A stretch of 64,000 nucleotides of DNA. Source: Bacteroidota bacterium. Lineage in GTDB: Bacteria > Bacteroidota > Bacteroidia > NS11-12g > UBA9320. The stretch spans positions 1 through 64,000 of the forward strand of contig CANIKO010000015.1 in NCBI GenBank assembly GCA_947468275.1, in the 5' to 3' direction. The notes beneath the pieces are model-generated. The model was not told the origin of the DNA and made no database searches. It saw nothing but the letters and a program-made list of their open reading frames with translations. This document shows positions 1 to 64,000 of the stretch, piece by piece. The position numbers were made by a program, and so were the translations under genes. How positions within the stretch are numbered: position 1 is the stretch's first letter; every line of letters starts with the position of its first letter.

Positions 1-26
1 CCAAAGAAAAAAGTTTGGAAGGAGGC

Positions 27-57
27 TTGGAATAAAAAAATCATAATGTTACTTTTG
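27..57 (+). promoter_or_regulatory. Bacteroidota-type promoter of tRNA-Ser
   Basis: TTG lies at 27-29 and TACTTTTG at 50-57, with a 20 bp spacer. This matches the TTG-N19-21-TAnnTTTG consensus of the Bacteroidota primary sigma factor. The -7 box ends 4 bp before the mature tRNA 5' end at 62, so transcription starts at or just before the tRNA. Confidence 0.7.
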
Positions 58-61
58 CAGC

Positions 62-149
62 GGAGAAATGGCAGAGCGGTCGAATGCGGCAGTCTTGAAA
101 ACTGTTGTACTGCAAGGTACCGGGGGTTCGAATCCCTCTTTCTCCGCCA
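62..149 (+). tRNA. tRNA-Ser (anticodon UGA)
   Basis: A full cloverleaf can be drawn. The acceptor stem is GGAGAAA (62-68) with TTTCTCC (139-145), the discriminator is G146, and CCA is encoded at 147-149. The anticodon loop is CTTGAAA with TGA at 96-98, closed by the stem 89-93/101-105. There is a long variable arm, as expected for serine, and a T-loop TTCGAAT. It reads UCN serine codons. It has its own promoter just upstream and a terminator just downstream, so it is a single-gene transcription unit. Confidence 0.96.
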
Positions 150-156
150 CAATTTC

Positions 157-195
157 AAAACCCTTGAGAATACCAGTATTTTCAAGGGTTTTTTA
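157..195 (+). terminator. Rho-independent terminator of tRNA-Ser
   Basis: An 11 bp inverted repeat, AAAACCCTTGA (157-167) and TCAAGGGTTTT (182-192), is followed by further T residues. It sits 8 bp after the tRNA CCA end. From here to 436 the sequence is AT-rich and I see no gene in it. Confidence 0.85.
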
Positions 196-436
196 GTTCG
201 AAATATTTTACAAATAGCTTGACAAAATCACTATTAATTGATTTTAAAACTGTTATCATTTCTGAATTTTAATTTGCATTTTAAAAACAGAATTCACATC
301 CTTTAGTATTAGTATTTAAAAATTTACCAAGGATACAAATACAAATTTAATTGAACACTTTTGCCCGGAACAAATTAATTAGAATTTTGTAGGCTAAAAT
401 TTTAAAATAAGAAGAAATTGGGTTATTACGGTGTTC

Positions 437-772
437 TTAAACCTCAAGATCCAAACTAAATATCATTTCCTTAAGTTCGGTTGGTTTAAGATCCAACTTT
501 TCACCTTTATCATAAATTGTGAGTAAATATACTGTCTCCGATTGAAGATATAAATAAGTAATCACCCTTGCACCTCCACTTTTCCCTTTACCCTTGCTGC
601 TAATCGCCAATCGAATCTTATAACAACTATTCCCGATAAAAGTACCGATTTCAGGGTTTTGAATTATGTTTGTAATTAATTCAGCAAATTCACTTTTCAA
701 CGAAGGGAATTTTTTAATCAATCGTTTTAGTTCTCTTTCAAATTGATGTGTAGGAATAACACTATAATTCAT
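437..772 (-). CDS. RelE/ParE-family toxin of a type II toxin-antitoxin pair
   Basis: This is a 111-residue basic protein of the RelE/ParE/HigB fold class. These are typically mRNA interferases that cut ribosome-bound mRNA, or gyrase poisons. The sequence shows an N-terminal helical part rich in K and R (residues 12-22), a central KIRLA strand, the glycine- and serine-rich turn KSGGARVI, and the YLLTIYDK strand seen in Bacteroidota members of the family. Its start at 772 overlaps the end of the upstream antitoxin gene by 11 bp, so the two are translationally coupled with the antitoxin made first. Toxic activity is inferred from the family; substrate specificity cannot be read from the sequence. 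Confidence 0.85.
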   Translation of the reverse strand: MNYSVIPTHQFERELKRLIKKFPSLKSEFAELITNIIQNPEIGTFIGNSCYKIRLAISSKGKGKSGGARVITYLYLQSETVYLLTIYDKGEKLDLKPTELKEMIFSLDLEV

Positions 773-971
773 TCAAAAGTTCTTGAGCAGTTTTTAACTT
801 AAGCTTTCCTTGTTTATGCAATCTAACTTGCTCCGCTGCTTCTTTCAAATCATTCCAAAGTTGTGCATTAGCCTCCGTCATGGGCTTTGCCCTTTTTATA
901 AAGGTAAGGCTCTTTAAAACTTTCATTCCAAAATTAGCCTCGTCATCTGGTATGTCTATTAATACTTTCAT
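762..971 (-). CDS. putative antitoxin partner of the RelE/ParE-like toxin
   Basis: This 69-residue protein begins with a short beta-strand segment (MKVLIDIPDDEA), followed by a hydrophobic helix (FGMKVLKSLTFI) and a charged C-terminal helix ending in AQELLNEL. That layout is common for antitoxins encoded before RelE-like toxins in Bacteroidota: an N-terminal strand region for dimerisation and a C-terminal toxin-binding helix. I see no clear DNA-binding domain, so autoregulation is uncertain. The identification rests mostly on size, order and the 11 bp overlap with the toxin gene. A TAAATTTG box lies about 28 bp upstream of its start. Confidence 0.75.
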   Translation of the reverse strand: MKVLIDIPDDEANFGMKVLKSLTFIKRAKPMTEANAQLWNDLKEAAEQVRLHKQGKLKLKTAQELLNEL

Positions 972-999
972 ATGTAATTCCTATGATTTATATAATTAC

Positions 1000-1007
1000 A
1001 AATTTAG
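1000..1007 (-). promoter_or_regulatory. -7 box for the toxin-antitoxin operon
   Basis: On the minus strand this reads TAAATTTG, matching TAnnTTTG, 28 bp before the antitoxin ATG. I find no TTG at the expected spacing upstream. Confidence 0.4.
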
Positions 1008-1073
1008 ATAAATATTAATAAATTTTGCCTAATCATTTTGCCCATTTTACGTTCTATAAAATATCGCAAATTC

Positions 1074-1081
1074 TACTTTTG
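1074..1081 (+). promoter_or_regulatory. orphan -7 box with no gene behind it
   Basis: TACTTTTG matches the consensus but no open frame follows it on this strand. The next strong signal is the hairpin at 1260-1292. The stretch 1008-1547 otherwise holds no gene I can support; a 68-codon minus-strand frame (1160-1366) has no family features. Confidence 0.25.
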
Positions 1082-1259
1082 CGTTATTTAGTGAAATATG
1101 GCTAATCTATAATATCATTCGGGCCAATTGAATTTTCATTTTATGAATACTTTAAACTTTCAATGCTTGAGTTCATGAGGAAGACTTGAATAAAACTCAA
1201 TGATTTCTTCAAAATCTGTAACAATTTTGTTCGAACACTGCAACTTTGAGCCCGCCAAG

Positions 1260-1292
1260 AAAAATCTCAGGTTGACAAACCTGGGATTTTTT
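1260..1292 (+). terminator. strong terminator-like hairpin in a gene-free stretch
   Basis: The stem is AAAAATCTCAGGTT (1260-1273) and AACCTGGGATTTTT (1278-1291), 14 bp with one G-U pair, and the loop is GACA. T residues follow. A-runs on the other side allow it to work in both directions. It does not directly follow a recognised gene. Confidence 0.65.
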
Positions 1293-1520
1293 GTTTGTAG
1301 ACGATGAAGCAAAACTGAAAATCGGGCAAAGACAAAATCGTACAATAAAATCAGATTTAAGACCATAGCAATTCAAATAATTTTACGTTATTATTTTTTT
1401 TTGTAATTTTCATTAAAAACTTTTTATCTGATTATCAAACGTATAATTTTAGTTTATCAGATTATTGCCATATTATATGAATTAGGGCATAGGTAAGAAT
1501 ATTTTATGTTTTCTATTTTA

Positions 1521-1528
1521 TATTTTTG
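1521..1528 (+). promoter_or_regulatory. -7 box for the first T9SS protein gene
   Basis: TATTTTTG matches TAnnTTTG and lies 19 bp before the ATG at 1548, but after the more upstream in-frame ATG at 1506. If used, it rules out the 1506 start. Confidence 0.45.
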
Positions 1529-1547
1529 GCGCACAAAAATAAACGAT

Positions 1548-4500
1548 ATGACAAAAAAAATTACTTTAAAAAAATCAAAAGTGTTAGGATTATTCCTTGC
1601 ACTGTTAGGCTTTTTAGGATCTGCTTCCTTTAATCAAAGCCAAGCTCAATCTTATTGCATTCCATATTCCTATTATGGATGCAATGTTAGTAGTGTCAGT
1701 TATAGTGTAATCGAAAGAGTGCAAGTTAAAGACATCTCTAACAATTTTTTAATGGACAAATCTGCCGATGGTTGTAATCAGACCACAGCTACAACTACTA
1801 ACGTTAGCCCAAATGGTTATACTCTTATGAGTACAAAGCCATCATTTACTTTATCTAGCGGTTCAAAATATACCATGGGTGTGAGTGTTAGTTCTACTAA
1901 TGGGTCATCAATATATGCATATGCTAGTTTTTTATATATGTGGGTAGATTTAAATCGTGATGGTAATTTTGCTGCAAATGAATATATGGCTACTGGATGG
2001 ACTAGTGCTACTGGAGCAAATGCTATGAAGGTAGGTGGAAATATTACAAATAACACCTTTACAATTCCTTGCGGTATTAGTCCAGGTCAGTCTCGTATGC
2101 GACTTATTTCTTCTTATAGCTATGCCTTAGGTGCAACTATGAGTTGTGCTAACTATACAAACAATACATACTATTATGGTGAAATTGAAGATTACACAAT
2201 TACCTTAGCTAACCCTACAAGCCTTGCCGCAGGATTTTATATGCCAAGTACTACCTATGTTGGATCTGTTGTAAAATTAACTAACAATAACCAAACAGGA
2301 TACATCGCACATCAGTGGGATGTGGATGATAATGGTTCAATTGAAGCTACTACCATTAATGCTACTACTATTTTTACTACCCCAGGCACAAGATGTATTC
2401 GCTTAAAAAGCCAAAACTGCTTGGGTCGTGATTCAGTTTTAAAATGTATCAACGTTGTAACTCCAACTGCAAAACCTGTAGTTGACTTTGCCGTTGTTGC
2501 GAATGAAATTGAACGATTTGGTACGGCTAATTTCCTTGATTTAACTACCAATGGCCCCACATATTGGAGCTGGTATATGTATGACCCTGTAGATTCAGCC
2601 GCTACACGACTGGATGTGGAATCCTTAAATACTAATTTTACGGGTAATGATCCTTATAAAAATCAAAACCCTGCCATCTTCTTTAATCGAACGGGCAATT
2701 ATACCGTCTGTATGCAGGCCTCAAATAGCCAAGGACCCTCCAGTATGCTCTGTAAGCCAAATTATCTGAGGGTTACGCCTTTCAAAGACAATCCTTTGGG
2801 AGCGGGAACTGTTCAGCCTATGTATGAGCAAAGTGGTAATATAATGGACGATGGTGGAAGAAACGGAAATTATTCGAATAACCGAATTGACTATGCCACA
2901 ATTATTCCTTGTGGTGCCGAAACTATCACTTTAACATTTGCGCAATGCAAACTTTTAGCCAACGACCTTTTAAAAATTTATGACGGTGTGGATGCCAATG
3001 GTATTCCATTACATCCAGGAACAGGTTTTACTTTAAACAAAGTTCCTACTGCTCCAATAGTTGCGAAAAGTGGTGCAATGTATATATATTTCAGTACAGA
3101 TGGTAATGGAAACGACTCAGGATTTTTAGCCACTTGGACTACTAAAAGAGGGCCAATTGTTGCCCCAATCGCTGACTTCACTATTCCAGATACCTTATAC
3201 AATCCCGTGAACTACACCTATATTAATAAATCTCAAAATGTACTTGGAAATACTTCTTGGATATGGTCTGTTGATCCGGGTTATGGTCAAGTAGCATATA
3301 CCAAAGATCTTATAGATTTCGGAATTTTAACAGATAATTCGTATAACGTAAGTTTAGAAGCCACTACGTGCATGGGTTATAGTAAATATAGTAAATCCGT
3401 AGTTGTAGTAACCCCTCATACAAAAACAAGTCTTGATGTTACGGCGAACAATCGCCGTCCAAGTACAGGTGAAACTGTATTTTTAAGCGCTATTTCTGGC
3501 CTTCCAAATAAAGCCTTAAAGGCCGATAAATTTAAATGGAGCTTCTTCCCTTCTACTATTTCTTATGTAGGAACCACCAATTCAGGAAGTAGAGACCCTA
3601 AAGTAACATTTAATGCAAAAGGTAAATACACTATTTCCTTAACCGCATGGAATACCCTTGATCAAGCAGCGACCTCCGCTACTGTTATAAAATCAGAATT
3701 TGTAATTGTGGTTGAACATTGCACTCCTCTATTAGGTGTATCTTCATCAACCGATATTGTTATAAACAACGTAACTTTAGAAGATGCAAATGCAAATAAA
3801 TTAATTGATAATACCTCCGGTAATAACTTACAAGGGTATGATGATTATACCTCGATTATTAGTCCTGCTAACGTAACTTTTGGTGGCACCTATAAAATTA
3901 CTACCTCTCGTGTAACTAATATCAACCCTATGACTAGAAAAGTATGGGTGGACTGGAACATTGATGGTGATTTTGATGATGCAGGTGAATTAGTTGCAAG
4001 TGAAGCTACGGCAAAAACAACAAGCTATAGTGCTAAATTTAAAGTACCATCCATTTCAACTTCTTTTGAAGGAAACACTAGAATGAGAATTGGAACAAGT
4101 TATTCAAGTGATCCTAACATGCCATGCGGTGCTTCAAGTGGAGTTACCAATGCCAACCGTTTAGGTGAATTTGAAGATTACAGATTAGTAATGGTAAATG
4201 ATAGAACAGCGCCTGTGCTTACCCTTTACAATAAAGATACTTTATATTTAGAGGTGGGTTCAACTTATACCGAATATAATGCGAAAGCAATCGATGCCAC
4301 TGAAGGTGATATTAGTTCACAAATCATAATTACAAGTGACTTAGATATGGCTTATACAGGTATTTATTACCTTAACTATAATGTTACCGATGCAGGTGGA
4401 AATAAAGCAATTCCAAAAATCCGTGTTGTATTTGTTGTTAGAGATCAAACCAAACCAGTTATTACACTTAATGGAAGCGACACTGTAAGCATAGAGGTAT

Positions 4501-5714
4501 TTAGTGCTTATACTGAAGACGGTGCTACCGCAACGGATAATAAAGATGGCAATATTTCTAATTCAATTTCTGTTTCAGGCACTGTAAATACAAGTGTTAT
4601 TGGTAAATATATCCTTTCATATGTAGTTATTGACCAAGCTGGAAACAAAACCACTAAAAACAGAGTTGTTTTTGTAAAAGATAGTCAAAAACCAGTTATC
4701 TCTAATGCAGATGCTGACGCTAATAATATTGTTAAAGTACAAATACTTTCGGTCTTTATTGACAGAACTAAAGTAACCGACAACTATGACAATCCAATCG
4801 CTCTTAAGATAACTAAAGGACCCTCTACTCCTGATGGCGTTGATACTCGTTTTAAAGGAACCTATACACTCGTTTATAATTCATCTGACGTTTCTGGAAA
4901 TCAAGCAGTAACTAAAACATACAAATATTCTGTAGATGATTATGTTGGTCCAACTATTACTTTAAATACTTTGGATACAATAGTATGGCCTGTAAACAAA
5001 ACTTATAGCCCAGTTCAAGCAAGTGCTTATGATAATTATTATGATAATTCACAAGTATCTATCACAAGAACCAGTACAGTTGTATTCTACAAACTTGGTC
5101 TTTATTGGGATGAATTTACTGCTACAGATGGTAGTGGTAATATCACTATTCGTCGTCGTTTTGTAAGAGTAGTTGATGATGTGGCACCAGTGTTGAATGG
5201 TTTACCATTAAACGTTGGTCTATGGTCTACTATAGATGCTGCTGAAGGATTAACAATTACGGATAATTATGATGCTCCATCAGCCCTAAGACCTCGATTG
5301 AAAGTATTATTCAATAATCTTAATACTTACATTGAAGGTGTATACGCTGTAACATATGAAGTAAAAGATTTCAGTGGAAATACGAGCTTGCCATTTAACC
5401 GTATAATCAATGTTAACCGTAGCTACCCAACTATTCAAGGAGGTGTAAATACTATAGGAAAAGACAAGACTATAAACGTTTATCCTAATCCATCAACAGG
5501 TATTGTAAACGTTAACTATAACTTTGCAACTCCTGAAAATATGGTTATAAATGTATATAACGCTACAGGATCTATCGTTTATTCTATCAGCAATATTCAT
5601 GGCCAAAGCGGTGTTCAAAGCATCGATTTAAGCAATGAAGCTAACGGATTATATTATGTTAGAATGACTGTAGCGGGCAAACAAATTTCCCGTACTATTT
5701 CTCTTAATAAGTAA
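1548..5714 (+). CDS. giant T9SS-exported protein with GEVED, CUB-like, PKD and DUF5011-like Ig domains
   Basis: This secreted protein of about 1388 residues is probably a cell-surface adhesin or binding protein; the ligand is unknown. I chose the ATG at 1548 because it gives a normal signal peptide (MTKKITLKKSK, hydrophobic core, then a SQAQS cleavage region) and follows the -7 box at 1521. Domains in order: a GEVED domain (about 130-222, with WVDLNRDGNF and GEIEDYTITL), PKD-like domains (225-410), a CUB-like segment (428-533, with LKIYDG and FSTDGNGNDSGF), two further PKD/Ig-like segments (540-720), a second GEVED domain (725-883, with WVDWNIDGDFDDAGE), and about five Ig-like repeats of the DUF5011 type (888-1295, DxxGN motif in most). 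A type A T9SS sorting domain starts at VYPNPSTG (about 1309). It has no close C-terminal match to the next three giant proteins. Confidence 0.85.
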   Translation: MTKKITLKKSKVLGLFLALLGFLGSASFNQSQAQSYCIPYSYYGCNVSSVSYSVIERVQVKDISNNFLMDKSADGCNQTTATTTNVSPNGYTLMSTKPSFTLSSGSKYTMGVSVSSTNGSSIYAYASFLYMWVDLNRDGNFAANEYMATGWTSATGANAMKVGGNITNNTFTIPCGISPGQSRMRLISSYSYALGATMSCANYTNNTYYYGEIEDYTITLANPTSLAAGFYMPSTTYVGSVVKLTNNNQTGYIAHQWDVDDNGSIEATTINATTIFTTPGTRCIRLKSQNCLGRDSVLKCINVVTPTAKPVVDFAVVANEIERFGTANFLDLTTNGPTYWSWYMYDPVDSAATRLDVESLNTNFTGNDPYKNQNPAIFFNRTGNYTVCMQASNSQGPSSMLCKPNYLRVTPFKDNPLGAGTVQPMYEQSGNIMDDGGRNGNYSNNRIDYATIIPCGAETITLTFAQCKLLANDLLKIYDGVDANGIPLHPGTGFTLNKVPTAPIVAKSGAMYIYFSTDGNGNDSGFLATWTTKRGPIVAPIADFTIPDTLYNPVNYTYINKSQNVLGNTSWIWSVDPGYGQVAYTKDLIDFGILTDNSYNVSLEATTCMGYSKYSKSVVVVTPHTKTSLDVTANNRRPSTGETVFLSAISGLPNKALKADKFKWSFFPSTISYVGTTNSGSRDPKVTFNAKGKYTISLTAWNTLDQAATSATVIKSEFVIVVEHCTPLLGVSSSTDIVINNVTLEDANANKLIDNTSGNNLQGYDDYTSIISPANVTFGGTYKITTSRVTNINPMTRKVWVDWNIDGDFDDAGELVASEATAKTTSYSAKFKVPSISTSFEGNTRMRIGTSYSSDPNMPCGASSGVTNANRLGEFEDYRLVMVNDRTAPVLTLYNKDTLYLEVGSTYTEYNAKAIDATEGDISSQIIITSDLDMAYTGIYYLNYNVTDAGGNKAIPKIRVVFVVRDQTKPVITLNGSDTVSIEVFSAYTEDGATATDNKDGNISNSISVSGTVNTSVIGKYILSYVVIDQAGNKTTKNRVVFVKDSQKPVISNADADANNIVKVQILSVFIDRTKVTDNYDNPIALKITKGPSTPDGVDTRFKGTYTLVYNSSDVSGNQAVTKTYKYSVDDYVGPTITLNTLDTIVWPVNKTYSPVQASAYDNYYDNSQVSITRTSTVVFYKLGLYWDEFTATDGSGNITIRRRFVRVVDDVAPVLNGLPLNVGLWSTIDAAEGLTITDNYDAPSALRPRLKVLFNNLNTYIEGVYAVTYEVKDFSGNTSLPFNRIINVNRSYPTIQGGVNTIGKDKTINVYPNPSTGIVNVNYNFATPENMVINVYNATGSIVYSISNIHGQSGVQSIDLSNEANGLYYVRMTVAGKQISRTISLNK

Positions 5715-5731
5715 CTTATAAATTAATCTTT

Positions 5732-5764
5732 CAATACCCGGAGTAACATCATCTCCGGGTATTG
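5732..5764 (+). terminator. 12-bp stem hairpin between two T9SS genes
   Basis: CAATACCCGGAG (5732-5743) pairs perfectly with CTCCGGGTATTG (5753-5764) across a 9-base loop. There is no T-run after it, so it may be a weak terminator, a 3' mRNA-protecting structure, or an attenuator between the gene ending at 5714 and the one starting at 5797. Confidence 0.5.
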
Positions 5765-5796
5765 TAAAGATTTAAATTTATTAAATTAACTTTCAA

Positions 5797-8700
5797 ATGA
5801 AAATTAATATGAAAACAAAAATTACTTTTTCAAAATTTTTGGCACCTGCCAAATTAATAGTATTGTTACTACTTGGAGGAGTGGCCTACTCGCAGCCAAG
5901 CTATTACAATAGCAATACCGGGGCGAGCAGTAATGCTTTTCCATTAAGTTCAACAACCAGTAATCAGGTTCAATGGATTTATGGGCCAAACGTATTTAAC
6001 AGTGCCGGATCTACTGGAACCCCTAGCGGCGGAGGTACAATTAGCAAGGTATATTTTAGAATAATTACAGCGGCAACAGCCTCATATACCAATTTCACTA
6101 TTTCATTAGCACAAAATATTGGAACTACCAATGCATGGACATCATCCACCTGGGCTACAGGATTGACGCAAGTCTTTTACCAAGCAACCTATACTGTTAC
6201 AGGTGTTGCTAGTTCATTTTACGGTATCACCTTACAAACCCCGTTTGCATATGACCCATCTAAGTCTCTGATTTTTGAAATGAAAGTTTCTGCCGGTAGC
6301 GGCAATACAATGGCTCAAGGTGGTACTACAAATCAACGGATCTGGGGACTTTATGGTGCATCTGCAGGAACTTCATTTGGTTCAGGTCTAGTTGATTTTG
6401 GATTTGACTTACTGAAAGGTAGCAATGATGCTGGCATTTCAGCCATTTCAACCCCATTATGCGCTCCTGCTTTAGGTGTAACGTATACCAATTTTGGTAT
6501 TAACAATATTGACAGTGTTAAAATAAACTGGTCGGTAGATGGTGCGGCACAAGCACAAAACAAGTATAATACGATGCTTCCTTCTGCTAACAATGTTAAA
6601 ATTAATTTAACTCCAGATTTTAAATTTAATGATGGTCAAACTTATAAAATTAAGGCTTGGACTTCATTACCTAACAATAAAAAAGACACCTTAAATAAAA
6701 ACGATACAAATAATCTTACCTTTAGATATATGGGGCCTTCTCAGGACCCTAAGGTAACTGATGTGATTAAATGCGGACCAGGTCAGGCACCACTTAAAGC
6801 CACACCTGGAAATGCTGCCGATTCACTCGTTTGGTATGATGCGGCTACAGCTGGTAACGCCGTTGCTAAAGGAAAAAACACCTTATCCCCTCCTTTAGTT
6901 GTGGGCACAAATACCTTTTATGTTCAAGCTTCAAAAATTGGATCTACTGCTACATTAGCGAATGCTATGACTCCTTCTACTGGATTTGGAAGTACTTATT
7001 CAGGTGGTTTTGCCAATTTAACCCCCAACAAAGGAATATTAATTGATAGTTTTGATGTGCAAATGACAGCAAACGTTCCGGGAGCTACTTGGAGTGTTTA
7101 TATGCGCACAGGCAGTTATGTAGGTTTTGAAACTAGCTCCACCGGATGGACTAAAATTATTAATAATCAAGTTGCCAACGTTAGGACGGTTGGTAGCTAT
7201 TCTCGTTCCTATATTAAAATACCTCAAATTTCTTTAGCTTCAGGAGTCACCTATGGTTTTTATATTGTTTCTACTCCTACTGCCCCATGTTCGCCATGGT
7301 GCAATGCTTTGGCAACAGGCGGTATTACCACCAGCGGGCCTGATTTAGTTATGTTTCAAGACAGAGTAGCGGTGGGTGCTTCTGAATTTACAGGTATAAA
7401 TTTAAATTACCCAATGACCTGGGAAACGTTTTATCGTCCTTCCAACTGCCCAAGTAATAGAGTTCCAATAAAAGTAACGGTTAAGCCAAGTCCTTATGGC
7501 GCAGCATTTATTAAATCTACTCCTTTTCAAACTACCATGCCAAACACAAATGGAACGGTGGGTAGCCCTGATATAATAGCCACAGGCGATAAATTAACCT
7601 ATGAAATTACCCCTCCAAAGGGATATAATAATGTGGATTATGGATCAACTTGGATGATGAGCGGTTTTACATTTAAAACCAAAAGCGGAAGGGTATTACC
7701 AACAACGTATTATACCCCTGCAACCCCCACTCCATCGGGTTCAGCAAATGCTAAAGTTACTTTTACAGCCGATGCGGCCATTGTTGACTCAACCATTATT
7801 ATGACCGTAGGATTAATGGATTTAGGTCCATGGTATTGCGATTCATTGCTTACAAGAAATATACGCGTGGCTCCAAGACCAGTTGCTGATTTTTCTTTTA
7901 TTCAACCAGTGTGTGATGGTGATGCCGTTGTTTTTACCAACAAAACCACTTATTCTTCAGGTAATATATCATGTAAATGGGATTTCAATACAGGTAATCC
8001 TGCCGATACCTCTTCGGCATCGGATGTAGGGTATACGTTTCCAACTTTTGGAACCTATAATGTAAAATTAATCACGACCACAGTACCTTACGGTTATACT
8101 GATTCCAAAACCTATACAGTAGTTGTATCTGAAATTCCAAAAATCGGGTTCAAAGTTTTCAATGCCTGCTTGGGTGATAGTGTTAAGTTTATAAACTCAA
8201 CAACTATTGGAGCGGGTACTATTGACTACCGATGGGATTTGGGCAATGGTGCATTCAGCACAAAAGTTAATCCACGTGTAAAATACGCTGTAGCCGGTGG
8301 TTATAAAGTAACATTAACAGCTACATATAACGGTTGTAAAAGTGTAATGACCAAAAATGCTCAGCAATTTGCTAGGCCGGTGGCTAAATATTCTTTTCCT
8401 TCTGTTTTATGCGATAAGTCAGATATTCAATTTGCAAATAGCTCCACTATACCACTTGGCAATATGGGCTATATTTGGAATTTTGGCGATGGCGTTATTT
8501 CTGGGGAAACCAATCCTGTTCATAATTTCGTAGGCACAGGAACCAAAATAGTTAAGATGAAAGCCATTTCTGAGTTTGGATGTGCGGATTCTATTACGAA
8601 AACACTCAACTTAGCCGAAGCTCCTTTAGCTGACTTTACTACCGGATCATTGTGTAATTTAACTCCTACTCAATTTAACTTTACAGGTACTAAACCTGCT

Positions 8701-9615
8701 GGAGGAGCAATTACTAGTTTTGTTTGGAATTTTGCAGGAGAGGGCTCAACTACTGTTGAAAATCCAACTAAATTATTCAGCCTTGTTGGCAAAAAAATGA
8801 TTACACTTACCCTAACATCCAACAATGGTTGTTCTGATGTTTTATCGAAAGAAATTAATATTAAACTTCAATCGAAAGCTGATTTTACAACTACTGACGT
8901 TTGCGAAGGAAATGATGCAGTGTTTACCAATCAATCGATTGTAGCTGCAGGAAATTTACTTTACAATTGGAAATTTGGAGATGGAAATAATTCTATTGCT
9001 GCATCCCCTCGTCACCTTTACCCAGCGGGCACATCACAAACTTACAATGTTACTCTTGTAGCAATCGTTCCCGGTGGATGTTCAGATTCAATCAACAAGC
9101 CCATTTCGGTAAACGCTAGACCAAATTCAGATTTCACTTTTAAACCCAGTGGTCGTTTGGTAAATTTTGCTGCTGCTCAAACTGGGAATACTACTTATCA
9201 GTGGGATTTTAGTGATGGAGGAAGTTCAAGTGCTGCGGTTACTCAATATAATTACCTAAATTATCCTTCAGGAAAATATACGGTATGTTTATCTGTAATC
9301 AATGCGGCAGGGTGCATTTCACAAACCTGTAAAGAGGTAAATATTTCAGGTGGCATTAATCAGCTTACCCAAACGGGTGGAGTTGATGTTTATCCGAATC
9401 CGAATGGAGGTAACTTTACTGTAACTGTTGAAAATCCAAAAACAGATATTTCGATAGCAGTATATAACCTATTGGGAGATGTAATAAAAGTGATAGAAAC
9501 CAATTCTTTAAAATCTGTATACTCGGTTGACCTAAATGTGGCCAACGGAATCTATATCGTGAAAGTAACTAACGGCGGACTGATTTCTTCTCAAAAAATA
9601 ACAATTAACAAATAA
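5797..9615 (+). CDS. T9SS-exported PKD-array surface protein
   Basis: This 1272-residue secreted protein has an N-terminal signal peptide (core LIVLLLLGGVAYS). An ATG at 5809 is an alternative start. Residues about 30-215 form a beta-rich domain I cannot name, followed by a CARDB-like segment (about 215-310). Residues 563-691 hold an unassigned domain with the motif KGYNNVDYG, also found in the next two giant proteins. Then come about six PKD domains (692-1190, repeated WNFGDG-type motifs and regular Cys pairs such as NACLGDS and FGCADS). A T9SS sorting tail begins at VYPNPNGG (about 1196). The last 580 residues closely resemble those of the proteins at 9636 and 14171. It is 20 bp from the next gene, so probably co-transcribed. 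Its target is unknown. Confidence 0.85.
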   Translation: MKINMKTKITFSKFLAPAKLIVLLLLGGVAYSQPSYYNSNTGASSNAFPLSSTTSNQVQWIYGPNVFNSAGSTGTPSGGGTISKVYFRIITAATASYTNFTISLAQNIGTTNAWTSSTWATGLTQVFYQATYTVTGVASSFYGITLQTPFAYDPSKSLIFEMKVSAGSGNTMAQGGTTNQRIWGLYGASAGTSFGSGLVDFGFDLLKGSNDAGISAISTPLCAPALGVTYTNFGINNIDSVKINWSVDGAAQAQNKYNTMLPSANNVKINLTPDFKFNDGQTYKIKAWTSLPNNKKDTLNKNDTNNLTFRYMGPSQDPKVTDVIKCGPGQAPLKATPGNAADSLVWYDAATAGNAVAKGKNTLSPPLVVGTNTFYVQASKIGSTATLANAMTPSTGFGSTYSGGFANLTPNKGILIDSFDVQMTANVPGATWSVYMRTGSYVGFETSSTGWTKIINNQVANVRTVGSYSRSYIKIPQISLASGVTYGFYIVSTPTAPCSPWCNALATGGITTSGPDLVMFQDRVAVGASEFTGINLNYPMTWETFYRPSNCPSNRVPIKVTVKPSPYGAAFIKSTPFQTTMPNTNGTVGSPDIIATGDKLTYEITPPKGYNNVDYGSTWMMSGFTFKTKSGRVLPTTYYTPATPTPSGSANAKVTFTADAAIVDSTIIMTVGLMDLGPWYCDSLLTRNIRVAPRPVADFSFIQPVCDGDAVVFTNKTTYSSGNISCKWDFNTGNPADTSSASDVGYTFPTFGTYNVKLITTTVPYGYTDSKTYTVVVSEIPKIGFKVFNACLGDSVKFINSTTIGAGTIDYRWDLGNGAFSTKVNPRVKYAVAGGYKVTLTATYNGCKSVMTKNAQQFARPVAKYSFPSVLCDKSDIQFANSSTIPLGNMGYIWNFGDGVISGETNPVHNFVGTGTKIVKMKAISEFGCADSITKTLNLAEAPLADFTTGSLCNLTPTQFNFTGTKPAGGAITSFVWNFAGEGSTTVENPTKLFSLVGKKMITLTLTSNNGCSDVLSKEINIKLQSKADFTTTDVCEGNDAVFTNQSIVAAGNLLYNWKFGDGNNSIAASPRHLYPAGTSQTYNVTLVAIVPGGCSDSINKPISVNARPNSDFTFKPSGRLVNFAAAQTGNTTYQWDFSDGGSSSAAVTQYNYLNYPSGKYTVCLSVINAAGCISQTCKEVNISGGINQLTQTGGVDVYPNPNGGNFTVTVENPKTDISIAVYNLLGDVIKVIETNSLKSVYSVDLNVANGIYIVKVTNGGLISSQKITINK

Positions 9616-9635
9616 TTTTAATTATCAATTATACT

Positions 9636-12600
9636 ATGACAACAAAAAAAATAATAAATTTAACAACCTTATTAAAAGTAAACCTCTTTGCAGGTTTACT
9701 TTTAGTCTCCGGTTTCAGTTTTGGTGCCTTCACCGGTAATTATACCGTAAACGCCGCAGGAACTGCCACAGCAACCAATTACAAAACTTTCGCATCGCTT
9801 TTTTCAGATTTATCTGTAGGAACCCGTGCGGATGGTGGTACTGCTAACGGAGCTGGTGTAACCGGCCCAGTAATTATTGATGTAACAGCCGCAAGTGGTC
9901 CTTACACTGAGCAAATTACAGTAAAACAAATTACGGGTATTTCTGCCACCAACAAAATAGTGATAAACGGGAACGGCAATATCATTCAATTTTCAGCTAC
10001 TGTTTCTACCGCACAACATACCATATTATTTGATGGGGCTGACTATGTAACATTCGACAATTTTACAATTTTGGCAAATGGCGCTACCTATGGCCGTTGT
10101 TTTCATTTAATGAATTCGGCCGATTATAACACAATTTCCAACTGTACTTTGCAAATGCCAAACATGACTGCAAGTATTACCAACGGGACAGCCTATGTGG
10201 CCATTACTCAAGGAACTGCTTCCATGTCAACCTATGGTATTGCGGGCGGCAATAATACCATTACAAAATGTAAGATGAGTTCAAGAGCCAATGGTGGTCC
10301 TTACGCTGGTATAGCAGTTATTGATGAAGCTACTTTAACAACTATCGTGCGACCAACAACAATAACCAATAACACCATTCGCGATTTTGGTTATGCCGGT
10401 ATTTATGGTTACCAAACACATGCTAACGTAATTTCAGGTAATGAAATATTCAACACCGGTAATACTTATAATAGCTACACGTATGGTATTTATTTTACAA
10501 CTACCGCCACATCCACTACTGCCAAAGGAGGAGATCACACTATAACCTACAATTATATTCATGACTTAAATTTGGTGAATAGTACCAGTTATTATCAATA
10601 TGGTATTTATCAATATGCTTATTATGGCAATGGTACCAATGCCTTAAATATCAGTTTCAATAAGATTGTGTTAAATTGCAATTATTACTGCTATGGTATA
10701 TATGCTTATGGCTATTATTCTATTATTAAAAATGCCTATATATGTAGTAACAATACTGTAGATATGCAACAAACTACTACCACCAACTCGGGTTATTTGT
10801 ATGGTATTTATAGTTATGGTAATTATTATGGTAATTTCACATCCTCAGAGCTTAACAATAACATGATACGCATTAGAACTCCTTTTTATAGTTATGGTAT
10901 GTATGCTTATAACTACAATGGAACTGCCGTAACAAAAAGAGGGTCTATATCAAATAATATCCTTGATTATGAGGCTTCGCTTGGCGGGTATGCTATGATT
11001 TTATATGCATATGATCAATACAATGCACAACCTACTGATATTTCCTATAATACCATTTATTCGTCACCGGCTCCCGGCGGAACCTCTAGCGGAACCAAGT
11101 ATTTATTCTATCCTTACTATTGCTATGGAAAAATTCATAACAACATAATTTTCAGTAAAGATAATGGTGGAACAACGAATGGAGTTTATGATTATTATTA
11201 TGGAGGTACTTATAGCAATAACAATATTTATAATGCGGGGTTAGGAAACACCTTTAATATTTACAAAAATGGCACCATAGTAGGTTCTGATTTGGCTTCT
11301 TATAAAACCAACTTTGGGGATGTTAACGGAATGTGGATTGACCCAATATTTAAAAATATTGCTACTCAAGATTACAAGCCAAGTTCTTTTAGCTTTGTAA
11401 ACAAAGGTATTCCTGTAACAGGAATAACCCTTGATAATGCAGGAGTAACAAGAAATACAACTACTCCAGATGTGGGAGCTTTAGAATTTTATGTGGACGT
11501 CGCATTTAACAGACTTTATTTTAAAGGAAAAAATGTGTGTGGGGGTTATAAAGAACCCGTAAAAATTACCCTTGCGAACAAAACTACAGATGCTATGGTG
11601 AATGTGCCTGTTATGTATACCGTTACAGGCAAGGCACCCGTTTATGAAATAGTGCCAAGTATAAAAGCTAATGACACGATACAATACACCTTTAATACAA
11701 TTGCTGAATTTAATGGTTCAGGAGCTAGTACACTCACTGTAAAATTAAATGGTTCAGATGATGATTTAACAAACAACTCATTAACGACTTCTTTAAACAT
11801 TACTGCAGCTCCTTTCGGTTTTCAATTAATTGAAAGTACCACCTTCCCTGGTTATTTCCGTCCTGGAATTAATGGTGGTGTAAAAACCAATCCAGATGCT
11901 ACAATACCAGGTAAAAAAGTAATTTATGAAATACAACCCCCTACAGGTTATACCAATGCTGGTGCAACTGGCTATGGTTCATTATGGTACATTAACCCCA
12001 ATTTCAGAACAGTGAATGGCACAATTGTAAGCGGTCCTGTTTACAAAGCTCCTTCAGGTTCATCTAATGGTACCATTGAATTTGACCCATCATCAACGTA
12101 TATTGACAGTTTGATTTATATAAATCTTTCTGTAATTAATTTAAACACAGGATGTGATTCATCATTCGGTCGCTACATCTATATTCCTCATACTCCAACT
12201 GCATCATTTATAGTAAACGATGTTTGTATGGGAGAAGCAGCTGTATTTACTAATAAAGCTACACTAGCAAAAGGTACTGCCGTTTATGTATGGAAATTTA
12301 ATGATCCGGGTAATCCCGAGGATACGTCTCGTATCACAGATCCTGCCTTCACTTTCTCAAACTATGGAACCTACACTGTAACGCTTACTTCATTTAGATT
12401 TGAGTATCCAAAGTTTGTTACAACTTATAGCAAATCAGTAGTTGTAACTGCAGTTCCTACGATTGATTTTAAAGTATTTAATGCTTGCGAAAGAGAATTT
12501 GTTAAATTCACAAACAATACAACTATTCCCGTTTCAGGTGCCATAACATACGATTGGGATTTTGGGGATCCATCATCCACCACTGACAAAAGCACAGCAA

Positions 12601-13949
12601 AAGAGCCACAATGGAAATATTCAAATGCAGGTGGCTATAAAGTATCACTAAAGGCTACAGCTAACGGTTGTTCTTCAGCTTTGGTTAAAAATGCCAATCA
12701 ATTTTCAACCCCTGTTGCCAAGTATACAGTTCCTTCTACATTATGTGATAAAACCGAAATTAAATTTACAAATAGTTCAACCATATCGATTGGTAATATG
12801 GGATATGTTTGGAGTTTTGGCGATGGCACTATTTCAGGAGAAACCAACGCTAATCATACCTTTGCTACCTCTGGAACCAAAGCAGTAAAAATGAAAGTTA
12901 TTTCTGAATTTGGATGTAAAGATTCAATAACTAAAGCTTTCACATTATCTGAATCACCTATGGCCGATTTCAAAACAGGATCAATTTGTAATTTAACCGC
13001 AACTGACTTTGTATTTACCGGCACAAAACCTTCAGGAGCCTTAACAAGCTTTAATTGGGATTTTGCAGGCGAAGGAACTACCACTGTTGAAAATCCAAGT
13101 AAATTATTTAGCGTTACAGGTACTAAATTAATAACCCTTACCTTAACCTCTAATAATGGATGTTCAGATGTTTTATCAAAAGAAATTGAAGTTAAACTTC
13201 AATCAAAATCAGCATTTGATGTTGCAGATGTTTGCGATGGTAATGAGGCCGTATTTACAAACAGATCGGTTATTTCTTCAGGAAATTTACTTTACACTTG
13301 GAAATTTGGAGATGGTAAAAATTCAATTTCTCAATCCCCTCGTCACCTTTACACATCAGGAACTTCACAAACCTATAATGTAACTTTGGTTGCGGTTGTT
13401 CCAGGAGGTTGTTCTGATTCTATCACAAAACCTGTAACTGTAAATGCTAATCCAGTTTCAAACTTTACATTTAATACTAGTGGTCGCTTGGTTTATTACA
13501 ATCCAACCCAAACAGGAAATACAAAATATCACTGGAATTTTGGTGAAGGTGGAACGGCTGAAAATGCAAATACACAATATCACTATTTAAATTCATTTGC
13601 TACAAATAAGTTTACCGTTTGCCTATCTGTAACCAACGCCTCAGGATGTTTAACCAAAACTTGCAAGGAAGTTGCAATTACTAGTGGAATTGAAAAACTA
13701 GAGAAACTAACAGGTGTAACACTTTATCCAAATCCAAATAAAGGTAACTTTACTGTAACCGTTGAAAATCCTAAATCGGATATTTCAATGGCAGTTTATA
13801 ACCTTTTGGGCGAAGAAATAAAAGTTATAGAAACCAATTCTTTAAAATCTAATTATTCTGTTGACTTAAATGTTGCCAACGGAATTTATATAGTAAAAAT
13901 AACCAACGGAGGATTAACCTCTTCTCAAAAAATAACTATTAATAAATAG
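9636..13949 (+). CDS. T9SS-exported right-handed beta-helix protein with PKD array
   Basis: This is a 1437-residue secreted protein. After a signal peptide, residues about 139-625 form a right-handed parallel beta-helix with repeated N-I-I/T rungs (NTISNCTL, NTITKCKM, NTIRDFGYAG). In the middle, rungs repeatedly end in tyrosine clusters (YQYGIYQYAYYG, YCYGIYAYGYYS, YLYGIYSYGNYYG). Such helices in other proteins bind or cleave polysaccharide, or act as adhesins. I see no lyase active site, so adhesion is the safer guess. A CARDB-like segment (640-720), the shared unassigned domain (723-850), about six PKD domains (851-1355) and a T9SS tail (YPNPNKGN, about 1362) follow. It shares the C-terminal half with its neighbours and is followed by a strong terminator. 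Confidence 0.85.
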   Translation: MTTKKIINLTTLLKVNLFAGLLLVSGFSFGAFTGNYTVNAAGTATATNYKTFASLFSDLSVGTRADGGTANGAGVTGPVIIDVTAASGPYTEQITVKQITGISATNKIVINGNGNIIQFSATVSTAQHTILFDGADYVTFDNFTILANGATYGRCFHLMNSADYNTISNCTLQMPNMTASITNGTAYVAITQGTASMSTYGIAGGNNTITKCKMSSRANGGPYAGIAVIDEATLTTIVRPTTITNNTIRDFGYAGIYGYQTHANVISGNEIFNTGNTYNSYTYGIYFTTTATSTTAKGGDHTITYNYIHDLNLVNSTSYYQYGIYQYAYYGNGTNALNISFNKIVLNCNYYCYGIYAYGYYSIIKNAYICSNNTVDMQQTTTTNSGYLYGIYSYGNYYGNFTSSELNNNMIRIRTPFYSYGMYAYNYNGTAVTKRGSISNNILDYEASLGGYAMILYAYDQYNAQPTDISYNTIYSSPAPGGTSSGTKYLFYPYYCYGKIHNNIIFSKDNGGTTNGVYDYYYGGTYSNNNIYNAGLGNTFNIYKNGTIVGSDLASYKTNFGDVNGMWIDPIFKNIATQDYKPSSFSFVNKGIPVTGITLDNAGVTRNTTTPDVGALEFYVDVAFNRLYFKGKNVCGGYKEPVKITLANKTTDAMVNVPVMYTVTGKAPVYEIVPSIKANDTIQYTFNTIAEFNGSGASTLTVKLNGSDDDLTNNSLTTSLNITAAPFGFQLIESTTFPGYFRPGINGGVKTNPDATIPGKKVIYEIQPPTGYTNAGATGYGSLWYINPNFRTVNGTIVSGPVYKAPSGSSNGTIEFDPSSTYIDSLIYINLSVINLNTGCDSSFGRYIYIPHTPTASFIVNDVCMGEAAVFTNKATLAKGTAVYVWKFNDPGNPEDTSRITDPAFTFSNYGTYTVTLTSFRFEYPKFVTTYSKSVVVTAVPTIDFKVFNACEREFVKFTNNTTIPVSGAITYDWDFGDPSSTTDKSTAKEPQWKYSNAGGYKVSLKATANGCSSALVKNANQFSTPVAKYTVPSTLCDKTEIKFTNSSTISIGNMGYVWSFGDGTISGETNANHTFATSGTKAVKMKVISEFGCKDSITKAFTLSESPMADFKTGSICNLTATDFVFTGTKPSGALTSFNWDFAGEGTTTVENPSKLFSVTGTKLITLTLTSNNGCSDVLSKEIEVKLQSKSAFDVADVCDGNEAVFTNRSVISSGNLLYTWKFGDGKNSISQSPRHLYTSGTSQTYNVTLVAVVPGGCSDSITKPVTVNANPVSNFTFNTSGRLVYYNPTQTGNTKYHWNFGEGGTAENANTQYHYLNSFATNKFTVCLSVTNASGCLTKTCKEVAITSGIEKLEKLTGVTLYPNPNKGNFTVTVENPKSDISMAVYNLLGEEIKVIETNSLKSNYSVDLNVANGIYIVKITNGGLTSSQKITINK

Positions 13950-13963
13950 TCGCTAACTCTCTT

Positions 13964-14006
13964 AAAAAAAAGGCTGTTTCGTAATTCGAAACAGCCTTTT
14001 TTTTTT
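13964..14006 (+). terminator. Rho-independent terminator after the beta-helix gene
   Basis: A-run, then GGCTGTTTCG and CGAAACAGCC around the loop TAATT, followed by ten or more T residues. It ends the unit 5797-13949. From here to 14170 the DNA is very AT-rich with no other feature I can name. Confidence 0.92.
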
Positions 14007-14170
14007 GTTTTTAATTAAAATAATTATTTTTTATACGGATCACTAATAATCAAAAATCCTATTTTTTAAAAATACTTTGTAATATGAAATTAATATCGTA
14101 TCCTCGTAATGTAATTTTTTCAAATTAAAAACCTAATTAAATATTTTTAAAATTTTAAAGTAAAAAAAAC

Positions 14171-17100
14171 ATGAAAAAACCTTCCCAACCTTTACTTCTT
14201 TTTTTATTACCTCTTTTAATTACACTTCACATTAATGGACAAAACATTGAGGGAAAAACCACAAAACCCAAACCACCGTTAACTGGTTTCATTCAAAACG
14301 AGGGCCAAATTATTGACCAAAACAATAATCTCAACCCCGAAGTTAAGTTCTTATTTAATCAACCTGGATTAAATATTCAATTAAAAAATAATAGTTTTAG
14401 CTATGATGCTTATACGGTTAAAATTATTGATAAACCAAAAAATGACGACGCTATTGAAAAGATTAAAAGTATTCATCCCTCTGAAATAAAATATAAGTTT
14501 CATCGAATTGATGTCAAATTTATTGGGGCGAATACTTCCCCATTAATAATCCCTGAAGATCAAGGAAATGATTATTTAAATTACTATACCACATCAACCC
14601 CTGAAGCAGGTATTACGCATGTAAATCATTTCGAAAAAGTGACGTATCGCAATCTTTACCCTGGAATAGATTTAGAATTTTTAGCACACCCTGGCACCTT
14701 AAAACCGTTTGAATACAACTTTATTGTTCATCCCGGTGCAGACATTTCATTAATAAAATGGACCTATAATGGCAGTAATAATATCAATCTATACAATGGT
14801 GCAATGAACATTAAAACAGCGCTTGGAACCTTAAGTGAAAATATTCCTCTTTCTTATGAAAAAGAAACTCAAAAAGCAATAAAGATTAGTTATAAGAACC
14901 TTGGCAACGGAATTTATGGATTTGATGGGGTAACAAATTCCGAAAAAACCATAATAATAGATCCTTTACCCATTTTAAATTGGTCAACCTATTATGGAGG
15001 AACAGTACTTGATGAAACCGACGGTGTAAGTATAGATCCATCAGGAAATATTGTTGTTACAGGAGAAACCACATCTACAACAAATATAGCAACAACGGGG
15101 GCTTATCAAACCTCAATGTTAGGAGGGGCCATTCAGTACTTATGGGGAGGTGATGCTTATATAGCAAAATTCACTTCCTCCGGGGCTCGGGTATGGGCCA
15201 CCTATTACGGGGGAACCGGTGAAGACTGTGGATGGAGTATTAAAACCGATAAAAATGGCGATATATTTGTATCTGGCGATACCAAGTCAACCACAGGAAT
15301 TGCAACAGCTGGAGCCTTTCAAACCACAAATTCAACTACTTACCACGACCCTTATTTAGCTAAATTTTCATCAGCAGGAGCTCGTTTATGGGGAACCTAT
15401 TATGGAGGCGCTGGAAATGATAGAACAGCTCGAAATAGCATGGCCGTTGATGCAAGCGGCAATGTATACATCACTGGGACAAATAATACAGCGAATGATA
15501 TGTGGATTACGACGGTTGGTGCCTATCAAAGAACCAATGGTTCAACATCCGCTTACGATTGTCCATTTGTGGCAAAGTTTAGTCCAACGGGTTCGTTAAT
15601 CTGGGGCACTTATTATGGAGGTCCTTTGCATGACCAAGGGTATGGTATAGCATTAGATGCGAGTAATAATGTATATATTACTGGAGCATGCACCTCCACC
15701 ACTTTAATGGCAACAACAGGTGCATATCAAACCACTTTAGGAGGAGGAACAGATGCTTTTATATGTAAACTAAATTCGACAGGTTCTGCACTTTTATGGG
15801 CCACATATTACGGAGGAACAGGAACCGATGTAGGAAATACAATTGCTGTGGATGCAAACGGAAACGTATTTGTATCAGGTTATACTACTTCAACTGGAGC
15901 AATTGCCTCCACTGGGGCCTACAAAACCAGTTATATGGGTGGTGCTTATGATGGATTTTTATTGAAGTTTTCATCTACAGGAAGTAGAATATGGGGAAGC
16001 TATACAGGAGGATCTATCGATGATATTCCGAGATCTATGGTAATTAACCCAAGCGGTGAAATCATTACCGTAACACAAACGTCATCTACCACAGGATTAA
16101 CAACAACTGATGGATTACAAACTACTTATATTGGCGGAACTTATGATGCATGTATTCAAAAATACAGTACAAATGGTTCTCTCATATTGGGAAGTTATAT
16201 TGGTGGAAATTTGGAAGATGTGCCTTGGAATATTGACATGGACAATAAAAGCAACTTTTACATTGTAGGTCGCACCACATCTACGGCGTATATTTCAACT
16301 ATAGGTGCTTATCAAACTACTTTTGGAGGCGGAACTTATGATGGCGTAATAACAAAATTCCAGGATTTAGTGGCTGATTTGTCAATAGAAAATTTAACAC
16401 TCAACCCTAATCCGGTTTGTTCAAATCATGAAGCCGATATTACTGTTAAAATTAAAAATAACGGCCCTATACCTGCAATGTCTATGGTATTGGCTTTAGA
16501 TTTAACCGGACAAAACAGAATAGTTTCCCCAATAATTTTAAACAATTTAGGCGTGGGAAAAGACACTACAATAACCATATCTAAATTATTTAAATCCAAT
16601 ATTTCAGGAGTTAATTTAAAATTAACAGCTATTCATTCACTGAGTGATTTGAATCCCAAAAATGACACGTTTAAAATAACCATTACGATTCGTCCTTCCC
16701 CTAGTGGAAGCAGTTTTATTAAGGGAAAACCATTCATTTCACCTCAGCCCAACACAATTGGCTCTATAAACAATCCTGATATTGTAGCGGAAAAAGACAC
16801 ATTAACCTATGAAATTATAGCTCCTAAAGGATATAATAATGTCGACTATGGAACAACTTGGTTGGCCAATGGAATAACATTTAGAACTAAGGGCGGAAGA
16901 ATATTAACTACTTCTAATTATATTTTTAAGGCCGCATCAGGTATTGTGAATTCTAAAGTCTCCTTCCTGCCAGACATATCACTAACCGACACCTCCATTA
17001 CTATGACTATTTCACTAATGGATTTAGGCGCTAACGTGTGCGATTCATTACTCACACGAAATATTTTTATTGCCCCAAGGCCTAATAGTAATTTTTCATT

Positions 17101-18817
17101 TAATCAACCTGTGTGCGATGGTGAAAATGTAGTCTTTACAAATACCACTAAAATATCATCTGGTAATTTTACAAGTAAATGGGATTTTGGAACAGGTAAC
17201 CCTGCTGACACTTCAACTAACTCTGACGTAGCTTTTAAATTCCCAACATTTGGAACGTATTATGTTAAATTAACAAATCTTTCCTTTCCATATGGGTTTG
17301 TAACTAGTAAAACAATTGCAGTTATTGTATCTGAAATACCTAAGATTGGGTTCAAAGTCTTCAACGCCTGTTTGGGTGATAGTGTTAAATTCGTAAACAC
17401 AACCACTATTAGTGCTGGTAAAATTGATTATTTATGGGACTTTGGAAACGGAACCTATAGCACTAAGCAAAATCCTAAACAAAAATATTCATCTGCAGGA
17501 GGCTATAAAGTTATTTTAACGGCTACTTCTAATAATTGTAAATCCTCAATGACTAAAAATGCACAACAGTTTGCACGCCCCATCGCGCAATTTTCTGTCC
17601 CAACAATTTTATGTGATAAAACGGATATTCAATTTACAAACGGCTCTACTATTCCAATGGGTAACATGGGTTATGTGTGGAACTTTGGGGATGGTATAAT
17701 TTCAGGCTACACCAATCCAATACATAGTTATGCCACTTCTGGAACTAAAACTGTTAAAATTAGGGCAATGTCTGAATTTGGATGTGCTGATTCCATCACA
17801 AAATCCTTTACATTATCGGAGGCTCCATCGGCAAATTTCACTACTGGATCATTATGTAATCTAAATCCGACTCAATTTACTTTTACAGGGACAAAACCCT
17901 CAGGTGCCCTTACTACGTTTGGTTGGGATTTTGCAGGTGAAAGCTCCACCACGGTTGAAAACCCAACCAAATTGTTCAGCCTTATTGGCAAAAAATTAAT
18001 TACACTTACACTTACTACCAACAACGGCTGTTCGGATGTTATGTCAAAAGAAATAGATATTAAGCTTCAATCCAAAGCCGATTTTAAAGCGAGTGATGTA
18101 TGTGATGGAAATGATGTAGTATTTACAAATAAATCAACCGTAGCCGCAGGTAATTTAATTTATAACTGGAAATTTGGGGATGGTAATAACTCCATTGCTC
18201 AATCGCCACGTCACTTATACCCGATCGGTACTTCTCAGACGTATAATGTTACTTTAGTTGCCATTGTGCCTGGTGGATGTTCCGATTCGATAAACAAACC
18301 TATTTCAGTAAACGCAATGCCCATATCCAACTTCGCGTTTACGACCAGTGGACATTTAGTATATTTCAAACCAACACAAACTACTAACACAACCTATCAT
18401 TGGGATTTTGGGGATGGAGGAACCTCAGAAATGCAAAATACCCAATACCATTATTTGAATGATTTTGGATATGGGAAATACAATGTATGTTTAACAACAA
18501 TTAATGCCGCAGGATGCTTATCTCAAACTTGTAGAAGTATATTAATTACCGGAGGAATTGATAAAATCAATAAACTAAATGAAGTTTCTATTTATCCTAA
18601 TCCTAATAGCGGACAATTTACAATTACGATTGAAAACCCTAAAACAGATATTACTATCGCTGTATATAATTTACTAGGAGAAAAATTGAAAGTAATTGAA
18701 ACCAATCCATTAAAAGGCATTTATCCCATTGACCTAAATGTCGCAAATGGAATTTATATGGTTAAAATAACCAATGGAGGATTAACCTCCTCTTGGAAGA
18801 TAACTATTAATAAATAA
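14171..18817 (+). CDS. T9SS-exported protein with DUF7948, seven SBBP repeats, CARDB and PKD array
   Basis: This is a 1548-residue secreted protein. After a signal peptide (core LLLFLLPLLITLHING), residues about 40-260 match the DUF7948 type of N-terminal domain (GFIQNEGQI motif). Residues about 266-735 hold seven SBBP repeats, each with a variant of W-G/A-T-YYGG followed 2-4 residues later by acidic D. Seven copies fit a closed seven-bladed propeller. A CARDB domain (735-840), the shared unassigned domain (841-966, KGYNNVDYG motif), about six PKD domains (967-1470) and a T9SS sorting tail (IYPNPNSG, about 1474) follow. From residue 841 it parallels the proteins at 5797 and 9636. Binding specificity is unknown. 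It has its own terminator. Confidence 0.87.
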   Translation: MKKPSQPLLLFLLPLLITLHINGQNIEGKTTKPKPPLTGFIQNEGQIIDQNNNLNPEVKFLFNQPGLNIQLKNNSFSYDAYTVKIIDKPKNDDAIEKIKSIHPSEIKYKFHRIDVKFIGANTSPLIIPEDQGNDYLNYYTTSTPEAGITHVNHFEKVTYRNLYPGIDLEFLAHPGTLKPFEYNFIVHPGADISLIKWTYNGSNNINLYNGAMNIKTALGTLSENIPLSYEKETQKAIKISYKNLGNGIYGFDGVTNSEKTIIIDPLPILNWSTYYGGTVLDETDGVSIDPSGNIVVTGETTSTTNIATTGAYQTSMLGGAIQYLWGGDAYIAKFTSSGARVWATYYGGTGEDCGWSIKTDKNGDIFVSGDTKSTTGIATAGAFQTTNSTTYHDPYLAKFSSAGARLWGTYYGGAGNDRTARNSMAVDASGNVYITGTNNTANDMWITTVGAYQRTNGSTSAYDCPFVAKFSPTGSLIWGTYYGGPLHDQGYGIALDASNNVYITGACTSTTLMATTGAYQTTLGGGTDAFICKLNSTGSALLWATYYGGTGTDVGNTIAVDANGNVFVSGYTTSTGAIASTGAYKTSYMGGAYDGFLLKFSSTGSRIWGSYTGGSIDDIPRSMVINPSGEIITVTQTSSTTGLTTTDGLQTTYIGGTYDACIQKYSTNGSLILGSYIGGNLEDVPWNIDMDNKSNFYIVGRTTSTAYISTIGAYQTTFGGGTYDGVITKFQDLVADLSIENLTLNPNPVCSNHEADITVKIKNNGPIPAMSMVLALDLTGQNRIVSPIILNNLGVGKDTTITISKLFKSNISGVNLKLTAIHSLSDLNPKNDTFKITITIRPSPSGSSFIKGKPFISPQPNTIGSINNPDIVAEKDTLTYEIIAPKGYNNVDYGTTWLANGITFRTKGGRILTTSNYIFKAASGIVNSKVSFLPDISLTDTSITMTISLMDLGANVCDSLLTRNIFIAPRPNSNFSFNQPVCDGENVVFTNTTKISSGNFTSKWDFGTGNPADTSTNSDVAFKFPTFGTYYVKLTNLSFPYGFVTSKTIAVIVSEIPKIGFKVFNACLGDSVKFVNTTTISAGKIDYLWDFGNGTYSTKQNPKQKYSSAGGYKVILTATSNNCKSSMTKNAQQFARPIAQFSVPTILCDKTDIQFTNGSTIPMGNMGYVWNFGDGIISGYTNPIHSYATSGTKTVKIRAMSEFGCADSITKSFTLSEAPSANFTTGSLCNLNPTQFTFTGTKPSGALTTFGWDFAGESSTTVENPTKLFSLIGKKLITLTLTTNNGCSDVMSKEIDIKLQSKADFKASDVCDGNDVVFTNKSTVAAGNLIYNWKFGDGNNSIAQSPRHLYPIGTSQTYNVTLVAIVPGGCSDSINKPISVNAMPISNFAFTTSGHLVYFKPTQTTNTTYHWDFGDGGTSEMQNTQYHYLNDFGYGKYNVCLTTINAAGCLSQTCRSILITGGIDKINKLNEVSIYPNPNSGQFTITIENPKTDITIAVYNLLGEKLKVIETNPLKGIYPIDLNVANGIYMVKITNGGLTSSWKITINK

Positions 18818-18830
18818 AAAGAGTTTCGTA

Positions 18831-18871
18831 GCAAAAAAGGCTGTTCTGAAACTCAGAACAGCCTTTTTTGC
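18831..18871 (+). terminator. Rho-independent terminator after the SBBP-repeat gene
   Basis: GCAAAAAAGGCTGTTCTGA (18831-18849) pairs with TCAGAACAGCCTTTTTTGC (18853-18871). The stem core AGGCTGTT is the same as in the terminator at 13964-14006. Confidence 0.92.
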
Positions 18872-18911
18872 TTAAGTGCTATTTTACTATTAAAATCCTA
18901 ACTCAATTTCT

Positions 18912-18919
18912 TACTTTTG
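18912..18919 (+). promoter_or_regulatory. -7 box for the BNR-repeat protein gene
   Basis: TACTTTTG ends 7 bp before the ATG at 18927, giving a very short leader. No TTG is seen at the right spacing. Confidence 0.45.
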
Positions 18920-18926
18920 AAATCCT

Positions 18927-21900
18927 ATGATAAAAAAGCATTTAAGTGTGTTATGCATAATCTTTGTAAGTTTTACTGGATTTTCACAAACTATTAACTT
19001 AAGTAAATTTTCTGAACTTAAATTTAGAAATATTGGCCCTTATCGCGGAGGAAGAAGTATAGCAGTGGCTGGACATCCGACTACCCCAAATACATTTTAT
19101 TTTGGAGCTGTAGGTGGAGGTATTTGGAAAACGTTAGATGGAGGAAAACTTTGGGATTGTATTTCAGACACCAATTTTAAAAGCAGTTCCGTTGGGGCAA
19201 TAACTTTAGCCCCCAGTGACCCTAAAATTATCTTTGCAGGCACAGGAGAGTCAGATATAAGAGGCAATATAAGTTTTGGTGATGGACTTTATAAAAGCAT
19301 TAATGGAGGAAAAAAATGGCAAAAAATTGGATTAGAAAACACTTATGCTATTTCTAAAATTATCATTCATCCTAAGAATCCTGATATTGTATTTGTTGCG
19401 GCGTTGGGAAATGTATTTAAACCAAACATTGACCGAGGCGTTTTCAGAACCAAGGACGGTGGCAAAACTTGGCAGAAAATTCTTTATAAATCCGATAGCA
19501 CAGGATGTATTGATATTGCCATGGACCCTAATGACCCATTGGTGATATATGCTGGAATGTGGCAAACTTATAGAACACCATGGAGCATGGTAAGTGGCGG
19601 TAAACAAAGTGGATTATATAAAAGTATAGATGGTGGCGATACTTGGAAAAATATTTCACAAAATGAAGGATTACCCAAAGGTATTTTGGGTAAAATCTGT
19701 ATTTCGATTTCTCCAGTTAATTCTGACAGGGTTTTTGCAATGGTAGAAAATACCAACGGGGGTCTTTTTAGGAGTGATGATGCCGGTGAAACTTGGCAAA
19801 AGATTACTGAAGAACGTTCGATTAATCAACGTCCATGGTATTTTAGCAGTATTTTTTGCCACCCCAAAAATCAAGATATTATTTATATTTTAAATGTGGC
19901 TTACCACAAAAGTACCGATGGTGGAAAAACATTTACCAACCATTGGGCGCAACACGCCGATAACCATGATATGTGGATCAATCCTGAAAACCCCGAAATT
20001 ATGATGATAGGCAATGATGGCGGTGGAACTGTGAGTTATAATGGAGGATTAAGCTGGAGCGAACAGAATTTTCCGACCGGTCAGTTTTATCATGTTGCTA
20101 TCGATAATTGTTTTCCTTACAAAATTTATGGTGCACAACAAGATAATACGAGTGTTGCCATTGCAAGTCGCAGTTTTGGTTGGGAAATTGGCAAATCGGA
20201 TTGGTTTAATTGTGCTTGGGGCGAAAGTGGTTATATTGCTCCACATCCTTTTAAACCAAAATTAACTTTTGGAGGAAATTATAGCGGTGCTATATATCGA
20301 TATGACAAAGAATTGGGGCATACGACCTTAGTAAATGTATATCCTGAAGAAACTGTAGGTGATGGTGTCCATAATGCTAAGCAGCGCTTCCAATGGACCT
20401 TTCCTATCCTCTTTTCACCATTTAGCACCAAGGAAAAAACCATTTTATACGCCACTTCTCAAAATGTTCATCGCAGCTATGATGAAGGATTGCATTGGGA
20501 AACCATCAGCCCTGATTTAACAAGAAATGACAAATCAAAACAACAAGCTAGCGGAGGCCTTATATCTAAAGATAATACCGGGGTAGAAACCTATAATACA
20601 GTTTTTACATTTGCCGAATCAAACCTTGAAAAAGGAATATTTTGGGCAGGCAGCGATGATGGGTTGGTTCATTTAAGTAAAAATGACGGCCAATCTTGGC
20701 AAAATATAACGCCAACTTCAATTTCAGAAAACACACAAATAAGTATTATAGAACCTTCACATTTCAACAAACAAAAAGCCTATTTATCAGCTACACGATT
20801 TAAAATGGGTGAGAATAGTCCATATTTATTTAAGACCAGTGATTATGGAAAAACATGGCAAAGGATTGATAAAGGACTACCAAAAAATTATGTCACTAGA
20901 GTGATCCGTGAAGACCCATCCAAAGAAGGACTTTTATTCTGTGGAACAGAAACAGGCCTTTTTATCTCATTTAATGACGGGGATTATTGGCAAAAATTTA
21001 ATCAAAACTTACCCAACACTCCCATTCATGATATCGCTATTCACCCTACAGAACATGATTTAATATTGGCTACTCATGGCCGTGGGTTTTGGGTATTAGA
21101 CAATATTAGTAGTCTTTATTATTTAGTTGATAAAAAATCAAATCCGACTTCAGTTTCTCTTTATTGCAGAAACACGTTTAATGCTGGCGGAGGAACTTAT
21201 GAATCTCCAACAATGCAAGCAGGTATTAATGCACCTTGTGGTATGGTTATTGACTATTTTTTGCCAGATTCCCTAAAAAAAGAATTGATAATAAAAATTA
21301 AAACCAGCAAGGGCGATTCATTGGCCGCTTTCTCATCTACGCGTGATAAGAACTATGCACAAATTGTAATAAATAATGATTTTTACCAACCCAAAACAGC
21401 CCAACCACAAGGGATACTCAAGGCAAAGAAAGGATTTAACCGATTTGTATGGGATATGAAAACGGCTGATTTAGTAAATGTAGTTGGCGATGGACAAGTC
21501 ATGTGGGGTGGTTCACTGTCGGGGCCATTAGCTTTTCCCGACACTTATATAATTGAGCTATACATTAAAGATAGCCTAGTACAAACCTTAGAATGTAAAA
21601 TTCTTCCTGACCCTCGTTTTGAGGAACCCACTATTGAAAATTACAGGGGTAAAAAACAATTATTGGATTCGGTGATTACCAAAGTTAATGCTATACACAC
21701 TGCAATCAATCAGATGCGAAATATCAAAAAGCAAATCAATGATTTTAATTCGGGCTTAGCAATAAAAGAGCAGCGTGATACGATGCAAAAACTGGGGAAA
21801 ATTATTATCGACACACTCACAGCTATCGAAAATGAACTTATTCAAAACAAGGCTAAAAATGGACAGGATTTACTAAATTACCCTATGAAATTAAATAATA

Positions 21901-22097
21901 AAATGGCTGCGTTAATTGACAATATTGATGCATTTAAGGGTGTTGTACCTCAACAATATCAAGATGTTTATAATGATTTGTCTATCAAAGCCAACCTTCA
22001 ATTATGGAAATTCGAAACTCTTAAGACAAACCAAATTAAAAATTTTAATAATCTGGCAAAAACAATGGATGTGGATGTTATAAAGATTAAGAAGTAA
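18927..22097 (+). CDS. secreted BNR/sortilin-type beta-propeller protein (glycosyl-hydrolase-like)
   Basis: This 1056-residue protein has a signal peptide (core LSVLCIIFVSFTGFS). Residues about 30-700 hold many BNR/Asp-box repeats of the form S-x-DGG-x-TW (KTLDGGKLW, KSINGGKKW, RTKDGGKTW, KSIDGGDTW, RSDDAGETW, KTSDYGKTW). This is the pattern of the large Bacteroidota family often labelled WD40/YVTN/BNR-like or VPS10/sortilin-like protein. It is often called glycosyl hydrolase, but no catalytic residues can be assigned here and the activity is unknown. Residues about 730-1056 form a non-repeat tail with a FVWDM strand motif and a helical end. There is no T9SS tail. Its stop codon is directly followed by the stop of the convergent gene, so no terminator fits between them. 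Confidence 0.82.
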   Translation: MIKKHLSVLCIIFVSFTGFSQTINLSKFSELKFRNIGPYRGGRSIAVAGHPTTPNTFYFGAVGGGIWKTLDGGKLWDCISDTNFKSSSVGAITLAPSDPKIIFAGTGESDIRGNISFGDGLYKSINGGKKWQKIGLENTYAISKIIIHPKNPDIVFVAALGNVFKPNIDRGVFRTKDGGKTWQKILYKSDSTGCIDIAMDPNDPLVIYAGMWQTYRTPWSMVSGGKQSGLYKSIDGGDTWKNISQNEGLPKGILGKICISISPVNSDRVFAMVENTNGGLFRSDDAGETWQKITEERSINQRPWYFSSIFCHPKNQDIIYILNVAYHKSTDGGKTFTNHWAQHADNHDMWINPENPEIMMIGNDGGGTVSYNGGLSWSEQNFPTGQFYHVAIDNCFPYKIYGAQQDNTSVAIASRSFGWEIGKSDWFNCAWGESGYIAPHPFKPKLTFGGNYSGAIYRYDKELGHTTLVNVYPEETVGDGVHNAKQRFQWTFPILFSPFSTKEKTILYATSQNVHRSYDEGLHWETISPDLTRNDKSKQQASGGLISKDNTGVETYNTVFTFAESNLEKGIFWAGSDDGLVHLSKNDGQSWQNITPTSISENTQISIIEPSHFNKQKAYLSATRFKMGENSPYLFKTSDYGKTWQRIDKGLPKNYVTRVIREDPSKEGLLFCGTETGLFISFNDGDYWQKFNQNLPNTPIHDIAIHPTEHDLILATHGRGFWVLDNISSLYYLVDKKSNPTSVSLYCRNTFNAGGGTYESPTMQAGINAPCGMVIDYFLPDSLKKELIIKIKTSKGDSLAAFSSTRDKNYAQIVINNDFYQPKTAQPQGILKAKKGFNRFVWDMKTADLVNVVGDGQVMWGGSLSGPLAFPDTYIIELYIKDSLVQTLECKILPDPRFEEPTIENYRGKKQLLDSVITKVNAIHTAINQMRNIKKQINDFNSGLAIKEQRDTMQKLGKIIIDTLTAIENELIQNKAKNGQDLLNYPMKLNNKMAALIDNIDAFKGVVPQQYQDVYNDLSIKANLQLWKFETLKTNQIKNFNNLAKTMDVDVIKIKK

Positions 22098-22991
22098 TCA
22101 ATACTCCAAATAGGGCTCAATTTTATCAATCATTTCTTTATTGAGTAAAATTACCTTTTCCAAATCTGACCTAGATTTATAAAGTCCATGTTGCTTGCGG
22201 TAATTGATAATAGCATTGGCTTCCTTTGAAGAAATATAGGGATGCCAATTAAGTAGGTAAAATTCAGCGGTATTAACATTTAACCGTTTAATATGACCCT
22301 TATCGATAAAAACGTATGGCGCAAATGCCTCCACTTGTTCGGGTTTAATATTAAAAATCTCATAAAGCTGTTCCATTTTTACGTATCCTCCCAAGGCATC
22401 ACGGTACTTTATAATTTTAGAACTTAAATATGGTCCAATACCTTTTACTTTTAAAAGGGTTAGAGAATCTGCCATATTTAATTCAACCTTAACAGTTTCC
22501 AATTCAGGCTTTTTATATTCATTTTTGGGGTAAAAATTAGAGGTATATTTTTCCTCAATTTTTATGTACGGAGCCATACGTTCATATACGTTTGGTTTTA
22601 AACCGTACAATTTTTTTAGGTCTTCTTTTTGATAAAACCTTGCCCCAGCATTCCTATATTTTGTGAAGCTTTTAATAACATATTGCGGTACTCTAAACTT
22701 CGCTAATTGCTGAGGATCCACAGTATTTGGGTCGAAATAAAAAGGCTCAAAAGGCTCCGTTTTTTGATAATCGTAATTCGTATATTCAGAATTAGGTTCT
22801 ATGGCATTTCCAGTATCCATTGCGGCTATTTCTTTTTCAAAAGCTTTTAATTCTTTAGAATAATCTTCATTTTTAAAAAGTAAATATGGCAAAAAATATA
22901 ACAGGGCTATCAAAACTAATAGCCCTGCAATGCCCGATTTTTCACGGGTAGTAAAATTTAGATAATCTTTACTAAACTGCTTGAACGACAT
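22098..22991 (-). CDS. membrane-anchored helix-hairpin-helix protein (ComEA-like)
   Basis: This 297-residue protein has one predicted membrane segment near the N-terminus (about 19-38, IAGLLVLIALLYFLPYLLF). A proline- and charge-rich linker follows, then helix-hairpin-helix motifs of the ComEA/T2SK kind: LKVKGIGPYLSSKIIKYRD (about 176-194) and a later one around NINTAEF-to-YRKQHGLY. Such repeats bind DNA backbone without sequence specificity. ComEA works in DNA uptake, but longer Bacteroidota proteins of this kind are widespread and their role is not settled. It is 29 bp downstream of the serine palmitoyltransferase-like gene and could be co-transcribed with it. Confidence 0.8.
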   Translation of the reverse strand: MSFKQFSKDYLNFTTREKSGIAGLLVLIALLYFLPYLLFKNEDYSKELKAFEKEIAAMDTGNAIEPNSEYTNYDYQKTEPFEPFYFDPNTVDPQQLAKFRVPQYVIKSFTKYRNAGARFYQKEDLKKLYGLKPNVYERMAPYIKIEEKYTSNFYPKNEYKKPELETVKVELNMADSLTLLKVKGIGPYLSSKIIKYRDALGGYVKMEQLYEIFNIKPEQVEAFAPYVFIDKGHIKRLNVNTAEFYLLNWHPYISSKEANAIINYRKQHGLYKSRSDLEKVILLNKEMIDKIEPYLEY

Positions 22992-23020
22992 CCATTCAAA
23001 GTAAAGTATTTTTTTTTAAA

Positions 23021-24262
23021 TTAATGTGCAGCTATTTTTTCTGACACATATTGACCCGATTTTAATTTTCCAACTATCTTACTAAAGGCATCAATGGTAT
23101 AGTTTACATCCTCCATTGTATGAACGGCTGTAGGAATTAATCGCAAAATAATTACACCTTTTGGTACCACAGGATATACAACCATTGAACAGAATATATT
23201 AAAATTTTCACGTAAATCAACAATTAAATTAGTGGCTTCAGGGATGGAGCCATTCATCAACACTGGAGTTACAGGTGAATTGGTTAAACCTATTTCAAAA
23301 CCAGCTTTTCTTAATCCGTCCTGCAATGCATTGGTAATTTCCCATAAATTATCTCTGTATTCAGGATGATTACGCATCAATTCTATTCGCTTTAAGGCAC
23401 CCATTACTAAGGCAATAGGCAAAGATTTGGCAAAGATTTGTGATCTCATATTGTAGCGCAAATACTCAACAATATCTGATTCACTGGAGATAAAACCACC
23501 TATTAATGCGAATGATTTTGCAAATGTTCCAAAATAAATATCTATCCCCTCTTGACAGTTCTGCTCCTGACCTGTTCCACCTCCAGTGGCTCCCATAGTT
23601 CCTATTCCATGAGCATCATCCACAAACAATCTGAAATTAAATTTCTTTTTCAGTTCAATTATTTCCTTTAATTTTCCCTGACGACCACTCATTCCAAATA
23701 CACCTTCGGTAATTACTAGGATGCAACCACCTTGAGCTTCAGCTAACTTTGTGGCCCTCTCTAATTGCTTTTCACAATCCTCTATATCATTGTGCTTATA
23801 AACATAGCGTTTGCCCATGTGTAATCTCACTCCATCCAAAATGCAGGCATGAGATTCGGCATCATATACAATGACATCATGGCGACTAACTAAACAATCA
23901 ATAGCTGAAACCATAGCCTGATAACCAAAGTTACACAAAATGGTTTCTTCTTTATTTACAAAAGCTGATAGTTCAGCTTCCAATTGCTCATGTGCATCTG
24001 AATTTCCACTCATCATTCGGGCACCCATTGGCAGAGCAAATCCATATTGGGCAGCAGCATCAGCATCAGCCTTGCGAACTTCGGGATGATTGGCTAAGCC
24101 TAAATAATTATTTAAACTCCAATTTAATCGGTCTTTTCCACGAAAACCCATTCTTGGTTTAACTTCACCTTCTAATTTTGGAAACGTAAAATATCCATGT
24201 GATTCTTTTGCATGCATCCCTATTGGTCCGCGATTCGCTTTTATTTTCTCAAATAAATCCAT
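23021..24262 (-). CDS. spt: PLP-dependent alpha-oxoamine synthase, probably serine palmitoyltransferase
   Basis: This 413-residue, full-length enzyme belongs to the alpha-oxoamine synthase family (serine palmitoyltransferase, KBL, BioF). Visible features are NNYLGLANHP (51-60), the PLP-stacking region around SHACILDG (137-144), VDDAHG (214-219, the Asp binding the pyridine nitrogen), and the Schiff-base lysine in GTFAKSF (K249). The N-terminal extension and TFAKSFALIGG resemble the serine palmitoyltransferases that start sphingolipid synthesis in Bacteroidota by joining serine and palmitoyl-CoA. Glycine C-acetyltransferase is the main alternative. No other sphingolipid genes are next to it. 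A -7 box lies 20 bp upstream. Confidence 0.78.
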   Translation of the reverse strand: MDLFEKIKANRGPIGMHAKESHGYFTFPKLEGEVKPRMGFRGKDRLNWSLNNYLGLANHPEVRKADADAAAQYGFALPMGARMMSGNSDAHEQLEAELSAFVNKEETILCNFGYQAMVSAIDCLVSRHDVIVYDAESHACILDGVRLHMGKRYVYKHNDIEDCEKQLERATKLAEAQGGCILVITEGVFGMSGRQGKLKEIIELKKKFNFRLFVDDAHGIGTMGATGGGTGQEQNCQEGIDIYFGTFAKSFALIGGFISSESDIVEYLRYNMRSQIFAKSLPIALVMGALKRIELMRNHPEYRDNLWEITNALQDGLRKAGFEIGLTNSPVTPVLMNGSIPEATNLIVDLRENFNIFCSMVVYPVVPKGVIILRLIPTAVHTMEDVNYTIDAFSKIVGKLKSGQYVSEKIAAH

Positions 24263-24281
24263 ACTCTATTTTTAATGGCGG

Positions 24282-24289
24282 CAAAGGTA
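24282..24289 (-). promoter_or_regulatory. -7 box for the serine palmitoyltransferase-like gene
   Basis: On the minus strand this reads TACCTTTG, 20 bp before the ATG at 24262. No TTG is seen at the expected distance. The stretch 24290-24509 holds a second TACTTTTG on the plus strand (24361-24368) and a 50-codon open frame that I do not trust as a gene. Confidence 0.5.
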
Positions 24290-24509
24290 TGAAAAAGAAT
24301 CAGGAATGGTAAACTGTGAACATTGTCCTCAAAAAATCGGTTAAATTGCCAATAACTCACTACTTTTGGGATTTGTAATTTCTTTGGATGCCGGGATTAC
24401 TTCATTAATAAATGCGGCTATGGCTGTGGCCATAAAAAATGAAAAAATTGAAGTAAACGTGGTTAAAATTGGATTGAGACGTAAAACGATGATATATTAG
24501 AAATTTAGT

Positions 24510-26345
24510 TTAATTGGCAATCTCAAAATGCTTTTCCATAGCCTGAATGGTGTAATAATTTTTATAAATACCATCTTCAATAATCATTAATTCATTATGG
24601 CTTCCCTGTTCAGCAATTACACCATTATCAAGTACTACTATCAAATCTGCATTTTTAATAGTACTTAAGCGATGGGCTATTACTATCGAAGTTCGGTTAA
24701 ACAATAATTTATCTAAAGCATCTTGCACTAGCAGTTCACTTTGACTATCAAGACTGCTAGTGGCTTCGTCCAAAATCAAGATTTCGGGGTTTTTAAGTAC
24801 AGCCCTTGCTAATGCAATACGTTGGCGCTGACCACCTGATAGCTTAACCCCTCTATCTCCTACCATCGTTTCATAACCTTCACTAAAACTAGTTATAAAC
24901 TCATGAGCATTGGCAGTTTTTGCAGCTTCTATTATTTCACTTTCAGCAGCTGTAGGTTTGCCATAAGCAATATTTTCTTTGATGCTTCCTCCAAATAAAA
25001 GAATTTCCTGAGGCACAAAGGCAAAAAGTTTTCGATAAGCGTTGGTGTCAATATCCTTAATATTTTTCCCATCCAATTCTATAGAACCTTCGGTTGGTTC
25101 ATAAAATTTAAGAAGCATACTGGCAATGGTAGATTTACCCATTCCACTAGGGCCTACAATGGCAATTTGTTTTCCTTTTTCAATGGTTAGGCTTAAATGA
25201 TTAATTATAGTTTGCTCCGGCCTTGAAGGATAAAAAAAAGTGGTGTCTTTAAATGATAAGGTGTCATTAAATTTAGGGGATTCAATTTCCGAAATATTAC
25301 TAATTATAACTTCAGATGTTTCTTTTAAAATTTCTTTAACCCTTTGAGTGGCTCCAATTGATTTTTGAAGTTGCGTGTAGTTTTCCGCAAATCCAGCCAA
25401 TGAACCAGCTATAAACATACTAAAAAATACAAATTTATTTAACGTTCCAATTTCCATTAAGCCTTGTTGCACTTTTGTTAAGCCCACCCATAGCACCAAA
25501 GTAATGGCCCCAAACATCAGGAACATTACAGTGCCAGCAAAAGCTCCCCGAAAACCTGCATTGCGAATGGCCAAAGCAACTACGCCTTTCAGCCCCTTTG
25601 AATAGCGCCCAATCTCGAAGGATTCATTAGAAAAGGATTTTACACTGCTAATTCCCTGTAATGATTCTTCTAAAATTACTGAGGTTTTGGCCAGAGCATC
25701 CTGTGTTTTACGTGCATTATCTTTTATTTTTTTACCAAAATAAAAAGCAAAGGCAATAATTAAAGGAACAACGCTCAAAAACCAAAGTGCCAAATCTGGG
25801 AACATTAATAAAACATAACTTACTCCACCAACAAGTATAATAGTTTGCCTAACTACATTGGCAAGAATTGTACTGATTGTATCCTGAATTTGGGAAAGGT
25901 CGTTTGAAATTCGGCTTATCAACTCTCCCACCCTATTTTGGTAAAAAAAATCAACGGGAAGGGTAATTATTTTTTCATAAAGTTTGATTCGGATATCAGC
26001 CACTGATTTTTCGCCAACTTCAGCAAACCATTTGATACGAAATAACGCCAAAAGTGAGGTTGTAAAAATCAATACTCCTAAAACTGTAAATACCGTTTTA
26101 AGACTGGAACCAAAATATTTTGAAGGCTTATTATGAACGGCAATATTGATTAGGTCACCCAATATTGTTGGGAACAAGAGAGACAACCCACTTGTTAAAG
26201 CTAAAAAGAAAAGCCCAATAATAAATTTTGTTCTATATGGTTTTACAAATGAAAAAATAAAAAAAGCATCTTTTAAATTTTCCTTAGAAAAACGAGCTTT
26301 TGGCAAGTCCTCCTCCATCTTTCCTGCTGAATTAAATCGTGACAT
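24510..26345 (-). CDS. ABC-type exporter, fused membrane and ATPase domains (MsbA-like)
   Basis: This 611-residue half-transporter works as a dimer in the inner membrane. An N-terminal six-helix domain (about 35-330, including LLFPTILGDLINIAV) is followed by a nucleotide-binding domain (about 360-600) with Walker A GPSGMGKST, signature LSGGQRQRIALARA, Walker B ILILDEATSSLDSQS and the switch histidine in IVIAHRLSTI. The family exports lipids, drugs or peptides. The substrate cannot be read from sequence; lipid A export (MsbA) is one option. It is separated from the next minus-strand gene by about 250 bp and has its own -7 box. Confidence 0.88.
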   Translation of the reverse strand: MSRFNSAGKMEEDLPKARFSKENLKDAFFIFSFVKPYRTKFIIGLFFLALTSGLSLLFPTILGDLINIAVHNKPSKYFGSSLKTVFTVLGVLIFTTSLLALFRIKWFAEVGEKSVADIRIKLYEKIITLPVDFFYQNRVGELISRISNDLSQIQDTISTILANVVRQTIILVGGVSYVLLMFPDLALWFLSVVPLIIAFAFYFGKKIKDNARKTQDALAKTSVILEESLQGISSVKSFSNESFEIGRYSKGLKGVVALAIRNAGFRGAFAGTVMFLMFGAITLVLWVGLTKVQQGLMEIGTLNKFVFFSMFIAGSLAGFAENYTQLQKSIGATQRVKEILKETSEVIISNISEIESPKFNDTLSFKDTTFFYPSRPEQTIINHLSLTIEKGKQIAIVGPSGMGKSTIASMLLKFYEPTEGSIELDGKNIKDIDTNAYRKLFAFVPQEILLFGGSIKENIAYGKPTAAESEIIEAAKTANAHEFITSFSEGYETMVGDRGVKLSGGQRQRIALARAVLKNPEILILDEATSSLDSQSELLVQDALDKLLFNRTSIVIAHRLSTIKNADLIVVLDNGVIAEQGSHNELMIIEDGIYKNYYTIQAMEKHFEIAN

Positions 26346-26356
26346 AAATTAAAATG

Positions 26357-26364
26357 CAAATTTA
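26357..26364 (-). promoter_or_regulatory. -7 box for the ABC exporter gene
   Basis: On the minus strand this reads TAAATTTG, 11 bp before the ATG at 26345. It is divergent from the box at 26418. Confidence 0.45.
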
Positions 26365-26417
26365 CTTTTAATGGGTTATTAATATTGGAGCTATATTATT
26401 TAATATTATAAAACGTT

Positions 26418-26425
26418 TACCTTTG
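26418..26425 (+). promoter_or_regulatory. -7 box for the lipoprotein gene at 26450
   Basis: TACCTTTG, 24 bp before the ATG at 26450. The nearest TTG is 30 bp upstream, longer than usual. Confidence 0.45.
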
Positions 26426-26449
26426 AACTAGTAAAATAATTAACTCATT

Positions 26450-27448
26450 ATGACTTTAAGTTTATATTCTAAAAAGTATTATATATTCTTTAATTTGAAT
26501 AGGCTAATAATACCATTTTTATTAATAGTTTGGTTTTCATCTTGCACAGTGTCACGCTTTTCTAATAAAAAAAAGAGTGAAAATATAGTAATGAATGTTT
26601 CGGAGGATGAAACATTTGTAGCATCAGTTGGCAATAATCAACCATTAGCCCGCGGTGTAAAAACTAGAGGATTAATTACTGCGTCAATGCTAATGCAGGC
26701 CGCCAGTGTTGGCTCCGAAGCTCTAAAAAAATTTATCGATAACGAAAAGAAAAAATACACAGCCGAGTATAGTGAAGGAATTTATAATCTTTATTTCTAC
26801 AACCACCTGAGCGAAAACAATACTTGGGATCCTGAAGGTATGCAGTTAAAAGATTTCACCTTTATAAGAACTTTTAAAACTAAAAGTGGTAAAATTGATA
26901 CGGCCTTAAAAATCACTTTCATGTTGGATACAACGAATGCTTTTGAAATTTATAACAATGCTGTTTTCAAATTAAAGGTCAAGGATATTCAAATAAATTA
27001 CGCTAAAGCAAAAGTTCCTACCAAACATTGGTATATGCCTTGGACTTATGTTCAAAAAAAGAGAAATGATAAGTTGGATTTGGATATTGAAATTAATTTT
27101 AATACCACTTACAATTCAGAACAAGGTATTATTTACCACAATGTGGATTTGGGAAAATTTTACTTTCTAATACGAGATGCGCCTTTGGATAAAAAAGAAC
27201 CCGAATATAAATATTATTACGATTCACTAGCACATGAATCAGTTGACGGTTATAGCTTTATAGTGCCCCGTTCATTTGGCCACTATTATAACGGAACTGA
27301 ATATAAACCATGCTATAGCCAAGGAAAATATAACATTACAATCAGTGTAAAAGAATCTGGAAAAGAAAAATACATTGATAAATTGATAATGGATAATTCA
27401 AGTATTGCCATTGATGCTATTACCGAACAGGTCAAAAAAATTAAGTAA
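26450..27448 (+). CDS. lipoprotein of unknown function
   Basis: This 332-residue protein has an N-terminal hydrophobic segment ending in a lipobox (LLIVWFSSC, Cys about 32), so it should be lipidated. The mature part is rich in charged and aromatic residues, with a long beta-strand-like middle (LKDFTFIRTFK, ALKITFMLD, FKLKVKDIQINYAK) and no domain I recognise. A motif KHWYMPWTYVQKK lies near residue 188. It stands 33-63 bp before bamD on the same strand and may share its transcript. This would suggest an envelope role, but that is only context. Confidence 0.6.
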   Translation: MTLSLYSKKYYIFFNLNRLIIPFLLIVWFSSCTVSRFSNKKKSENIVMNVSEDETFVASVGNNQPLARGVKTRGLITASMLMQAASVGSEALKKFIDNEKKKYTAEYSEGIYNLYFYNHLSENNTWDPEGMQLKDFTFIRTFKTKSGKIDTALKITFMLDTTNAFEIYNNAVFKLKVKDIQINYAKAKVPTKHWYMPWTYVQKKRNDKLDLDIEINFNTTYNSEQGIIYHNVDLGKFYFLIRDAPLDKKEPEYKYYYDSLAHESVDGYSFIVPRSFGHYYNGTEYKPCYSQGKYNITISVKESGKEKYIDKLIMDNSSIAIDAITEQVKKIK

Positions 27449-27511
27449 CTTACAGCTAGTTGCTTTCGTATTACCAATAAAATGAATAATTTCATTAAAT
27501 TTGCGGGCTTG

Positions 27512-28354
27512 ATGCGGAAGGTACTTCTATTTTTCATTTCCTTTATAATGCTTGTTTCATGCAAAGACGGCTATAATTATGTAGCTAGAAAAGGAACTTT
27601 GACTCAAAAATACGAGTATTCAAAAAAGTATTTTGACAAAAAAAAATACTCCAAATCACAACCTTTATTAGAGGAAATTTACCCTCAATATAAAGGAAAG
27701 AAAGAAGCCGAAGATATCTATTATATGCTAGCCTACAGTCATTACAAATTACATGATTACTTATTGGCAAGCTATCATTTTGATAACTTTACTCAGCAAT
27801 ACAGCCTTAGCTCGCGAGTTGAGGAATGTGCATTTATGCATTGTATTTGTGAGTTTTACAAATCTCTTCCCACCTATTTAGATCAAACCATAACTGAAAA
27901 TGCAATAAAATCATTTCAGCTTTTTGTAAATAATTACAGTGAAAGTCGTTACATGAGTCAATGCAATGATTACATTGATAAACTAAGAGCTAAACTGCAT
28001 AAAAAAGCCTATTCTAATGCTATGCTTTATTATAGAATAGGCGATTATAAAGCATCTACTGTAGTATTTGCAAATGCAATAAAAGACTTTCCTGATTTAC
28101 CTCAAAAAGATGAATTTGAATTTTTGATTGTAAAAGCACATTATCTATATGCCAAAAACTCGATTTTATCGGTGCAATTAGATAGATATAAAAAAGCAAT
28201 TGAAGCTTCAAATGAATTTTACAGTGAGCATTCACAAAGTCCAAGTGTTTATAATGAGGATATGAAAAAACTTGTAATTTTAATTAATTCAGGAATTGCA
28301 AAATCCGAGCGTGAAATAAAACGAAAACCATTGGTAGCGCCTAAAACAATATAA
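27512..28354 (+). CDS. bamD: outer membrane assembly lipoprotein BamD
   Basis: This is a 280-residue lipoprotein, or 290 residues from the ATG at 27482. I prefer 27512 because it gives a compact signal peptide, MRKVLLFFISFIMLVSC, with lipobox Cys at 17. The mature part is a TPR-type helical repeat protein: KKYSKSQPLLEEIYPQYKG, AYSHYKLHDYLLASYHFDNFTQQY, and a third pair around YRIGDYKASTVVFANAIKDFP. This is the layout of BamD, which supports BamA in inserting beta-barrel proteins from the inner face of the outer membrane. It is followed by rpoZ, coaBC and a DUF4835 gene, the usual Bacteroidota order. Confidence 0.87.
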   Translation: MRKVLLFFISFIMLVSCKDGYNYVARKGTLTQKYEYSKKYFDKKKYSKSQPLLEEIYPQYKGKKEAEDIYYMLAYSHYKLHDYLLASYHFDNFTQQYSLSSRVEECAFMHCICEFYKSLPTYLDQTITENAIKSFQLFVNNYSESRYMSQCNDYIDKLRAKLHKKAYSNAMLYYRIGDYKASTVVFANAIKDFPDLPQKDEFEFLIVKAHYLYAKNSILSVQLDRYKKAIEASNEFYSEHSQSPSVYNEDMKKLVILINSGIAKSEREIKRKPLVAPKTI

Positions 28355-28387
28355 ATTTAAAATCAATTTAATAAAAAAATACAATAG

Positions 28388-28717
28388 ATGAAAAAAGAAG
28401 AAAAAGTTTCAAGTTCAGCAGTAAGTCGTGATACACGTTTATTAGATGGCCCTACAGGTAATCTTTATGAAACTGTAGCAATTATTGCCAAACGTGCAGG
28501 ACAAATTTCATTACAAACAAAAGAAGAAATGCACCAACGTTTGGAAGAGTTTATTGGCGACAATGATACCCTTGAAGAAGTTTTTGAAAACCGTGAACAA
28601 ATTGAAATTGCTACTTATTTTGAGCAACAACCAAAACCAACATTAATGGCTACTGATGAATTTTTGAAAGATAAAATTTATTACAGAAATCCAGCTAAAA
28701 TGGATGTTGAAAAATAA
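28388..28717 (+). CDS. rpoZ: DNA-directed RNA polymerase subunit omega
   Basis: This 109-residue protein matches the Bacteroidota omega subunit, which is longer than the proteobacterial one. The N-terminal half has the fold core ETVAIIAKRAGQISLQTKEE, corresponding to the omega helix that latches the beta-prime C-terminus. The acidic middle and KDKIYYRNPAK tail are usual for the phylum. It helps assemble and stabilise RNA polymerase. It lies 33 bp after bamD and 89 bp before coaBC, consistent with one operon. Confidence 0.88.
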   Translation: MKKEEKVSSSAVSRDTRLLDGPTGNLYETVAIIAKRAGQISLQTKEEMHQRLEEFIGDNDTLEEVFENREQIEIATYFEQQPKPTLMATDEFLKDKIYYRNPAKMDVEK

Positions 28718-28806
28718 GAAATGCTTTAGATAGCAAGCTCACTACAAACAGAAATGTAAAGTGGCATTCCATATGGCAATTGACTAAAATAAAGCATGAA
28801 TTACAT

Positions 28807-30006
28807 ATGAAAATAGTATTAGGTGTTTGTGCAAGTATAGCTGCTTATAAATCGGCTATACTTATACGTATGCTTGTTAAAGAAGGTGCTGAGGTTAAAG
28901 TTATCATGACCCCAGGTGCCTCGGATTTTATTACCCCACTCACACTTTCCACTTTAAGTAAAAATCCGGTTTTTTCAGAATATAGTGACCGTAAAAGCGG
29001 CCAATGGAATAATCATGTTGAATTAGCAGCTTGGGCTGATATTATTTTAATAGCACCAACTACGGCTAATACTATTGCTAAAATGGCAAATGGAATTTGC
29101 GATAATTTACTCTTAGCCACTTATCTTTCAGCAAAAAGTAAAGTCGCATTTGCTCCTGCTATGGATTTGGATATGTACCTACATCCCGCAGTTATAGCCA
29201 ACATAGCAAAATTAAAAGATAACGGAAATATTATTATTCCTGCTGAAACAGGAGAATTAGCTAGTGGGTTAATTGGCGAAGGCCGAATGGCGGAACCTGA
29301 AAATATCATTTCATTTATTGAGGATTATTTTTGTAAGAGCATTTCACTAAAAGGCAAAAAAGCAATTGTAACTGCCGGGCCTACCTATGAAAGGATAGAT
29401 GCGGTGCGTTTTATAGGAAATTACTCATCAGGAAAAATGGGTATTTCCATTGCAAATGAACTTAAGAATAATGGTGCCGATGTTACCTTAATTTTGGGAC
29501 CAAGTCATCAAAATAATATTGATTCTTCCATAAAGGTTATTAAAGTTGAATCGGCAATAGAAATGTATAATGCGTGTATCGCTCAAGCTGACGAAAGCGA
29601 TATTATTGTAATGAGTGCGGCAGTGGCTGATTATACTCCATCCATTGTATCTAACATTAAAATTAAGAAAACTGAAAATAAATTAATTCTAAATTTGGAA
29701 AAGACTTCAGACATTCTGCATAAACTTGGAGAAGATAAGAAGCCAAAACAAATTTTAGTAGGATTTGCTTTGGAAACGGACAATGAATATGACAACGCCG
29801 TGGATAAACTAAATAAGAAAAATCTAGATTTCATCGTTCTAAATTCAATGAATGATAATGGAGCAGGATTTCAATACGATACCAATAAAATCACTATAAT
29901 TGATAAGGAACTTAAATCACAAGTATTTGAATTAAAATCAAAAAAAGACGTTGCAAAAGATATCGTGAATAAAATCATTAAACTTTCGGTGCCAAATGAG
30001 AAGTAA
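28807..30006 (+). CDS. coaBC: bifunctional phosphopantothenoylcysteine decarboxylase / phosphopantothenate-cysteine ligase
   Basis: This 399-residue protein makes 4'-phosphopantetheine for coenzyme A in two steps. The N-terminal CoaC flavoprotein (1-180) has LGVCASIAAYKSA, the catalytic His in WNNHVELA (H70), and PAMDLDMY. The C-terminal CoaB (about 185-399) has TAGPTYERIDAVRFIGNYSSGKMG and MSAAVADY. I took the ATG at 28807; a TTG nine codons upstream only adds non-conserved residues. At the position of the classical CoaC active-site cysteine (ACG before GRM in other bacteria) this protein has ASG (S153), as some Bacteroidota seem to. Its end overlaps the next start by 11 bp. Confidence 0.93.
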   Translation: MKIVLGVCASIAAYKSAILIRMLVKEGAEVKVIMTPGASDFITPLTLSTLSKNPVFSEYSDRKSGQWNNHVELAAWADIILIAPTTANTIAKMANGICDNLLLATYLSAKSKVAFAPAMDLDMYLHPAVIANIAKLKDNGNIIIPAETGELASGLIGEGRMAEPENIISFIEDYFCKSISLKGKKAIVTAGPTYERIDAVRFIGNYSSGKMGISIANELKNNGADVTLILGPSHQNNIDSSIKVIKVESAIEMYNACIAQADESDIIVMSAAVADYTPSIVSNIKIKKTENKLILNLEKTSDILHKLGEDKKPKQILVGFALETDNEYDNAVDKLNKKNLDFIVLNSMNDNGAGFQYDTNKITIIDKELKSQVFELKSKKDVAKDIVNKIIKLSVPNEK

Positions 30007-30895
30007 ATTATTTGTTTTATTTATTCTTATCGGCAGCTTTTTTAACAAGGCAGCAGCACAGGATTTAAATGCCACTGTACGGGTTTTAACCAATGACCTT
30101 TCTAACCCTGATAAAGCTTTGGTAGCTGATTTACAAATGGCCATTTTCAATTTTTTAAACAATAAAAAATGGAGTGATGATAAAATTCAAATTAACGAAA
30201 AAATAGATTGCACCTTTATCATTAGCCTTAAGTCGCAACAATCAGATAATTTTACAGCAACCGTTGAAATACAATCCAGTCGCCCTATTTATGGCTCAAC
30301 CTACAATTCTGTTATCTTTCGTCATCAGGATATTTGGGATTTCAAATATTCATTGTATTTGCCCCTTGATTTTCAGGAAAGTGCCTATAGCAGTCAACTA
30401 ACAAGTTTGTTGGCGTTCTATACTAATGCTATTTTAGGTATGGATTATGATTCCTATTCGCAAGATGGCGGATTAAATTATTATCGCAAGGCAAAAAACA
30501 TAAAAGATTTGGCAATGAACGAGTCTGGATGGGGTATTCGAGATGGGAAAAACAGTTTTAATCGCTGGTTTTTAATAGAGAACCTAATGGATGAACGCTA
30601 TAAAACCATTCATACAGCCCTTTATCTATATCATGTAAAAGGCATGGATGTTATGTATAAAGACATTGATAAAGGCAGGGCATCTGTATTGGATTGCCTT
30701 ACCGAACTAAAGAAGATTTACAATATCTACCCAAACTCATTTACTCTGTTCCTCTTTTTTGAAGCAAAAAGCAAAGAGTTAATTAAAGTTTTTGGTAAAG
30801 CCTCTCCTACTTTAAAAAATCGTGCTTATGAGTTGCTTATTCAACTCAATCCATATAACCGGAACAAGTATGATGATATGCTAAAGACAAATTAG
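29996..30895 (+). CDS. DUF4835-family secreted protein
   Basis: This 299-residue protein has a signal peptide (KLFVLFILIGSFFNKAAAQ). The mature part starts with a strand region (LNATVRVLTNDLSNPDKALV) and continues with aromatic-rich segments (FRHQDIWDFKYSLYLPLDF and QDGGLNYYRKAKNI) that mark the DUF4835 family. Members are almost always beside coaBC and recN in Bacteroidota; their function is not known. An outer-surface or periplasmic role is inferred from the signal peptide. Translation is probably coupled to coaBC through the 11 bp overlap. Confidence 0.8.
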   Translation: MRSKLFVLFILIGSFFNKAAAQDLNATVRVLTNDLSNPDKALVADLQMAIFNFLNNKKWSDDKIQINEKIDCTFIISLKSQQSDNFTATVEIQSSRPIYGSTYNSVIFRHQDIWDFKYSLYLPLDFQESAYSSQLTSLLAFYTNAILGMDYDSYSQDGGLNYYRKAKNIKDLAMNESGWGIRDGKNSFNRWFLIENLMDERYKTIHTALYLYHVKGMDVMYKDIDKGRASVLDCLTELKKIYNIYPNSFTLFLFFEAKSKELIKVFGKASPTLKNRAYELLIQLNPYNRNKYDDMLKTN

Positions 30896-30904
30896 TTCTT
30901 AAAA

Positions 30905-31420
30905 TTATTTCATAAATAAATTCTTCAATTCATGGGCATCTTCGGGTTTTATTTTTCCCGCCAATATCAAGCGTAACTGCCTACGGCGAAGTGCTCCTTC
31001 AAATTTTTCAACCTCTTCAGATGTTTGCGGTTCTAATGAAGGAACATTAACAGGCCGGTTTCTTGAATCCAATGCCACAAATGTATAATAGGCATCATTG
31101 CATTTTATTTTTTCGCCGCGTGGAATATTTTCAGCCCAAACTTCAATAAATACTTCCATAGAGGTTTTAAATGAACGGGTAACCCAAGCTTTAATATTTA
31201 CTACATCTCCCAATTTTATTGGTTCTTTAAATGAAACAGAATCTACTGATGCTGTAACGACAATTGAATTAGAATGCTTTTGTGCAGCAATAGCCGAAGC
31301 AATATCCATCCAATGAAGCAGCCTTCCCCCCATTAAATTATTAAGCGTATTGGTATCATTGGGCAATACAATTTCATTCATTATGGTTAATGAATCTGCT
31401 GGGGTTTTAATGAGAGACAT
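30905..31420 (-). CDS. acyl-CoA thioesterase, hotdog fold
   Basis: This 171-residue single-hotdog protein hydrolyses acyl-CoA thioesters. The N-terminal half has the family motif MGGRLLHWMDIASAIAAQKHS (about 30-50), containing the helix with the conserved Asp and Ala-rich turn. The strand VTASVDSVSFKEPIKLGDVVNIKAWV follows. The C-terminal 30 residues are an extra charged helical tail (FEGALRRRQLRLILAGK). Acyl chain preference cannot be told. It is convergent with the DUF4835 gene, with only 9 bp between the stops. Confidence 0.85.
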   Translation of the reverse strand: MSLIKTPADSLTIMNEIVLPNDTNTLNNLMGGRLLHWMDIASAIAAQKHSNSIVVTASVDSVSFKEPIKLGDVVNIKAWVTRSFKTSMEVFIEVWAENIPRGEKIKCNDAYYTFVALDSRNRPVNVPSLEPQTSEEVEKFEGALRRRQLRLILAGKIKPEDAHELKNLFMK

Positions 31421-31494
31421 ATTTTAAGTTTAATTATGTAAGATTAATAACAAATTTCGGGTGATAAAGTTCAAAGTAATCCAGCCCTAAATTC

Positions 31495-32454
31495 CTAAAT
31501 AATTTCGGCTGGTATCAAATGGTCTAATATTTCCAATACGGCATTGGCCATATCATTTTTATTATCTAGCAAAGGATTAACCTCCGTAATTTCAAGAGCA
31601 ATAAGTTTAGGTGACTTAAAAAGATAACTCAATAATTCTTTAGCACTGGCAAGGGTTATACCATCCGGAGTGCTGGTACCTGTACCTTCCGAAACACTTG
31701 GATCCATGCTATCCACATCAAAAGAAATATAAAGCAAATCGCAATGATTTAAATAACTTAAAGTTTCATCTGCTATTTTTTTTACAGGAATTTTCTTTAC
31801 TTCTTGTGGCCCGTAATATTTTATTTTATTGTCTTTAATATCTTTCCATTCTGGTGCTTCCAAATCGCGAATATCTATAAATACAATATCCTCCGGATAC
31901 AGTTTAGGATGAATATGACGATCACCGGCATGAGTTAGTTTTCGCCAAAAGTGTTTAGTAGCCTCGTCAATATCATTAATCTTTTCGGAACAATATACAT
32001 CGCCCAAACTAGCTGCTAAAGGCATCCCATGAACATTGCCGCTAGGCGTTGTATAAGGTGAATGCAAATCACCATGAGCATCTACCCATATAACTCCTAA
32101 ACGTTTATTAGGATAATAGTTTTTAATAGCCGCGATGGATCCAATGGCATTACTATGATCTCCCGAGAGAATAAGCGGAAACTGGTCGTAATCAAAGCAG
32201 TCCTCGACCTCATCAATAATATTATCAATAACCTTTGTTATATGATCGATGTAACGGGCGTGTTTGAATGGTGTAGGATGAATCAGCTCATAATTATGAT
32301 CTTCAATTCGGGTAAAATGAAACCGGCTAAAAAAATCTCCTTTACGGTCAATATCTGCATACATTATAGCCTCCGGACCATGACTTGCCCCACGCTTGCC
32401 ACATCCCAGCTCAGAAGGAACAAGTATTATGTGAAAATTACGAGTTTTAGTCAT
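31495..32454 (-). CDS. arginase-family hydrolase
   Basis: This 319-residue protein is a metal-dependent ureohydrolase. Ligands of the binuclear manganese site are visible: H100 in LSGDHSNAIG, D125, H127 and D129 in VDAHGDLH, and D246 and D248 in SFDVDSMDP. The arginase-type NxHGMP (140-144) and EVNP motifs follow. Arginase (arginine to ornithine and urea) is the best guess. Agmatinase and formimidoylglutamase share the fold and cannot be excluded. A TATCTTTG box lies just upstream. Confidence 0.83.
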   Translation of the reverse strand: MTKTRNFHIILVPSELGCGKRGASHGPEAIMYADIDRKGDFFSRFHFTRIEDHNYELIHPTPFKHARYIDHITKVIDNIIDEVEDCFDYDQFPLILSGDHSNAIGSIAAIKNYYPNKRLGVIWVDAHGDLHSPYTTPSGNVHGMPLAASLGDVYCSEKINDIDEATKHFWRKLTHAGDRHIHPKLYPEDIVFIDIRDLEAPEWKDIKDNKIKYYGPQEVKKIPVKKIADETLSYLNHCDLLYISFDVDSMDPSVSEGTGTSTPDGITLASAKELLSYLFKSPKLIALEITEVNPLLDNKNDMANAVLEILDHLIPAEII

Positions 32455-32458
32455 TGGG

Positions 32459-32466
32459 CAAAGATA
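32459..32466 (-). promoter_or_regulatory. -7 box for the arginase gene
   Basis: On the minus strand this reads TATCTTTG, ending only 4 bp before the ATG at 32454, which implies a leaderless or almost leaderless mRNA. Confidence 0.4.
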
Positions 32467-32472
32467 ATCCTA

Positions 32473-32490
32473 TTTTTGATTTACGATTTT
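32473..32490. repeat. 18-bp dispersed repeat, copy 1
   Basis: The 18-base string TTTTTGATTTACGATTTT is found again, inverted, at 56853-56870, overlapping the end of the four-helix-bundle relic. Here it lies between the arginase and P-type ATPase genes. Confidence 0.55.
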
Positions 32491-32520
32491 AGATTTAGCA
32501 ATTATATTAAAAGAGGATTT

Positions 32521-35028
32521 TTATAAATTAACAAACTTTTCAGATTTTTTTAAATTAAAATATTTAATTAATTCAAGGATAAGCAGAATACTGCAGGCTC
32601 CCAAAATTGAAAACTCAAAATGCTTGTACCCCGGGAACTCAAAATTAAAAATCTTCTGCAATGACGGTATAGTAATAGACATAACAAGAATAGTAATAGC
32701 CGTTAACAAAATTAAAATAGCCATATAATTTTTTTCAAGAATTACAGAAATAAAACTTCGGGTTTTGGATAAATTAGTGAGGATAAAAAACACATTTCCG
32801 ATAATAAGAGATGAAAAAACAATGGCTCGCACTTCTCCATCTCTGTGGCCTTCCCTATCGGAAATAAAATAAATAAACATTGTGAGGCCAAATAATAATA
32901 ATCCTTCCATTATGCTTAGAATTATTTTTTTGGAACCAAAAAATTGTTCACTTGGCTTTCTTGGAGGTCGTTTCATAATATTTTTCTCTTCCTGCTCAGA
33001 TTCAAAAGCAATCGAACATACCGGATCAATGATTAATTCCATAAATACAATATGCAAAGGCATGAGTAATAAGGGCAGTGAAGTAATGAAGGCAGGTAAA
33101 AGAGTTAAGCCAATGATAGGAATATGAATTGCCAAAATATAGGACATGGCCTTTTGTAAATTATCAAATATCCGACGGCCTGATCGGATAGCGGAAACGA
33201 TTGAAGCAAAATTATCATCAAGTAATACAAGTGAGGAAGCTTCTCTGGCCACATCTGTTCCTTTATTTCCCATGGCGACACCTATATCTGCAGCTTTTAA
33301 GGCCGGAGCATCATTTACCCCGTCACCAGTCATAGCCACCACTTCTTTATTTGCTTTCAAGGCCTGAACAATTCTTAATTTTTGTTCAGGAACAACCCTG
33401 GCAAAAACATTAGTACTATTAATACGATTCCTTAATTCTACGTCACTCATATTTTTCAGTTCATCCCCTGTAATTATTTCTTCAGGTGACAAACCAATCT
33501 GATGTGCTATATTTTTAGCTGTGATGGGATAGTCTCCTGTTATTAAAATCACTTTTATGCCAGCTTCGTGACATTCCTTAATAGCCTGGGGTACTTCTGG
33601 TCTAATGGGGTCTTCTAAACCAATGAGACCTATAAAAGTAAATTCAAAATCATGCTGAGATTGAGGCAAAATTTTATTTGGCAACAAAGCATTTGCCACT
33701 GCAATAACGCGGTATCCCATCTCTGCCATTTGGTTTACAACCGATGTGTGTTTCGATATTTCTGTTTCACTCAGCTTGCACAAACTCAAAATAGCCTCCG
33801 GTGCTCCTTTGGCATTTACTATAAGAGAATTATCAACCTCTCTTTCATGAACTCGTGTCATAGCAAACAGGTCCTTACTTAAAGGATATTCTCTAATTAG
33901 ATTATAATTTGAATCACCTTTTAGATTAAGGTTTTGGAAGGTTTTCCATAGTGCCTTTTCCATTGGATCAATGGATTTTTTTTGAGATGCAAAATTTGCT
34001 GTGGTAATTAATTCTATGATTTTATATTGATTTTCAACAAAAACACTCTTAAGAAATAATTCTTTGCCATCGTACAAAGCGGCTACTTCCATATTATTTT
34101 GAGTTATTGTCCCAGTTTTATCACTGCACAAGACAGTGGCTGAGCCAAGAGTTTCAATTGCAGATGGATGACGTGTCAAAACATTTTTTTGCGATAAACG
34201 CCATGCTCCTAAGGCCATAAATATGGTAAGCACTACAGGAAATTCTTCTGGTAAAATAGCCATTGCTGAAGCTAATCCGTTAAGCAAAGATTGAATAAAA
34301 TGACCTCGTGTTAAATAAAAGGCTACAACTACTGCAATACTTATAAACCCACTAATGATAAAAAGACTTTTTATCAAAACCTTCATTTCCTTTTGCAAAC
34401 GTGTTTCACTTTGCTCAATATTTTGCAGTAAAGTCCCAATTTTGCCAAACTGAGAATTTACTCCAGTTGCAATAACTTTAGCCATGGCCTTCCCTTGAAC
34501 CACTAATGTGCCACTATATATTAAGCCTGAAACATTTTTCAAATCGCTTTGAACACTCTTTGAAACAGCAATGGATTCACCAGTTAACATCGATTCATCT
34601 ACCGACAAATTAAGTGTTTCCAAAATAACAGCATCAGCTGAAATACGATCACCTTCGTTAATTAGGATTATATCACCGGGAACTACCTCTCTTCCTGAAA
34701 TTCGAATTTCTTTTCCTTCACGAATAACCAAAGCCCTTGGTGAAGAGAGTTTTCTAAGAGACTCTAAGGCCTTTTCGGTTTTTTGATATTGATAAAAAGT
34801 AATAAATATTATAATTGAAATAGTGGATAGTAATATTATTCCTTCCCTAAAATCACCAAGAATTATATAAAGCAAACTACAGCCAATCAACAATAAAAAC
34901 ATAGGTTCCTTTAATACTTCCAGAGCCAGTTGCCCTATATTTTTTGGGGCCGCAGATGGCAACTCATTATAACCATATCTTTTGATAAGTTCATTAGCTT
35001 CCGATGCGCTGAGGCCTTCCATTGACAT
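32521..35028 (-). CDS. cation-transporting P-type ATPase, P2-like
   Basis: This 835-residue inner-membrane pump has the phosphorylation motif SDKTGTITQ (D303), the actuator TGES (149-152), and the hinge TGDGVNDAPALK with the later GRRIFDNLQKA of P2 ATPases. Membrane helices occur around 45-80, 220-275 and from about 620 to the C-terminus. The fourth-helix motif is PEEFP (260-264) instead of the PEGLP of well-studied calcium pumps. Ion choice (calcium, or another cation) is therefore uncertain. An N-terminal cation-ATPase segment (GLSASEANELIKRYG) is present. An ATG two codons later (35022) is an alternative start. It is 14 bp downstream of a small lipoprotein gene and likely shares its promoter. 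Confidence 0.88.
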   Translation of the reverse strand: MSMEGLSASEANELIKRYGYNELPSAAPKNIGQLALEVLKEPMFLLLIGCSLLYIILGDFREGIILLSTISIIIFITFYQYQKTEKALESLRKLSSPRALVIREGKEIRISGREVVPGDIILINEGDRISADAVILETLNLSVDESMLTGESIAVSKSVQSDLKNVSGLIYSGTLVVQGKAMAKVIATGVNSQFGKIGTLLQNIEQSETRLQKEMKVLIKSLFIISGFISIAVVVAFYLTRGHFIQSLLNGLASAMAILPEEFPVVLTIFMALGAWRLSQKNVLTRHPSAIETLGSATVLCSDKTGTITQNNMEVAALYDGKELFLKSVFVENQYKIIELITTANFASQKKSIDPMEKALWKTFQNLNLKGDSNYNLIREYPLSKDLFAMTRVHEREVDNSLIVNAKGAPEAILSLCKLSETEISKHTSVVNQMAEMGYRVIAVANALLPNKILPQSQHDFEFTFIGLIGLEDPIRPEVPQAIKECHEAGIKVILITGDYPITAKNIAHQIGLSPEEIITGDELKNMSDVELRNRINSTNVFARVVPEQKLRIVQALKANKEVVAMTGDGVNDAPALKAADIGVAMGNKGTDVAREASSLVLLDDNFASIVSAIRSGRRIFDNLQKAMSYILAIHIPIIGLTLLPAFITSLPLLLMPLHIVFMELIIDPVCSIAFESEQEEKNIMKRPPRKPSEQFFGSKKIILSIMEGLLLFGLTMFIYFISDREGHRDGEVRAIVFSSLIIGNVFFILTNLSKTRSFISVILEKNYMAILILLTAITILVMSITIPSLQKIFNFEFPGYKHFEFSILGACSILLILELIKYFNLKKSEKFVNL

Positions 35029-35042
35029 AATGAGTTGTAAAT

Positions 35043-35351
35043 CTATTTTATTATTTCAAGTCTATTTACGAGATAGTAATCATAATCAATTGTTAGGCAA
35101 TTATTCTTCTTTTCACCCAATTCAATATAAACAGGAATGGGTTTAATTATAACTGTACTAATAGTTACCCCATTGGGCAATACATCTATTTTTAAGGTAT
35201 CATCGTTTTTTTTAACATACCAACCCCAGCAGCAAAGACATTTTTCAGCATTAAACTTATATACTTCGGCATTTGCTATATTTTTTATTGGATCTCTTTT
35301 ACAACCAAATAAAAATATTAGTAATGAAAAAGTTAAAAATATGCCCTTCAT
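35043..35351 (-). CDS. small cysteine-containing lipoprotein
   Basis: This 102-residue protein has a lipoprotein signal (FLTFSLLIFLFGC, lipobox Cys about 17). The mature part contains a tight CLCCWGWY motif (about 39-46) and ends in a strand-rich tail. I do not recognise the family. The clustered cysteines could bind metal or form disulphides. It is the first gene of a likely two-gene operon with the P-type ATPase and has a good promoter. A role in sensing or buffering the pumped metal is a guess from context only. Confidence 0.6.
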   Translation of the reverse strand: MKGIFLTFSLLIFLFGCKRDPIKNIANAEVYKFNAEKCLCCWGWYVKKNDDTLKIDVLPNGVTISTVIIKPIPVYIELGEKKNNCLTIDYDYYLVNRLEIIK

Positions 35352-35377
35352 ATTGGTCTATTAATAGTTGAATTATT

Positions 35378-35407
35378 CAAAGGTAGTGACTAATCGATTT
35401 TTGACAA
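35378..35407 (-). promoter_or_regulatory. promoter of the lipoprotein-ATPase operon
   Basis: On the minus strand, TTG (35405-35407) and TACCTTTG (35378-35385) are separated by 19 bp, a full match to the Bacteroidota consensus. The box lies 26 bp before the ATG at 35351. Confidence 0.65.
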
Positions 35408-35485
35408 AGAAAGGATAATCATTAGATACATGATTGTTGTCACCTTTGAAATCAAGCCAATATTGTTACATATAGTTAGTAATTA

Positions 35486-35516
35486 TTGGCAACCGAAAAC
35501 AAAAACAGTACTTTTG
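35486..35516 (+). promoter_or_regulatory. promoter of the M16 peptidase gene
   Basis: TTG (35486-35488), a 20 bp spacer and TACTTTTG (35509-35516) lie 16 bp before the ATG at 35533. It is divergent from the promoter at 35378-35407. Confidence 0.7.
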
Positions 35517-35532
35517 AAAAAAATAACATCCA

Positions 35533-38352
35533 ATGATATATAAATATATTTCGAAAGCAAGTTTCGCGATCTGCCTATTTTTAATCCTTCTCAGTTCTAA
35601 TCTCTCAGCACAGGTTTTAAACAGCCCACTTCCATTTGACTCATCAGTAACAACAGGAACGCTGAACAACGGACTTAGATATTATATTAAACCAAATCCT
35701 AAACCTGAAAAAAGAGTAGAATTGCGTTTGGCAATAAATGCAGGTTCAATTTTGGAAAACAATAACCAACAAGGTTTAGCACATTTCATGGAACACATGA
35801 ATTTTAATGGAACTACACATTATCCCAAAAATGAGTTAGTTGATTTTTTGCAATCTATTGGTGTGCAATTTGGTGCAGATTTAAATGCCTATACAAGTTT
35901 TGATGAAACCGTTTACATTTTGCCAATTCCAACGGATAAGCCTGATAATATTGAAAAAGGATTTGAAGTGCTTTCTGATTGGGCGCAAAAGGCATTGATA
36001 ACGGATAAGGATGTAAATGATGAGCGAAAAGTCGTACTTGAAGAAAGCCGTCTTGGCAAAGGAGCCGATGACAGAATGATGAAATTTTATCTTCCTAAAT
36101 TAATGGCAGGTTCTCATTATTCAGAGCGACTTCCCATTGGAAAAGAAGATATTCTAAAAAATTGTAACCCTGATGCCATCCGATCATTTTATAAAGATTG
36201 GTACAGACCTGATTTGATGGCTGTTGCAGTTGTTGGGGATATTACCGTAGAAAAAGCAAAAGCCTTGATTGAACAATACTTTTCTAGTTTAACAAATCCA
36301 AAAGATGAAAGATTAAGAACAACTTATGATGTGCCCGCATTTAAGAAAAAAGAGGCCATGGTGCTAACCGACAAGGAAGCCACAAACCAAGAATTTAGTT
36401 TGGTATATTCCTCTAAAAAAACAACAGCAGATTTAACACTTCAAGATTACCGATCAAACCTCGTAAAAAATCTTTTTATACAGGTTTTGAATAATAGGTT
36501 AAGGGAACTTACCCAAAGTGCTACACCCCCATTTTTATATAGCTACGCCAGTATTGGAGGATGGGCTCGAGGATTTGAAAGTTTCCAATTGAATGCTGTA
36601 GCCTCCGGTGATATGAAAACAACGGTTGATGCTAGCATTGGTGAACTAGTAAAAGCTCAAAAATTCGGATTTAATAACACAGAACTAGATATAGTAAAGA
36701 AAGGAACAATAAGTTGGATTGAACGTATTTACAATGAGCGTAACACCACAGAATCAGGAAATATAATTGAAGAATATCTTCGCAATTTTCTTACCCATGA
36801 ACCCATGCCAGGTATTCAAAAGGATTATCAATATTACAAAGATTTTTTGCCAACCATCACCCTAAAAGAAGTGAATGAAATGGCTAAAATTTGGTTAGAT
36901 GATAACAAAACCTATTTCGCATTATCATTAGGTCCTGAGAACAATTTGACAAAAAAACTCAGCAATAAAAATCTTCTTAAAATCATAAATAATGCATTTT
37001 CTCAAGAAGTTAAAGAAAAAACAGAACGGGTTTTGGCTTCTTCTTTACTCAAAACAGAACCAGTATCTGGCAAAATAATATTTATTGAAAAAGATAGCCT
37101 ACTAGACGCAACCACATACACGTTGAGCAATGGTGTCAAAGTTACCATGAAATCGACAACCTTTAAAAGTGATGAAATTATTTTTTCTGGTCAGAAAAAA
37201 GGTGGTACCGGACAATTTTCGGTAGATGACAAGCTAAATGCAATGTATATGAGCAGTATAGTTGGAGCAATGGGATTCGGACAATTTAATCCAATCGATT
37301 TAAAAAATTTTCTATCAGGAAAAAATATAGCAATTTCAACCAATGTTTCGTTGACAAACGATTTAGTTCAAGGCAGTTCATCAATTAAAGACCTTGAAAC
37401 CATGCTGCAATTAAATTATCTAAAATTAACCTCGACACGTAAAGATTTAGAACTTTTTAAAGGGTTTATTGCCAAGCAAAAATCATCCCTTCAAAATATT
37501 AAATCCAATCCTCAAATGGCTTTTTTTGATACCCTAAATAAATCATTATATAATAATAACCCCTTTACCCCTATTAGTATACCTACTGAGGATAACCTTA
37601 ACAGTATTAATCCTGAAAGAGTACTTGAAATATATAACACTGAATTTGCTAATGCCGATGGATTTCATTTCTTTTTTGTGGGTAATGTGGATGAATCTAC
37701 TTTCCAACCATTAATTGAAAAATATATTGCCAGCCTGCCAACTAAGGGCACCACTCCGAATTATAAAGATAATGGACTTAGGCCCAGAGGCGGAAAGTGC
37801 GAGTTAAAAATATACAAAGGTTCTGAACCAAAAAGCATTATCGTTGAGGAGTTTTATGGAGAATTACCATATTCGGAGGGGGCAGCCTTAAAAGCTGACC
37901 TATTGGCTGATATATTAAATATCAAAATAATAGAAGAATTAAGAGAAAAAATTGGAGGTATATATAGCGGAGGCATGTATTCTGATGTAAATAAGGAGCC
38001 ATACAACAACTTTTCGTTTGTTTTATACCTTCCATGTGGCCCAGAGAGCGTAGATACCCTTCTGCATGCCTCTATGGATGAAATAATAAAATTAAAAAAT
38101 GAAGGCCCAATGAGCAAGGATTTGGAAAAAGCCAAATTAGCAAAGATTGAAGCATACCGCGAGGCTATGAAAACAAATGCTTTTTGGAATAAATATCTTT
38201 GTGAAATTAAATTTAATGGTGTTGATAAGCAACGTTTCTTAGGGTACGAATCGATATTAAATTCTGTTACACCAGAGCAAATAAAAGATATTGCTAACCA
38301 AATGTTGAGCGGTGAAAATAGTTTCAGAGCTATCCTTTATCCTGAAAAATAG
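35533..38352 (+). CDS. secreted M16-family zinc metallopeptidase (two-domain)
   Basis: This 939-residue protein has a signal peptide (ICLFLILLSSNLSAQ). The first M16 half has the inverted zinc motif HFMEH (84-88), with the downstream glutamate in VVLEESRLG. The second half (about 520-935) lacks the zinc motif, as usual in pitrilysin-like enzymes where it closes the chamber. It is likely periplasmic and degrades peptides. PqqL-type enzymes are the nearest named relatives, but a role in cofactor synthesis is not implied. It is a single gene with its own promoter. Confidence 0.88.
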   Translation: MIYKYISKASFAICLFLILLSSNLSAQVLNSPLPFDSSVTTGTLNNGLRYYIKPNPKPEKRVELRLAINAGSILENNNQQGLAHFMEHMNFNGTTHYPKNELVDFLQSIGVQFGADLNAYTSFDETVYILPIPTDKPDNIEKGFEVLSDWAQKALITDKDVNDERKVVLEESRLGKGADDRMMKFYLPKLMAGSHYSERLPIGKEDILKNCNPDAIRSFYKDWYRPDLMAVAVVGDITVEKAKALIEQYFSSLTNPKDERLRTTYDVPAFKKKEAMVLTDKEATNQEFSLVYSSKKTTADLTLQDYRSNLVKNLFIQVLNNRLRELTQSATPPFLYSYASIGGWARGFESFQLNAVASGDMKTTVDASIGELVKAQKFGFNNTELDIVKKGTISWIERIYNERNTTESGNIIEEYLRNFLTHEPMPGIQKDYQYYKDFLPTITLKEVNEMAKIWLDDNKTYFALSLGPENNLTKKLSNKNLLKIINNAFSQEVKEKTERVLASSLLKTEPVSGKIIFIEKDSLLDATTYTLSNGVKVTMKSTTFKSDEIIFSGQKKGGTGQFSVDDKLNAMYMSSIVGAMGFGQFNPIDLKNFLSGKNIAISTNVSLTNDLVQGSSSIKDLETMLQLNYLKLTSTRKDLELFKGFIAKQKSSLQNIKSNPQMAFFDTLNKSLYNNNPFTPISIPTEDNLNSINPERVLEIYNTEFANADGFHFFFVGNVDESTFQPLIEKYIASLPTKGTTPNYKDNGLRPRGGKCELKIYKGSEPKSIIVEEFYGELPYSEGAALKADLLADILNIKIIEELREKIGGIYSGGMYSDVNKEPYNNFSFVLYLPCGPESVDTLLHASMDEIIKLKNEGPMSKDLEKAKLAKIEAYREAMKTNAFWNKYLCEIKFNGVDKQRFLGYESILNSVTPEQIKDIANQMLSGENSFRAILYPEK

Positions 38353-38434
38353 CCGACAAAAATCTTAAATATAGCTTTAGCTAAAATTGGAATATTCTGA
38401 CAAACTGTGATAGCTGTTTTTTTCCGTTATCATT

Positions 38435-38824
38435 TTAGATAAAAATGGATTCCAATCTTTTTATGTTTAAGGGTTTTTCAATATAGCCCGAAATAAATGG
38501 ATTTTCACTTGCTTTCGTTTTATCTACTAAATGAATTGAAGATGACAGTATAAAAATGACTATATTCATACATATATTATCACTCATATGGGAGATTTTT
38601 TCTACAACCTGCCACCCATTAAGTGTTGGCATATTTATATCTAGAAATAAAACAGTATAGACCGGATTTTCAGAATACTCATTTAATATATAATCAATAC
38701 CTTTTTCAGGCTCGGTAAACCCAATAACCTCTATGTTTTTATATATTTTATTTAAAATATTTTTACATAATTTATTATTAAACGGGTCATCATCAATTAG
38801 AATAAAACGCTCAGGTAATTTCAT
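38435..38824 (-). CDS. stand-alone response regulator receiver (CheY-like)
   Basis: This 129-residue receiver domain has no output domain. Key residues are the acidic pocket DDD (11-13), the phospho-acceptor D62 in LFLDINMPTLNGW, the switch serine region ILSSS (92-96) and the conserved lysine K117 in EKPL. I used the ATG at 38824; the TTG at 38848 would add eight unconserved residues. It lies 48 bp downstream of the histidine kinase gene on the same strand, so it is the likely phosphorylation target. Output must go through protein contact or phosphorelay. Confidence 0.85.
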   Translation of the reverse strand: MKLPERFILIDDDPFNNKLCKNILNKIYKNIEVIGFTEPEKGIDYILNEYSENPVYTVLFLDINMPTLNGWQVVEKISHMSDNICMNIVIFILSSSIHLVDKTKASENPFISGYIEKPLNIKRLESIFI

Positions 38825-38872
38825 GTATGCTTGATATGAATTCTCCAATATTAATAAATAATTATTAATATT

Positions 38873-41038
38873 TTAATTATCAAATTGAATTATAAATTCA
38901 GTTCCGGAATTAAGTTCACTAGCAATACTGATGGATCCCCCAAGAGTTTCGACCTGTGTTTTGGTCATATATAAACCTATACCCTTCCCTTCAACAGTTC
39001 TATGAAACCTCTTATATAGGCCAAAAATATCGTTTCCATTTTTTTTAAGATCTATCCCTATGCCATTATCACTAATTGAAAATCCTATTGTATCCTCTTT
39101 TTTAAAACTTTTTATAATTATTATTGGAGAAATATCAGGCCGGCGATATTTTATACTATTGGTTATTAAGTTATAAAATATACTATAGAAATAGCTTCTG
39201 AGCGAAAGCATTTCATCCACCTCCATAAAATCAGTAATAATCGTTACATTTTCTTCTTTAATTACATTTAAAATGCTCAATTTTATATCATTAATGAGTT
39301 CTGTAAAAACGATATTTCTTTTTGTTTCTATGATTTCACTTTTGATTTGAAGTATATTATTTAGATCGCTTACTATACTATCCAATGAATTGGCTGAATC
39401 AGAAATAATATCAATAAATTCACTAATTTCTTCCTTATTATTATTTTTATCTTTTAATAATTCTAAAAACCCAATAATATTAGCTACTGGTGATCTGAGA
39501 TTATGTGATACGATATAGGCAAATTGTTCAAGATCTTTATTTCTTTGAATTATATCATTGGTCATTTTTTCACGTTCCTTCTCACTGTCTTTTTGCAAAC
39601 TTATATCCATCATGGCTCCAACCATACGAATAGGGCTCCTATTGGTATCACGTATTATGTATCCGCGATCCATCACATGAGCTAATTCACCATCTGCTCT
39701 GTAATATCTGTATTCATCCTCCCATAAATTACAGTTTGGGTCTTTAATTTTATTATTTAAGTTTTCTACAATTCTTGAACGATCATTAGGATGAAGATTT
39801 TTAATCCAGGATTCTAAATAAATATTATTCTCAGTAGGTTTATAACCAAAAATTAATCCATAATTAACGGATCTGTATATTTTATTATTTACGATATCCC
39901 AGTCCCATATAATATCTTTTGTGGCTTTCGTTGCTAATTCATATCGTTCATTACTCAACTTTATTTGTTCCTCAGACTTTTTTCTTTCAATTTCAGATTT
40001 TTTTTCAAGCCATTTCATTTTTGAAATCAGTTCATAATTTTCAATGACACGTAAAGTTTGAGTATTAATCACTGTTTCCTTCAAAACAAGATAAATTTCC
40101 AAGTATTTTAATGATTCAAAAAGATTATTTTCTTTCTTATATATCAAATAAAGCAAATAGCTACACTTAAATTTTGTTATTAGAATATTAAACTGTTCGC
40201 TTGTTTCTAATCCCTTTTGCAGCACATTCTTTGCTTTATCTAAAAATCCATTTTCAAAATACAATGCACCCATTTTGTTATAAGTCATTGCTTCACCTAG
40301 GTGTTCACCCATTTCCTTATGAATGGTAAGGGCTTCTAAAAAATCCATTTCAGCCTCTTTAAATAACCCTTTACTTTTATTTACTTTACCTCTGCCATAT
40401 ATAGAAAATGCCAAACCCCTTAAATCACCTGTCAACTTCTTCATATTGACGGATAATTCAATAATCTCGTCTGCTTTTTCTATGTTATTTTGTTTAAGAT
40501 ATATACCTGAAAGCGGGTTATAGGCATTGGATTCTAGATTTAAATCGCTGACTTTTATTGCATTTTCAATTGAACTTTCATACGCTTGAATCGCATTATT
40601 TTGATCTCCATAATATTCGTAAATAGTTCCCAATGATTTTTGAACTCTGGCTTGATTGTGGAAATCTTTGTATTTTTTGTAAATGCTTAAGCAATCCATC
40701 AAATAAACTAATCCGAGATGATAATTATCCGTTTTATAGTAGATGCCGGCAATATTATATTTAGCATCTGCAATACCCTTTTTATCCTTAAGTTCTTCAA
40801 AACGGATAATTGCTTCCTCAGATAATTTCATCGAACGATCATAATCCCCCATAATCATATAAAAAAGGGCAAGATGATTCAAACTTTTCCCAATTAAAGT
40901 TCTATCTCCTATTTCTCGACTTTCAGCAAGTGCCTTATCCGCAAGTTCAACACTAAGTTTGAGATTATTTATTCTACTAACATATGCTTGCTCTAAAACA
41001 GCAATAATCTTGTTTTTTTTATCCACTTTAAAATTCAA
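38873..41038 (-). CDS. soluble TPR-PAS sensor histidine kinase
   Basis: This 721-residue protein has no membrane segment. Residues about 10-320 are TPR repeats (LNHLALFYMIMGDYDRSMKL, YNIAGIYYKTDNYHLGL, LGTIYEYYGDQNNAIQAY, MGALYFENGFLDKAKNV), followed by a coiled coil (335-362) and a PAS domain (about 362-485). Then come HisKA with phospho-acceptor H512 in SHNLRSP and an ATPase domain with N-box NLITNSIKYR, DNGIGIDL and GKGIGLYMTK. It should sense a cytoplasmic signal or protein partner. The first in-frame start codons are a TTG (41038) and a GTG four codons later; there is no ATG nearby. A TAAATTTG box lies 38 bp upstream. Its partner is the receiver downstream. Confidence 0.85.
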   Translation of the reverse strand: MNFKVDKKNKIIAVLEQAYVSRINNLKLSVELADKALAESREIGDRTLIGKSLNHLALFYMIMGDYDRSMKLSEEAIIRFEELKDKKGIADAKYNIAGIYYKTDNYHLGLVYLMDCLSIYKKYKDFHNQARVQKSLGTIYEYYGDQNNAIQAYESSIENAIKVSDLNLESNAYNPLSGIYLKQNNIEKADEIIELSVNMKKLTGDLRGLAFSIYGRGKVNKSKGLFKEAEMDFLEALTIHKEMGEHLGEAMTYNKMGALYFENGFLDKAKNVLQKGLETSEQFNILITKFKCSYLLYLIYKKENNLFESLKYLEIYLVLKETVINTQTLRVIENYELISKMKWLEKKSEIERKKSEEQIKLSNERYELATKATKDIIWDWDIVNNKIYRSVNYGLIFGYKPTENNIYLESWIKNLHPNDRSRIVENLNNKIKDPNCNLWEDEYRYYRADGELAHVMDRGYIIRDTNRSPIRMVGAMMDISLQKDSEKEREKMTNDIIQRNKDLEQFAYIVSHNLRSPVANIIGFLELLKDKNNNKEEISEFIDIISDSANSLDSIVSDLNNILQIKSEIIETKRNIVFTELINDIKLSILNVIKEENVTIITDFMEVDEMLSLRSYFYSIFYNLITNSIKYRRPDISPIIIIKSFKKEDTIGFSISDNGIGIDLKKNGNDIFGLYKRFHRTVEGKGIGLYMTKTQVETLGGSISIASELNSGTEFIIQFDN

Positions 41039-41075
41039 CTTTAGAAAATATATAGATGAGATTAATTTATTATTT

Positions 41076-41083
41076 CAAATTTA
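41076..41083 (-). promoter_or_regulatory. -7 box for the histidine kinase gene
   Basis: On the minus strand this reads TAAATTTG, 38 bp before the putative TTG start at 41038. No TTG at the expected spacing. Confidence 0.4.
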
Positions 41084-41156
41084 ATATACAGAAAGCTATT
41101 CTAGAACTTTAAATAAATATTTTACAATTTAAAATTTATACAAAATGCTTACTAAC

Positions 41157-41192
41157 AAAAAACCCGAAACAAAATCTGCTTCGGGTCTTTTA
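41157..41192 (-). terminator. terminator of the alternative complex III operon
   Basis: On the minus strand, ACCCGAA (41186-41180) pairs with TTCGGGT (41168-41162), followed by a T-run. It lies about 25 bp after the actF stop, so the operon ends here and does not run into oxidase genes. Confidence 0.85.
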
Positions 41193-41215
41193 ATAAAGAA
41201 TATTTTATTTTTATA

Positions 41216-42544
41216 TTATGGTCCTACATCATAGGTTGCTGACTCCATAATATAAGGGTGATTAATTGCATATAAATTTGCTTTAGACAAGCTGTATTTA
41301 ACAACATAAATAAACAATCCTGCAAAGGCTATAGGCATACCTAACTCAAGTAATCCTAAACCTGAAGATGTACCTACCACACCGGGCATAATCATTAAAA
41401 ACACATCTAACCAATGACCAACTAATATAATAGACCCGGCTACTAATAACGATTTTGGATTTCGTTTTGCTTCTCGCATCATCAATATTAAAAAAGGTAT
41501 GAAAAAATTCATAAATAGGTTGGTAAAGAATAATGGACGGAAATAACCGTGCAAACGAATTTGAAAATATACTACCTCTTCATTTATGTTGGCATACCAA
41601 ATCAGTAAAAACTGTGCTAACCAAGTGTAAGCCCAAAATATACAGAAGGCAAACATGAATTTACCTAAGTCATGCATAATTTCTGACGAAACCAACTCCA
41701 TATAACCTTTTGATTTAAGATAAATCGTAAAAAAGCTAATTACTGTTACAGAGGTAACAAACATTACTGCAAAATTATTAATGGTATAAATTGTACTATA
41801 CCAATGAGCATCTACACTCATTATCATTAACCAAACTAGCATGGAAAAACTAAATCCGAAGATTACTAAAAATGCAGCTGAGAAACGCGTTGACTTTCTA
41901 AAAAAGGTTAAACCTCCTTCACTATCTTCTTTAATTGATAATCGACGAAGAATTATACGAAAGCAATACCATATCAATACAAATAAAGGAACTCCAAGAA
42001 ATAAAAATTTAGAATTTAAGAATGGGCTTTTGCCTGCTAATATTTTATCATACCCTTCCATTCCTTCTTTTAAGCCTTCATGCTCATAATGAAGCCAATG
42101 ATATAATTGAGTACCTCCAAAATATAAGGTTATAAAAAGCAATATTAAACCTATTGGTATATAAGCGCTGATACCTTCAGCAACTCGTTTAACCATTACT
42201 GCCCAACCAGCATTAGCTACATAATTAAGTGCAACAAAAAACAATGCTCCTACGGCAAACAACAAAAAGTAATAGCTATTAACTAACATATTTGCCCAAA
42301 AACGGGTTGTCCAAGGTTTAGTGTGTTCTCCTGCATGCTCAGAGGCAGCAGCTGTTTCGTGTGAAGCTCCCACTGCATTAACTGAAGTGGTTTCGGCAGC
42401 TACCTTACTGTCATTTGCTTTTATTTGCATTACTCCAATTACAGATAGTAAAATCCCAACCGCCAGCAATATTATACTCAGCATTTTGGACCGTGAGGTA
42501 AACTCAAATTTCTCCTGCTTTATTTCTATATGATGATGTCCCAT
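41216..42544 (-). CDS. actF: alternative complex III subunit ActF (quinol:cytochrome c oxidoreductase, NrfD-like)
   Basis: This 442-residue polytopic inner-membrane protein has about ten membrane segments, starting with MLSIILLAVGILLSVIGVM (about 20-38). An alanine- and histidine-rich periplasmic loop follows (60-75), then helices such as YFLLFAVGALFFVALNYV. It matches the last subunit of ActABCDEF, the quinol-oxidising complex that replaces cytochrome bc1 in many Bacteroidota. ActF is the short NrfD-like partner of ActC; its quinone-site role is not firmly settled. It is the final gene of the operon, 11 bp after actE. Confidence 0.88.
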   Translation of the reverse strand: MGHHHIEIKQEKFEFTSRSKMLSIILLAVGILLSVIGVMQIKANDSKVAAETTSVNAVGASHETAAASEHAGEHTKPWTTRFWANMLVNSYYFLLFAVGALFFVALNYVANAGWAVMVKRVAEGISAYIPIGLILLFITLYFGGTQLYHWLHYEHEGLKEGMEGYDKILAGKSPFLNSKFLFLGVPLFVLIWYCFRIILRRLSIKEDSEGGLTFFRKSTRFSAAFLVIFGFSFSMLVWLMIMSVDAHWYSTIYTINNFAVMFVTSVTVISFFTIYLKSKGYMELVSSEIMHDLGKFMFAFCIFWAYTWLAQFLLIWYANINEEVVYFQIRLHGYFRPLFFTNLFMNFFIPFLILMMREAKRNPKSLLVAGSIILVGHWLDVFLMIMPGVVGTSSGLGLLELGMPIAFAGLFIYVVKYSLSKANLYAINHPYIMESATYDVGP

Positions 42545-42555
42545 TTGTTGATTAC

Positions 42556-43176
42556 TTAATTTATTTTAACTACAGTGCTATCGGCAGCAGCCGGAGCGGC
42601 TCCATTGGCAAAACTCAAACTTTTAACATAATTTATTACTTTCCATCGCTCAGTTGGAGTAAGCATAGCACCATGTGACCCCATCATGTTTTTACCAAAA
42701 GTAATTACATGATACATTTTACCTTCAGGGAGTGTTTGAATATAAGGGGTTTGATAATTGGCAAACGGTGGTTTTGCAAATTTTCCATCTACAATTACCG
42801 GTCCATCATTTTTTCCTTCTTTTCCGTGGCAACTCCAACAATAAACATCGTATAATTTTTTTCCTGCCAATAAATTAACTGCTGTTTTTTCAACAGGATT
42901 AATATTTGCCGCAGAAGCTTCGTAACCATCAGGAGAATCCGGATAATTATAAACATAATCTAATTGACCACGAGCGATTGTACCAACTACTGGCAAACGC
43001 ATGGTCATTCCTGTAGCACTAAACGCCATGTGACGAGTTTGAGTGAAAGGTTCATATCCTTTGGAAATATACATATCTGGAGCATATTCTATTCCAGTAT
43101 TTTCACCACGACTTTTGCAAGAATAAAAGGATACTGCAATAAAGGCTATAACAAATAATTTATATAATTTATGCAT
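42556..43176 (-). CDS. actE: alternative complex III subunit ActE, mono-heme cytochrome c lipoprotein
   Basis: This is a 206-residue protein. I chose the ATG at 43176 because it gives a lipoprotein signal (MHKLYKLFVIAFIAVSFYSC), and because the ATG at 43215 would overlap actD by 47 bp. One heme site, CWSCH, lies in YDVYCWSCHGKEGKNDG; an axial Met is likely in KNMMGSHGAM. It is anchored by lipid and passes electrons from ActA/ActB to the outgoing carrier. The start overlaps the actD stop by 8 bp. AAGGAGGA, unusual in this phylum, lies 4 bp upstream, but these bases also encode Gly-Gly of ActD. Confidence 0.88.
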   Translation of the reverse strand: MHKLYKLFVIAFIAVSFYSCKSRGENTGIEYAPDMYISKGYEPFTQTRHMAFSATGMTMRLPVVGTIARGQLDYVYNYPDSPDGYEASAANINPVEKTAVNLLAGKKLYDVYCWSCHGKEGKNDGPVIVDGKFAKPPFANYQTPYIQTLPEGKMYHVITFGKNMMGSHGAMLTPTERWKVINYVKSLSFANGAAPAAADSTVVKIN

Positions 43177-43750
43177 GGGCTCCTCCTTCATTTGCATATT
43201 GTCCACTGTATTCATGAATAGATAACACTCCGTTTTTATTTAATATTGTAGTCAATTCTGATTTGGCAGCTTGATCTAAAGTATCAGAATCAAAAGCTAT
43301 TAATAAATGATCGTTGGTTTGTCGTAAATCTAGTATATCTGGTTTTACACCATGACCCATTTTATTACGGAAGAAAAATAAAAATGCTAAACCATAAGCA
43401 GTGCATAATATAGTACATTCAAATACTACGGGTACCATACTAGGCAGCATGTGATAATCACTTGGTTTACCTCCTATATTCATCGGCCAATCGAAAACCA
43501 TCATATAAAACTGAAGTAACAGTCCAAGACAAAAACCAGTTGTACCGCATAAAAATGCAGCAATAGATAGTCGAGTACGATTAATACCCATAGCGGTATC
43601 CAAATGGTGAACAGGAAATGGTGTATAGCAATCAAATACTTCGATACCTTTTTCTCTCACTTCTTCAACGGCGTGGATGAGATTACTATCATCATCGAAT
43701 ACACCGTAAATTAAATTGCGTTTATTTATTGACGTGCTAAAGCAAAACAT
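43169..43750 (-). CDS. actD: alternative complex III subunit ActD (DUF3341)
   Basis: This 193-residue protein has two central membrane segments (about 62-82 and 107-126, including AAFLCGTTGFCLGLLLQFYMM and FECTILCTAYGLAFLFFF). A cytoplasmic N-terminal ferredoxin-like part (DSNLIHAVEEVREKGIEVFDCYTPFPVH) marks the DUF3341 family, and a second soluble part ends the protein. ActD links ActC and ActF in the membrane; no cofactor is known. It starts 1 bp after the actC stop and overlaps actE by 8 bp. Confidence 0.9.
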   Translation of the reverse strand: MFCFSTSINKRNLIYGVFDDDSNLIHAVEEVREKGIEVFDCYTPFPVHHLDTAMGINRTRLSIAAFLCGTTGFCLGLLLQFYMMVFDWPMNIGGKPSDYHMLPSMVPVVFECTILCTAYGLAFLFFFRNKMGHGVKPDILDLRQTNDHLLIAFDSDTLDQAAKSELTTILNKNGVLSIHEYSGQYANEGGAHA

Positions 43751-43751
43751 A

Positions 43752-45107
43752 TTATTCTTTGTTTTTTAAGATTCCTTTCACTTCTGCCATATTGATTACC
43801 GGAAGGAACCTGCAGAACACAAAGAAAAGAGTGAAAAATAAACCAAACGTACCTACAAAAATACCAACCTCAACCCAAGACGCGGAATACATAACCCAAG
43901 AGGAGGTTAAATAGTCACGATGTAATGAGGTAACGATAATTACGAAACGTTCAAACCACATACCCACATTTACAATGATAGACATCATAAACAAGAACCA
44001 AGGTGTTGTTCTTGCCCATTTAAACCAAAATACTTGGGGAGCTATAAGGTTACAACTCATCATGGTCCAATAAGCCCACCAATAAGGTCCAAATGCTCTA
44101 TTCATGAAAGCGTATTGTTCGTATTCAAAACCTGAATACCAAGCAATAAAGAACTCAGTTATATAAGCTAACCCCACCATAGTACCAGTAAGCATAACAA
44201 CTTTTGCCATAGCTTCTAAGTGACCAATAGTAATGTAATTTTCATAATTTAATACCTTCCTAGCTACTAATAGCAATGTAAGTACCATACCAAATCCTGA
44301 AAAGATAGCACCAGCTACAAAATAAGGAGGAAATATAGTTGTGTGCCAACCAGGTACAATAGAAGTTGCAAAGTCCATCGATACAATGGTATGAACTGAA
44401 AGTACCAAAGGTGTAGAAATACCTGCTAAAATAAGAGACACTACTTCATAACGAGCCCAAGTTCTAACTGAACCCGTCCAACCCATTGCGAAAAAATTAT
44501 ACCAATATTTTCTAGCTTTTGTTGTTGAACGATCGCGAATCGTAGCGATATCAGGAATTAAACCTAAATACCAAAAAACTAACGATACCGAAAAGTAAGT
44601 AGATATGGCAAATACATCCCAAAGCAATGGTGAGTTAAAATTGACCCATAACGATCCAAAGGCATTTGGTAATGGGAATACCCAATATATCCCAACCCAA
44701 ATTCTACCCATGTGGAAAAATGGAAATACTGCAGCACACATTACTGCAAAAATTGTCATTGCTTCTGCCGATCGATTAATGGACATCCTCCATTTTTGCC
44801 TAAACAATAAAAGTATGGCGGAAATCAATGTACCGGCATGACCAATACCAATCCAAAATACGAAGTTAGTGATGTCCCAACCCCACATAACAGATTTATT
44901 AATATTCCAAACCCCAATACCAGTCCATACAGTCCAGAAAAGAGTTGCAAATAAAATTAATAAACATAGGAAAGATAAAGTAAATCCGATCCACCACATC
45001 CTTGTTGGTTTATTTTCCAAGGGACGACAGATATCGGTTGTTACGTCTGAGTAGGTTTTCCCACCTTGAATTAACGGTGGCCTTATGGCTGCATCTATTA
45101 CTGACAT
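43752..45107 (-). CDS. actC: alternative complex III subunit ActC (NrfD/PsrC family)
   Basis: This 451-residue polytopic membrane protein of the NrfD/PsrC family has about ten membrane helices. Typical segments are [21 protein letters not shown] (about 39-58), [19 protein letters not shown] and [19 protein letters not shown]. It is the quinol-binding subunit of the ACIII complex and contacts the iron-sulphur end of ActB. It lies 7 bp after actB and 1 bp before actD, in tight operon order. Confidence 0.92.
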
Positions 45108-45114
45108 TTAAATA

Positions 45115-48100
45115 TTATGAGTGTTTTTCGGTTAATTTTGAAGGTTCTACATTTCTAATTTTAGTCATATAAACTACTGAAGGTTTAATTCCCACTTCTT
45201 CAAGCATATGATACGAACGTTCGTTCTTATATAATTTAGAAATTTCACTGTTTGGATCGTTCATATCGCCAAACACAATTGCGTTGGAAGGACATGCCGT
45301 GGCACAAGCTGTTTTAACATCACCATCTTGCATTTTACGACCGTCACGTTTTGCTGATAATTTACCAGCTTGAATACGCTGAACGCAAAAACTACATTTT
45401 TCCATAACCCCGCGGGTACGAACCGTAACGTCAGGATTTATTACCATTTTTCCCAAGTCATTGTTGAAATGATAATCAAATGCATCATTATCATTATAAC
45501 GGAACCAGTTAAAACGACGAACCTTATATGGACAGTTGTTTCCACAATACTTGGTACCGATACAACGGTTATAAGTCATTTGATTGATTCCCTCAGAACT
45601 ATGAGTAGTGGCCAATACTGGACAAACGGTTTCACAAGGAGCGTGAGCACAATGCTGACACATTACTGGGGCGTGAACCACACGTATGTTATCATAAATA
45701 TCGGCTTTTTCCTTTTCAATATCATCCTCTTTGGTTAAGTATGCTTCGGGAGAATAAAAACTATAGTAACGGTCAATACGAATCCAATGCATTTCACGAC
45801 GAAGTCTAACTTCATCACGTCCTACAACTGGAACGTTATTTTCAATATGACAACTCACTACACAAGCTCCGCAACCAGTGCAAGCATTTAAGTCGATAGC
45901 CATTCCCCACTTATGACCAGTAGAATAATCATATTCCTGCCATAAAGAAACTAAATCCGCTTTATTTTCGTTTCGTACAAAAGGGTTTTTATTATATTCA
46001 TCTAAAGAAGCTTCGCGAATATAATCACGACCTTCAATAGTATGATGTGTTTGTGTTTGAGCTAATTTATAAGTATCACCAGTAGTTTCAATAGAAACTC
46101 CTCCATTACTGTAAGATGTGGTACCATTGGCGATTTTAAGAAATGGGTAAGCATTTTTACCTAAATCTTTCCCTACTTTACCTGATTGTGTACGACCATA
46201 TCCTAAAGCGATCGCATATGTTCCTGCAGCTTGACCTGGTTGAATTAAAACTGGAATATTTTTAATTGTGTATCCTCCAGCAGAAATATTTATCAGGTCA
46301 TCTTGCTTTAATCCTTTACTTTGTGCCTCTGTTTTTGAAACAGAAACATAGTTATCATAACAAACTTTTGAAATAGGATCTGGAACTTCATGCAACCAAG
46401 GATTGTTAGCTTGTGAACCATCTCTCACGCCAACTTTTTGATATATTATAAGTTCAGATGTGTCACTTTTTGGAGCGTCTGTAACTATAGCTGAAGCAAC
46501 ATCAATTAAATTAGCAGCAAACGAAGGAACAGAAACAATTGAGGCTGGTTTTAAATAAATACCATCATGAATTGCGTTATTCCAGATAGTTGCGTCAGCG
46601 GCCCAATTAGTTTTAATATAATTATAGGCATTAGCTTCAACAGCAGGTGTTCCTGACCATAATAGAATTGATTCAATGGCCTGACGAGTATTGAATACAG
46701 GAGCAATGGTTGGTTGTGTAAATGAATAAACACCTAATTTTGGTTCAGCATCTCCCCAACTTTCAAGAAAATGATTATCAGGACAAACGTATCCTGCTAA
46801 GTCAGATGTTTCATCATTTTGGTCAGAAGTAGAAATTACCAAATTAGCTTTTTTAAGACCTTCAACTAGTTTGGATGAATTATGATAAGAATAAACAGGG
46901 TTTGAATTAATAAATATTACCCCTTTTACTGCTCCAGATGACAAATCATTCACAAATTTTTCAAAATCTGCTTCTACAAATTTCGATTGATTTGAATAAT
47001 TTTCAAGGTCAATAGTAGTTCCATAGTTACCTAGCATAATATTTATGCCATTAACTAGTGTTTGATTATTTAAATTATTTGATTTAGAAACGACTAGTGA
47101 CTTTCCTTTCGCGGCAAATAGTTCTTTTGCTGAATTTTTAATAGCATTTCCAGCTAATTCAGCATTTTGAGAAACTGCTAATTGAGCAGTACCGGCTAAC
47201 TTAGCAATTTCATTATATAATGAAATAAGATAAATACCTTCTTTAGATTCACGCATTGGAACCCGAATATCAGCATTGGTTCCCGTTAATGATAATGTAG
47301 ATTCAAACTGATAATGTTTGGATAATTTTCCTCCTTTAGGATTTCTGTTAGTTACCCATTGTTTGGTAAATTCAACTGGTGAAATCCACGTACCTAAAAA
47401 GTCAGCTCCAAAAGAAACTATAACTTCGGCCTTATCAAAATTGTAGGATGGTATAACACGTTTACCAAATGATTTCTCATTAGCTAATAAAATTCCTGAA
47501 TAAGAAATAGGGTCATAAACAACAACTTCTGTTGTTGGATATTTCGTTTTAAAAGCGATTAAAGCCTTGTCAAATGATGGGCTATTGGAAGTTTTGGTAA
47601 CAATTCTAATTCCTCCATTAGCAGAGGCAATATTTGCTAATTTAGAAGTGATTTCACTATCTAATTTTGACCATTCTTTTTCTTCTTTTCCTTCTTTTAA
47701 AGGATTAGCCAATCGGTTAATATCATACAATGATAATATACTTGCCTGACCAGTAGCACAAGTGGCACCTTTAGATAATGGTGATAAATCGTTACCATCT
47801 AACTTTATTGGACGGCCTTCTCTTGTTTTTACTAATATTCCACATCCACTATTGCAACCTCCACAGGTAGATGCATAATAATTTGCATTACCAGGTGTAA
47901 TATTTTGAGGCTTTACAACGTAAGGAATTGCATATTTCACAGGGGTTTTTTGGCAAGCAGCTAAAGCAACTGCGGATACACTAAAACCGAAAAATTTAAG
48001 GAAATCACGACGATTAGAAGAGAGATCAAGGTCAGTTGCATTTAGCACTTCCTCAAGCGGCAAAGCTTCGTGAAATTCGTTGCCCCTTGTTTGTAAAAAC

Positions 48101-48156
48101 TCAGGTTGCTTTTCAGCCTCTTCTATTCCTTTCCAATATTGATTGTTTTGTTCCAT
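45115..48156 (-). CDS. actB: alternative complex III subunit ActB (molybdopterin-oxidoreductase-like, iron-sulphur)
   Basis: This 1013-residue protein carries a Tat-type signal, RRDFLKFFGFSVSAVALAAC, which also reads as a lipobox. The N-terminal half (about 60-700) resembles molybdopterin oxidoreductases but is known to lack molybdenum cofactor in this complex. The C-terminal third (about 755-980) holds four cysteine clusters: CTGCGACVVSC, CQHCAHAPCETVC, CIGTKYCGNNC and CSFCVQRI...CATAC. These fit three [4Fe-4S] centres and one [3Fe-4S]. Electrons go from quinol at ActC through these to the hemes. It starts 16 bp after actA. Confidence 0.92.
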   Translation of the reverse strand: MEQNNQYWKGIEEAEKQPEFLQTRGNEFHEALPLEEVLNATDLDLSSNRRDFLKFFGFSVSAVALAACQKTPVKYAIPYVVKPQNITPGNANYYASTCGGCNSGCGILVKTREGRPIKLDGNDLSPLSKGATCATGQASILSLYDINRLANPLKEGKEEKEWSKLDSEITSKLANIASANGGIRIVTKTSNSPSFDKALIAFKTKYPTTEVVVYDPISYSGILLANEKSFGKRVIPSYNFDKAEVIVSFGADFLGTWISPVEFTKQWVTNRNPKGGKLSKHYQFESTLSLTGTNADIRVPMRESKEGIYLISLYNEIAKLAGTAQLAVSQNAELAGNAIKNSAKELFAAKGKSLVVSKSNNLNNQTLVNGINIMLGNYGTTIDLENYSNQSKFVEADFEKFVNDLSSGAVKGVIFINSNPVYSYHNSSKLVEGLKKANLVISTSDQNDETSDLAGYVCPDNHFLESWGDAEPKLGVYSFTQPTIAPVFNTRQAIESILLWSGTPAVEANAYNYIKTNWAADATIWNNAIHDGIYLKPASIVSVPSFAANLIDVASAIVTDAPKSDTSELIIYQKVGVRDGSQANNPWLHEVPDPISKVCYDNYVSVSKTEAQSKGLKQDDLINISAGGYTIKNIPVLIQPGQAAGTYAIALGYGRTQSGKVGKDLGKNAYPFLKIANGTTSYSNGGVSIETTGDTYKLAQTQTHHTIEGRDYIREASLDEYNKNPFVRNENKADLVSLWQEYDYSTGHKWGMAIDLNACTGCGACVVSCHIENNVPVVGRDEVRLRREMHWIRIDRYYSFYSPEAYLTKEDDIEKEKADIYDNIRVVHAPVMCQHCAHAPCETVCPVLATTHSSEGINQMTYNRCIGTKYCGNNCPYKVRRFNWFRYNDNDAFDYHFNNDLGKMVINPDVTVRTRGVMEKCSFCVQRIQAGKLSAKRDGRKMQDGDVKTACATACPSNAIVFGDMNDPNSEISKLYKNERSYHMLEEVGIKPSVVYMTKIRNVEPSKLTEKHS

Positions 48157-48172
48157 TTAGTTTAATCGAAAA

Positions 48173-49132
48173 TTAATAATGACATTTACCACATTCCAAA
48201 CCTCCGTTTTCAGCGACTGTATAAACAGTTTTACCCTGAATTTTTAATCTTTTATGAAGGCTTTCATAATATTTATTATTGGCTACATCTACACTTCTTT
48301 CTTTGTGGCAGTTAATACACCAATTCATCTGAAGACTTGAAAACTGATACACCTGATCCATTTCCTGAATAGGTCCATGACAAGTTTGACAAACCACTTT
48401 TCCTACAACCACATGTTGTGAGTGATTAAAATACGCCAAATCTGGTAAATTATGAATCCGTATCCATTCAATAGGCTTTTGTTTATAATTGGGGATGTAA
48501 GTATTAGTTTCAGCATCCCAGCCTATAGCTTTATAAATTTTACTTATCTCAGGCGAAACCTGACCATTGTATCTATCTCGTAGTGTAATATATTTATGGC
48601 AGTTCATGCATGTATTGGCCGAAGGAATACTTGCTTGCTTGCTTTTTTCAGCTGTAGAATGGCAATATTTACAATCTACCTGCAATTTACCAGCATGCAT
48701 TGCATGCGAAAATTTAATTGGCTGGGTCGGAGAATAACCTTTTTGCACTCCTACTTCAGTTATTCCAAATTTGTATGCTTTTACAAAAGCAAACAATCCG
48801 AAAATAGTTCCTAAAAGCAATGCAGTTACTGTTGGATTAAGTGTTTTTAACCAAGGTTTAACAACCTTGTCATAACGCGACAATTCTCTTCCACCTTCTA
48901 CATTCTCATCGATCATTTTATCCAAATGACTTTTTACCCTATATAGAAAATAGGCAATTACAAAGAATAATAAACACAGTAATAATACAATAACAAATGT
49001 AGTGTCTGTATAAAACAAACTTGGTTTTTCTCCAGGGGCTGCAGCGACCTGCTGTGCCATAAGTGCAGTAGATGCGGACAACACCGACATTAATGCTGCT
49101 GCATTTCTTCTGCTATTTAGATATTTTAACAT
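48173..49132 (-). CDS. actA: alternative complex III subunit ActA, pentaheme cytochrome c
   Basis: This 319-residue protein has five CxxCH heme motifs: CKYCH, CMNCH, CQTCH, CINCH and CGKCH. A hydrophobic stretch near the start and another around FVIVLLLCLLFFVIAYFLY anchor it. It forms the periplasmic electron exit of ACIII. I take the ATG at 49132. A TTG at 49162 would add ten residues but overlaps the -7 box TATATTTG (49160-49167), so it cannot be in the mRNA from that promoter. It is the first gene of actABCDEF. Confidence 0.92.
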   Translation of the reverse strand: MLKYLNSRRNAAALMSVLSASTALMAQQVAAAPGEKPSLFYTDTTFVIVLLLCLLFFVIAYFLYRVKSHLDKMIDENVEGGRELSRYDKVVKPWLKTLNPTVTALLLGTIFGLFAFVKAYKFGITEVGVQKGYSPTQPIKFSHAMHAGKLQVDCKYCHSTAEKSKQASIPSANTCMNCHKYITLRDRYNGQVSPEISKIYKAIGWDAETNTYIPNYKQKPIEWIRIHNLPDLAYFNHSQHVVVGKVVCQTCHGPIQEMDQVYQFSSLQMNWCINCHKERSVDVANNKYYESLHKRLKIQGKTVYTVAENGGLECGKCHY

Positions 49133-49159
49133 ATAAGGGGGAACCTGATTTTTCGGGTG

Positions 49160-49167
49160 CAAATATA
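49160..49167 (-). promoter_or_regulatory. -7 box of the actABCDEF operon
   Basis: On the minus strand this reads TATATTTG, 27 bp before the ATG at 49132. No TTG is seen at the usual distance. It is the only TAnnTTTG box I find immediately before the operon. Confidence 0.5.
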
Positions 49168-49299
49168 AGGGAGTAAACTTATGAGGGTAGTTTAATTTTT
49201 ACACAATATCACCAATTTAGAATCCGTCTAAATAGGTATTAAGCATTTATTTATCAGCATTTTAAGAAATATTTTTTCCTAATTTTTAATTTTGTACAC

Positions 49300-49337
49300 A
49301 ACAATGAAAATCGAAAGCAATTTTCACGTGGATTGTT
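49300..49337. other. nested inverted repeat in a 450-bp gene-free stretch
   Basis: AACAAT (49300-49305) and ATTGTT (49332-49337) enclose GAAAAT (49306-49311) and ATTTTC (49320-49325), with a CACGTG palindrome at 49325-49330. The gene-free stretch 49168-49610 also contains AT-rich tracts but no gene, terminator or RNA family that I recognise. Confidence 0.3.
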
Positions 49338-49627
49338 AACATTCTTGAAAACAATGTATAAAACGATGGTAATTAGTTAGTAATTAGGCAATAAATAAAA
49401 TCTGAAGTGACATAAGTCATTTTTTAATTAAAAAATATTGCTTAAAACATAAATTCTTAATAATTCAACTTTTCACAGAATTCGATAAATAAATATTTAG
49501 ATGAATTGGAATGAAGAGAATGTGGTCAATTATTCTTCTTTTTAAGCGGCATAACTTGATTATTTTTGGATGTGTTAAGAACTTGTGCTTTAATTAAAGG
49601 TGTGTAATCCTAAATTTGAATAACCAA

Positions 49628-50140
49628 ATGAAACGATTAATGCATAAAATCAAATTATTTTTTACGGCATTTACTCTCCTATTCTTAGTTTCTCAGGTAT
49701 CCATTGCCCAATCAAAACAGAAATCAAAAGCTCAAATTTTAGCGTTTAGCGATAGCGTGTGTTTAGCGGCAGGTGTTCCCCCTGGGCTTATTCGCGATAT
49801 AGGAAACAATGAAACTGGATGGCGTTTTATCAGAGATTTTAATGGAGGGACGGCTCATGGTGACCTTCAAATCGTTGATAACACGTTTTTTCATTGGTAT
49901 AAAAAACTTAAACTTTCTGGAGGAAAAACTCGAGAAAATTATTTAATTGTTGGTATATATTATATTAAATCACTTTATAAAACATTTGGAAGCTGGCAAA
50001 AAGCACGTTATGCCTATGCCAGAGGACATTGGAAAGAACCATCTAAATGGAGCCCTCTTGAAAAAAAATTTATGGGCAAAATAGACTGGAATAAATATGA
50101 TAAGCCAAAGAATTCTGTAAAAGATACATTAGCAGAATAA
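49628..50140 (+). CDS. secreted lysozyme-like protein (transglycosylase SLT-type fold, tentative)
   Basis: This 170-residue protein starts at the ATG at 49628, with a signal peptide ending near SIAQS. The mature part resembles a small SLT-type lysozyme fold: an N-terminal helix (ILAFSDSVCLAAGVPPGLI), then GNNETGWRF where E may be catalytic, GDLQIVD in the position of the GLMQI motif, and a late helix GIYYIKSLYKTFGSWQKARYAYARG. If active it would cut peptidoglycan. The GLMQ motif is changed, so binding without cleavage is possible. A TAAATTTG box (49611-49618) lies just ahead. It is unrelated by strand to the act operon and 84 bp before recN. Confidence 0.6.
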   Translation: MKRLMHKIKLFFTAFTLLFLVSQVSIAQSKQKSKAQILAFSDSVCLAAGVPPGLIRDIGNNETGWRFIRDFNGGTAHGDLQIVDNTFFHWYKKLKLSGGKTRENYLIVGIYYIKSLYKTFGSWQKARYAYARGHWKEPSKWSPLEKKFMGKIDWNKYDKPKNSVKDTLAE

Positions 50141-50210
50141 AATATGTTCATTTAAATAAATATTCTTTTCTGAATAGAGACGACTGATTCCCCAAATCTT
50201 TAAATTGCCT

Positions 50211-50218
50211 TACTTTTG
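50211..50218 (+). promoter_or_regulatory. -7 box of recN
   Basis: TACTTTTG ends 5 bp before the recN ATG at 50224, implying a nearly leaderless mRNA. No TTG at the expected spacing. Confidence 0.45.
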
Positions 50219-50223
50219 CCACC

Positions 50224-51876
50224 ATGTTTACAGAACTGAGAGTTAAGAATTATGCTCTTATTAAAGATTTGGTTTTCAAACCAGGTCAATCCTTTAATGT
50301 TATTACTGGCGAAACTGGTGCTGGGAAATCAATATTGCTTGGTGCCATGGGATTAATATTAGGAGAAAGAACGGATTCTGTAGCTGTTAAAGAAAATGAA
50401 GAAAAATGTATAATTGAAGGTTATTTTGATATAACAAACTATGCATTAAAAAATTGGTTTGATCATAACGCGTTGGATTATAGTGAGGAATTAATAATAC
50501 GAAGGGAAATATTAATTAATGGAAAATCCAGAGCTTTTATAAATGATACGCCAGCTCAATTGATTCAATTAAGAGAACTTGGTAAATTTTTAATCGATAT
50601 CCATTCACAACACGACAATCTTGATTTATTCCAAAAATCCTTTCAATTTAAAGTATTGGACAGTTTTGCTGGAATTGAAAGTTTACAAAAAAACTATCTT
50701 CAAAATTTTGAAGCCTTAAAAATAATTGATAAAAAACTTGCAGAATTAATACTAGCTGAAAAGCAAGGAATCGATGAACGAGATTATAAACAATTTTTAT
50801 ATGAGGAACTTTTAACCGCCAATCTTATCGAAGGAGAAACCCAATTATTAGAAGAAGAGCTGATAGCATTAAGTAATGCAGATCAAAATTTACAAATTTT
50901 AGCAGCGATCCAAAATCAATTATCTGAATCTGAAACCGCCATTATCGATCAATTGGCCCTAATAAAAAATCAACTAAGCCAAGTCGCCAAAAATGATAAA
51001 CGATTTGAAGAGCTGTCAAACCGTTTTAGTGAAATAAATTATTTGTTAAAGGATTTGGCATTAGAAATAGACCAATTGACTCAAGCAACCAATAACGATC
51101 CTGAAAGGCTTGAAACTGTTAACCAAAGACTTTCAATATTGCATAACCTCGCTAAGAAGCACCGTGAGGAAGATTTAATATTAAAACAAAAAACGCTTGA
51201 ATTAGAACTCTCAAAATTTGCCAATTTAGACAGTGAAATTCAAATCACTATAAATGAAAGGCAAATTTTAGAAATTGAATGTTTTAAATTAGCCAATAAT
51301 CTTTCAGAACAACGAAAAAAACAAAGCCTTTTGCTGGAAAAGCAGATTAATGAAATGATTATTCTATTAGGAATGCCCGGCGGCAGAATAAAAGTTGAAG
51401 TAACTTTGCAAAAGGATAGCCAACTATGGATTTATGGTATAAATGACACAAACTTTTTATATTCACCAGCCAGCGAAAAATCATTCAATCCTATTCAAAA
51501 TATTGCTTCAGGTGGTGAAATTTCGCGAGTAATGCTAGTATTAAAAGCCATTTTGGCTCAAAAGAATATTATGCCGACTATTATTTTTGATGAAATAGAT
51601 TCCGGTGTTTCAGGAGACGTAGCTTTTAAAATGGGTGAGATGCTAAAAAAACTGTCTGACAATTTGCAATTGATCATAATCACACATTTACCTCAAATAG
51701 CTGCCAAAGGAAACCATCATTATTTTGTTTATAAAAATATTATTGACACTAAAACCACCTCCGATATACGTGAATTAACCGAAAATGAACGTATCAATGA
51801 AATAGCTGAAATGATTGGTGGCAAGGCCTTCGGCAACTCTATTTTAGAAAGTGCACGACAATTATTGAATAGCTAA
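50224..51876 (+). CDS. recN: DNA repair protein RecN
   Basis: This 550-residue SMC-like ATPase acts in double-strand break repair by bridging DNA ends. The N-terminal head has Walker A GETGAGKS (about 28-35). The middle is a long coiled coil (about 150-360, rich in E, L, Q and K). The C-terminal head has the ABC-like signature ASGGEISRVML and Walker B IIFDEIDSGVSG, followed by ITHLPQIAAKGNHHY. Length is normal. In many Bacteroidota recN directly follows the DUF4835 gene; here it is about 19 kb away. Confidence 0.95.
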   Translation: MFTELRVKNYALIKDLVFKPGQSFNVITGETGAGKSILLGAMGLILGERTDSVAVKENEEKCIIEGYFDITNYALKNWFDHNALDYSEELIIRREILINGKSRAFINDTPAQLIQLRELGKFLIDIHSQHDNLDLFQKSFQFKVLDSFAGIESLQKNYLQNFEALKIIDKKLAELILAEKQGIDERDYKQFLYEELLTANLIEGETQLLEEELIALSNADQNLQILAAIQNQLSESETAIIDQLALIKNQLSQVAKNDKRFEELSNRFSEINYLLKDLALEIDQLTQATNNDPERLETVNQRLSILHNLAKKHREEDLILKQKTLELELSKFANLDSEIQITINERQILEIECFKLANNLSEQRKKQSLLLEKQINEMIILLGMPGGRIKVEVTLQKDSQLWIYGINDTNFLYSPASEKSFNPIQNIASGGEISRVMLVLKAILAQKNIMPTIIFDEIDSGVSGDVAFKMGEMLKKLSDNLQLIIITHLPQIAAKGNHHYFVYKNIIDTKTTSDIRELTENERINEIAEMIGGKAFGNSILESARQLLNS

Positions 51877-51982
51877 CTACATCCTCTCATTAAGGTAAAA
51901 ATTCAATCATTGGTTTTTAACAATTTTTAAATGAACTATTATTGCACACTTTTTGTTCAATACAAAAAAATCTAAGTAATTT

Positions 51983-54094
51983 ATGAAAGTATTCTTTTCC
52001 TCAATGTTGTGTTTGTTTATTGTTAGCATCACAAGTGTTTCAAAGGCTCAACACAATTCGTGCGGTACGGATAAATACATGGCTGAAATTTTAAAAACCA
52101 ATCCTCAATTGTTACAATCTATAACAGACTATAATAATAGTATATCAAATGCCAGTAATTTTGATATTAAGTTGAATAAAAAAGGAACTACTCGAACCAT
52201 TCCTGTTGTATTTCATATCATCCATACCTATGGAACTGAAAATATCTCAAAGGCTCAAATTGATGATCAAATAAAGATAATGAATGAGGCGTATCAAAGG
52301 TTAAACAGTGACACCTCGGCTACTCGTAGTATTTTTAAAGGAGTAGCAGCCGATATGGATATTGAATTTAAATTAGCACGTAAGGACCCAAGTGGAAATT
52401 GTACTGAAGGAATTACCCGAACATTTTCTACCCTTACTGATGGTGGAGATGATGCCGTAAAAAATCTTATTCGCTGGGATTACAGAAAATATTTAAATGT
52501 TTGGGTAATAAAAAATATCGCAATGGATGCTGGTGCGGGAGGAAGAGTGTTGGGTTATGCTACTTTACCGGCTAATACCAACTCTACAACGGATGGAATT
52601 ATAGTATTAGCCGATTATATAGGAAGTATAGGCACTGCCGTTGGAAATGGCAATAAAGGCAGAGTTCTAGTGCACGAAGCCGGACATTGGTTAGGACTTT
52701 ACCATCCTTTTCAGGGTGGATGCGGAGGTAATTGTAATAATTCTGGAGATTATGTATGTGATACCCCTCCAGTATCCGACCCAAGTTTTGGTTGCCCAAC
52801 TACCAACAATACATGTAATAACGATTCTCCGGACCAATTAGACATGGTTGAAAATTTTATGGATTATGCCAATGGCTCGTGTCAAAATATTTTTACAAAA
52901 GGTCAAAAAGCAGTGGTAGAAGTTTCTTTAGGTAATAATAGTTATCGTGCTCAAAATATTTCAACTGCGGCGCAAACGGCCACAGGTATTTTTACAAATC
53001 CTTCATGTACTGCAATTGCTGACTTTAATACTTCAAATAATATTGTAACTGTTTGTCAAGGAGGTTCTGTCAGTTTTAAAGATTATAGTTATAATGGCAC
53101 CATATCATCTTATGATTGGTCATTTGATGGAGGTATACCTTCCACATCTATTTCAGCGGCACCAGCTATTACTTATGCAACTGCAGGCCTATATAAAGTT
53201 ACTTTAAAAGTAACAAATGCTCAGGGGACCAATACCAAAATAGTAGACAAGATGATAAATGTTATTCCTGCTGTTTCTAATAATAAATCCCCAATGAGTG
53301 AAGGTTTTGAAAACAGTCAAATTTTGGTAAATAATTGGAGCGTTTTAGAATCAGGCAATTATGGATGGGAAAGAACCACTTCAGCTAAATATGAAGGAAG
53401 CGCTTCATTGGTGGCCACTATTGATGCCGGCTCTGCAAATAATTCATTATACAGTCTTGTATCATCACCGTATGACGTCTCAGTAATTAAAGGACGGGCT
53501 CCAAAATTAAGATTCAGAGTAGCCTATCGACCTGCTGTGGCTGGAAATTCAGAAATACTTACAATATCACTAAGTACCACTTGCGGGCAAACATGGAAAG
53601 CCATAAGAGCCTTTATTAATTCAAATGGATTGGGCGTTGATAATGTTGTAGAATTAGGATGGGTACCATCATCTCAAGCTGATTGGAAAGAACTTACGAT
53701 AGACCTAGCCAATTATGAAAACACCCCTAATTTGATGATAAAATTTGAGGCAAGAAGCCGAAGTGGAAATAGCATTTACCTAGATAATGTAAATATTCAG
53801 GCAGATTTGGCGGCCTCAACTCAACTTCTAAATGCCAGCGGTTCATCCATAAATGTATATCCTAATCCTACGAAAGACATTGTAAATATTGATATTGAAA
53901 CCCATGGAAAATCATTCGAAGGAATAAAAATAATAAATTCGACAGGCCAAGTAATCGAAAATATTGAAACTTTGATTCAAAAAAATAATTCAAATATTAT
54001 CTGTACAATTAAGCATATTCCTTCAGGTATTTATTTTGCTCAAATTAATTTGGGCGGACAAATAATCGTTAAAAAATTCATAGTAATACCATAA
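51983..54094 (+). CDS. secreted M43 (pappalysin-like) zinc metalloprotease with PKD and T9SS tail
   Basis: This 703-residue protein has a signal peptide (LCLFIVSITSVSKAQ). The metzincin zinc motif HEAGHWLGLYH starts at residue 231, with a Met-turn in NFMDYANGSC about 60 residues later. Cysteines between them (GGCGGNCNNSGDYVC) fit the M43 disulphide pattern. A PKD domain (about 345-430) and a jelly-roll-like beta domain (about 445-615) follow, and a T9SS sorting domain starts at VYPNPTKD (about 627). It should be exported through the outer membrane and digest extracellular protein. It is 7 bp before topA, so the two may share a transcript, although their functions are unrelated. Confidence 0.9.
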   Translation: MKVFFSSMLCLFIVSITSVSKAQHNSCGTDKYMAEILKTNPQLLQSITDYNNSISNASNFDIKLNKKGTTRTIPVVFHIIHTYGTENISKAQIDDQIKIMNEAYQRLNSDTSATRSIFKGVAADMDIEFKLARKDPSGNCTEGITRTFSTLTDGGDDAVKNLIRWDYRKYLNVWVIKNIAMDAGAGGRVLGYATLPANTNSTTDGIIVLADYIGSIGTAVGNGNKGRVLVHEAGHWLGLYHPFQGGCGGNCNNSGDYVCDTPPVSDPSFGCPTTNNTCNNDSPDQLDMVENFMDYANGSCQNIFTKGQKAVVEVSLGNNSYRAQNISTAAQTATGIFTNPSCTAIADFNTSNNIVTVCQGGSVSFKDYSYNGTISSYDWSFDGGIPSTSISAAPAITYATAGLYKVTLKVTNAQGTNTKIVDKMINVIPAVSNNKSPMSEGFENSQILVNNWSVLESGNYGWERTTSAKYEGSASLVATIDAGSANNSLYSLVSSPYDVSVIKGRAPKLRFRVAYRPAVAGNSEILTISLSTTCGQTWKAIRAFINSNGLGVDNVVELGWVPSSQADWKELTIDLANYENTPNLMIKFEARSRSGNSIYLDNVNIQADLAASTQLLNASGSSINVYPNPTKDIVNIDIETHGKSFEGIKIINSTGQVIENIETLIQKNNSNIICTIKHIPSGIYFAQINLGGQIIVKKFIVIP

Positions 54095-54101
54095 AAAATA
54101 G

Positions 54102-56420
54102 ATGTCGAAAAACCTAGTAATCGTAGAGTCACCTGCCAAAGCTAAAACCATTGAAAAATTTCTTGGAAAAGATTTTCAGGTAAAATCCTGTTTTGGTCAC
54201 ATTCGCGACCTTGATAAGGGCGATGACGCCATTGATATTAATAACAAATTCACCCCAAAGTACGTTGTACCAGAGGATAAATCTGCAGTTGTTAATGAAT
54301 TAAAAAAGCTCGCAAAAGGTGCCGAAATGGTTTGGTTAGCATCGGATGAGGACCGTGAGGGAGAAGCAATTTCATGGCACTTGTCTGAGGTATTAGGTTT
54401 AAATAATTTAACATCTAAACGTATTGTTTTTCATGAAATCACAAAACCGGCTATTTTAAAAGCTATTGAAAACCCAAGAGATATTGATAAAAACCTTGTG
54501 GATGCGCAGCAAGCAAGACGTTTATTAGATAGATTAGTGGGATTTGAGTTATCACCAGTACTTTGGAAAAAAGTTAAACCATCTTTATCCGCCGGACGAG
54601 TTCAAAGTGTAGCTGTGAGATTGGTGGTGGAACGTGAACGTGAAATTAAAGGGTTTGAGGTAAAATCTGCTTTTAGAATTATTGCTGAATTTGAATTTAA
54701 CAGTAAAAAATTCAATGCCGAACTTCCAAAACGTTTTAACACCAAAGACGAGGCTTTAAAATTTCTAGAAAGTTGTATTGGCTCTGATTTCATTGTTAAT
54801 TCAGTAGATATAAAACCAGGAACACGCAAACCTGCAGCTCCTTTTACCACCTCTACTCTTCAACAGGAAGCAAGCAGAAAACTTGGGTATTCAGTATCTC
54901 AAACCATGACTTTGGCTCAGCGACTATATGAAGCGGGTTATATTACTTATATGAGAACGGATTCCGTTAACTTGTCAGAATTGGCGATAGTAGCGGCTAA
55001 AGATGAAATAACCTCTGCCTACGGAAAAGAATTTAGTAATCCTCGTAAATATACGACCAAAAGTGCCGGAGCACAAGAAGCTCACGAGGCCATACGACCC
55101 ACCTATTTTGAAAATCATACCTCTGGCGATGACGACCAACAAAAACGCTTATATGATTTAATTTGGAAGCGAGCAATAGCTTCTCAAATGAGTGAAGCTA
55201 AAATTGAAAGAACCGAAGTTAGAATTGACATTACTAAAAACAAAGAGGTTCTTGTGGCCTCTGGAGAAGTGATCACTTTTGAAGGTTTTTTAAAGGTTTA
55301 TTTAGAAGGTAAGGACGAAAGCAAAGATGATGAGGATGAGCAAGGGGGATTAATGCCTGCCATGAAAAACGGCGATGAACTTAATAATTTAAGTATATCT
55401 GCTACCCAACGTTTTACCCGCGCAGCGCCAAGGTATACAGAAGCAAGCTTGGTAAAAGATTTGGAAGAACTAGGGATTGGTCGTCCTTCTACTTATGCTC
55501 CAACCATAAGTACTATCCAAAAACGCGGTTATGTTGAAAAGGAAACTAGAGAAGGTGAAAAACGCAGTTATGATGTATTGCAATTAGTGGACGGCAAAAT
55601 CACGTCACAAACTAAAACAGAAATAACAGGAGCCGAAAAAAACAAATTATTCCCCACGGATATTGGAGGGGTAGTTACCGACTTTTTGATGAAAAATTTT
55701 GATCACATTATGGATTACAATTTTACAGCTTCTGTTGAAAAAGAATTTGATGAAATAGCTTCTGGAAATCAAAGCTGGACCAAAATGTTGGACGGCTTTT
55801 ATCACCCGTTTCACGAATCGGTAGATAAAACCTTGAAAATATCGGAAAAAGCAACTGGTGAACGTGAATTAGGAATTGACCCCAAGACACAAATGCCTGT
55901 ATTTTCCAAAATTGGCCGTTACGGCCCAATGATACAAAAAGGCGATGGTGCCAATGAAATTAAACCTGTTTTTGCGAAGCTAAAAAAAGGTCAAAGCATT
56001 GATAGTATTTCACTAGATGAAGCTTTAGAATTATTTGCGTTGCCCCGCACTTTAGATGAATTTGAAGATAAACCAATGAAAGTTGGAGTTGGCCGCTTCG
56101 GACCCTATGTGCAGCATAACAGTAAATTTTATTCCCTAGGAAAAGAAGACGATCCTTATGAAGTAGATTCAGACCGATGTGTTCAAATAATATTAGACAA
56201 GCGCCAAGCTGAAGCAGAAAAATATATCATGGAATTACCCAATGATATCATAGTTCTAAACGGTCGATTCGGGCCATATTTTACCCAAAATAAAGAAAAC
56301 TATAAAATCCCGAAAGGCACTGACCCCAAATCACTCACTTTGGAACAATGTGAAAAAATAATAGCTGAAACCAAAGCCAATCCTAAAGCTAAGTCTTCGT
56401 TTAGAGGAAAGAAGAAGTAA
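54102..56420 (+). CDS. topA: DNA topoisomerase I
   Basis: This 772-residue type IA enzyme relaxes negative supercoils. The Toprim domain has VESPAKAKTIEKFLG (with E9) and the acidic DEDREGE (82-88). The active-site tyrosine is Y283 in GYITYMRTDSV. Instead of zinc fingers, the C-terminus carries repeated KxGRFGPYVQ-like segments (KIGRYGPMIQ, GVGRFGPYVQ, LNGRFGPYF), usual for this phylum. The tail is lysine-rich (KSSFRGKKK). Confidence 0.96.
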   Translation: MSKNLVIVESPAKAKTIEKFLGKDFQVKSCFGHIRDLDKGDDAIDINNKFTPKYVVPEDKSAVVNELKKLAKGAEMVWLASDEDREGEAISWHLSEVLGLNNLTSKRIVFHEITKPAILKAIENPRDIDKNLVDAQQARRLLDRLVGFELSPVLWKKVKPSLSAGRVQSVAVRLVVEREREIKGFEVKSAFRIIAEFEFNSKKFNAELPKRFNTKDEALKFLESCIGSDFIVNSVDIKPGTRKPAAPFTTSTLQQEASRKLGYSVSQTMTLAQRLYEAGYITYMRTDSVNLSELAIVAAKDEITSAYGKEFSNPRKYTTKSAGAQEAHEAIRPTYFENHTSGDDDQQKRLYDLIWKRAIASQMSEAKIERTEVRIDITKNKEVLVASGEVITFEGFLKVYLEGKDESKDDEDEQGGLMPAMKNGDELNNLSISATQRFTRAAPRYTEASLVKDLEELGIGRPSTYAPTISTIQKRGYVEKETREGEKRSYDVLQLVDGKITSQTKTEITGAEKNKLFPTDIGGVVTDFLMKNFDHIMDYNFTASVEKEFDEIASGNQSWTKMLDGFYHPFHESVDKTLKISEKATGERELGIDPKTQMPVFSKIGRYGPMIQKGDGANEIKPVFAKLKKGQSIDSISLDEALELFALPRTLDEFEDKPMKVGVGRFGPYVQHNSKFYSLGKEDDPYEVDSDRCVQIILDKRQAEAEKYIMELPNDIIVLNGRFGPYFTQNKENYKIPKGTDPKSLTLEQCEKIIAETKANPKAKSSFRGKKK

Positions 56421-56445
56421 GAAAATAAGAAATTAACGAATGAAG

Positions 56446-56463
56446 ATTAACGATTTCTGATTT
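56446..56463 (+). repeat. left inverted repeat around the four-helix-bundle relic
   Basis: ATTAACGATTTCTGATTT matches the reverse complement of 56861-56878 at 17 of 18 positions. It lies 25 bp after topA and before the small gene. Confidence 0.6.
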
Positions 56464-56484
56464 TAGAAGTAACTTAACAATAAA

Positions 56485-56862
56485 ATGAACAAACACGATC
56501 TTGAAGAACGACTTATAAACTTTTCGGTATTGATTGTTCAATTAGTGGAAACAATGCCTGAAAGAAAAGCTGCCAATCATTTAGCCGGGCAATTATTGCG
56601 TTCAGGTACTTCACCTGCTTTAAACTATGGTGAAGCACAAAGTGGTGAATCAAGAAAAGATTTTATACATAAAATTAGTATCGTGCTTAAAGAACTTCGT
56701 GAAACTCACATCTGCTTATAAATCATTTTTAAAACAAAACTATACACTGTTGAGGATAAAATAATTATAGCATTAGGAGAGAGCAATGAATTGATAGCTA
56801 TTTTCGTAAAAAGTATTGAAACTGCTCAAAGAAACATTCAAGCTCAATTAAAAAAATCGTAA
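56485..56862 (+). pseudogene. four-helix-bundle protein (23S rRNA IVS / S23-like), interrupted by an in-frame stop
   Basis: The frame encodes 78 residues (MNKHDLEERLINF to ETHICL) and then meets TAA at 56719-56721. The same frame stays open for another 46 codons, giving IIFKTKL and ESNELIAIFVKSIETAQ, which is the normal second half of this family, and ends with TAA at 56860-56862. No indel is needed to join the two parts. The family includes proteins encoded in 23S rRNA intervening sequences and scattered free copies in Bacteroidota; function is unclear. Conserved MPERKAANHLAGQLLRSGTSPALNYGEAQ is visible in the first half. It sits between inverted repeats at 56446-56463 and 56861-56878. Confidence 0.82.
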
Positions 56863-56878
56863 ATCAAAAATCGTTAAT
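56861..56878 (-). repeat. right inverted repeat around the four-helix-bundle relic
   Basis: Its reverse complement, ATTAACGATTTTTGATTT, pairs with the left copy at 56446-56463. It overlaps the stop of the relic and partly overlaps the 18-base dispersed repeat (56853-56870) also found inverted at 32473-32490. Confidence 0.6.
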
Positions 56879-56913
56879 TGTTGTTCTAAAATAAAAATAT
56901 AATCCTTTTAATA

Positions 56914-57819
56914 TTGATAAGCGAATCCGAAATAAAAGCCCTGATTTCTTTACTTGACGACACCGATGATGAAGTGGTGAGTCAGGTAGAAAAACGGATT
57001 TTCCAATTGGGTCCGGAGGTTATTCCAGCTATTGAACAAAACTGGGATTTGGTGGAGATTAACGAATTGCGCCAACGCCGCCTCGATGAAATTATAAAAC
57101 GCATACAATCGGATTCATTAACTTCTGAACTAAGGCTTTGGAAACAAACCAATCAAACCGATCTGCTGGAAGGAGCCTTAATATTAAATAAAGTAAAATA
57201 TCCTGATGTTGACCGCCAGTTTATTGATAATTTAATTGATAAAATAAAATTGGATGTATGGTTGGAGATGCATTATGACCTTACCTCATTCGAAAAAATA
57301 AAGATTTTGAACTATGTATTTTTTGATGTTCATCGTTTTTTAGGTGATAATGAGGATTATCACAATCCCGATAATTCCTATATTTCACGAGTTTTTGAGC
57401 GCAAAAAAGGTAACCCTATTTCCTTGGCAATATTATACTCACTAGTAGCGCAAAGGTTGCGATTGCCTGTGTTTGGCATCAATCTTCCTCAGCATTTTAT
57501 AGTTGGCTATCTCGAAAACTACAGCGATACAGAACCCTTGCGGCTCAACGATACCAAAATTATGATACCCGAACCCAATGCCCGGGTTCAGTTTTATATC
57601 AATCCGTTTAACAAAGGCTCGATATTTCCCCGCGAAAATCTTTATGTTTTTTTGAAGCAAGTAAATATTGAACCCCGCGAAGAGTATTTTTTGCCCTGCA
57701 CCAATATCGAAATTTTAAAACGCATGGTTCGTAACCTAATCTCGGCTTACGAAAAACTAAAAAACCCCGCTATGATAAGCCAGTTTGAAGCCATGATGGC
57801 TGTTCTGGACGAAGGGTAA
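56914..57819 (+). CDS. SirB1-type transglutaminase-like protein
   Basis: This 301-residue cytoplasmic protein starts at a TTG; there is no ATG with a sensible N-terminus. The first 90 residues are a helical repeat-like region (ISLLDDTDDEVVSQVEKRIFQLG, HEAT-like). Residues about 130-220 hold the transglutaminase-like SirB1 core: FFDVHRFLGDNEDY, FERKKGNPISLAILYSLVAQRLRLPVFGINLPQHFIVGY. The classical catalytic Cys is not seen near the NPISLAILY segment, as is usual in this group, so enzyme activity is doubtful. The exact role is unknown. Confidence 0.78.
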   Translation: MISESEIKALISLLDDTDDEVVSQVEKRIFQLGPEVIPAIEQNWDLVEINELRQRRLDEIIKRIQSDSLTSELRLWKQTNQTDLLEGALILNKVKYPDVDRQFIDNLIDKIKLDVWLEMHYDLTSFEKIKILNYVFFDVHRFLGDNEDYHNPDNSYISRVFERKKGNPISLAILYSLVAQRLRLPVFGINLPQHFIVGYLENYSDTEPLRLNDTKIMIPEPNARVQFYINPFNKGSIFPRENLYVFLKQVNIEPREEYFLPCTNIEILKRMVRNLISAYEKLKNPAMISQFEAMMAVLDEG

Positions 57820-57837
57820 GTTCTGCTTGCTTTCCCG

Positions 57838-57855
57838 CAACAAATTAATTTGTTG
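57838..57855. promoter_or_regulatory. perfect 18-bp palindrome upstream of the restriction-modification gene
   Basis: CAACAAATTAATTTGTTG is self-complementary over all 18 bases. It lies 34 bp before a -7 box and 59 bp before the pseudogene start, so it could be an operator, or part of a weak transcription stop after the SirB1-type gene. Confidence 0.35.
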
Positions 57856-57888
57856 ATTCTTTTCGGAAATAGGTATTTAGCTTAATTA

Positions 57889-57896
57889 TATATTTG
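57889..57896 (+). promoter_or_regulatory. -7 box of the MmeI-like gene
   Basis: TATATTTG lies 18 bp before the ATG at 57915. The only TTG upstream is 33 bp away, so the match is partial. Confidence 0.4.
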
Positions 57897-57914
57897 AAGG
57901 GTTAGAATAAGCTA

Positions 57915-60659
57915 ATGGCATTAAGCTGGAATGAAATAAAAGACCGAGCATTAAATTTCTCAAAGGAATGGGCGGATACTTCAAACGAAGAAGCAGACGC
58001 AAAACCATTTTTAGTTGAGTTTTTTAATGTGTTTGGTATTAGGAGTAAACGTGTTTCAACTTTTGAACACAGAGTAAAAAAATTGGACGACAAAGACGGT
58101 TACATTGACTTGCTTTGGAAAGGGACGATTTTAATTGAAATGAAAAGTCGGGGAAAAAACCTTGACCAAGCATATCAACGTGCCATTGACTGCACTCACG
58201 GACTGTAACAACACGAATTACCGAAATACATTCTCATTTCTGACTTTGAAAACTTTAGACTTTACGACCTTGAAGAAGATAAACACATTGAATTTAAACT
58301 CAACAACCTTGTAAATAATGTTCAGCATTTCGGCTACATTTTAGGTTATCAAAAAAAGGTTTACAAAGAACAAGACCCTGCAAACATAAAAGCAGCAGAG
58401 TTAATGGGTAAACTTCACGACAGACTTGAAGAAATAGGCTACACTGGACATCCATTAGAAGTTTACTTGGTTCGTATTCTGTTTTTATTGTTTTCAGAAG
58501 ACACAACAATTTTCAACAAGCAACAATTTCAAGAATATTTAGAACAGCTGACAGCCGAAGACGGAAGCGACCTTGCATCAAAACTGCAAGAACTTTTTCA
58601 AGTATTAAATACACCAAAAGAAAATCGTTTTAAAAATCTTGACGAGCAACTTGCCGACTTTCCATATATAAACGGAAAACTTTTTGAAGAGAACTTGCCT
58701 ACGGCAAGTTTCGACACAAAAATGCGTCAAGCCTTGCTTGACTGCTGTTACATTGATTGGAGTAAAATTTCGCCAGCAATTTTTGGTTCAATGTTTCAAA
58801 GCGTAATGAACCCAAAAGAACGCAGAAACTTGGGGGCACATTAAACAAGCGAAACCAATATTTTAAAACTTATCAAACCACTTTTCTTGGACGACCTTTG
58901 GAAAGAATTTGAAAGCATCAAGGATAACAAAAATAAACTTCCCGAATTTCATAAAAAATTAAGCACTCTTAAATTCCTTGACCCTGCTTGTGGTTGCGGA
59001 AATTTCCTTGTAATCACTTACCGAGAATTGCGTTTATTGGAATTAGAAATTTTAAGAGCATCAAATAAAACAGGACAACGAGTATTTGACGTTAGAGAAA
59101 TAATTCACCTTGACGTTGATATGATGTGCGGAATTGAATATGAAGAATTTCCTGCAAGAATTGCCGAAGTTGCAATGTGGCTTATCGACCACCAAATGAA
59201 TATGCAAATAAGCAATGAGTTTGGACAATACTTTGTTCGTTTACCACTGAAAAAATCTGCAAAAATTATTCACGCAGACGCATTAGAAACTGATTGGGAA
59301 AACGTTGTTTCAAAAAATGAACTTTCATTTATAATCGGAAATCCGCCTTTCATTGGTTCTAAAATAATGAAGCAAAGCCAACGTGACCAAATTGTAAAAG
59401 AATTTGATAATGCAGACGGAAGCGGAGTTTTAGACTATGTAACAGGCTGGTATATTAAAGCAGCCAAATACATTCAAAATATAAAAATTAAAGTGGCTTT
59501 TGTTTCTACAAACTCAATTGTTCAAGGAGAACAAACGAGTATACTTTGGGGACAAATGCTCAATAAATACAAAATCAAAATTCATTTTGCTCATCGAACT
59601 TTTAAATGGAGCAACGAAGCAAAAGGAAATGCAGCAGTTTATTGTGTGATAGTTGGCTTCGCCAACTACGATACTAATAGCAAGAGCATTTTTGAATACG
59701 AAGATATTAGAGGTGAAGCTCACGAAATAAAAGCAAAAAATATCAATCCTTATTTAGTTGATGCAAAGGATATTTTTGTTGGCAAACGCAGAAAACCTAT
59801 TTGCAATATTCCAGAAATATCATTTGGCAGTATGCCAAATGATGGCGGAAATTTTCTTTTCACAGACGAAGAAAAAAACGCATTTATTGAACAAGAACCG
59901 AAAGCGGAAAAGTTTTTCAGTCCACTCATTTCAGCTCACGAATTTCTAAATGGTCATAAACGTTGGTGTTTATGGCTTAAAAATGCAAATCCAACAGATT
60001 TAAAAGAAACAAAACTTGTAACTGAAAGAGTTGAAAATGTTAGAAAACTAAGAGCTGAAAGCAATAGACAAGCAACACAAAAACTTGCATCTTTTCCAAC
60101 TCTTTTCGGGGAAGATAGACAACCCGATAGCGATTATGTTTTAATTCCTCTGCATTCTTCTGAGAATAGGAAGTATATACCGATGGGGTTTTTTAATAAA
60201 AATTCAATTGCAAATAATAGCTGTTCTTTTATTCCTAATGCAAAACTTTATCACTTTGGAATTTTAATGTCAGCTATTCATATGGCTTGGGTTAAAAATA
60301 TGTGTGGTAGAATTAAAAGTGACTATCGTTATTGAAACGAATTGGTTTATAACAATTATCCTTTTCCTGAAAACCCTAACGACAAGCAAATAAAAGCCGT
60401 AGAAACAGCAGCACAAAAAGTATTGAATGCAAGATTAGAATTTCCAAAAAGTTCTTTATCTGATTTATACGACCCGTTGACAATGCCGCCAGCATTGGTA
60501 AAAGCACACAACGAGTTAGACAAAGCAGTAGACATGGCTTACAGACCGCAACCGTTTACAAGTGAAGCCAACAGAATGGTTTTTCTTTTTGAACTTTACG
60601 AAAAATATACAGCAGACCTTTTTACAAAAGAGAAAGTGAAGAAAAGTAAAAAGAGGTAA
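57915..60659 (+). pseudogene. MmeI-like (type IIL) restriction-modification enzyme broken by three in-frame stops
   Basis: One reading frame of 915 codons covers the whole enzyme, with stops at codons 98 (TAA, 58206-58208), 310 (TAA, 58842-58844) and 807 (TGA, 60333-60335) and no frameshift. Domains in order: N-terminal nuclease with D65 and E75-M-K77 (PD-(D/E)xK), a helical spacer (about 140-310), an N6-adenine methyltransferase with LDPACGCGNF (355-364) and GNPPF (about 475-479), a target-recognition region (about 590-800) and a C-terminal helical domain (807-914). The family cuts and methylates DNA with one polypeptide. The stops fall in GL-stop-QHELPKY, LGAH-stop-TSE and YRY-stop-NEL, where K, Y and S are expected. 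As written it cannot make a full enzyme. Confidence 0.88.
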
Positions 60660-60735
60660 TTAAATTTTCTACACCAACTTCACCTTCGCAAATTTTAATA
60701 CCAACTGCTTTTCTCTAATATTCCGAACAAAAGCC

Positions 60736-60852
60736 AATCCCAAAGGGATTAAATGTTTATAGATTTTCTGAAGGTTTGTAAGGTTCGACCCCGAAGGGGT
60801 CGAATAGCTCTAATGATTATTTTTTCTATAAATATTAGAACCCTATGGGTTC
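60736..60852. repeat. three palindromes spaced exactly 51 bp apart
   Basis: AATCCC-AAA-GGGATT (60736-60750), TTCGACCCC-GAA-GGGGTCGAA (60784-60804) and GAACCC-TAT-GGGTTC (60838-60852) have centres at 60743, 60794 and 60845. They share the CCC-three bases-GGG core but differ outside it. The spacers are AT-rich and not identical. There is no gene between 60660 and 61130. Confidence 0.7.
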
Positions 60853-60954
60853 ATTTTTTTAAAGCTTTTTAAACTAATTTCACTGCTGATTTTAGTTTTT
60901 ATATATTAAACATTACAAATTTAAAAGGCAATATATTTAAAGTACTTTTGTGGT

Positions 60955-60975
60955 GGGCCAATCGCTGATTGGCCC
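60955..60975. repeat. GC-rich palindrome after a promoter-like box
   Basis: GGGCCAATC-GCT-GATTGGCCC, a perfect 9 bp stem. TACTTTTG stands directly before it (60943-60950). Confidence 0.55.
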
Positions 60976-60983
60976 GACCCTAT

Positions 60984-61009
60984 AAAAGGCAGTCAACAGG
61001 CTGCTTTTT
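60984..61009 (+). terminator. terminator-like hairpin in the intergenic patch
   Basis: AAAAGGCAG (60984-60992) pairs with CTGCTTTTT (61001-61009) with one bulged base, ending in a T-run. Further small palindromes follow at 61051-61064 (TCGTGT-CC-ACACGA) and 61081-61100. Confidence 0.4.
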
Positions 61010-61130
61010 GTAGTTAATATGGTTTAGGGTAATTGCCCCCACGCCTTGCTTCGTGTCCACACGATGCAATAATTAGTTCCGATTCGTGAAGACATGAATC
61101 AGGGCTAAAGAATTATAAAAACTCAAAATT

Positions 61131-63884
61131 TTAATAAACCGGAATTGCCACATCCTCTTCATCGCCTGATTTATTTAGCTTTCGCACAAGGGTAATCATA
61201 AAATAACGTTGCAATTGGTTGCTCTCGGAAATAACAAATCCACCATTGGTGATGGACCTTGATATACTTACATTTTGTTTGAAAATATCAAAACAAGAAA
61301 GTTTTAAACTGTATTTTTTTGCTTTGTCAAGTGGCTGTTGCACATAGCAATTTACCAAAGGAATTATTTTACCAATACCGGGCACTTGTCGTTGATCTTT
61401 AAAATTTCCTGTTACAGAAACTTCTGTTTTATCCCAAAATACACCCCTAAGATTTATGACTAAGGATTGAGTCGTTTGTTTAAAATTTAGAGCTTTGTTT
61501 AATTGGTTTTTGCCGTTCAAAAAAGTAACGGAATAATCAAGGTCAACGTCAAATTTATCGTTAATAGTGTAGCTTATTCCCGGCGAGATGGTATTATTTA
61601 TTTGACTGTTTACACCCACTTCGTTATTTATTTTTTGGGGAGTTTGCAAAGCCGACAATTGATGATTCAGTTTTAAATTTAGTTTTTCTTTAATCACTTT
61701 TTCAAAGTTAGAATAGATTCCAAAATTTTGAAGTCCGTTTAGGTTTATGGGCAGTTGATAAACAATTCCGTTTTCACCAACGGTGCGGGAATAGGAAATA
61801 TAATTATTGGTTTTAGTGTAATTTATAGACATTGAAATTTGGTCGAGATACAAAAATTTTCGTTGCCTGTAATAGGCCCTAGCAGTATATTTATCTTGTG
61901 GATTAAGAATTTTATTTCCAAGCATTCGGTTAAACGGGTCGCTTAAATTTTGTATGGGCATTAAATCATTGGCTTGCGGAAAATCAACCGATTTACTTAC
62001 TCCTATTGACAGATAACCTATTTTTTTATCCCAGGTTGAATAATTGATATAGGGCAAATAGCGGTCATAATTTTTATGAAGTATTGAACCATTGATTATT
62101 GAATTTTCAAGAAAAAAATTGAGATAGGTTACCCCGGTTGAAAATTGAAATTTTTTGTTTCTAAAACTTAATGCGTTTACAACACTTGATTGTATAACCC
62201 CGTTATTAAACCCTAAACTGAGCGTATCAATTTTGGAACTATATTCCTGTAAAAAATTTTTGACAAACGGATTAACGGCATCCTTGCTCACTTGACTATT
62301 GATATACCCTTTGGAATACACATCGGATGAAATACTGTAAAACCATTTGTCTTTATAAATAGGAAATTTCAAACCCATCTTGGCATGCAATTCCTGCATA
62401 TTTCTATTCTTGAACCGCTTGATATTTAAGGTGTCGGCATTTTGTTTCATAAATTGGTAGTTAACCAATTGGGTAACATCATTTACCCCCATCAATTCTA
62501 TATTCCACCGAATGTTTTTATTTTTTCGAGCCCGTCGGCTGTATTTATAAACCGTTTCTATATTACTTCGATTTTGCTCAATTTGTAATTGATTAAAACC
62601 GTCATTTAAAACCAATTGATTGGAAGAAACAATAGTATTGTCTGTAGTTATATTCTTAATTTTGGATTGCCCGACAGAAAGACTAAACGATACATCGGCT
62701 GTAGAATCTACCTTTCGGGTATAGTCAGCAGAAATGTAATAATCCAAACTATTTCCTTCTAAAACAGAGTTGTTTTCACTTTTTTGAGAAGTGCTGTCAT
62801 TTACCAAATTTTGATTTATCGATTTTGTAGTAGATTTAAATTGATTGTTATCCAAACCTATATCAAACGAAAATTTACGCTTTTTCTTAAACTCGTTAAA
62901 ATAGGTTAAGGCCACATCGTTTTTGCGGTTAATATTTCCTTCTTCGCTTACATCATCGTCGCCCGATGAGGATGATGAAAAATAATTATCAGAATTGCCG
63001 CTTCCATTTCTATACATATAACTATCTCCGTGCCAATTTTCAAAACCAAAATCAAAACCTGTACCATTGATATTATTACTATTTGATATAAAAGAAACTT
63101 TTCTGTCGTTTTTAAAATTATTCAACCGAAGCCCGGCTTCATATCGATCGTCTGTTCCATATCCGGCTAATACATCACCAAACATCCCATTTTTTTTGCC
63201 CTTTTTAAGTTTGAGATTTATAGTTTTGGTTTGGTCTTCGATAGGCACACCATCAATATCTTTGTCATCATATACCTGTACAGTTTGCACCATATCGGCC
63301 TTCAGATTTTTACTTACCAAACCCGGATTATTGCCAAAAAAATCAGAACCATCTACCATAATTTTCGACACCTTGCTCCCGTGCACCGTCAGGTTACCTT
63401 TTACGTCAAGCTTAAAACCCGGTATTTTAGCAAAAAGCTGGCTCACATCTGAGCCGGGCATTACCTTAAAATGGGATGCTGCTATTTCAATTGTATCTCC
63501 CCGCATTCGGATGGCGCTGCCTACAATTTGTATTTCCTTCATTTCATAAGGCAATCGGGCAAGTTTTATTTTTTCATTATTCCACCACCAACCGCCTTGA
63601 TTGGGTGCCAGTTTTTTCCAAACTTCTCGATAACCCAATTGGCTCACAACTATTATCAATGAATCTTTAATTTTGGTGGTAAGTTCAAAATTTCCGTTAG
63701 GAGTGGTAAAAGCAAAATTTATAAGTGAAGTATCTGATGCTTTAAAAAGACTGATCGTTACATCCTTCATGGGTTCATTATTTGAAGAATCAACAACATT
63801 ACCTTTTATAATTCGTATATCATTTTGGGCTTTTGAAATTTGAAACAGAAAAATAAACAGTAAGAAAGGTAAGTTTTTAATCAT
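61131..63884 (-). CDS. outer-membrane beta-barrel protein with carboxypeptidase-like regulatory domain
   Basis: This 917-residue protein has a signal peptide (NLPFLLFIFLFQISKAQ). Residues about 23-105 are a carboxypeptidase-regulatory/CNA-B-like domain (IKGNVVDSSNNEPMKDVTISLF). A TonB-receptor plug-like segment follows (about 110-215: GDTIEIAASHFKVMPGSDVSQLFAKIPGF and DGSDFFGNNP). The remainder is a large beta-barrel with alternating strands and many aromatic girdle residues (VFLNGK, YYISADYTRK, FSFDIGLDNNQF). It belongs to the outer membrane beta-barrel family close to TonB-dependent receptors, but no SusD partner is nearby and the substrate is unknown. The window ends 116 bp upstream and shows no clear promoter there. 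Confidence 0.85.
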   Translation of the reverse strand: MIKNLPFLLFIFLFQISKAQNDIRIIKGNVVDSSNNEPMKDVTISLFKASDTSLINFAFTTPNGNFELTTKIKDSLIIVVSQLGYREVWKKLAPNQGGWWWNNEKIKLARLPYEMKEIQIVGSAIRMRGDTIEIAASHFKVMPGSDVSQLFAKIPGFKLDVKGNLTVHGSKVSKIMVDGSDFFGNNPGLVSKNLKADMVQTVQVYDDKDIDGVPIEDQTKTINLKLKKGKKNGMFGDVLAGYGTDDRYEAGLRLNNFKNDRKVSFISNSNNINGTGFDFGFENWHGDSYMYRNGSGNSDNYFSSSSSGDDDVSEEGNINRKNDVALTYFNEFKKKRKFSFDIGLDNNQFKSTTKSINQNLVNDSTSQKSENNSVLEGNSLDYYISADYTRKVDSTADVSFSLSVGQSKIKNITTDNTIVSSNQLVLNDGFNQLQIEQNRSNIETVYKYSRRARKNKNIRWNIELMGVNDVTQLVNYQFMKQNADTLNIKRFKNRNMQELHAKMGLKFPIYKDKWFYSISSDVYSKGYINSQVSKDAVNPFVKNFLQEYSSKIDTLSLGFNNGVIQSSVVNALSFRNKKFQFSTGVTYLNFFLENSIINGSILHKNYDRYLPYINYSTWDKKIGYLSIGVSKSVDFPQANDLMPIQNLSDPFNRMLGNKILNPQDKYTARAYYRQRKFLYLDQISMSINYTKTNNYISYSRTVGENGIVYQLPINLNGLQNFGIYSNFEKVIKEKLNLKLNHQLSALQTPQKINNEVGVNSQINNTISPGISYTINDKFDVDLDYSVTFLNGKNQLNKALNFKQTTQSLVINLRGVFWDKTEVSVTGNFKDQRQVPGIGKIIPLVNCYVQQPLDKAKKYSLKLSCFDIFKQNVSISRSITNGGFVISESNQLQRYFMITLVRKLNKSGDEEDVAIPVY

Positions 63885-64000
63885 AGATGGTAAACGAAGT
63901 TCTGTTGGATAAATTATTTTTCAAATAAAACTTAATTATAGGTATTAGGACATATTATAAAAAAAAAATGATTAACCTAAATCTATTGGATTATTATTAT

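Follow-up and report, generated by a model that had tools for sequence, protein, structure and literature searches.

The MmeI-like gene and its in-frame stops

The window, i.e. the whole 64,000-nucleotide stretch of contig CANIKO010000015.1 that was analysed, contains on its forward strand an MmeI-like restriction-modification gene whose frame (57915-60659) has stops only at 58206, 58842 and 60333 in addition to the terminal one. The following features are present.

57915..60659, + strand: MmeI-family (type IIL) restriction-modification pseudogene; single frame, 915 codons including the terminal stop
57945..58433, + strand: MmeI_N (PF20464), Pfam; divided by the stop at 58206
58107..58145, + strand: D-x9-E-x-K nuclease motif, codons 65-77, by motif pattern; intact
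58206..58208, + strand: in-frame TAA, codon 98, within the N-terminal nuclease domain
58449..58685, + strand: MmeI_hel helical spacer (PF20465), Pfam
58842..58844, + strand: in-frame TAA at codon 310, close to where the methyltransferase domain begins
58911..59693, + strand: MmeI_Mtase (PF20473), Pfam; DPACGCGNF (codon 356) and NPPF (codon 476) intact
59763..60332, + strand: MmeI_TRD (PF20466), Pfam; profile match runs up to position 193 of 207, where the stop falls
60333..60335, + strand: in-frame TGA at codon 807, towards the end of the target recognition domain
60378..60623, + strand: MmeI_C (PF20467), Pfam

The four pieces between the stops match the five Pfam MmeI domains in order, each above the curated cut-off, bearing out the original prediction of an MmeI-like gene in one frame with three stops. 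The order of nuclease, helical spacer, N6-adenine methyltransferase, target recognition domain (TRD) and C-terminal helical domain is that of the family, and the nuclease and methyltransferase motifs of MmeI-family (type IIL) enzymes are present, including D-x9-E-x-K, which we take to be the catalytic motif in MmeI. The single uninterrupted polypeptide that marks the family is lacking here, as the frame is broken three times. Adenine methylation of one strand and cleavage at a distance are further marks of the family. PADLOC model PDLC03598 (REase_MTase_IIG) is the top model for all four pieces, and the third piece matches MmeI chain 5hr4_C over residues 316-811 of the chain (E 2.8e-180). The gene thus shares domain order and size with the type IIL enzyme MmeI (PDB 5hr4), with 914 codons here and 919 residues there, but differs from it in the three stops. 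No further copy of the MmeI-like gene was found in the same genome.

PMC4833311 sets the MmeI domain limits at 1-155 (nuclease), 156-300 (spacer), 301-620 (methyltransferase), 621-825 (TRD) and 826-919 (C-terminal bundle). With near-equal numbering assumed, these limits place the stops in the nuclease, at the methyltransferase start and near the TRD end. None of the pieces contains both the whole methyltransferase and the whole TRD.

Homologs at the interrupted codons

We compared the gene with 88 homologous loci (L031-L118, the best 80 of 309 loci on genome contigs together with eight on viral contigs), of which 81 are near full length, having a best match with query start at or below 10 and end at or above 870. 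None of these 81 has a stop at any of the three interrupted columns, each of which is a sense codon in 81/81. On alignment, then, intact homologs have sense codons where the window gene is interrupted, the pattern of a pseudogene. The stops had been placed in well-conserved strings at codons for K, Y and S; this holds for codons 310 (Y) and 807 (S), both conserved in 81/81, whereas codon 98 (K in 67/81) is less conserved than was implied.

Stops at other places occur in four of the 81. L061 (codon 540) and L090 (codon 817) have one clean in-frame stop each without a frameshift, L096 has a stop near its end (902), and that of L076 lies in a poorly aligned C-terminal stretch. A phylum-wide search with the methyltransferase domain only gave matches above the cut-off in 203 of 395 genomes, with one internal stop in each of five among the matches listed; because this search is blind to all three window stops, it was not used as a base rate for stops. 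On a Leptospiraceae MAG contig, two MmeI-like genes are found in direct succession, the second of which (L110:4350-6680) has one stop.

The closest homolog among the best 80 of 309 and the eight viral loci is L031, from a MAG (Bacteroidales bacterium isolate C15_metabat.bin.17). It is 92% identical to the window gene and of the same length, but has no stop and has different neighbours. The alignment of the two spans 914 codons and contains 0 gap codons, in agreement with the prediction that there is no frameshift, and they differ at 157 codons silently and at 70 non-silently, three of the latter being the stops. The eight matching loci on viral contigs reach 75% identity at best; three of them (L111-L113) are MmeI-like genes, 70-75% identical, on contigs that IMG/VR classes as viral. 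A plasmid source was considered and set aside: the third piece has matches in 325 plasmid records, none of which reaches 60% identity.

Probable gain of the block and estimated age of the loss

The gene lies within a larger segment that is missing from a congener.

57820..61128, no strand: block absent from congener G005, in which both flanking matches lie 5 bases apart

In G005 5 bases separate the transglutaminase-like gene (protein 97% identical) from the 3' end of the outer-membrane gene, and the window has 3,309 bases at this junction. The outer-membrane gene is represented in G005 by a remnant of only the last ~54 codons of the window's version (L189:5804-5970), beside the transglutaminase-like gene. 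Among the six other genomes of the genus, G001 alone has a homolog of the MmeI-like gene, in two parts at the ends of two contigs and beside other genes. No match to the block was found beside the transglutaminase gene in G001, G002 and G004 in the stretches compared, and in G003 and G006 this gene is partial or at a contig edge. The block ends have only short, chance-like repeats and no other repeats or target-site duplications. As a 3.3-kb block is missing from a congener at the same junction, the gene was probably acquired and then lost, and both events probably took place within the genus; comparison of the junctions suggests gain in this lineage as a simpler reading than loss in G005.

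The age of the loss was estimated with a branch codon model (eight genes, FastTree topology, optimiser capped at 40-60 iterations). Omega on the window branch is 0.079 versus 0.057 for the background, a separate omega gaining 0.2 lnL, and a wholly neutral window branch (omega = 1) is worse by 37 lnL units. As the branch is about as constrained as the remainder and neutrality throughout the branch is rejected, the loss appears to be very recent, as had been proposed. The best neutral tail is ~0.003 with all codons (a gain of 0.31 lnL) and 0 without codons 363-440. A tail of 0.006 costs 0.78 or 1.86 lnL, respectively, and one of 0.01 costs 3.8 or 5.4 lnL relative to no tail, giving an upper bound of ~0.006-0.008 at 2 lnL units. 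These branch estimates are approximate since the gene looks mosaic: the segment at 59015-59215 (~codons 367-433) diverges from L031 far more than the rest, two adjacent 100-nt bins holding 32 and 21 differences, a pattern suggestive of recombination with a different MmeI-like gene.

Conserved positions are nearly intact. Only four of 265 highly conserved positions are changed, two being stops and two being codons 89 and 93; when 76 homologs were each left out in turn, between 0 and 10 such changes were counted, with 1 in L031. By parsimony, slightly more missense change falls on the window branch than on that of L031, with 19 versus 14 polarised missense changes and 10 versus 5 changes at columns that do not vary among the others. 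A stretch of 45 nt (codons 85-98) holds four of the 15 unique changes (P 0.024, for a cluster picked after it was seen), and this cluster ends in the first stop. Judged from these comparisons, the loss is a young one and the beginnings of decay are weakly visible; at such an age the complete lack of indels is unsurprising.

The number of stops can be set against the same estimates, with ~14-16 missense changes expected per nonsense change under neutrality. A tail of 0.003 predicts 0.6-0.7 stops and a probability of 0.13-0.15 for at least two further ones; for a tail of 0.006 this rises to 0.35-0.39, and it falls if the tail is shorter. A short neutral tail therefore allows two further stops (P 0.13-0.39), such that neither selection nor recoding is needed. 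Without codons 363-440 the best fit has no tail and no further stops are expected, so that there are somewhat more stops than the missense changes would lead one to expect, and a mild excess of stops is possible. The original reading of three clean nonsense codons as something out of the ordinary is not well supported, two of the 81 homologs also having one clean in-frame stop.

Explanations for the three stops

We conclude, with a probability of roughly 0.8, that the locus encodes a type IIL (MmeI-family) restriction-modification enzyme, built from a single gene, that came by horizontal transfer and lost its function very recently. The gene would have been gained by horizontal transfer and then inactivated by the first stop, which presumably removed the nuclease and methyltransferase together, as both sit in one polypeptide; the cell would consequently not have been left with a cutter lacking protection. 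The other two stops may then have accumulated as neutral changes ahead of any indel. The more unusual readings are not needed and keep a small probability; the locus is best read as an ordinary young pseudogene of a known enzyme family.

It is rather improbable that the three stops arose as local errors of the consensus or the assembly and that the gene is intact in the living strain. Such errors would account for a gene that is otherwise strongly constrained and free of indels, and for a cluster of unique changes that ends in the first stop. However, the assembly has 32 contigs, a completeness of 99.26% and a contamination of 0.02%, and the part of the genome that was scanned does not show a comparable rate. 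We listed pairs of open frames of at least 70 codons separated by a stop across the window and 20 further stretches of 20 kb each (464 kb in all); this list replaced an earlier hexamer-score scan that was judged too strict because it also missed the three known stops. There are 45 such pairs, three in the MmeI-like gene and 42 outside, whereas three stops per 2.7 kb would predict hundreds, and the proposed technical effect is excluded, as a genome-wide error of this density, by the 400-kb sample. When 10 of the 42 outside pairs were read by eye, nine were two genes or not clearly coding and one was a possible interruption. The latter is a putative outer-membrane protein gene with one in-frame TAA (L207:1179; G000:C4 near 101179), and its interruption is unproven since there is only one partial match in the six other genomes of the genus.

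We regard it as scarcely credible that the stops are read through, or that the pieces are separate subunits, and that the gene still works. The branch is under constraint and the pieces follow the domain order, although MmeI_N is interrupted by the first stop and the TRD loses its end to the third. Against this, the stops are common to none of the 81 homologs, and the first start codons lie 65, 14 and 2 codons after the stops. Recoding likewise finds no support in the tRNAs: all 33 found among the 150 of 316 candidates scored have sense anticodons, with TTA, CTA and TCA absent from a list that is incomplete and has no tRNA-Asp.

Selection is also a very unlikely cause; in this reading the gene would have entered a host whose sites were unmethylated, and repeated inactivation would have been favoured there. 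The block appears to have been acquired and the missense load is somewhat low for the number of stops, but once the first stop was fixed later stops would presumably add no gain, and the short neutral tail suffices. A related version, in which a transferred gene is inactivated under selection very quickly, with several nonsense changes preceding missense decay or indels, is given only a slim chance; if true, such loci would provide a measure of the speed at which naive hosts rid themselves of type IIL enzymes.

A limited literature search found no report of this case. Under the preferred reading of a recently lost, horizontally acquired enzyme, the locus adds a well-dated case in which a lone-strand restriction-modification gene was gained and soon lost, and loss by one stop would be painless for this type, with cutter and protector built as one protein. 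Knowledge of these enzymes is unchanged by the pseudogene. The homologs L061 and L090 resemble it in clean nonsense without a frameshift, but have one stop each. Early stops also switch type IIG genes of Helicobacter pylori, although those reported in PMC3936762 arise by revertible homopolymer frameshifts, whereas those of the window gene are substitutions. At the start of the contig (62-149) there is a tRNA-Ser (TGA) gene, and contig C24 carries another tRNA-Ser (TGA) at its end, which looks as though both contigs had been broken at a repeated tRNA.
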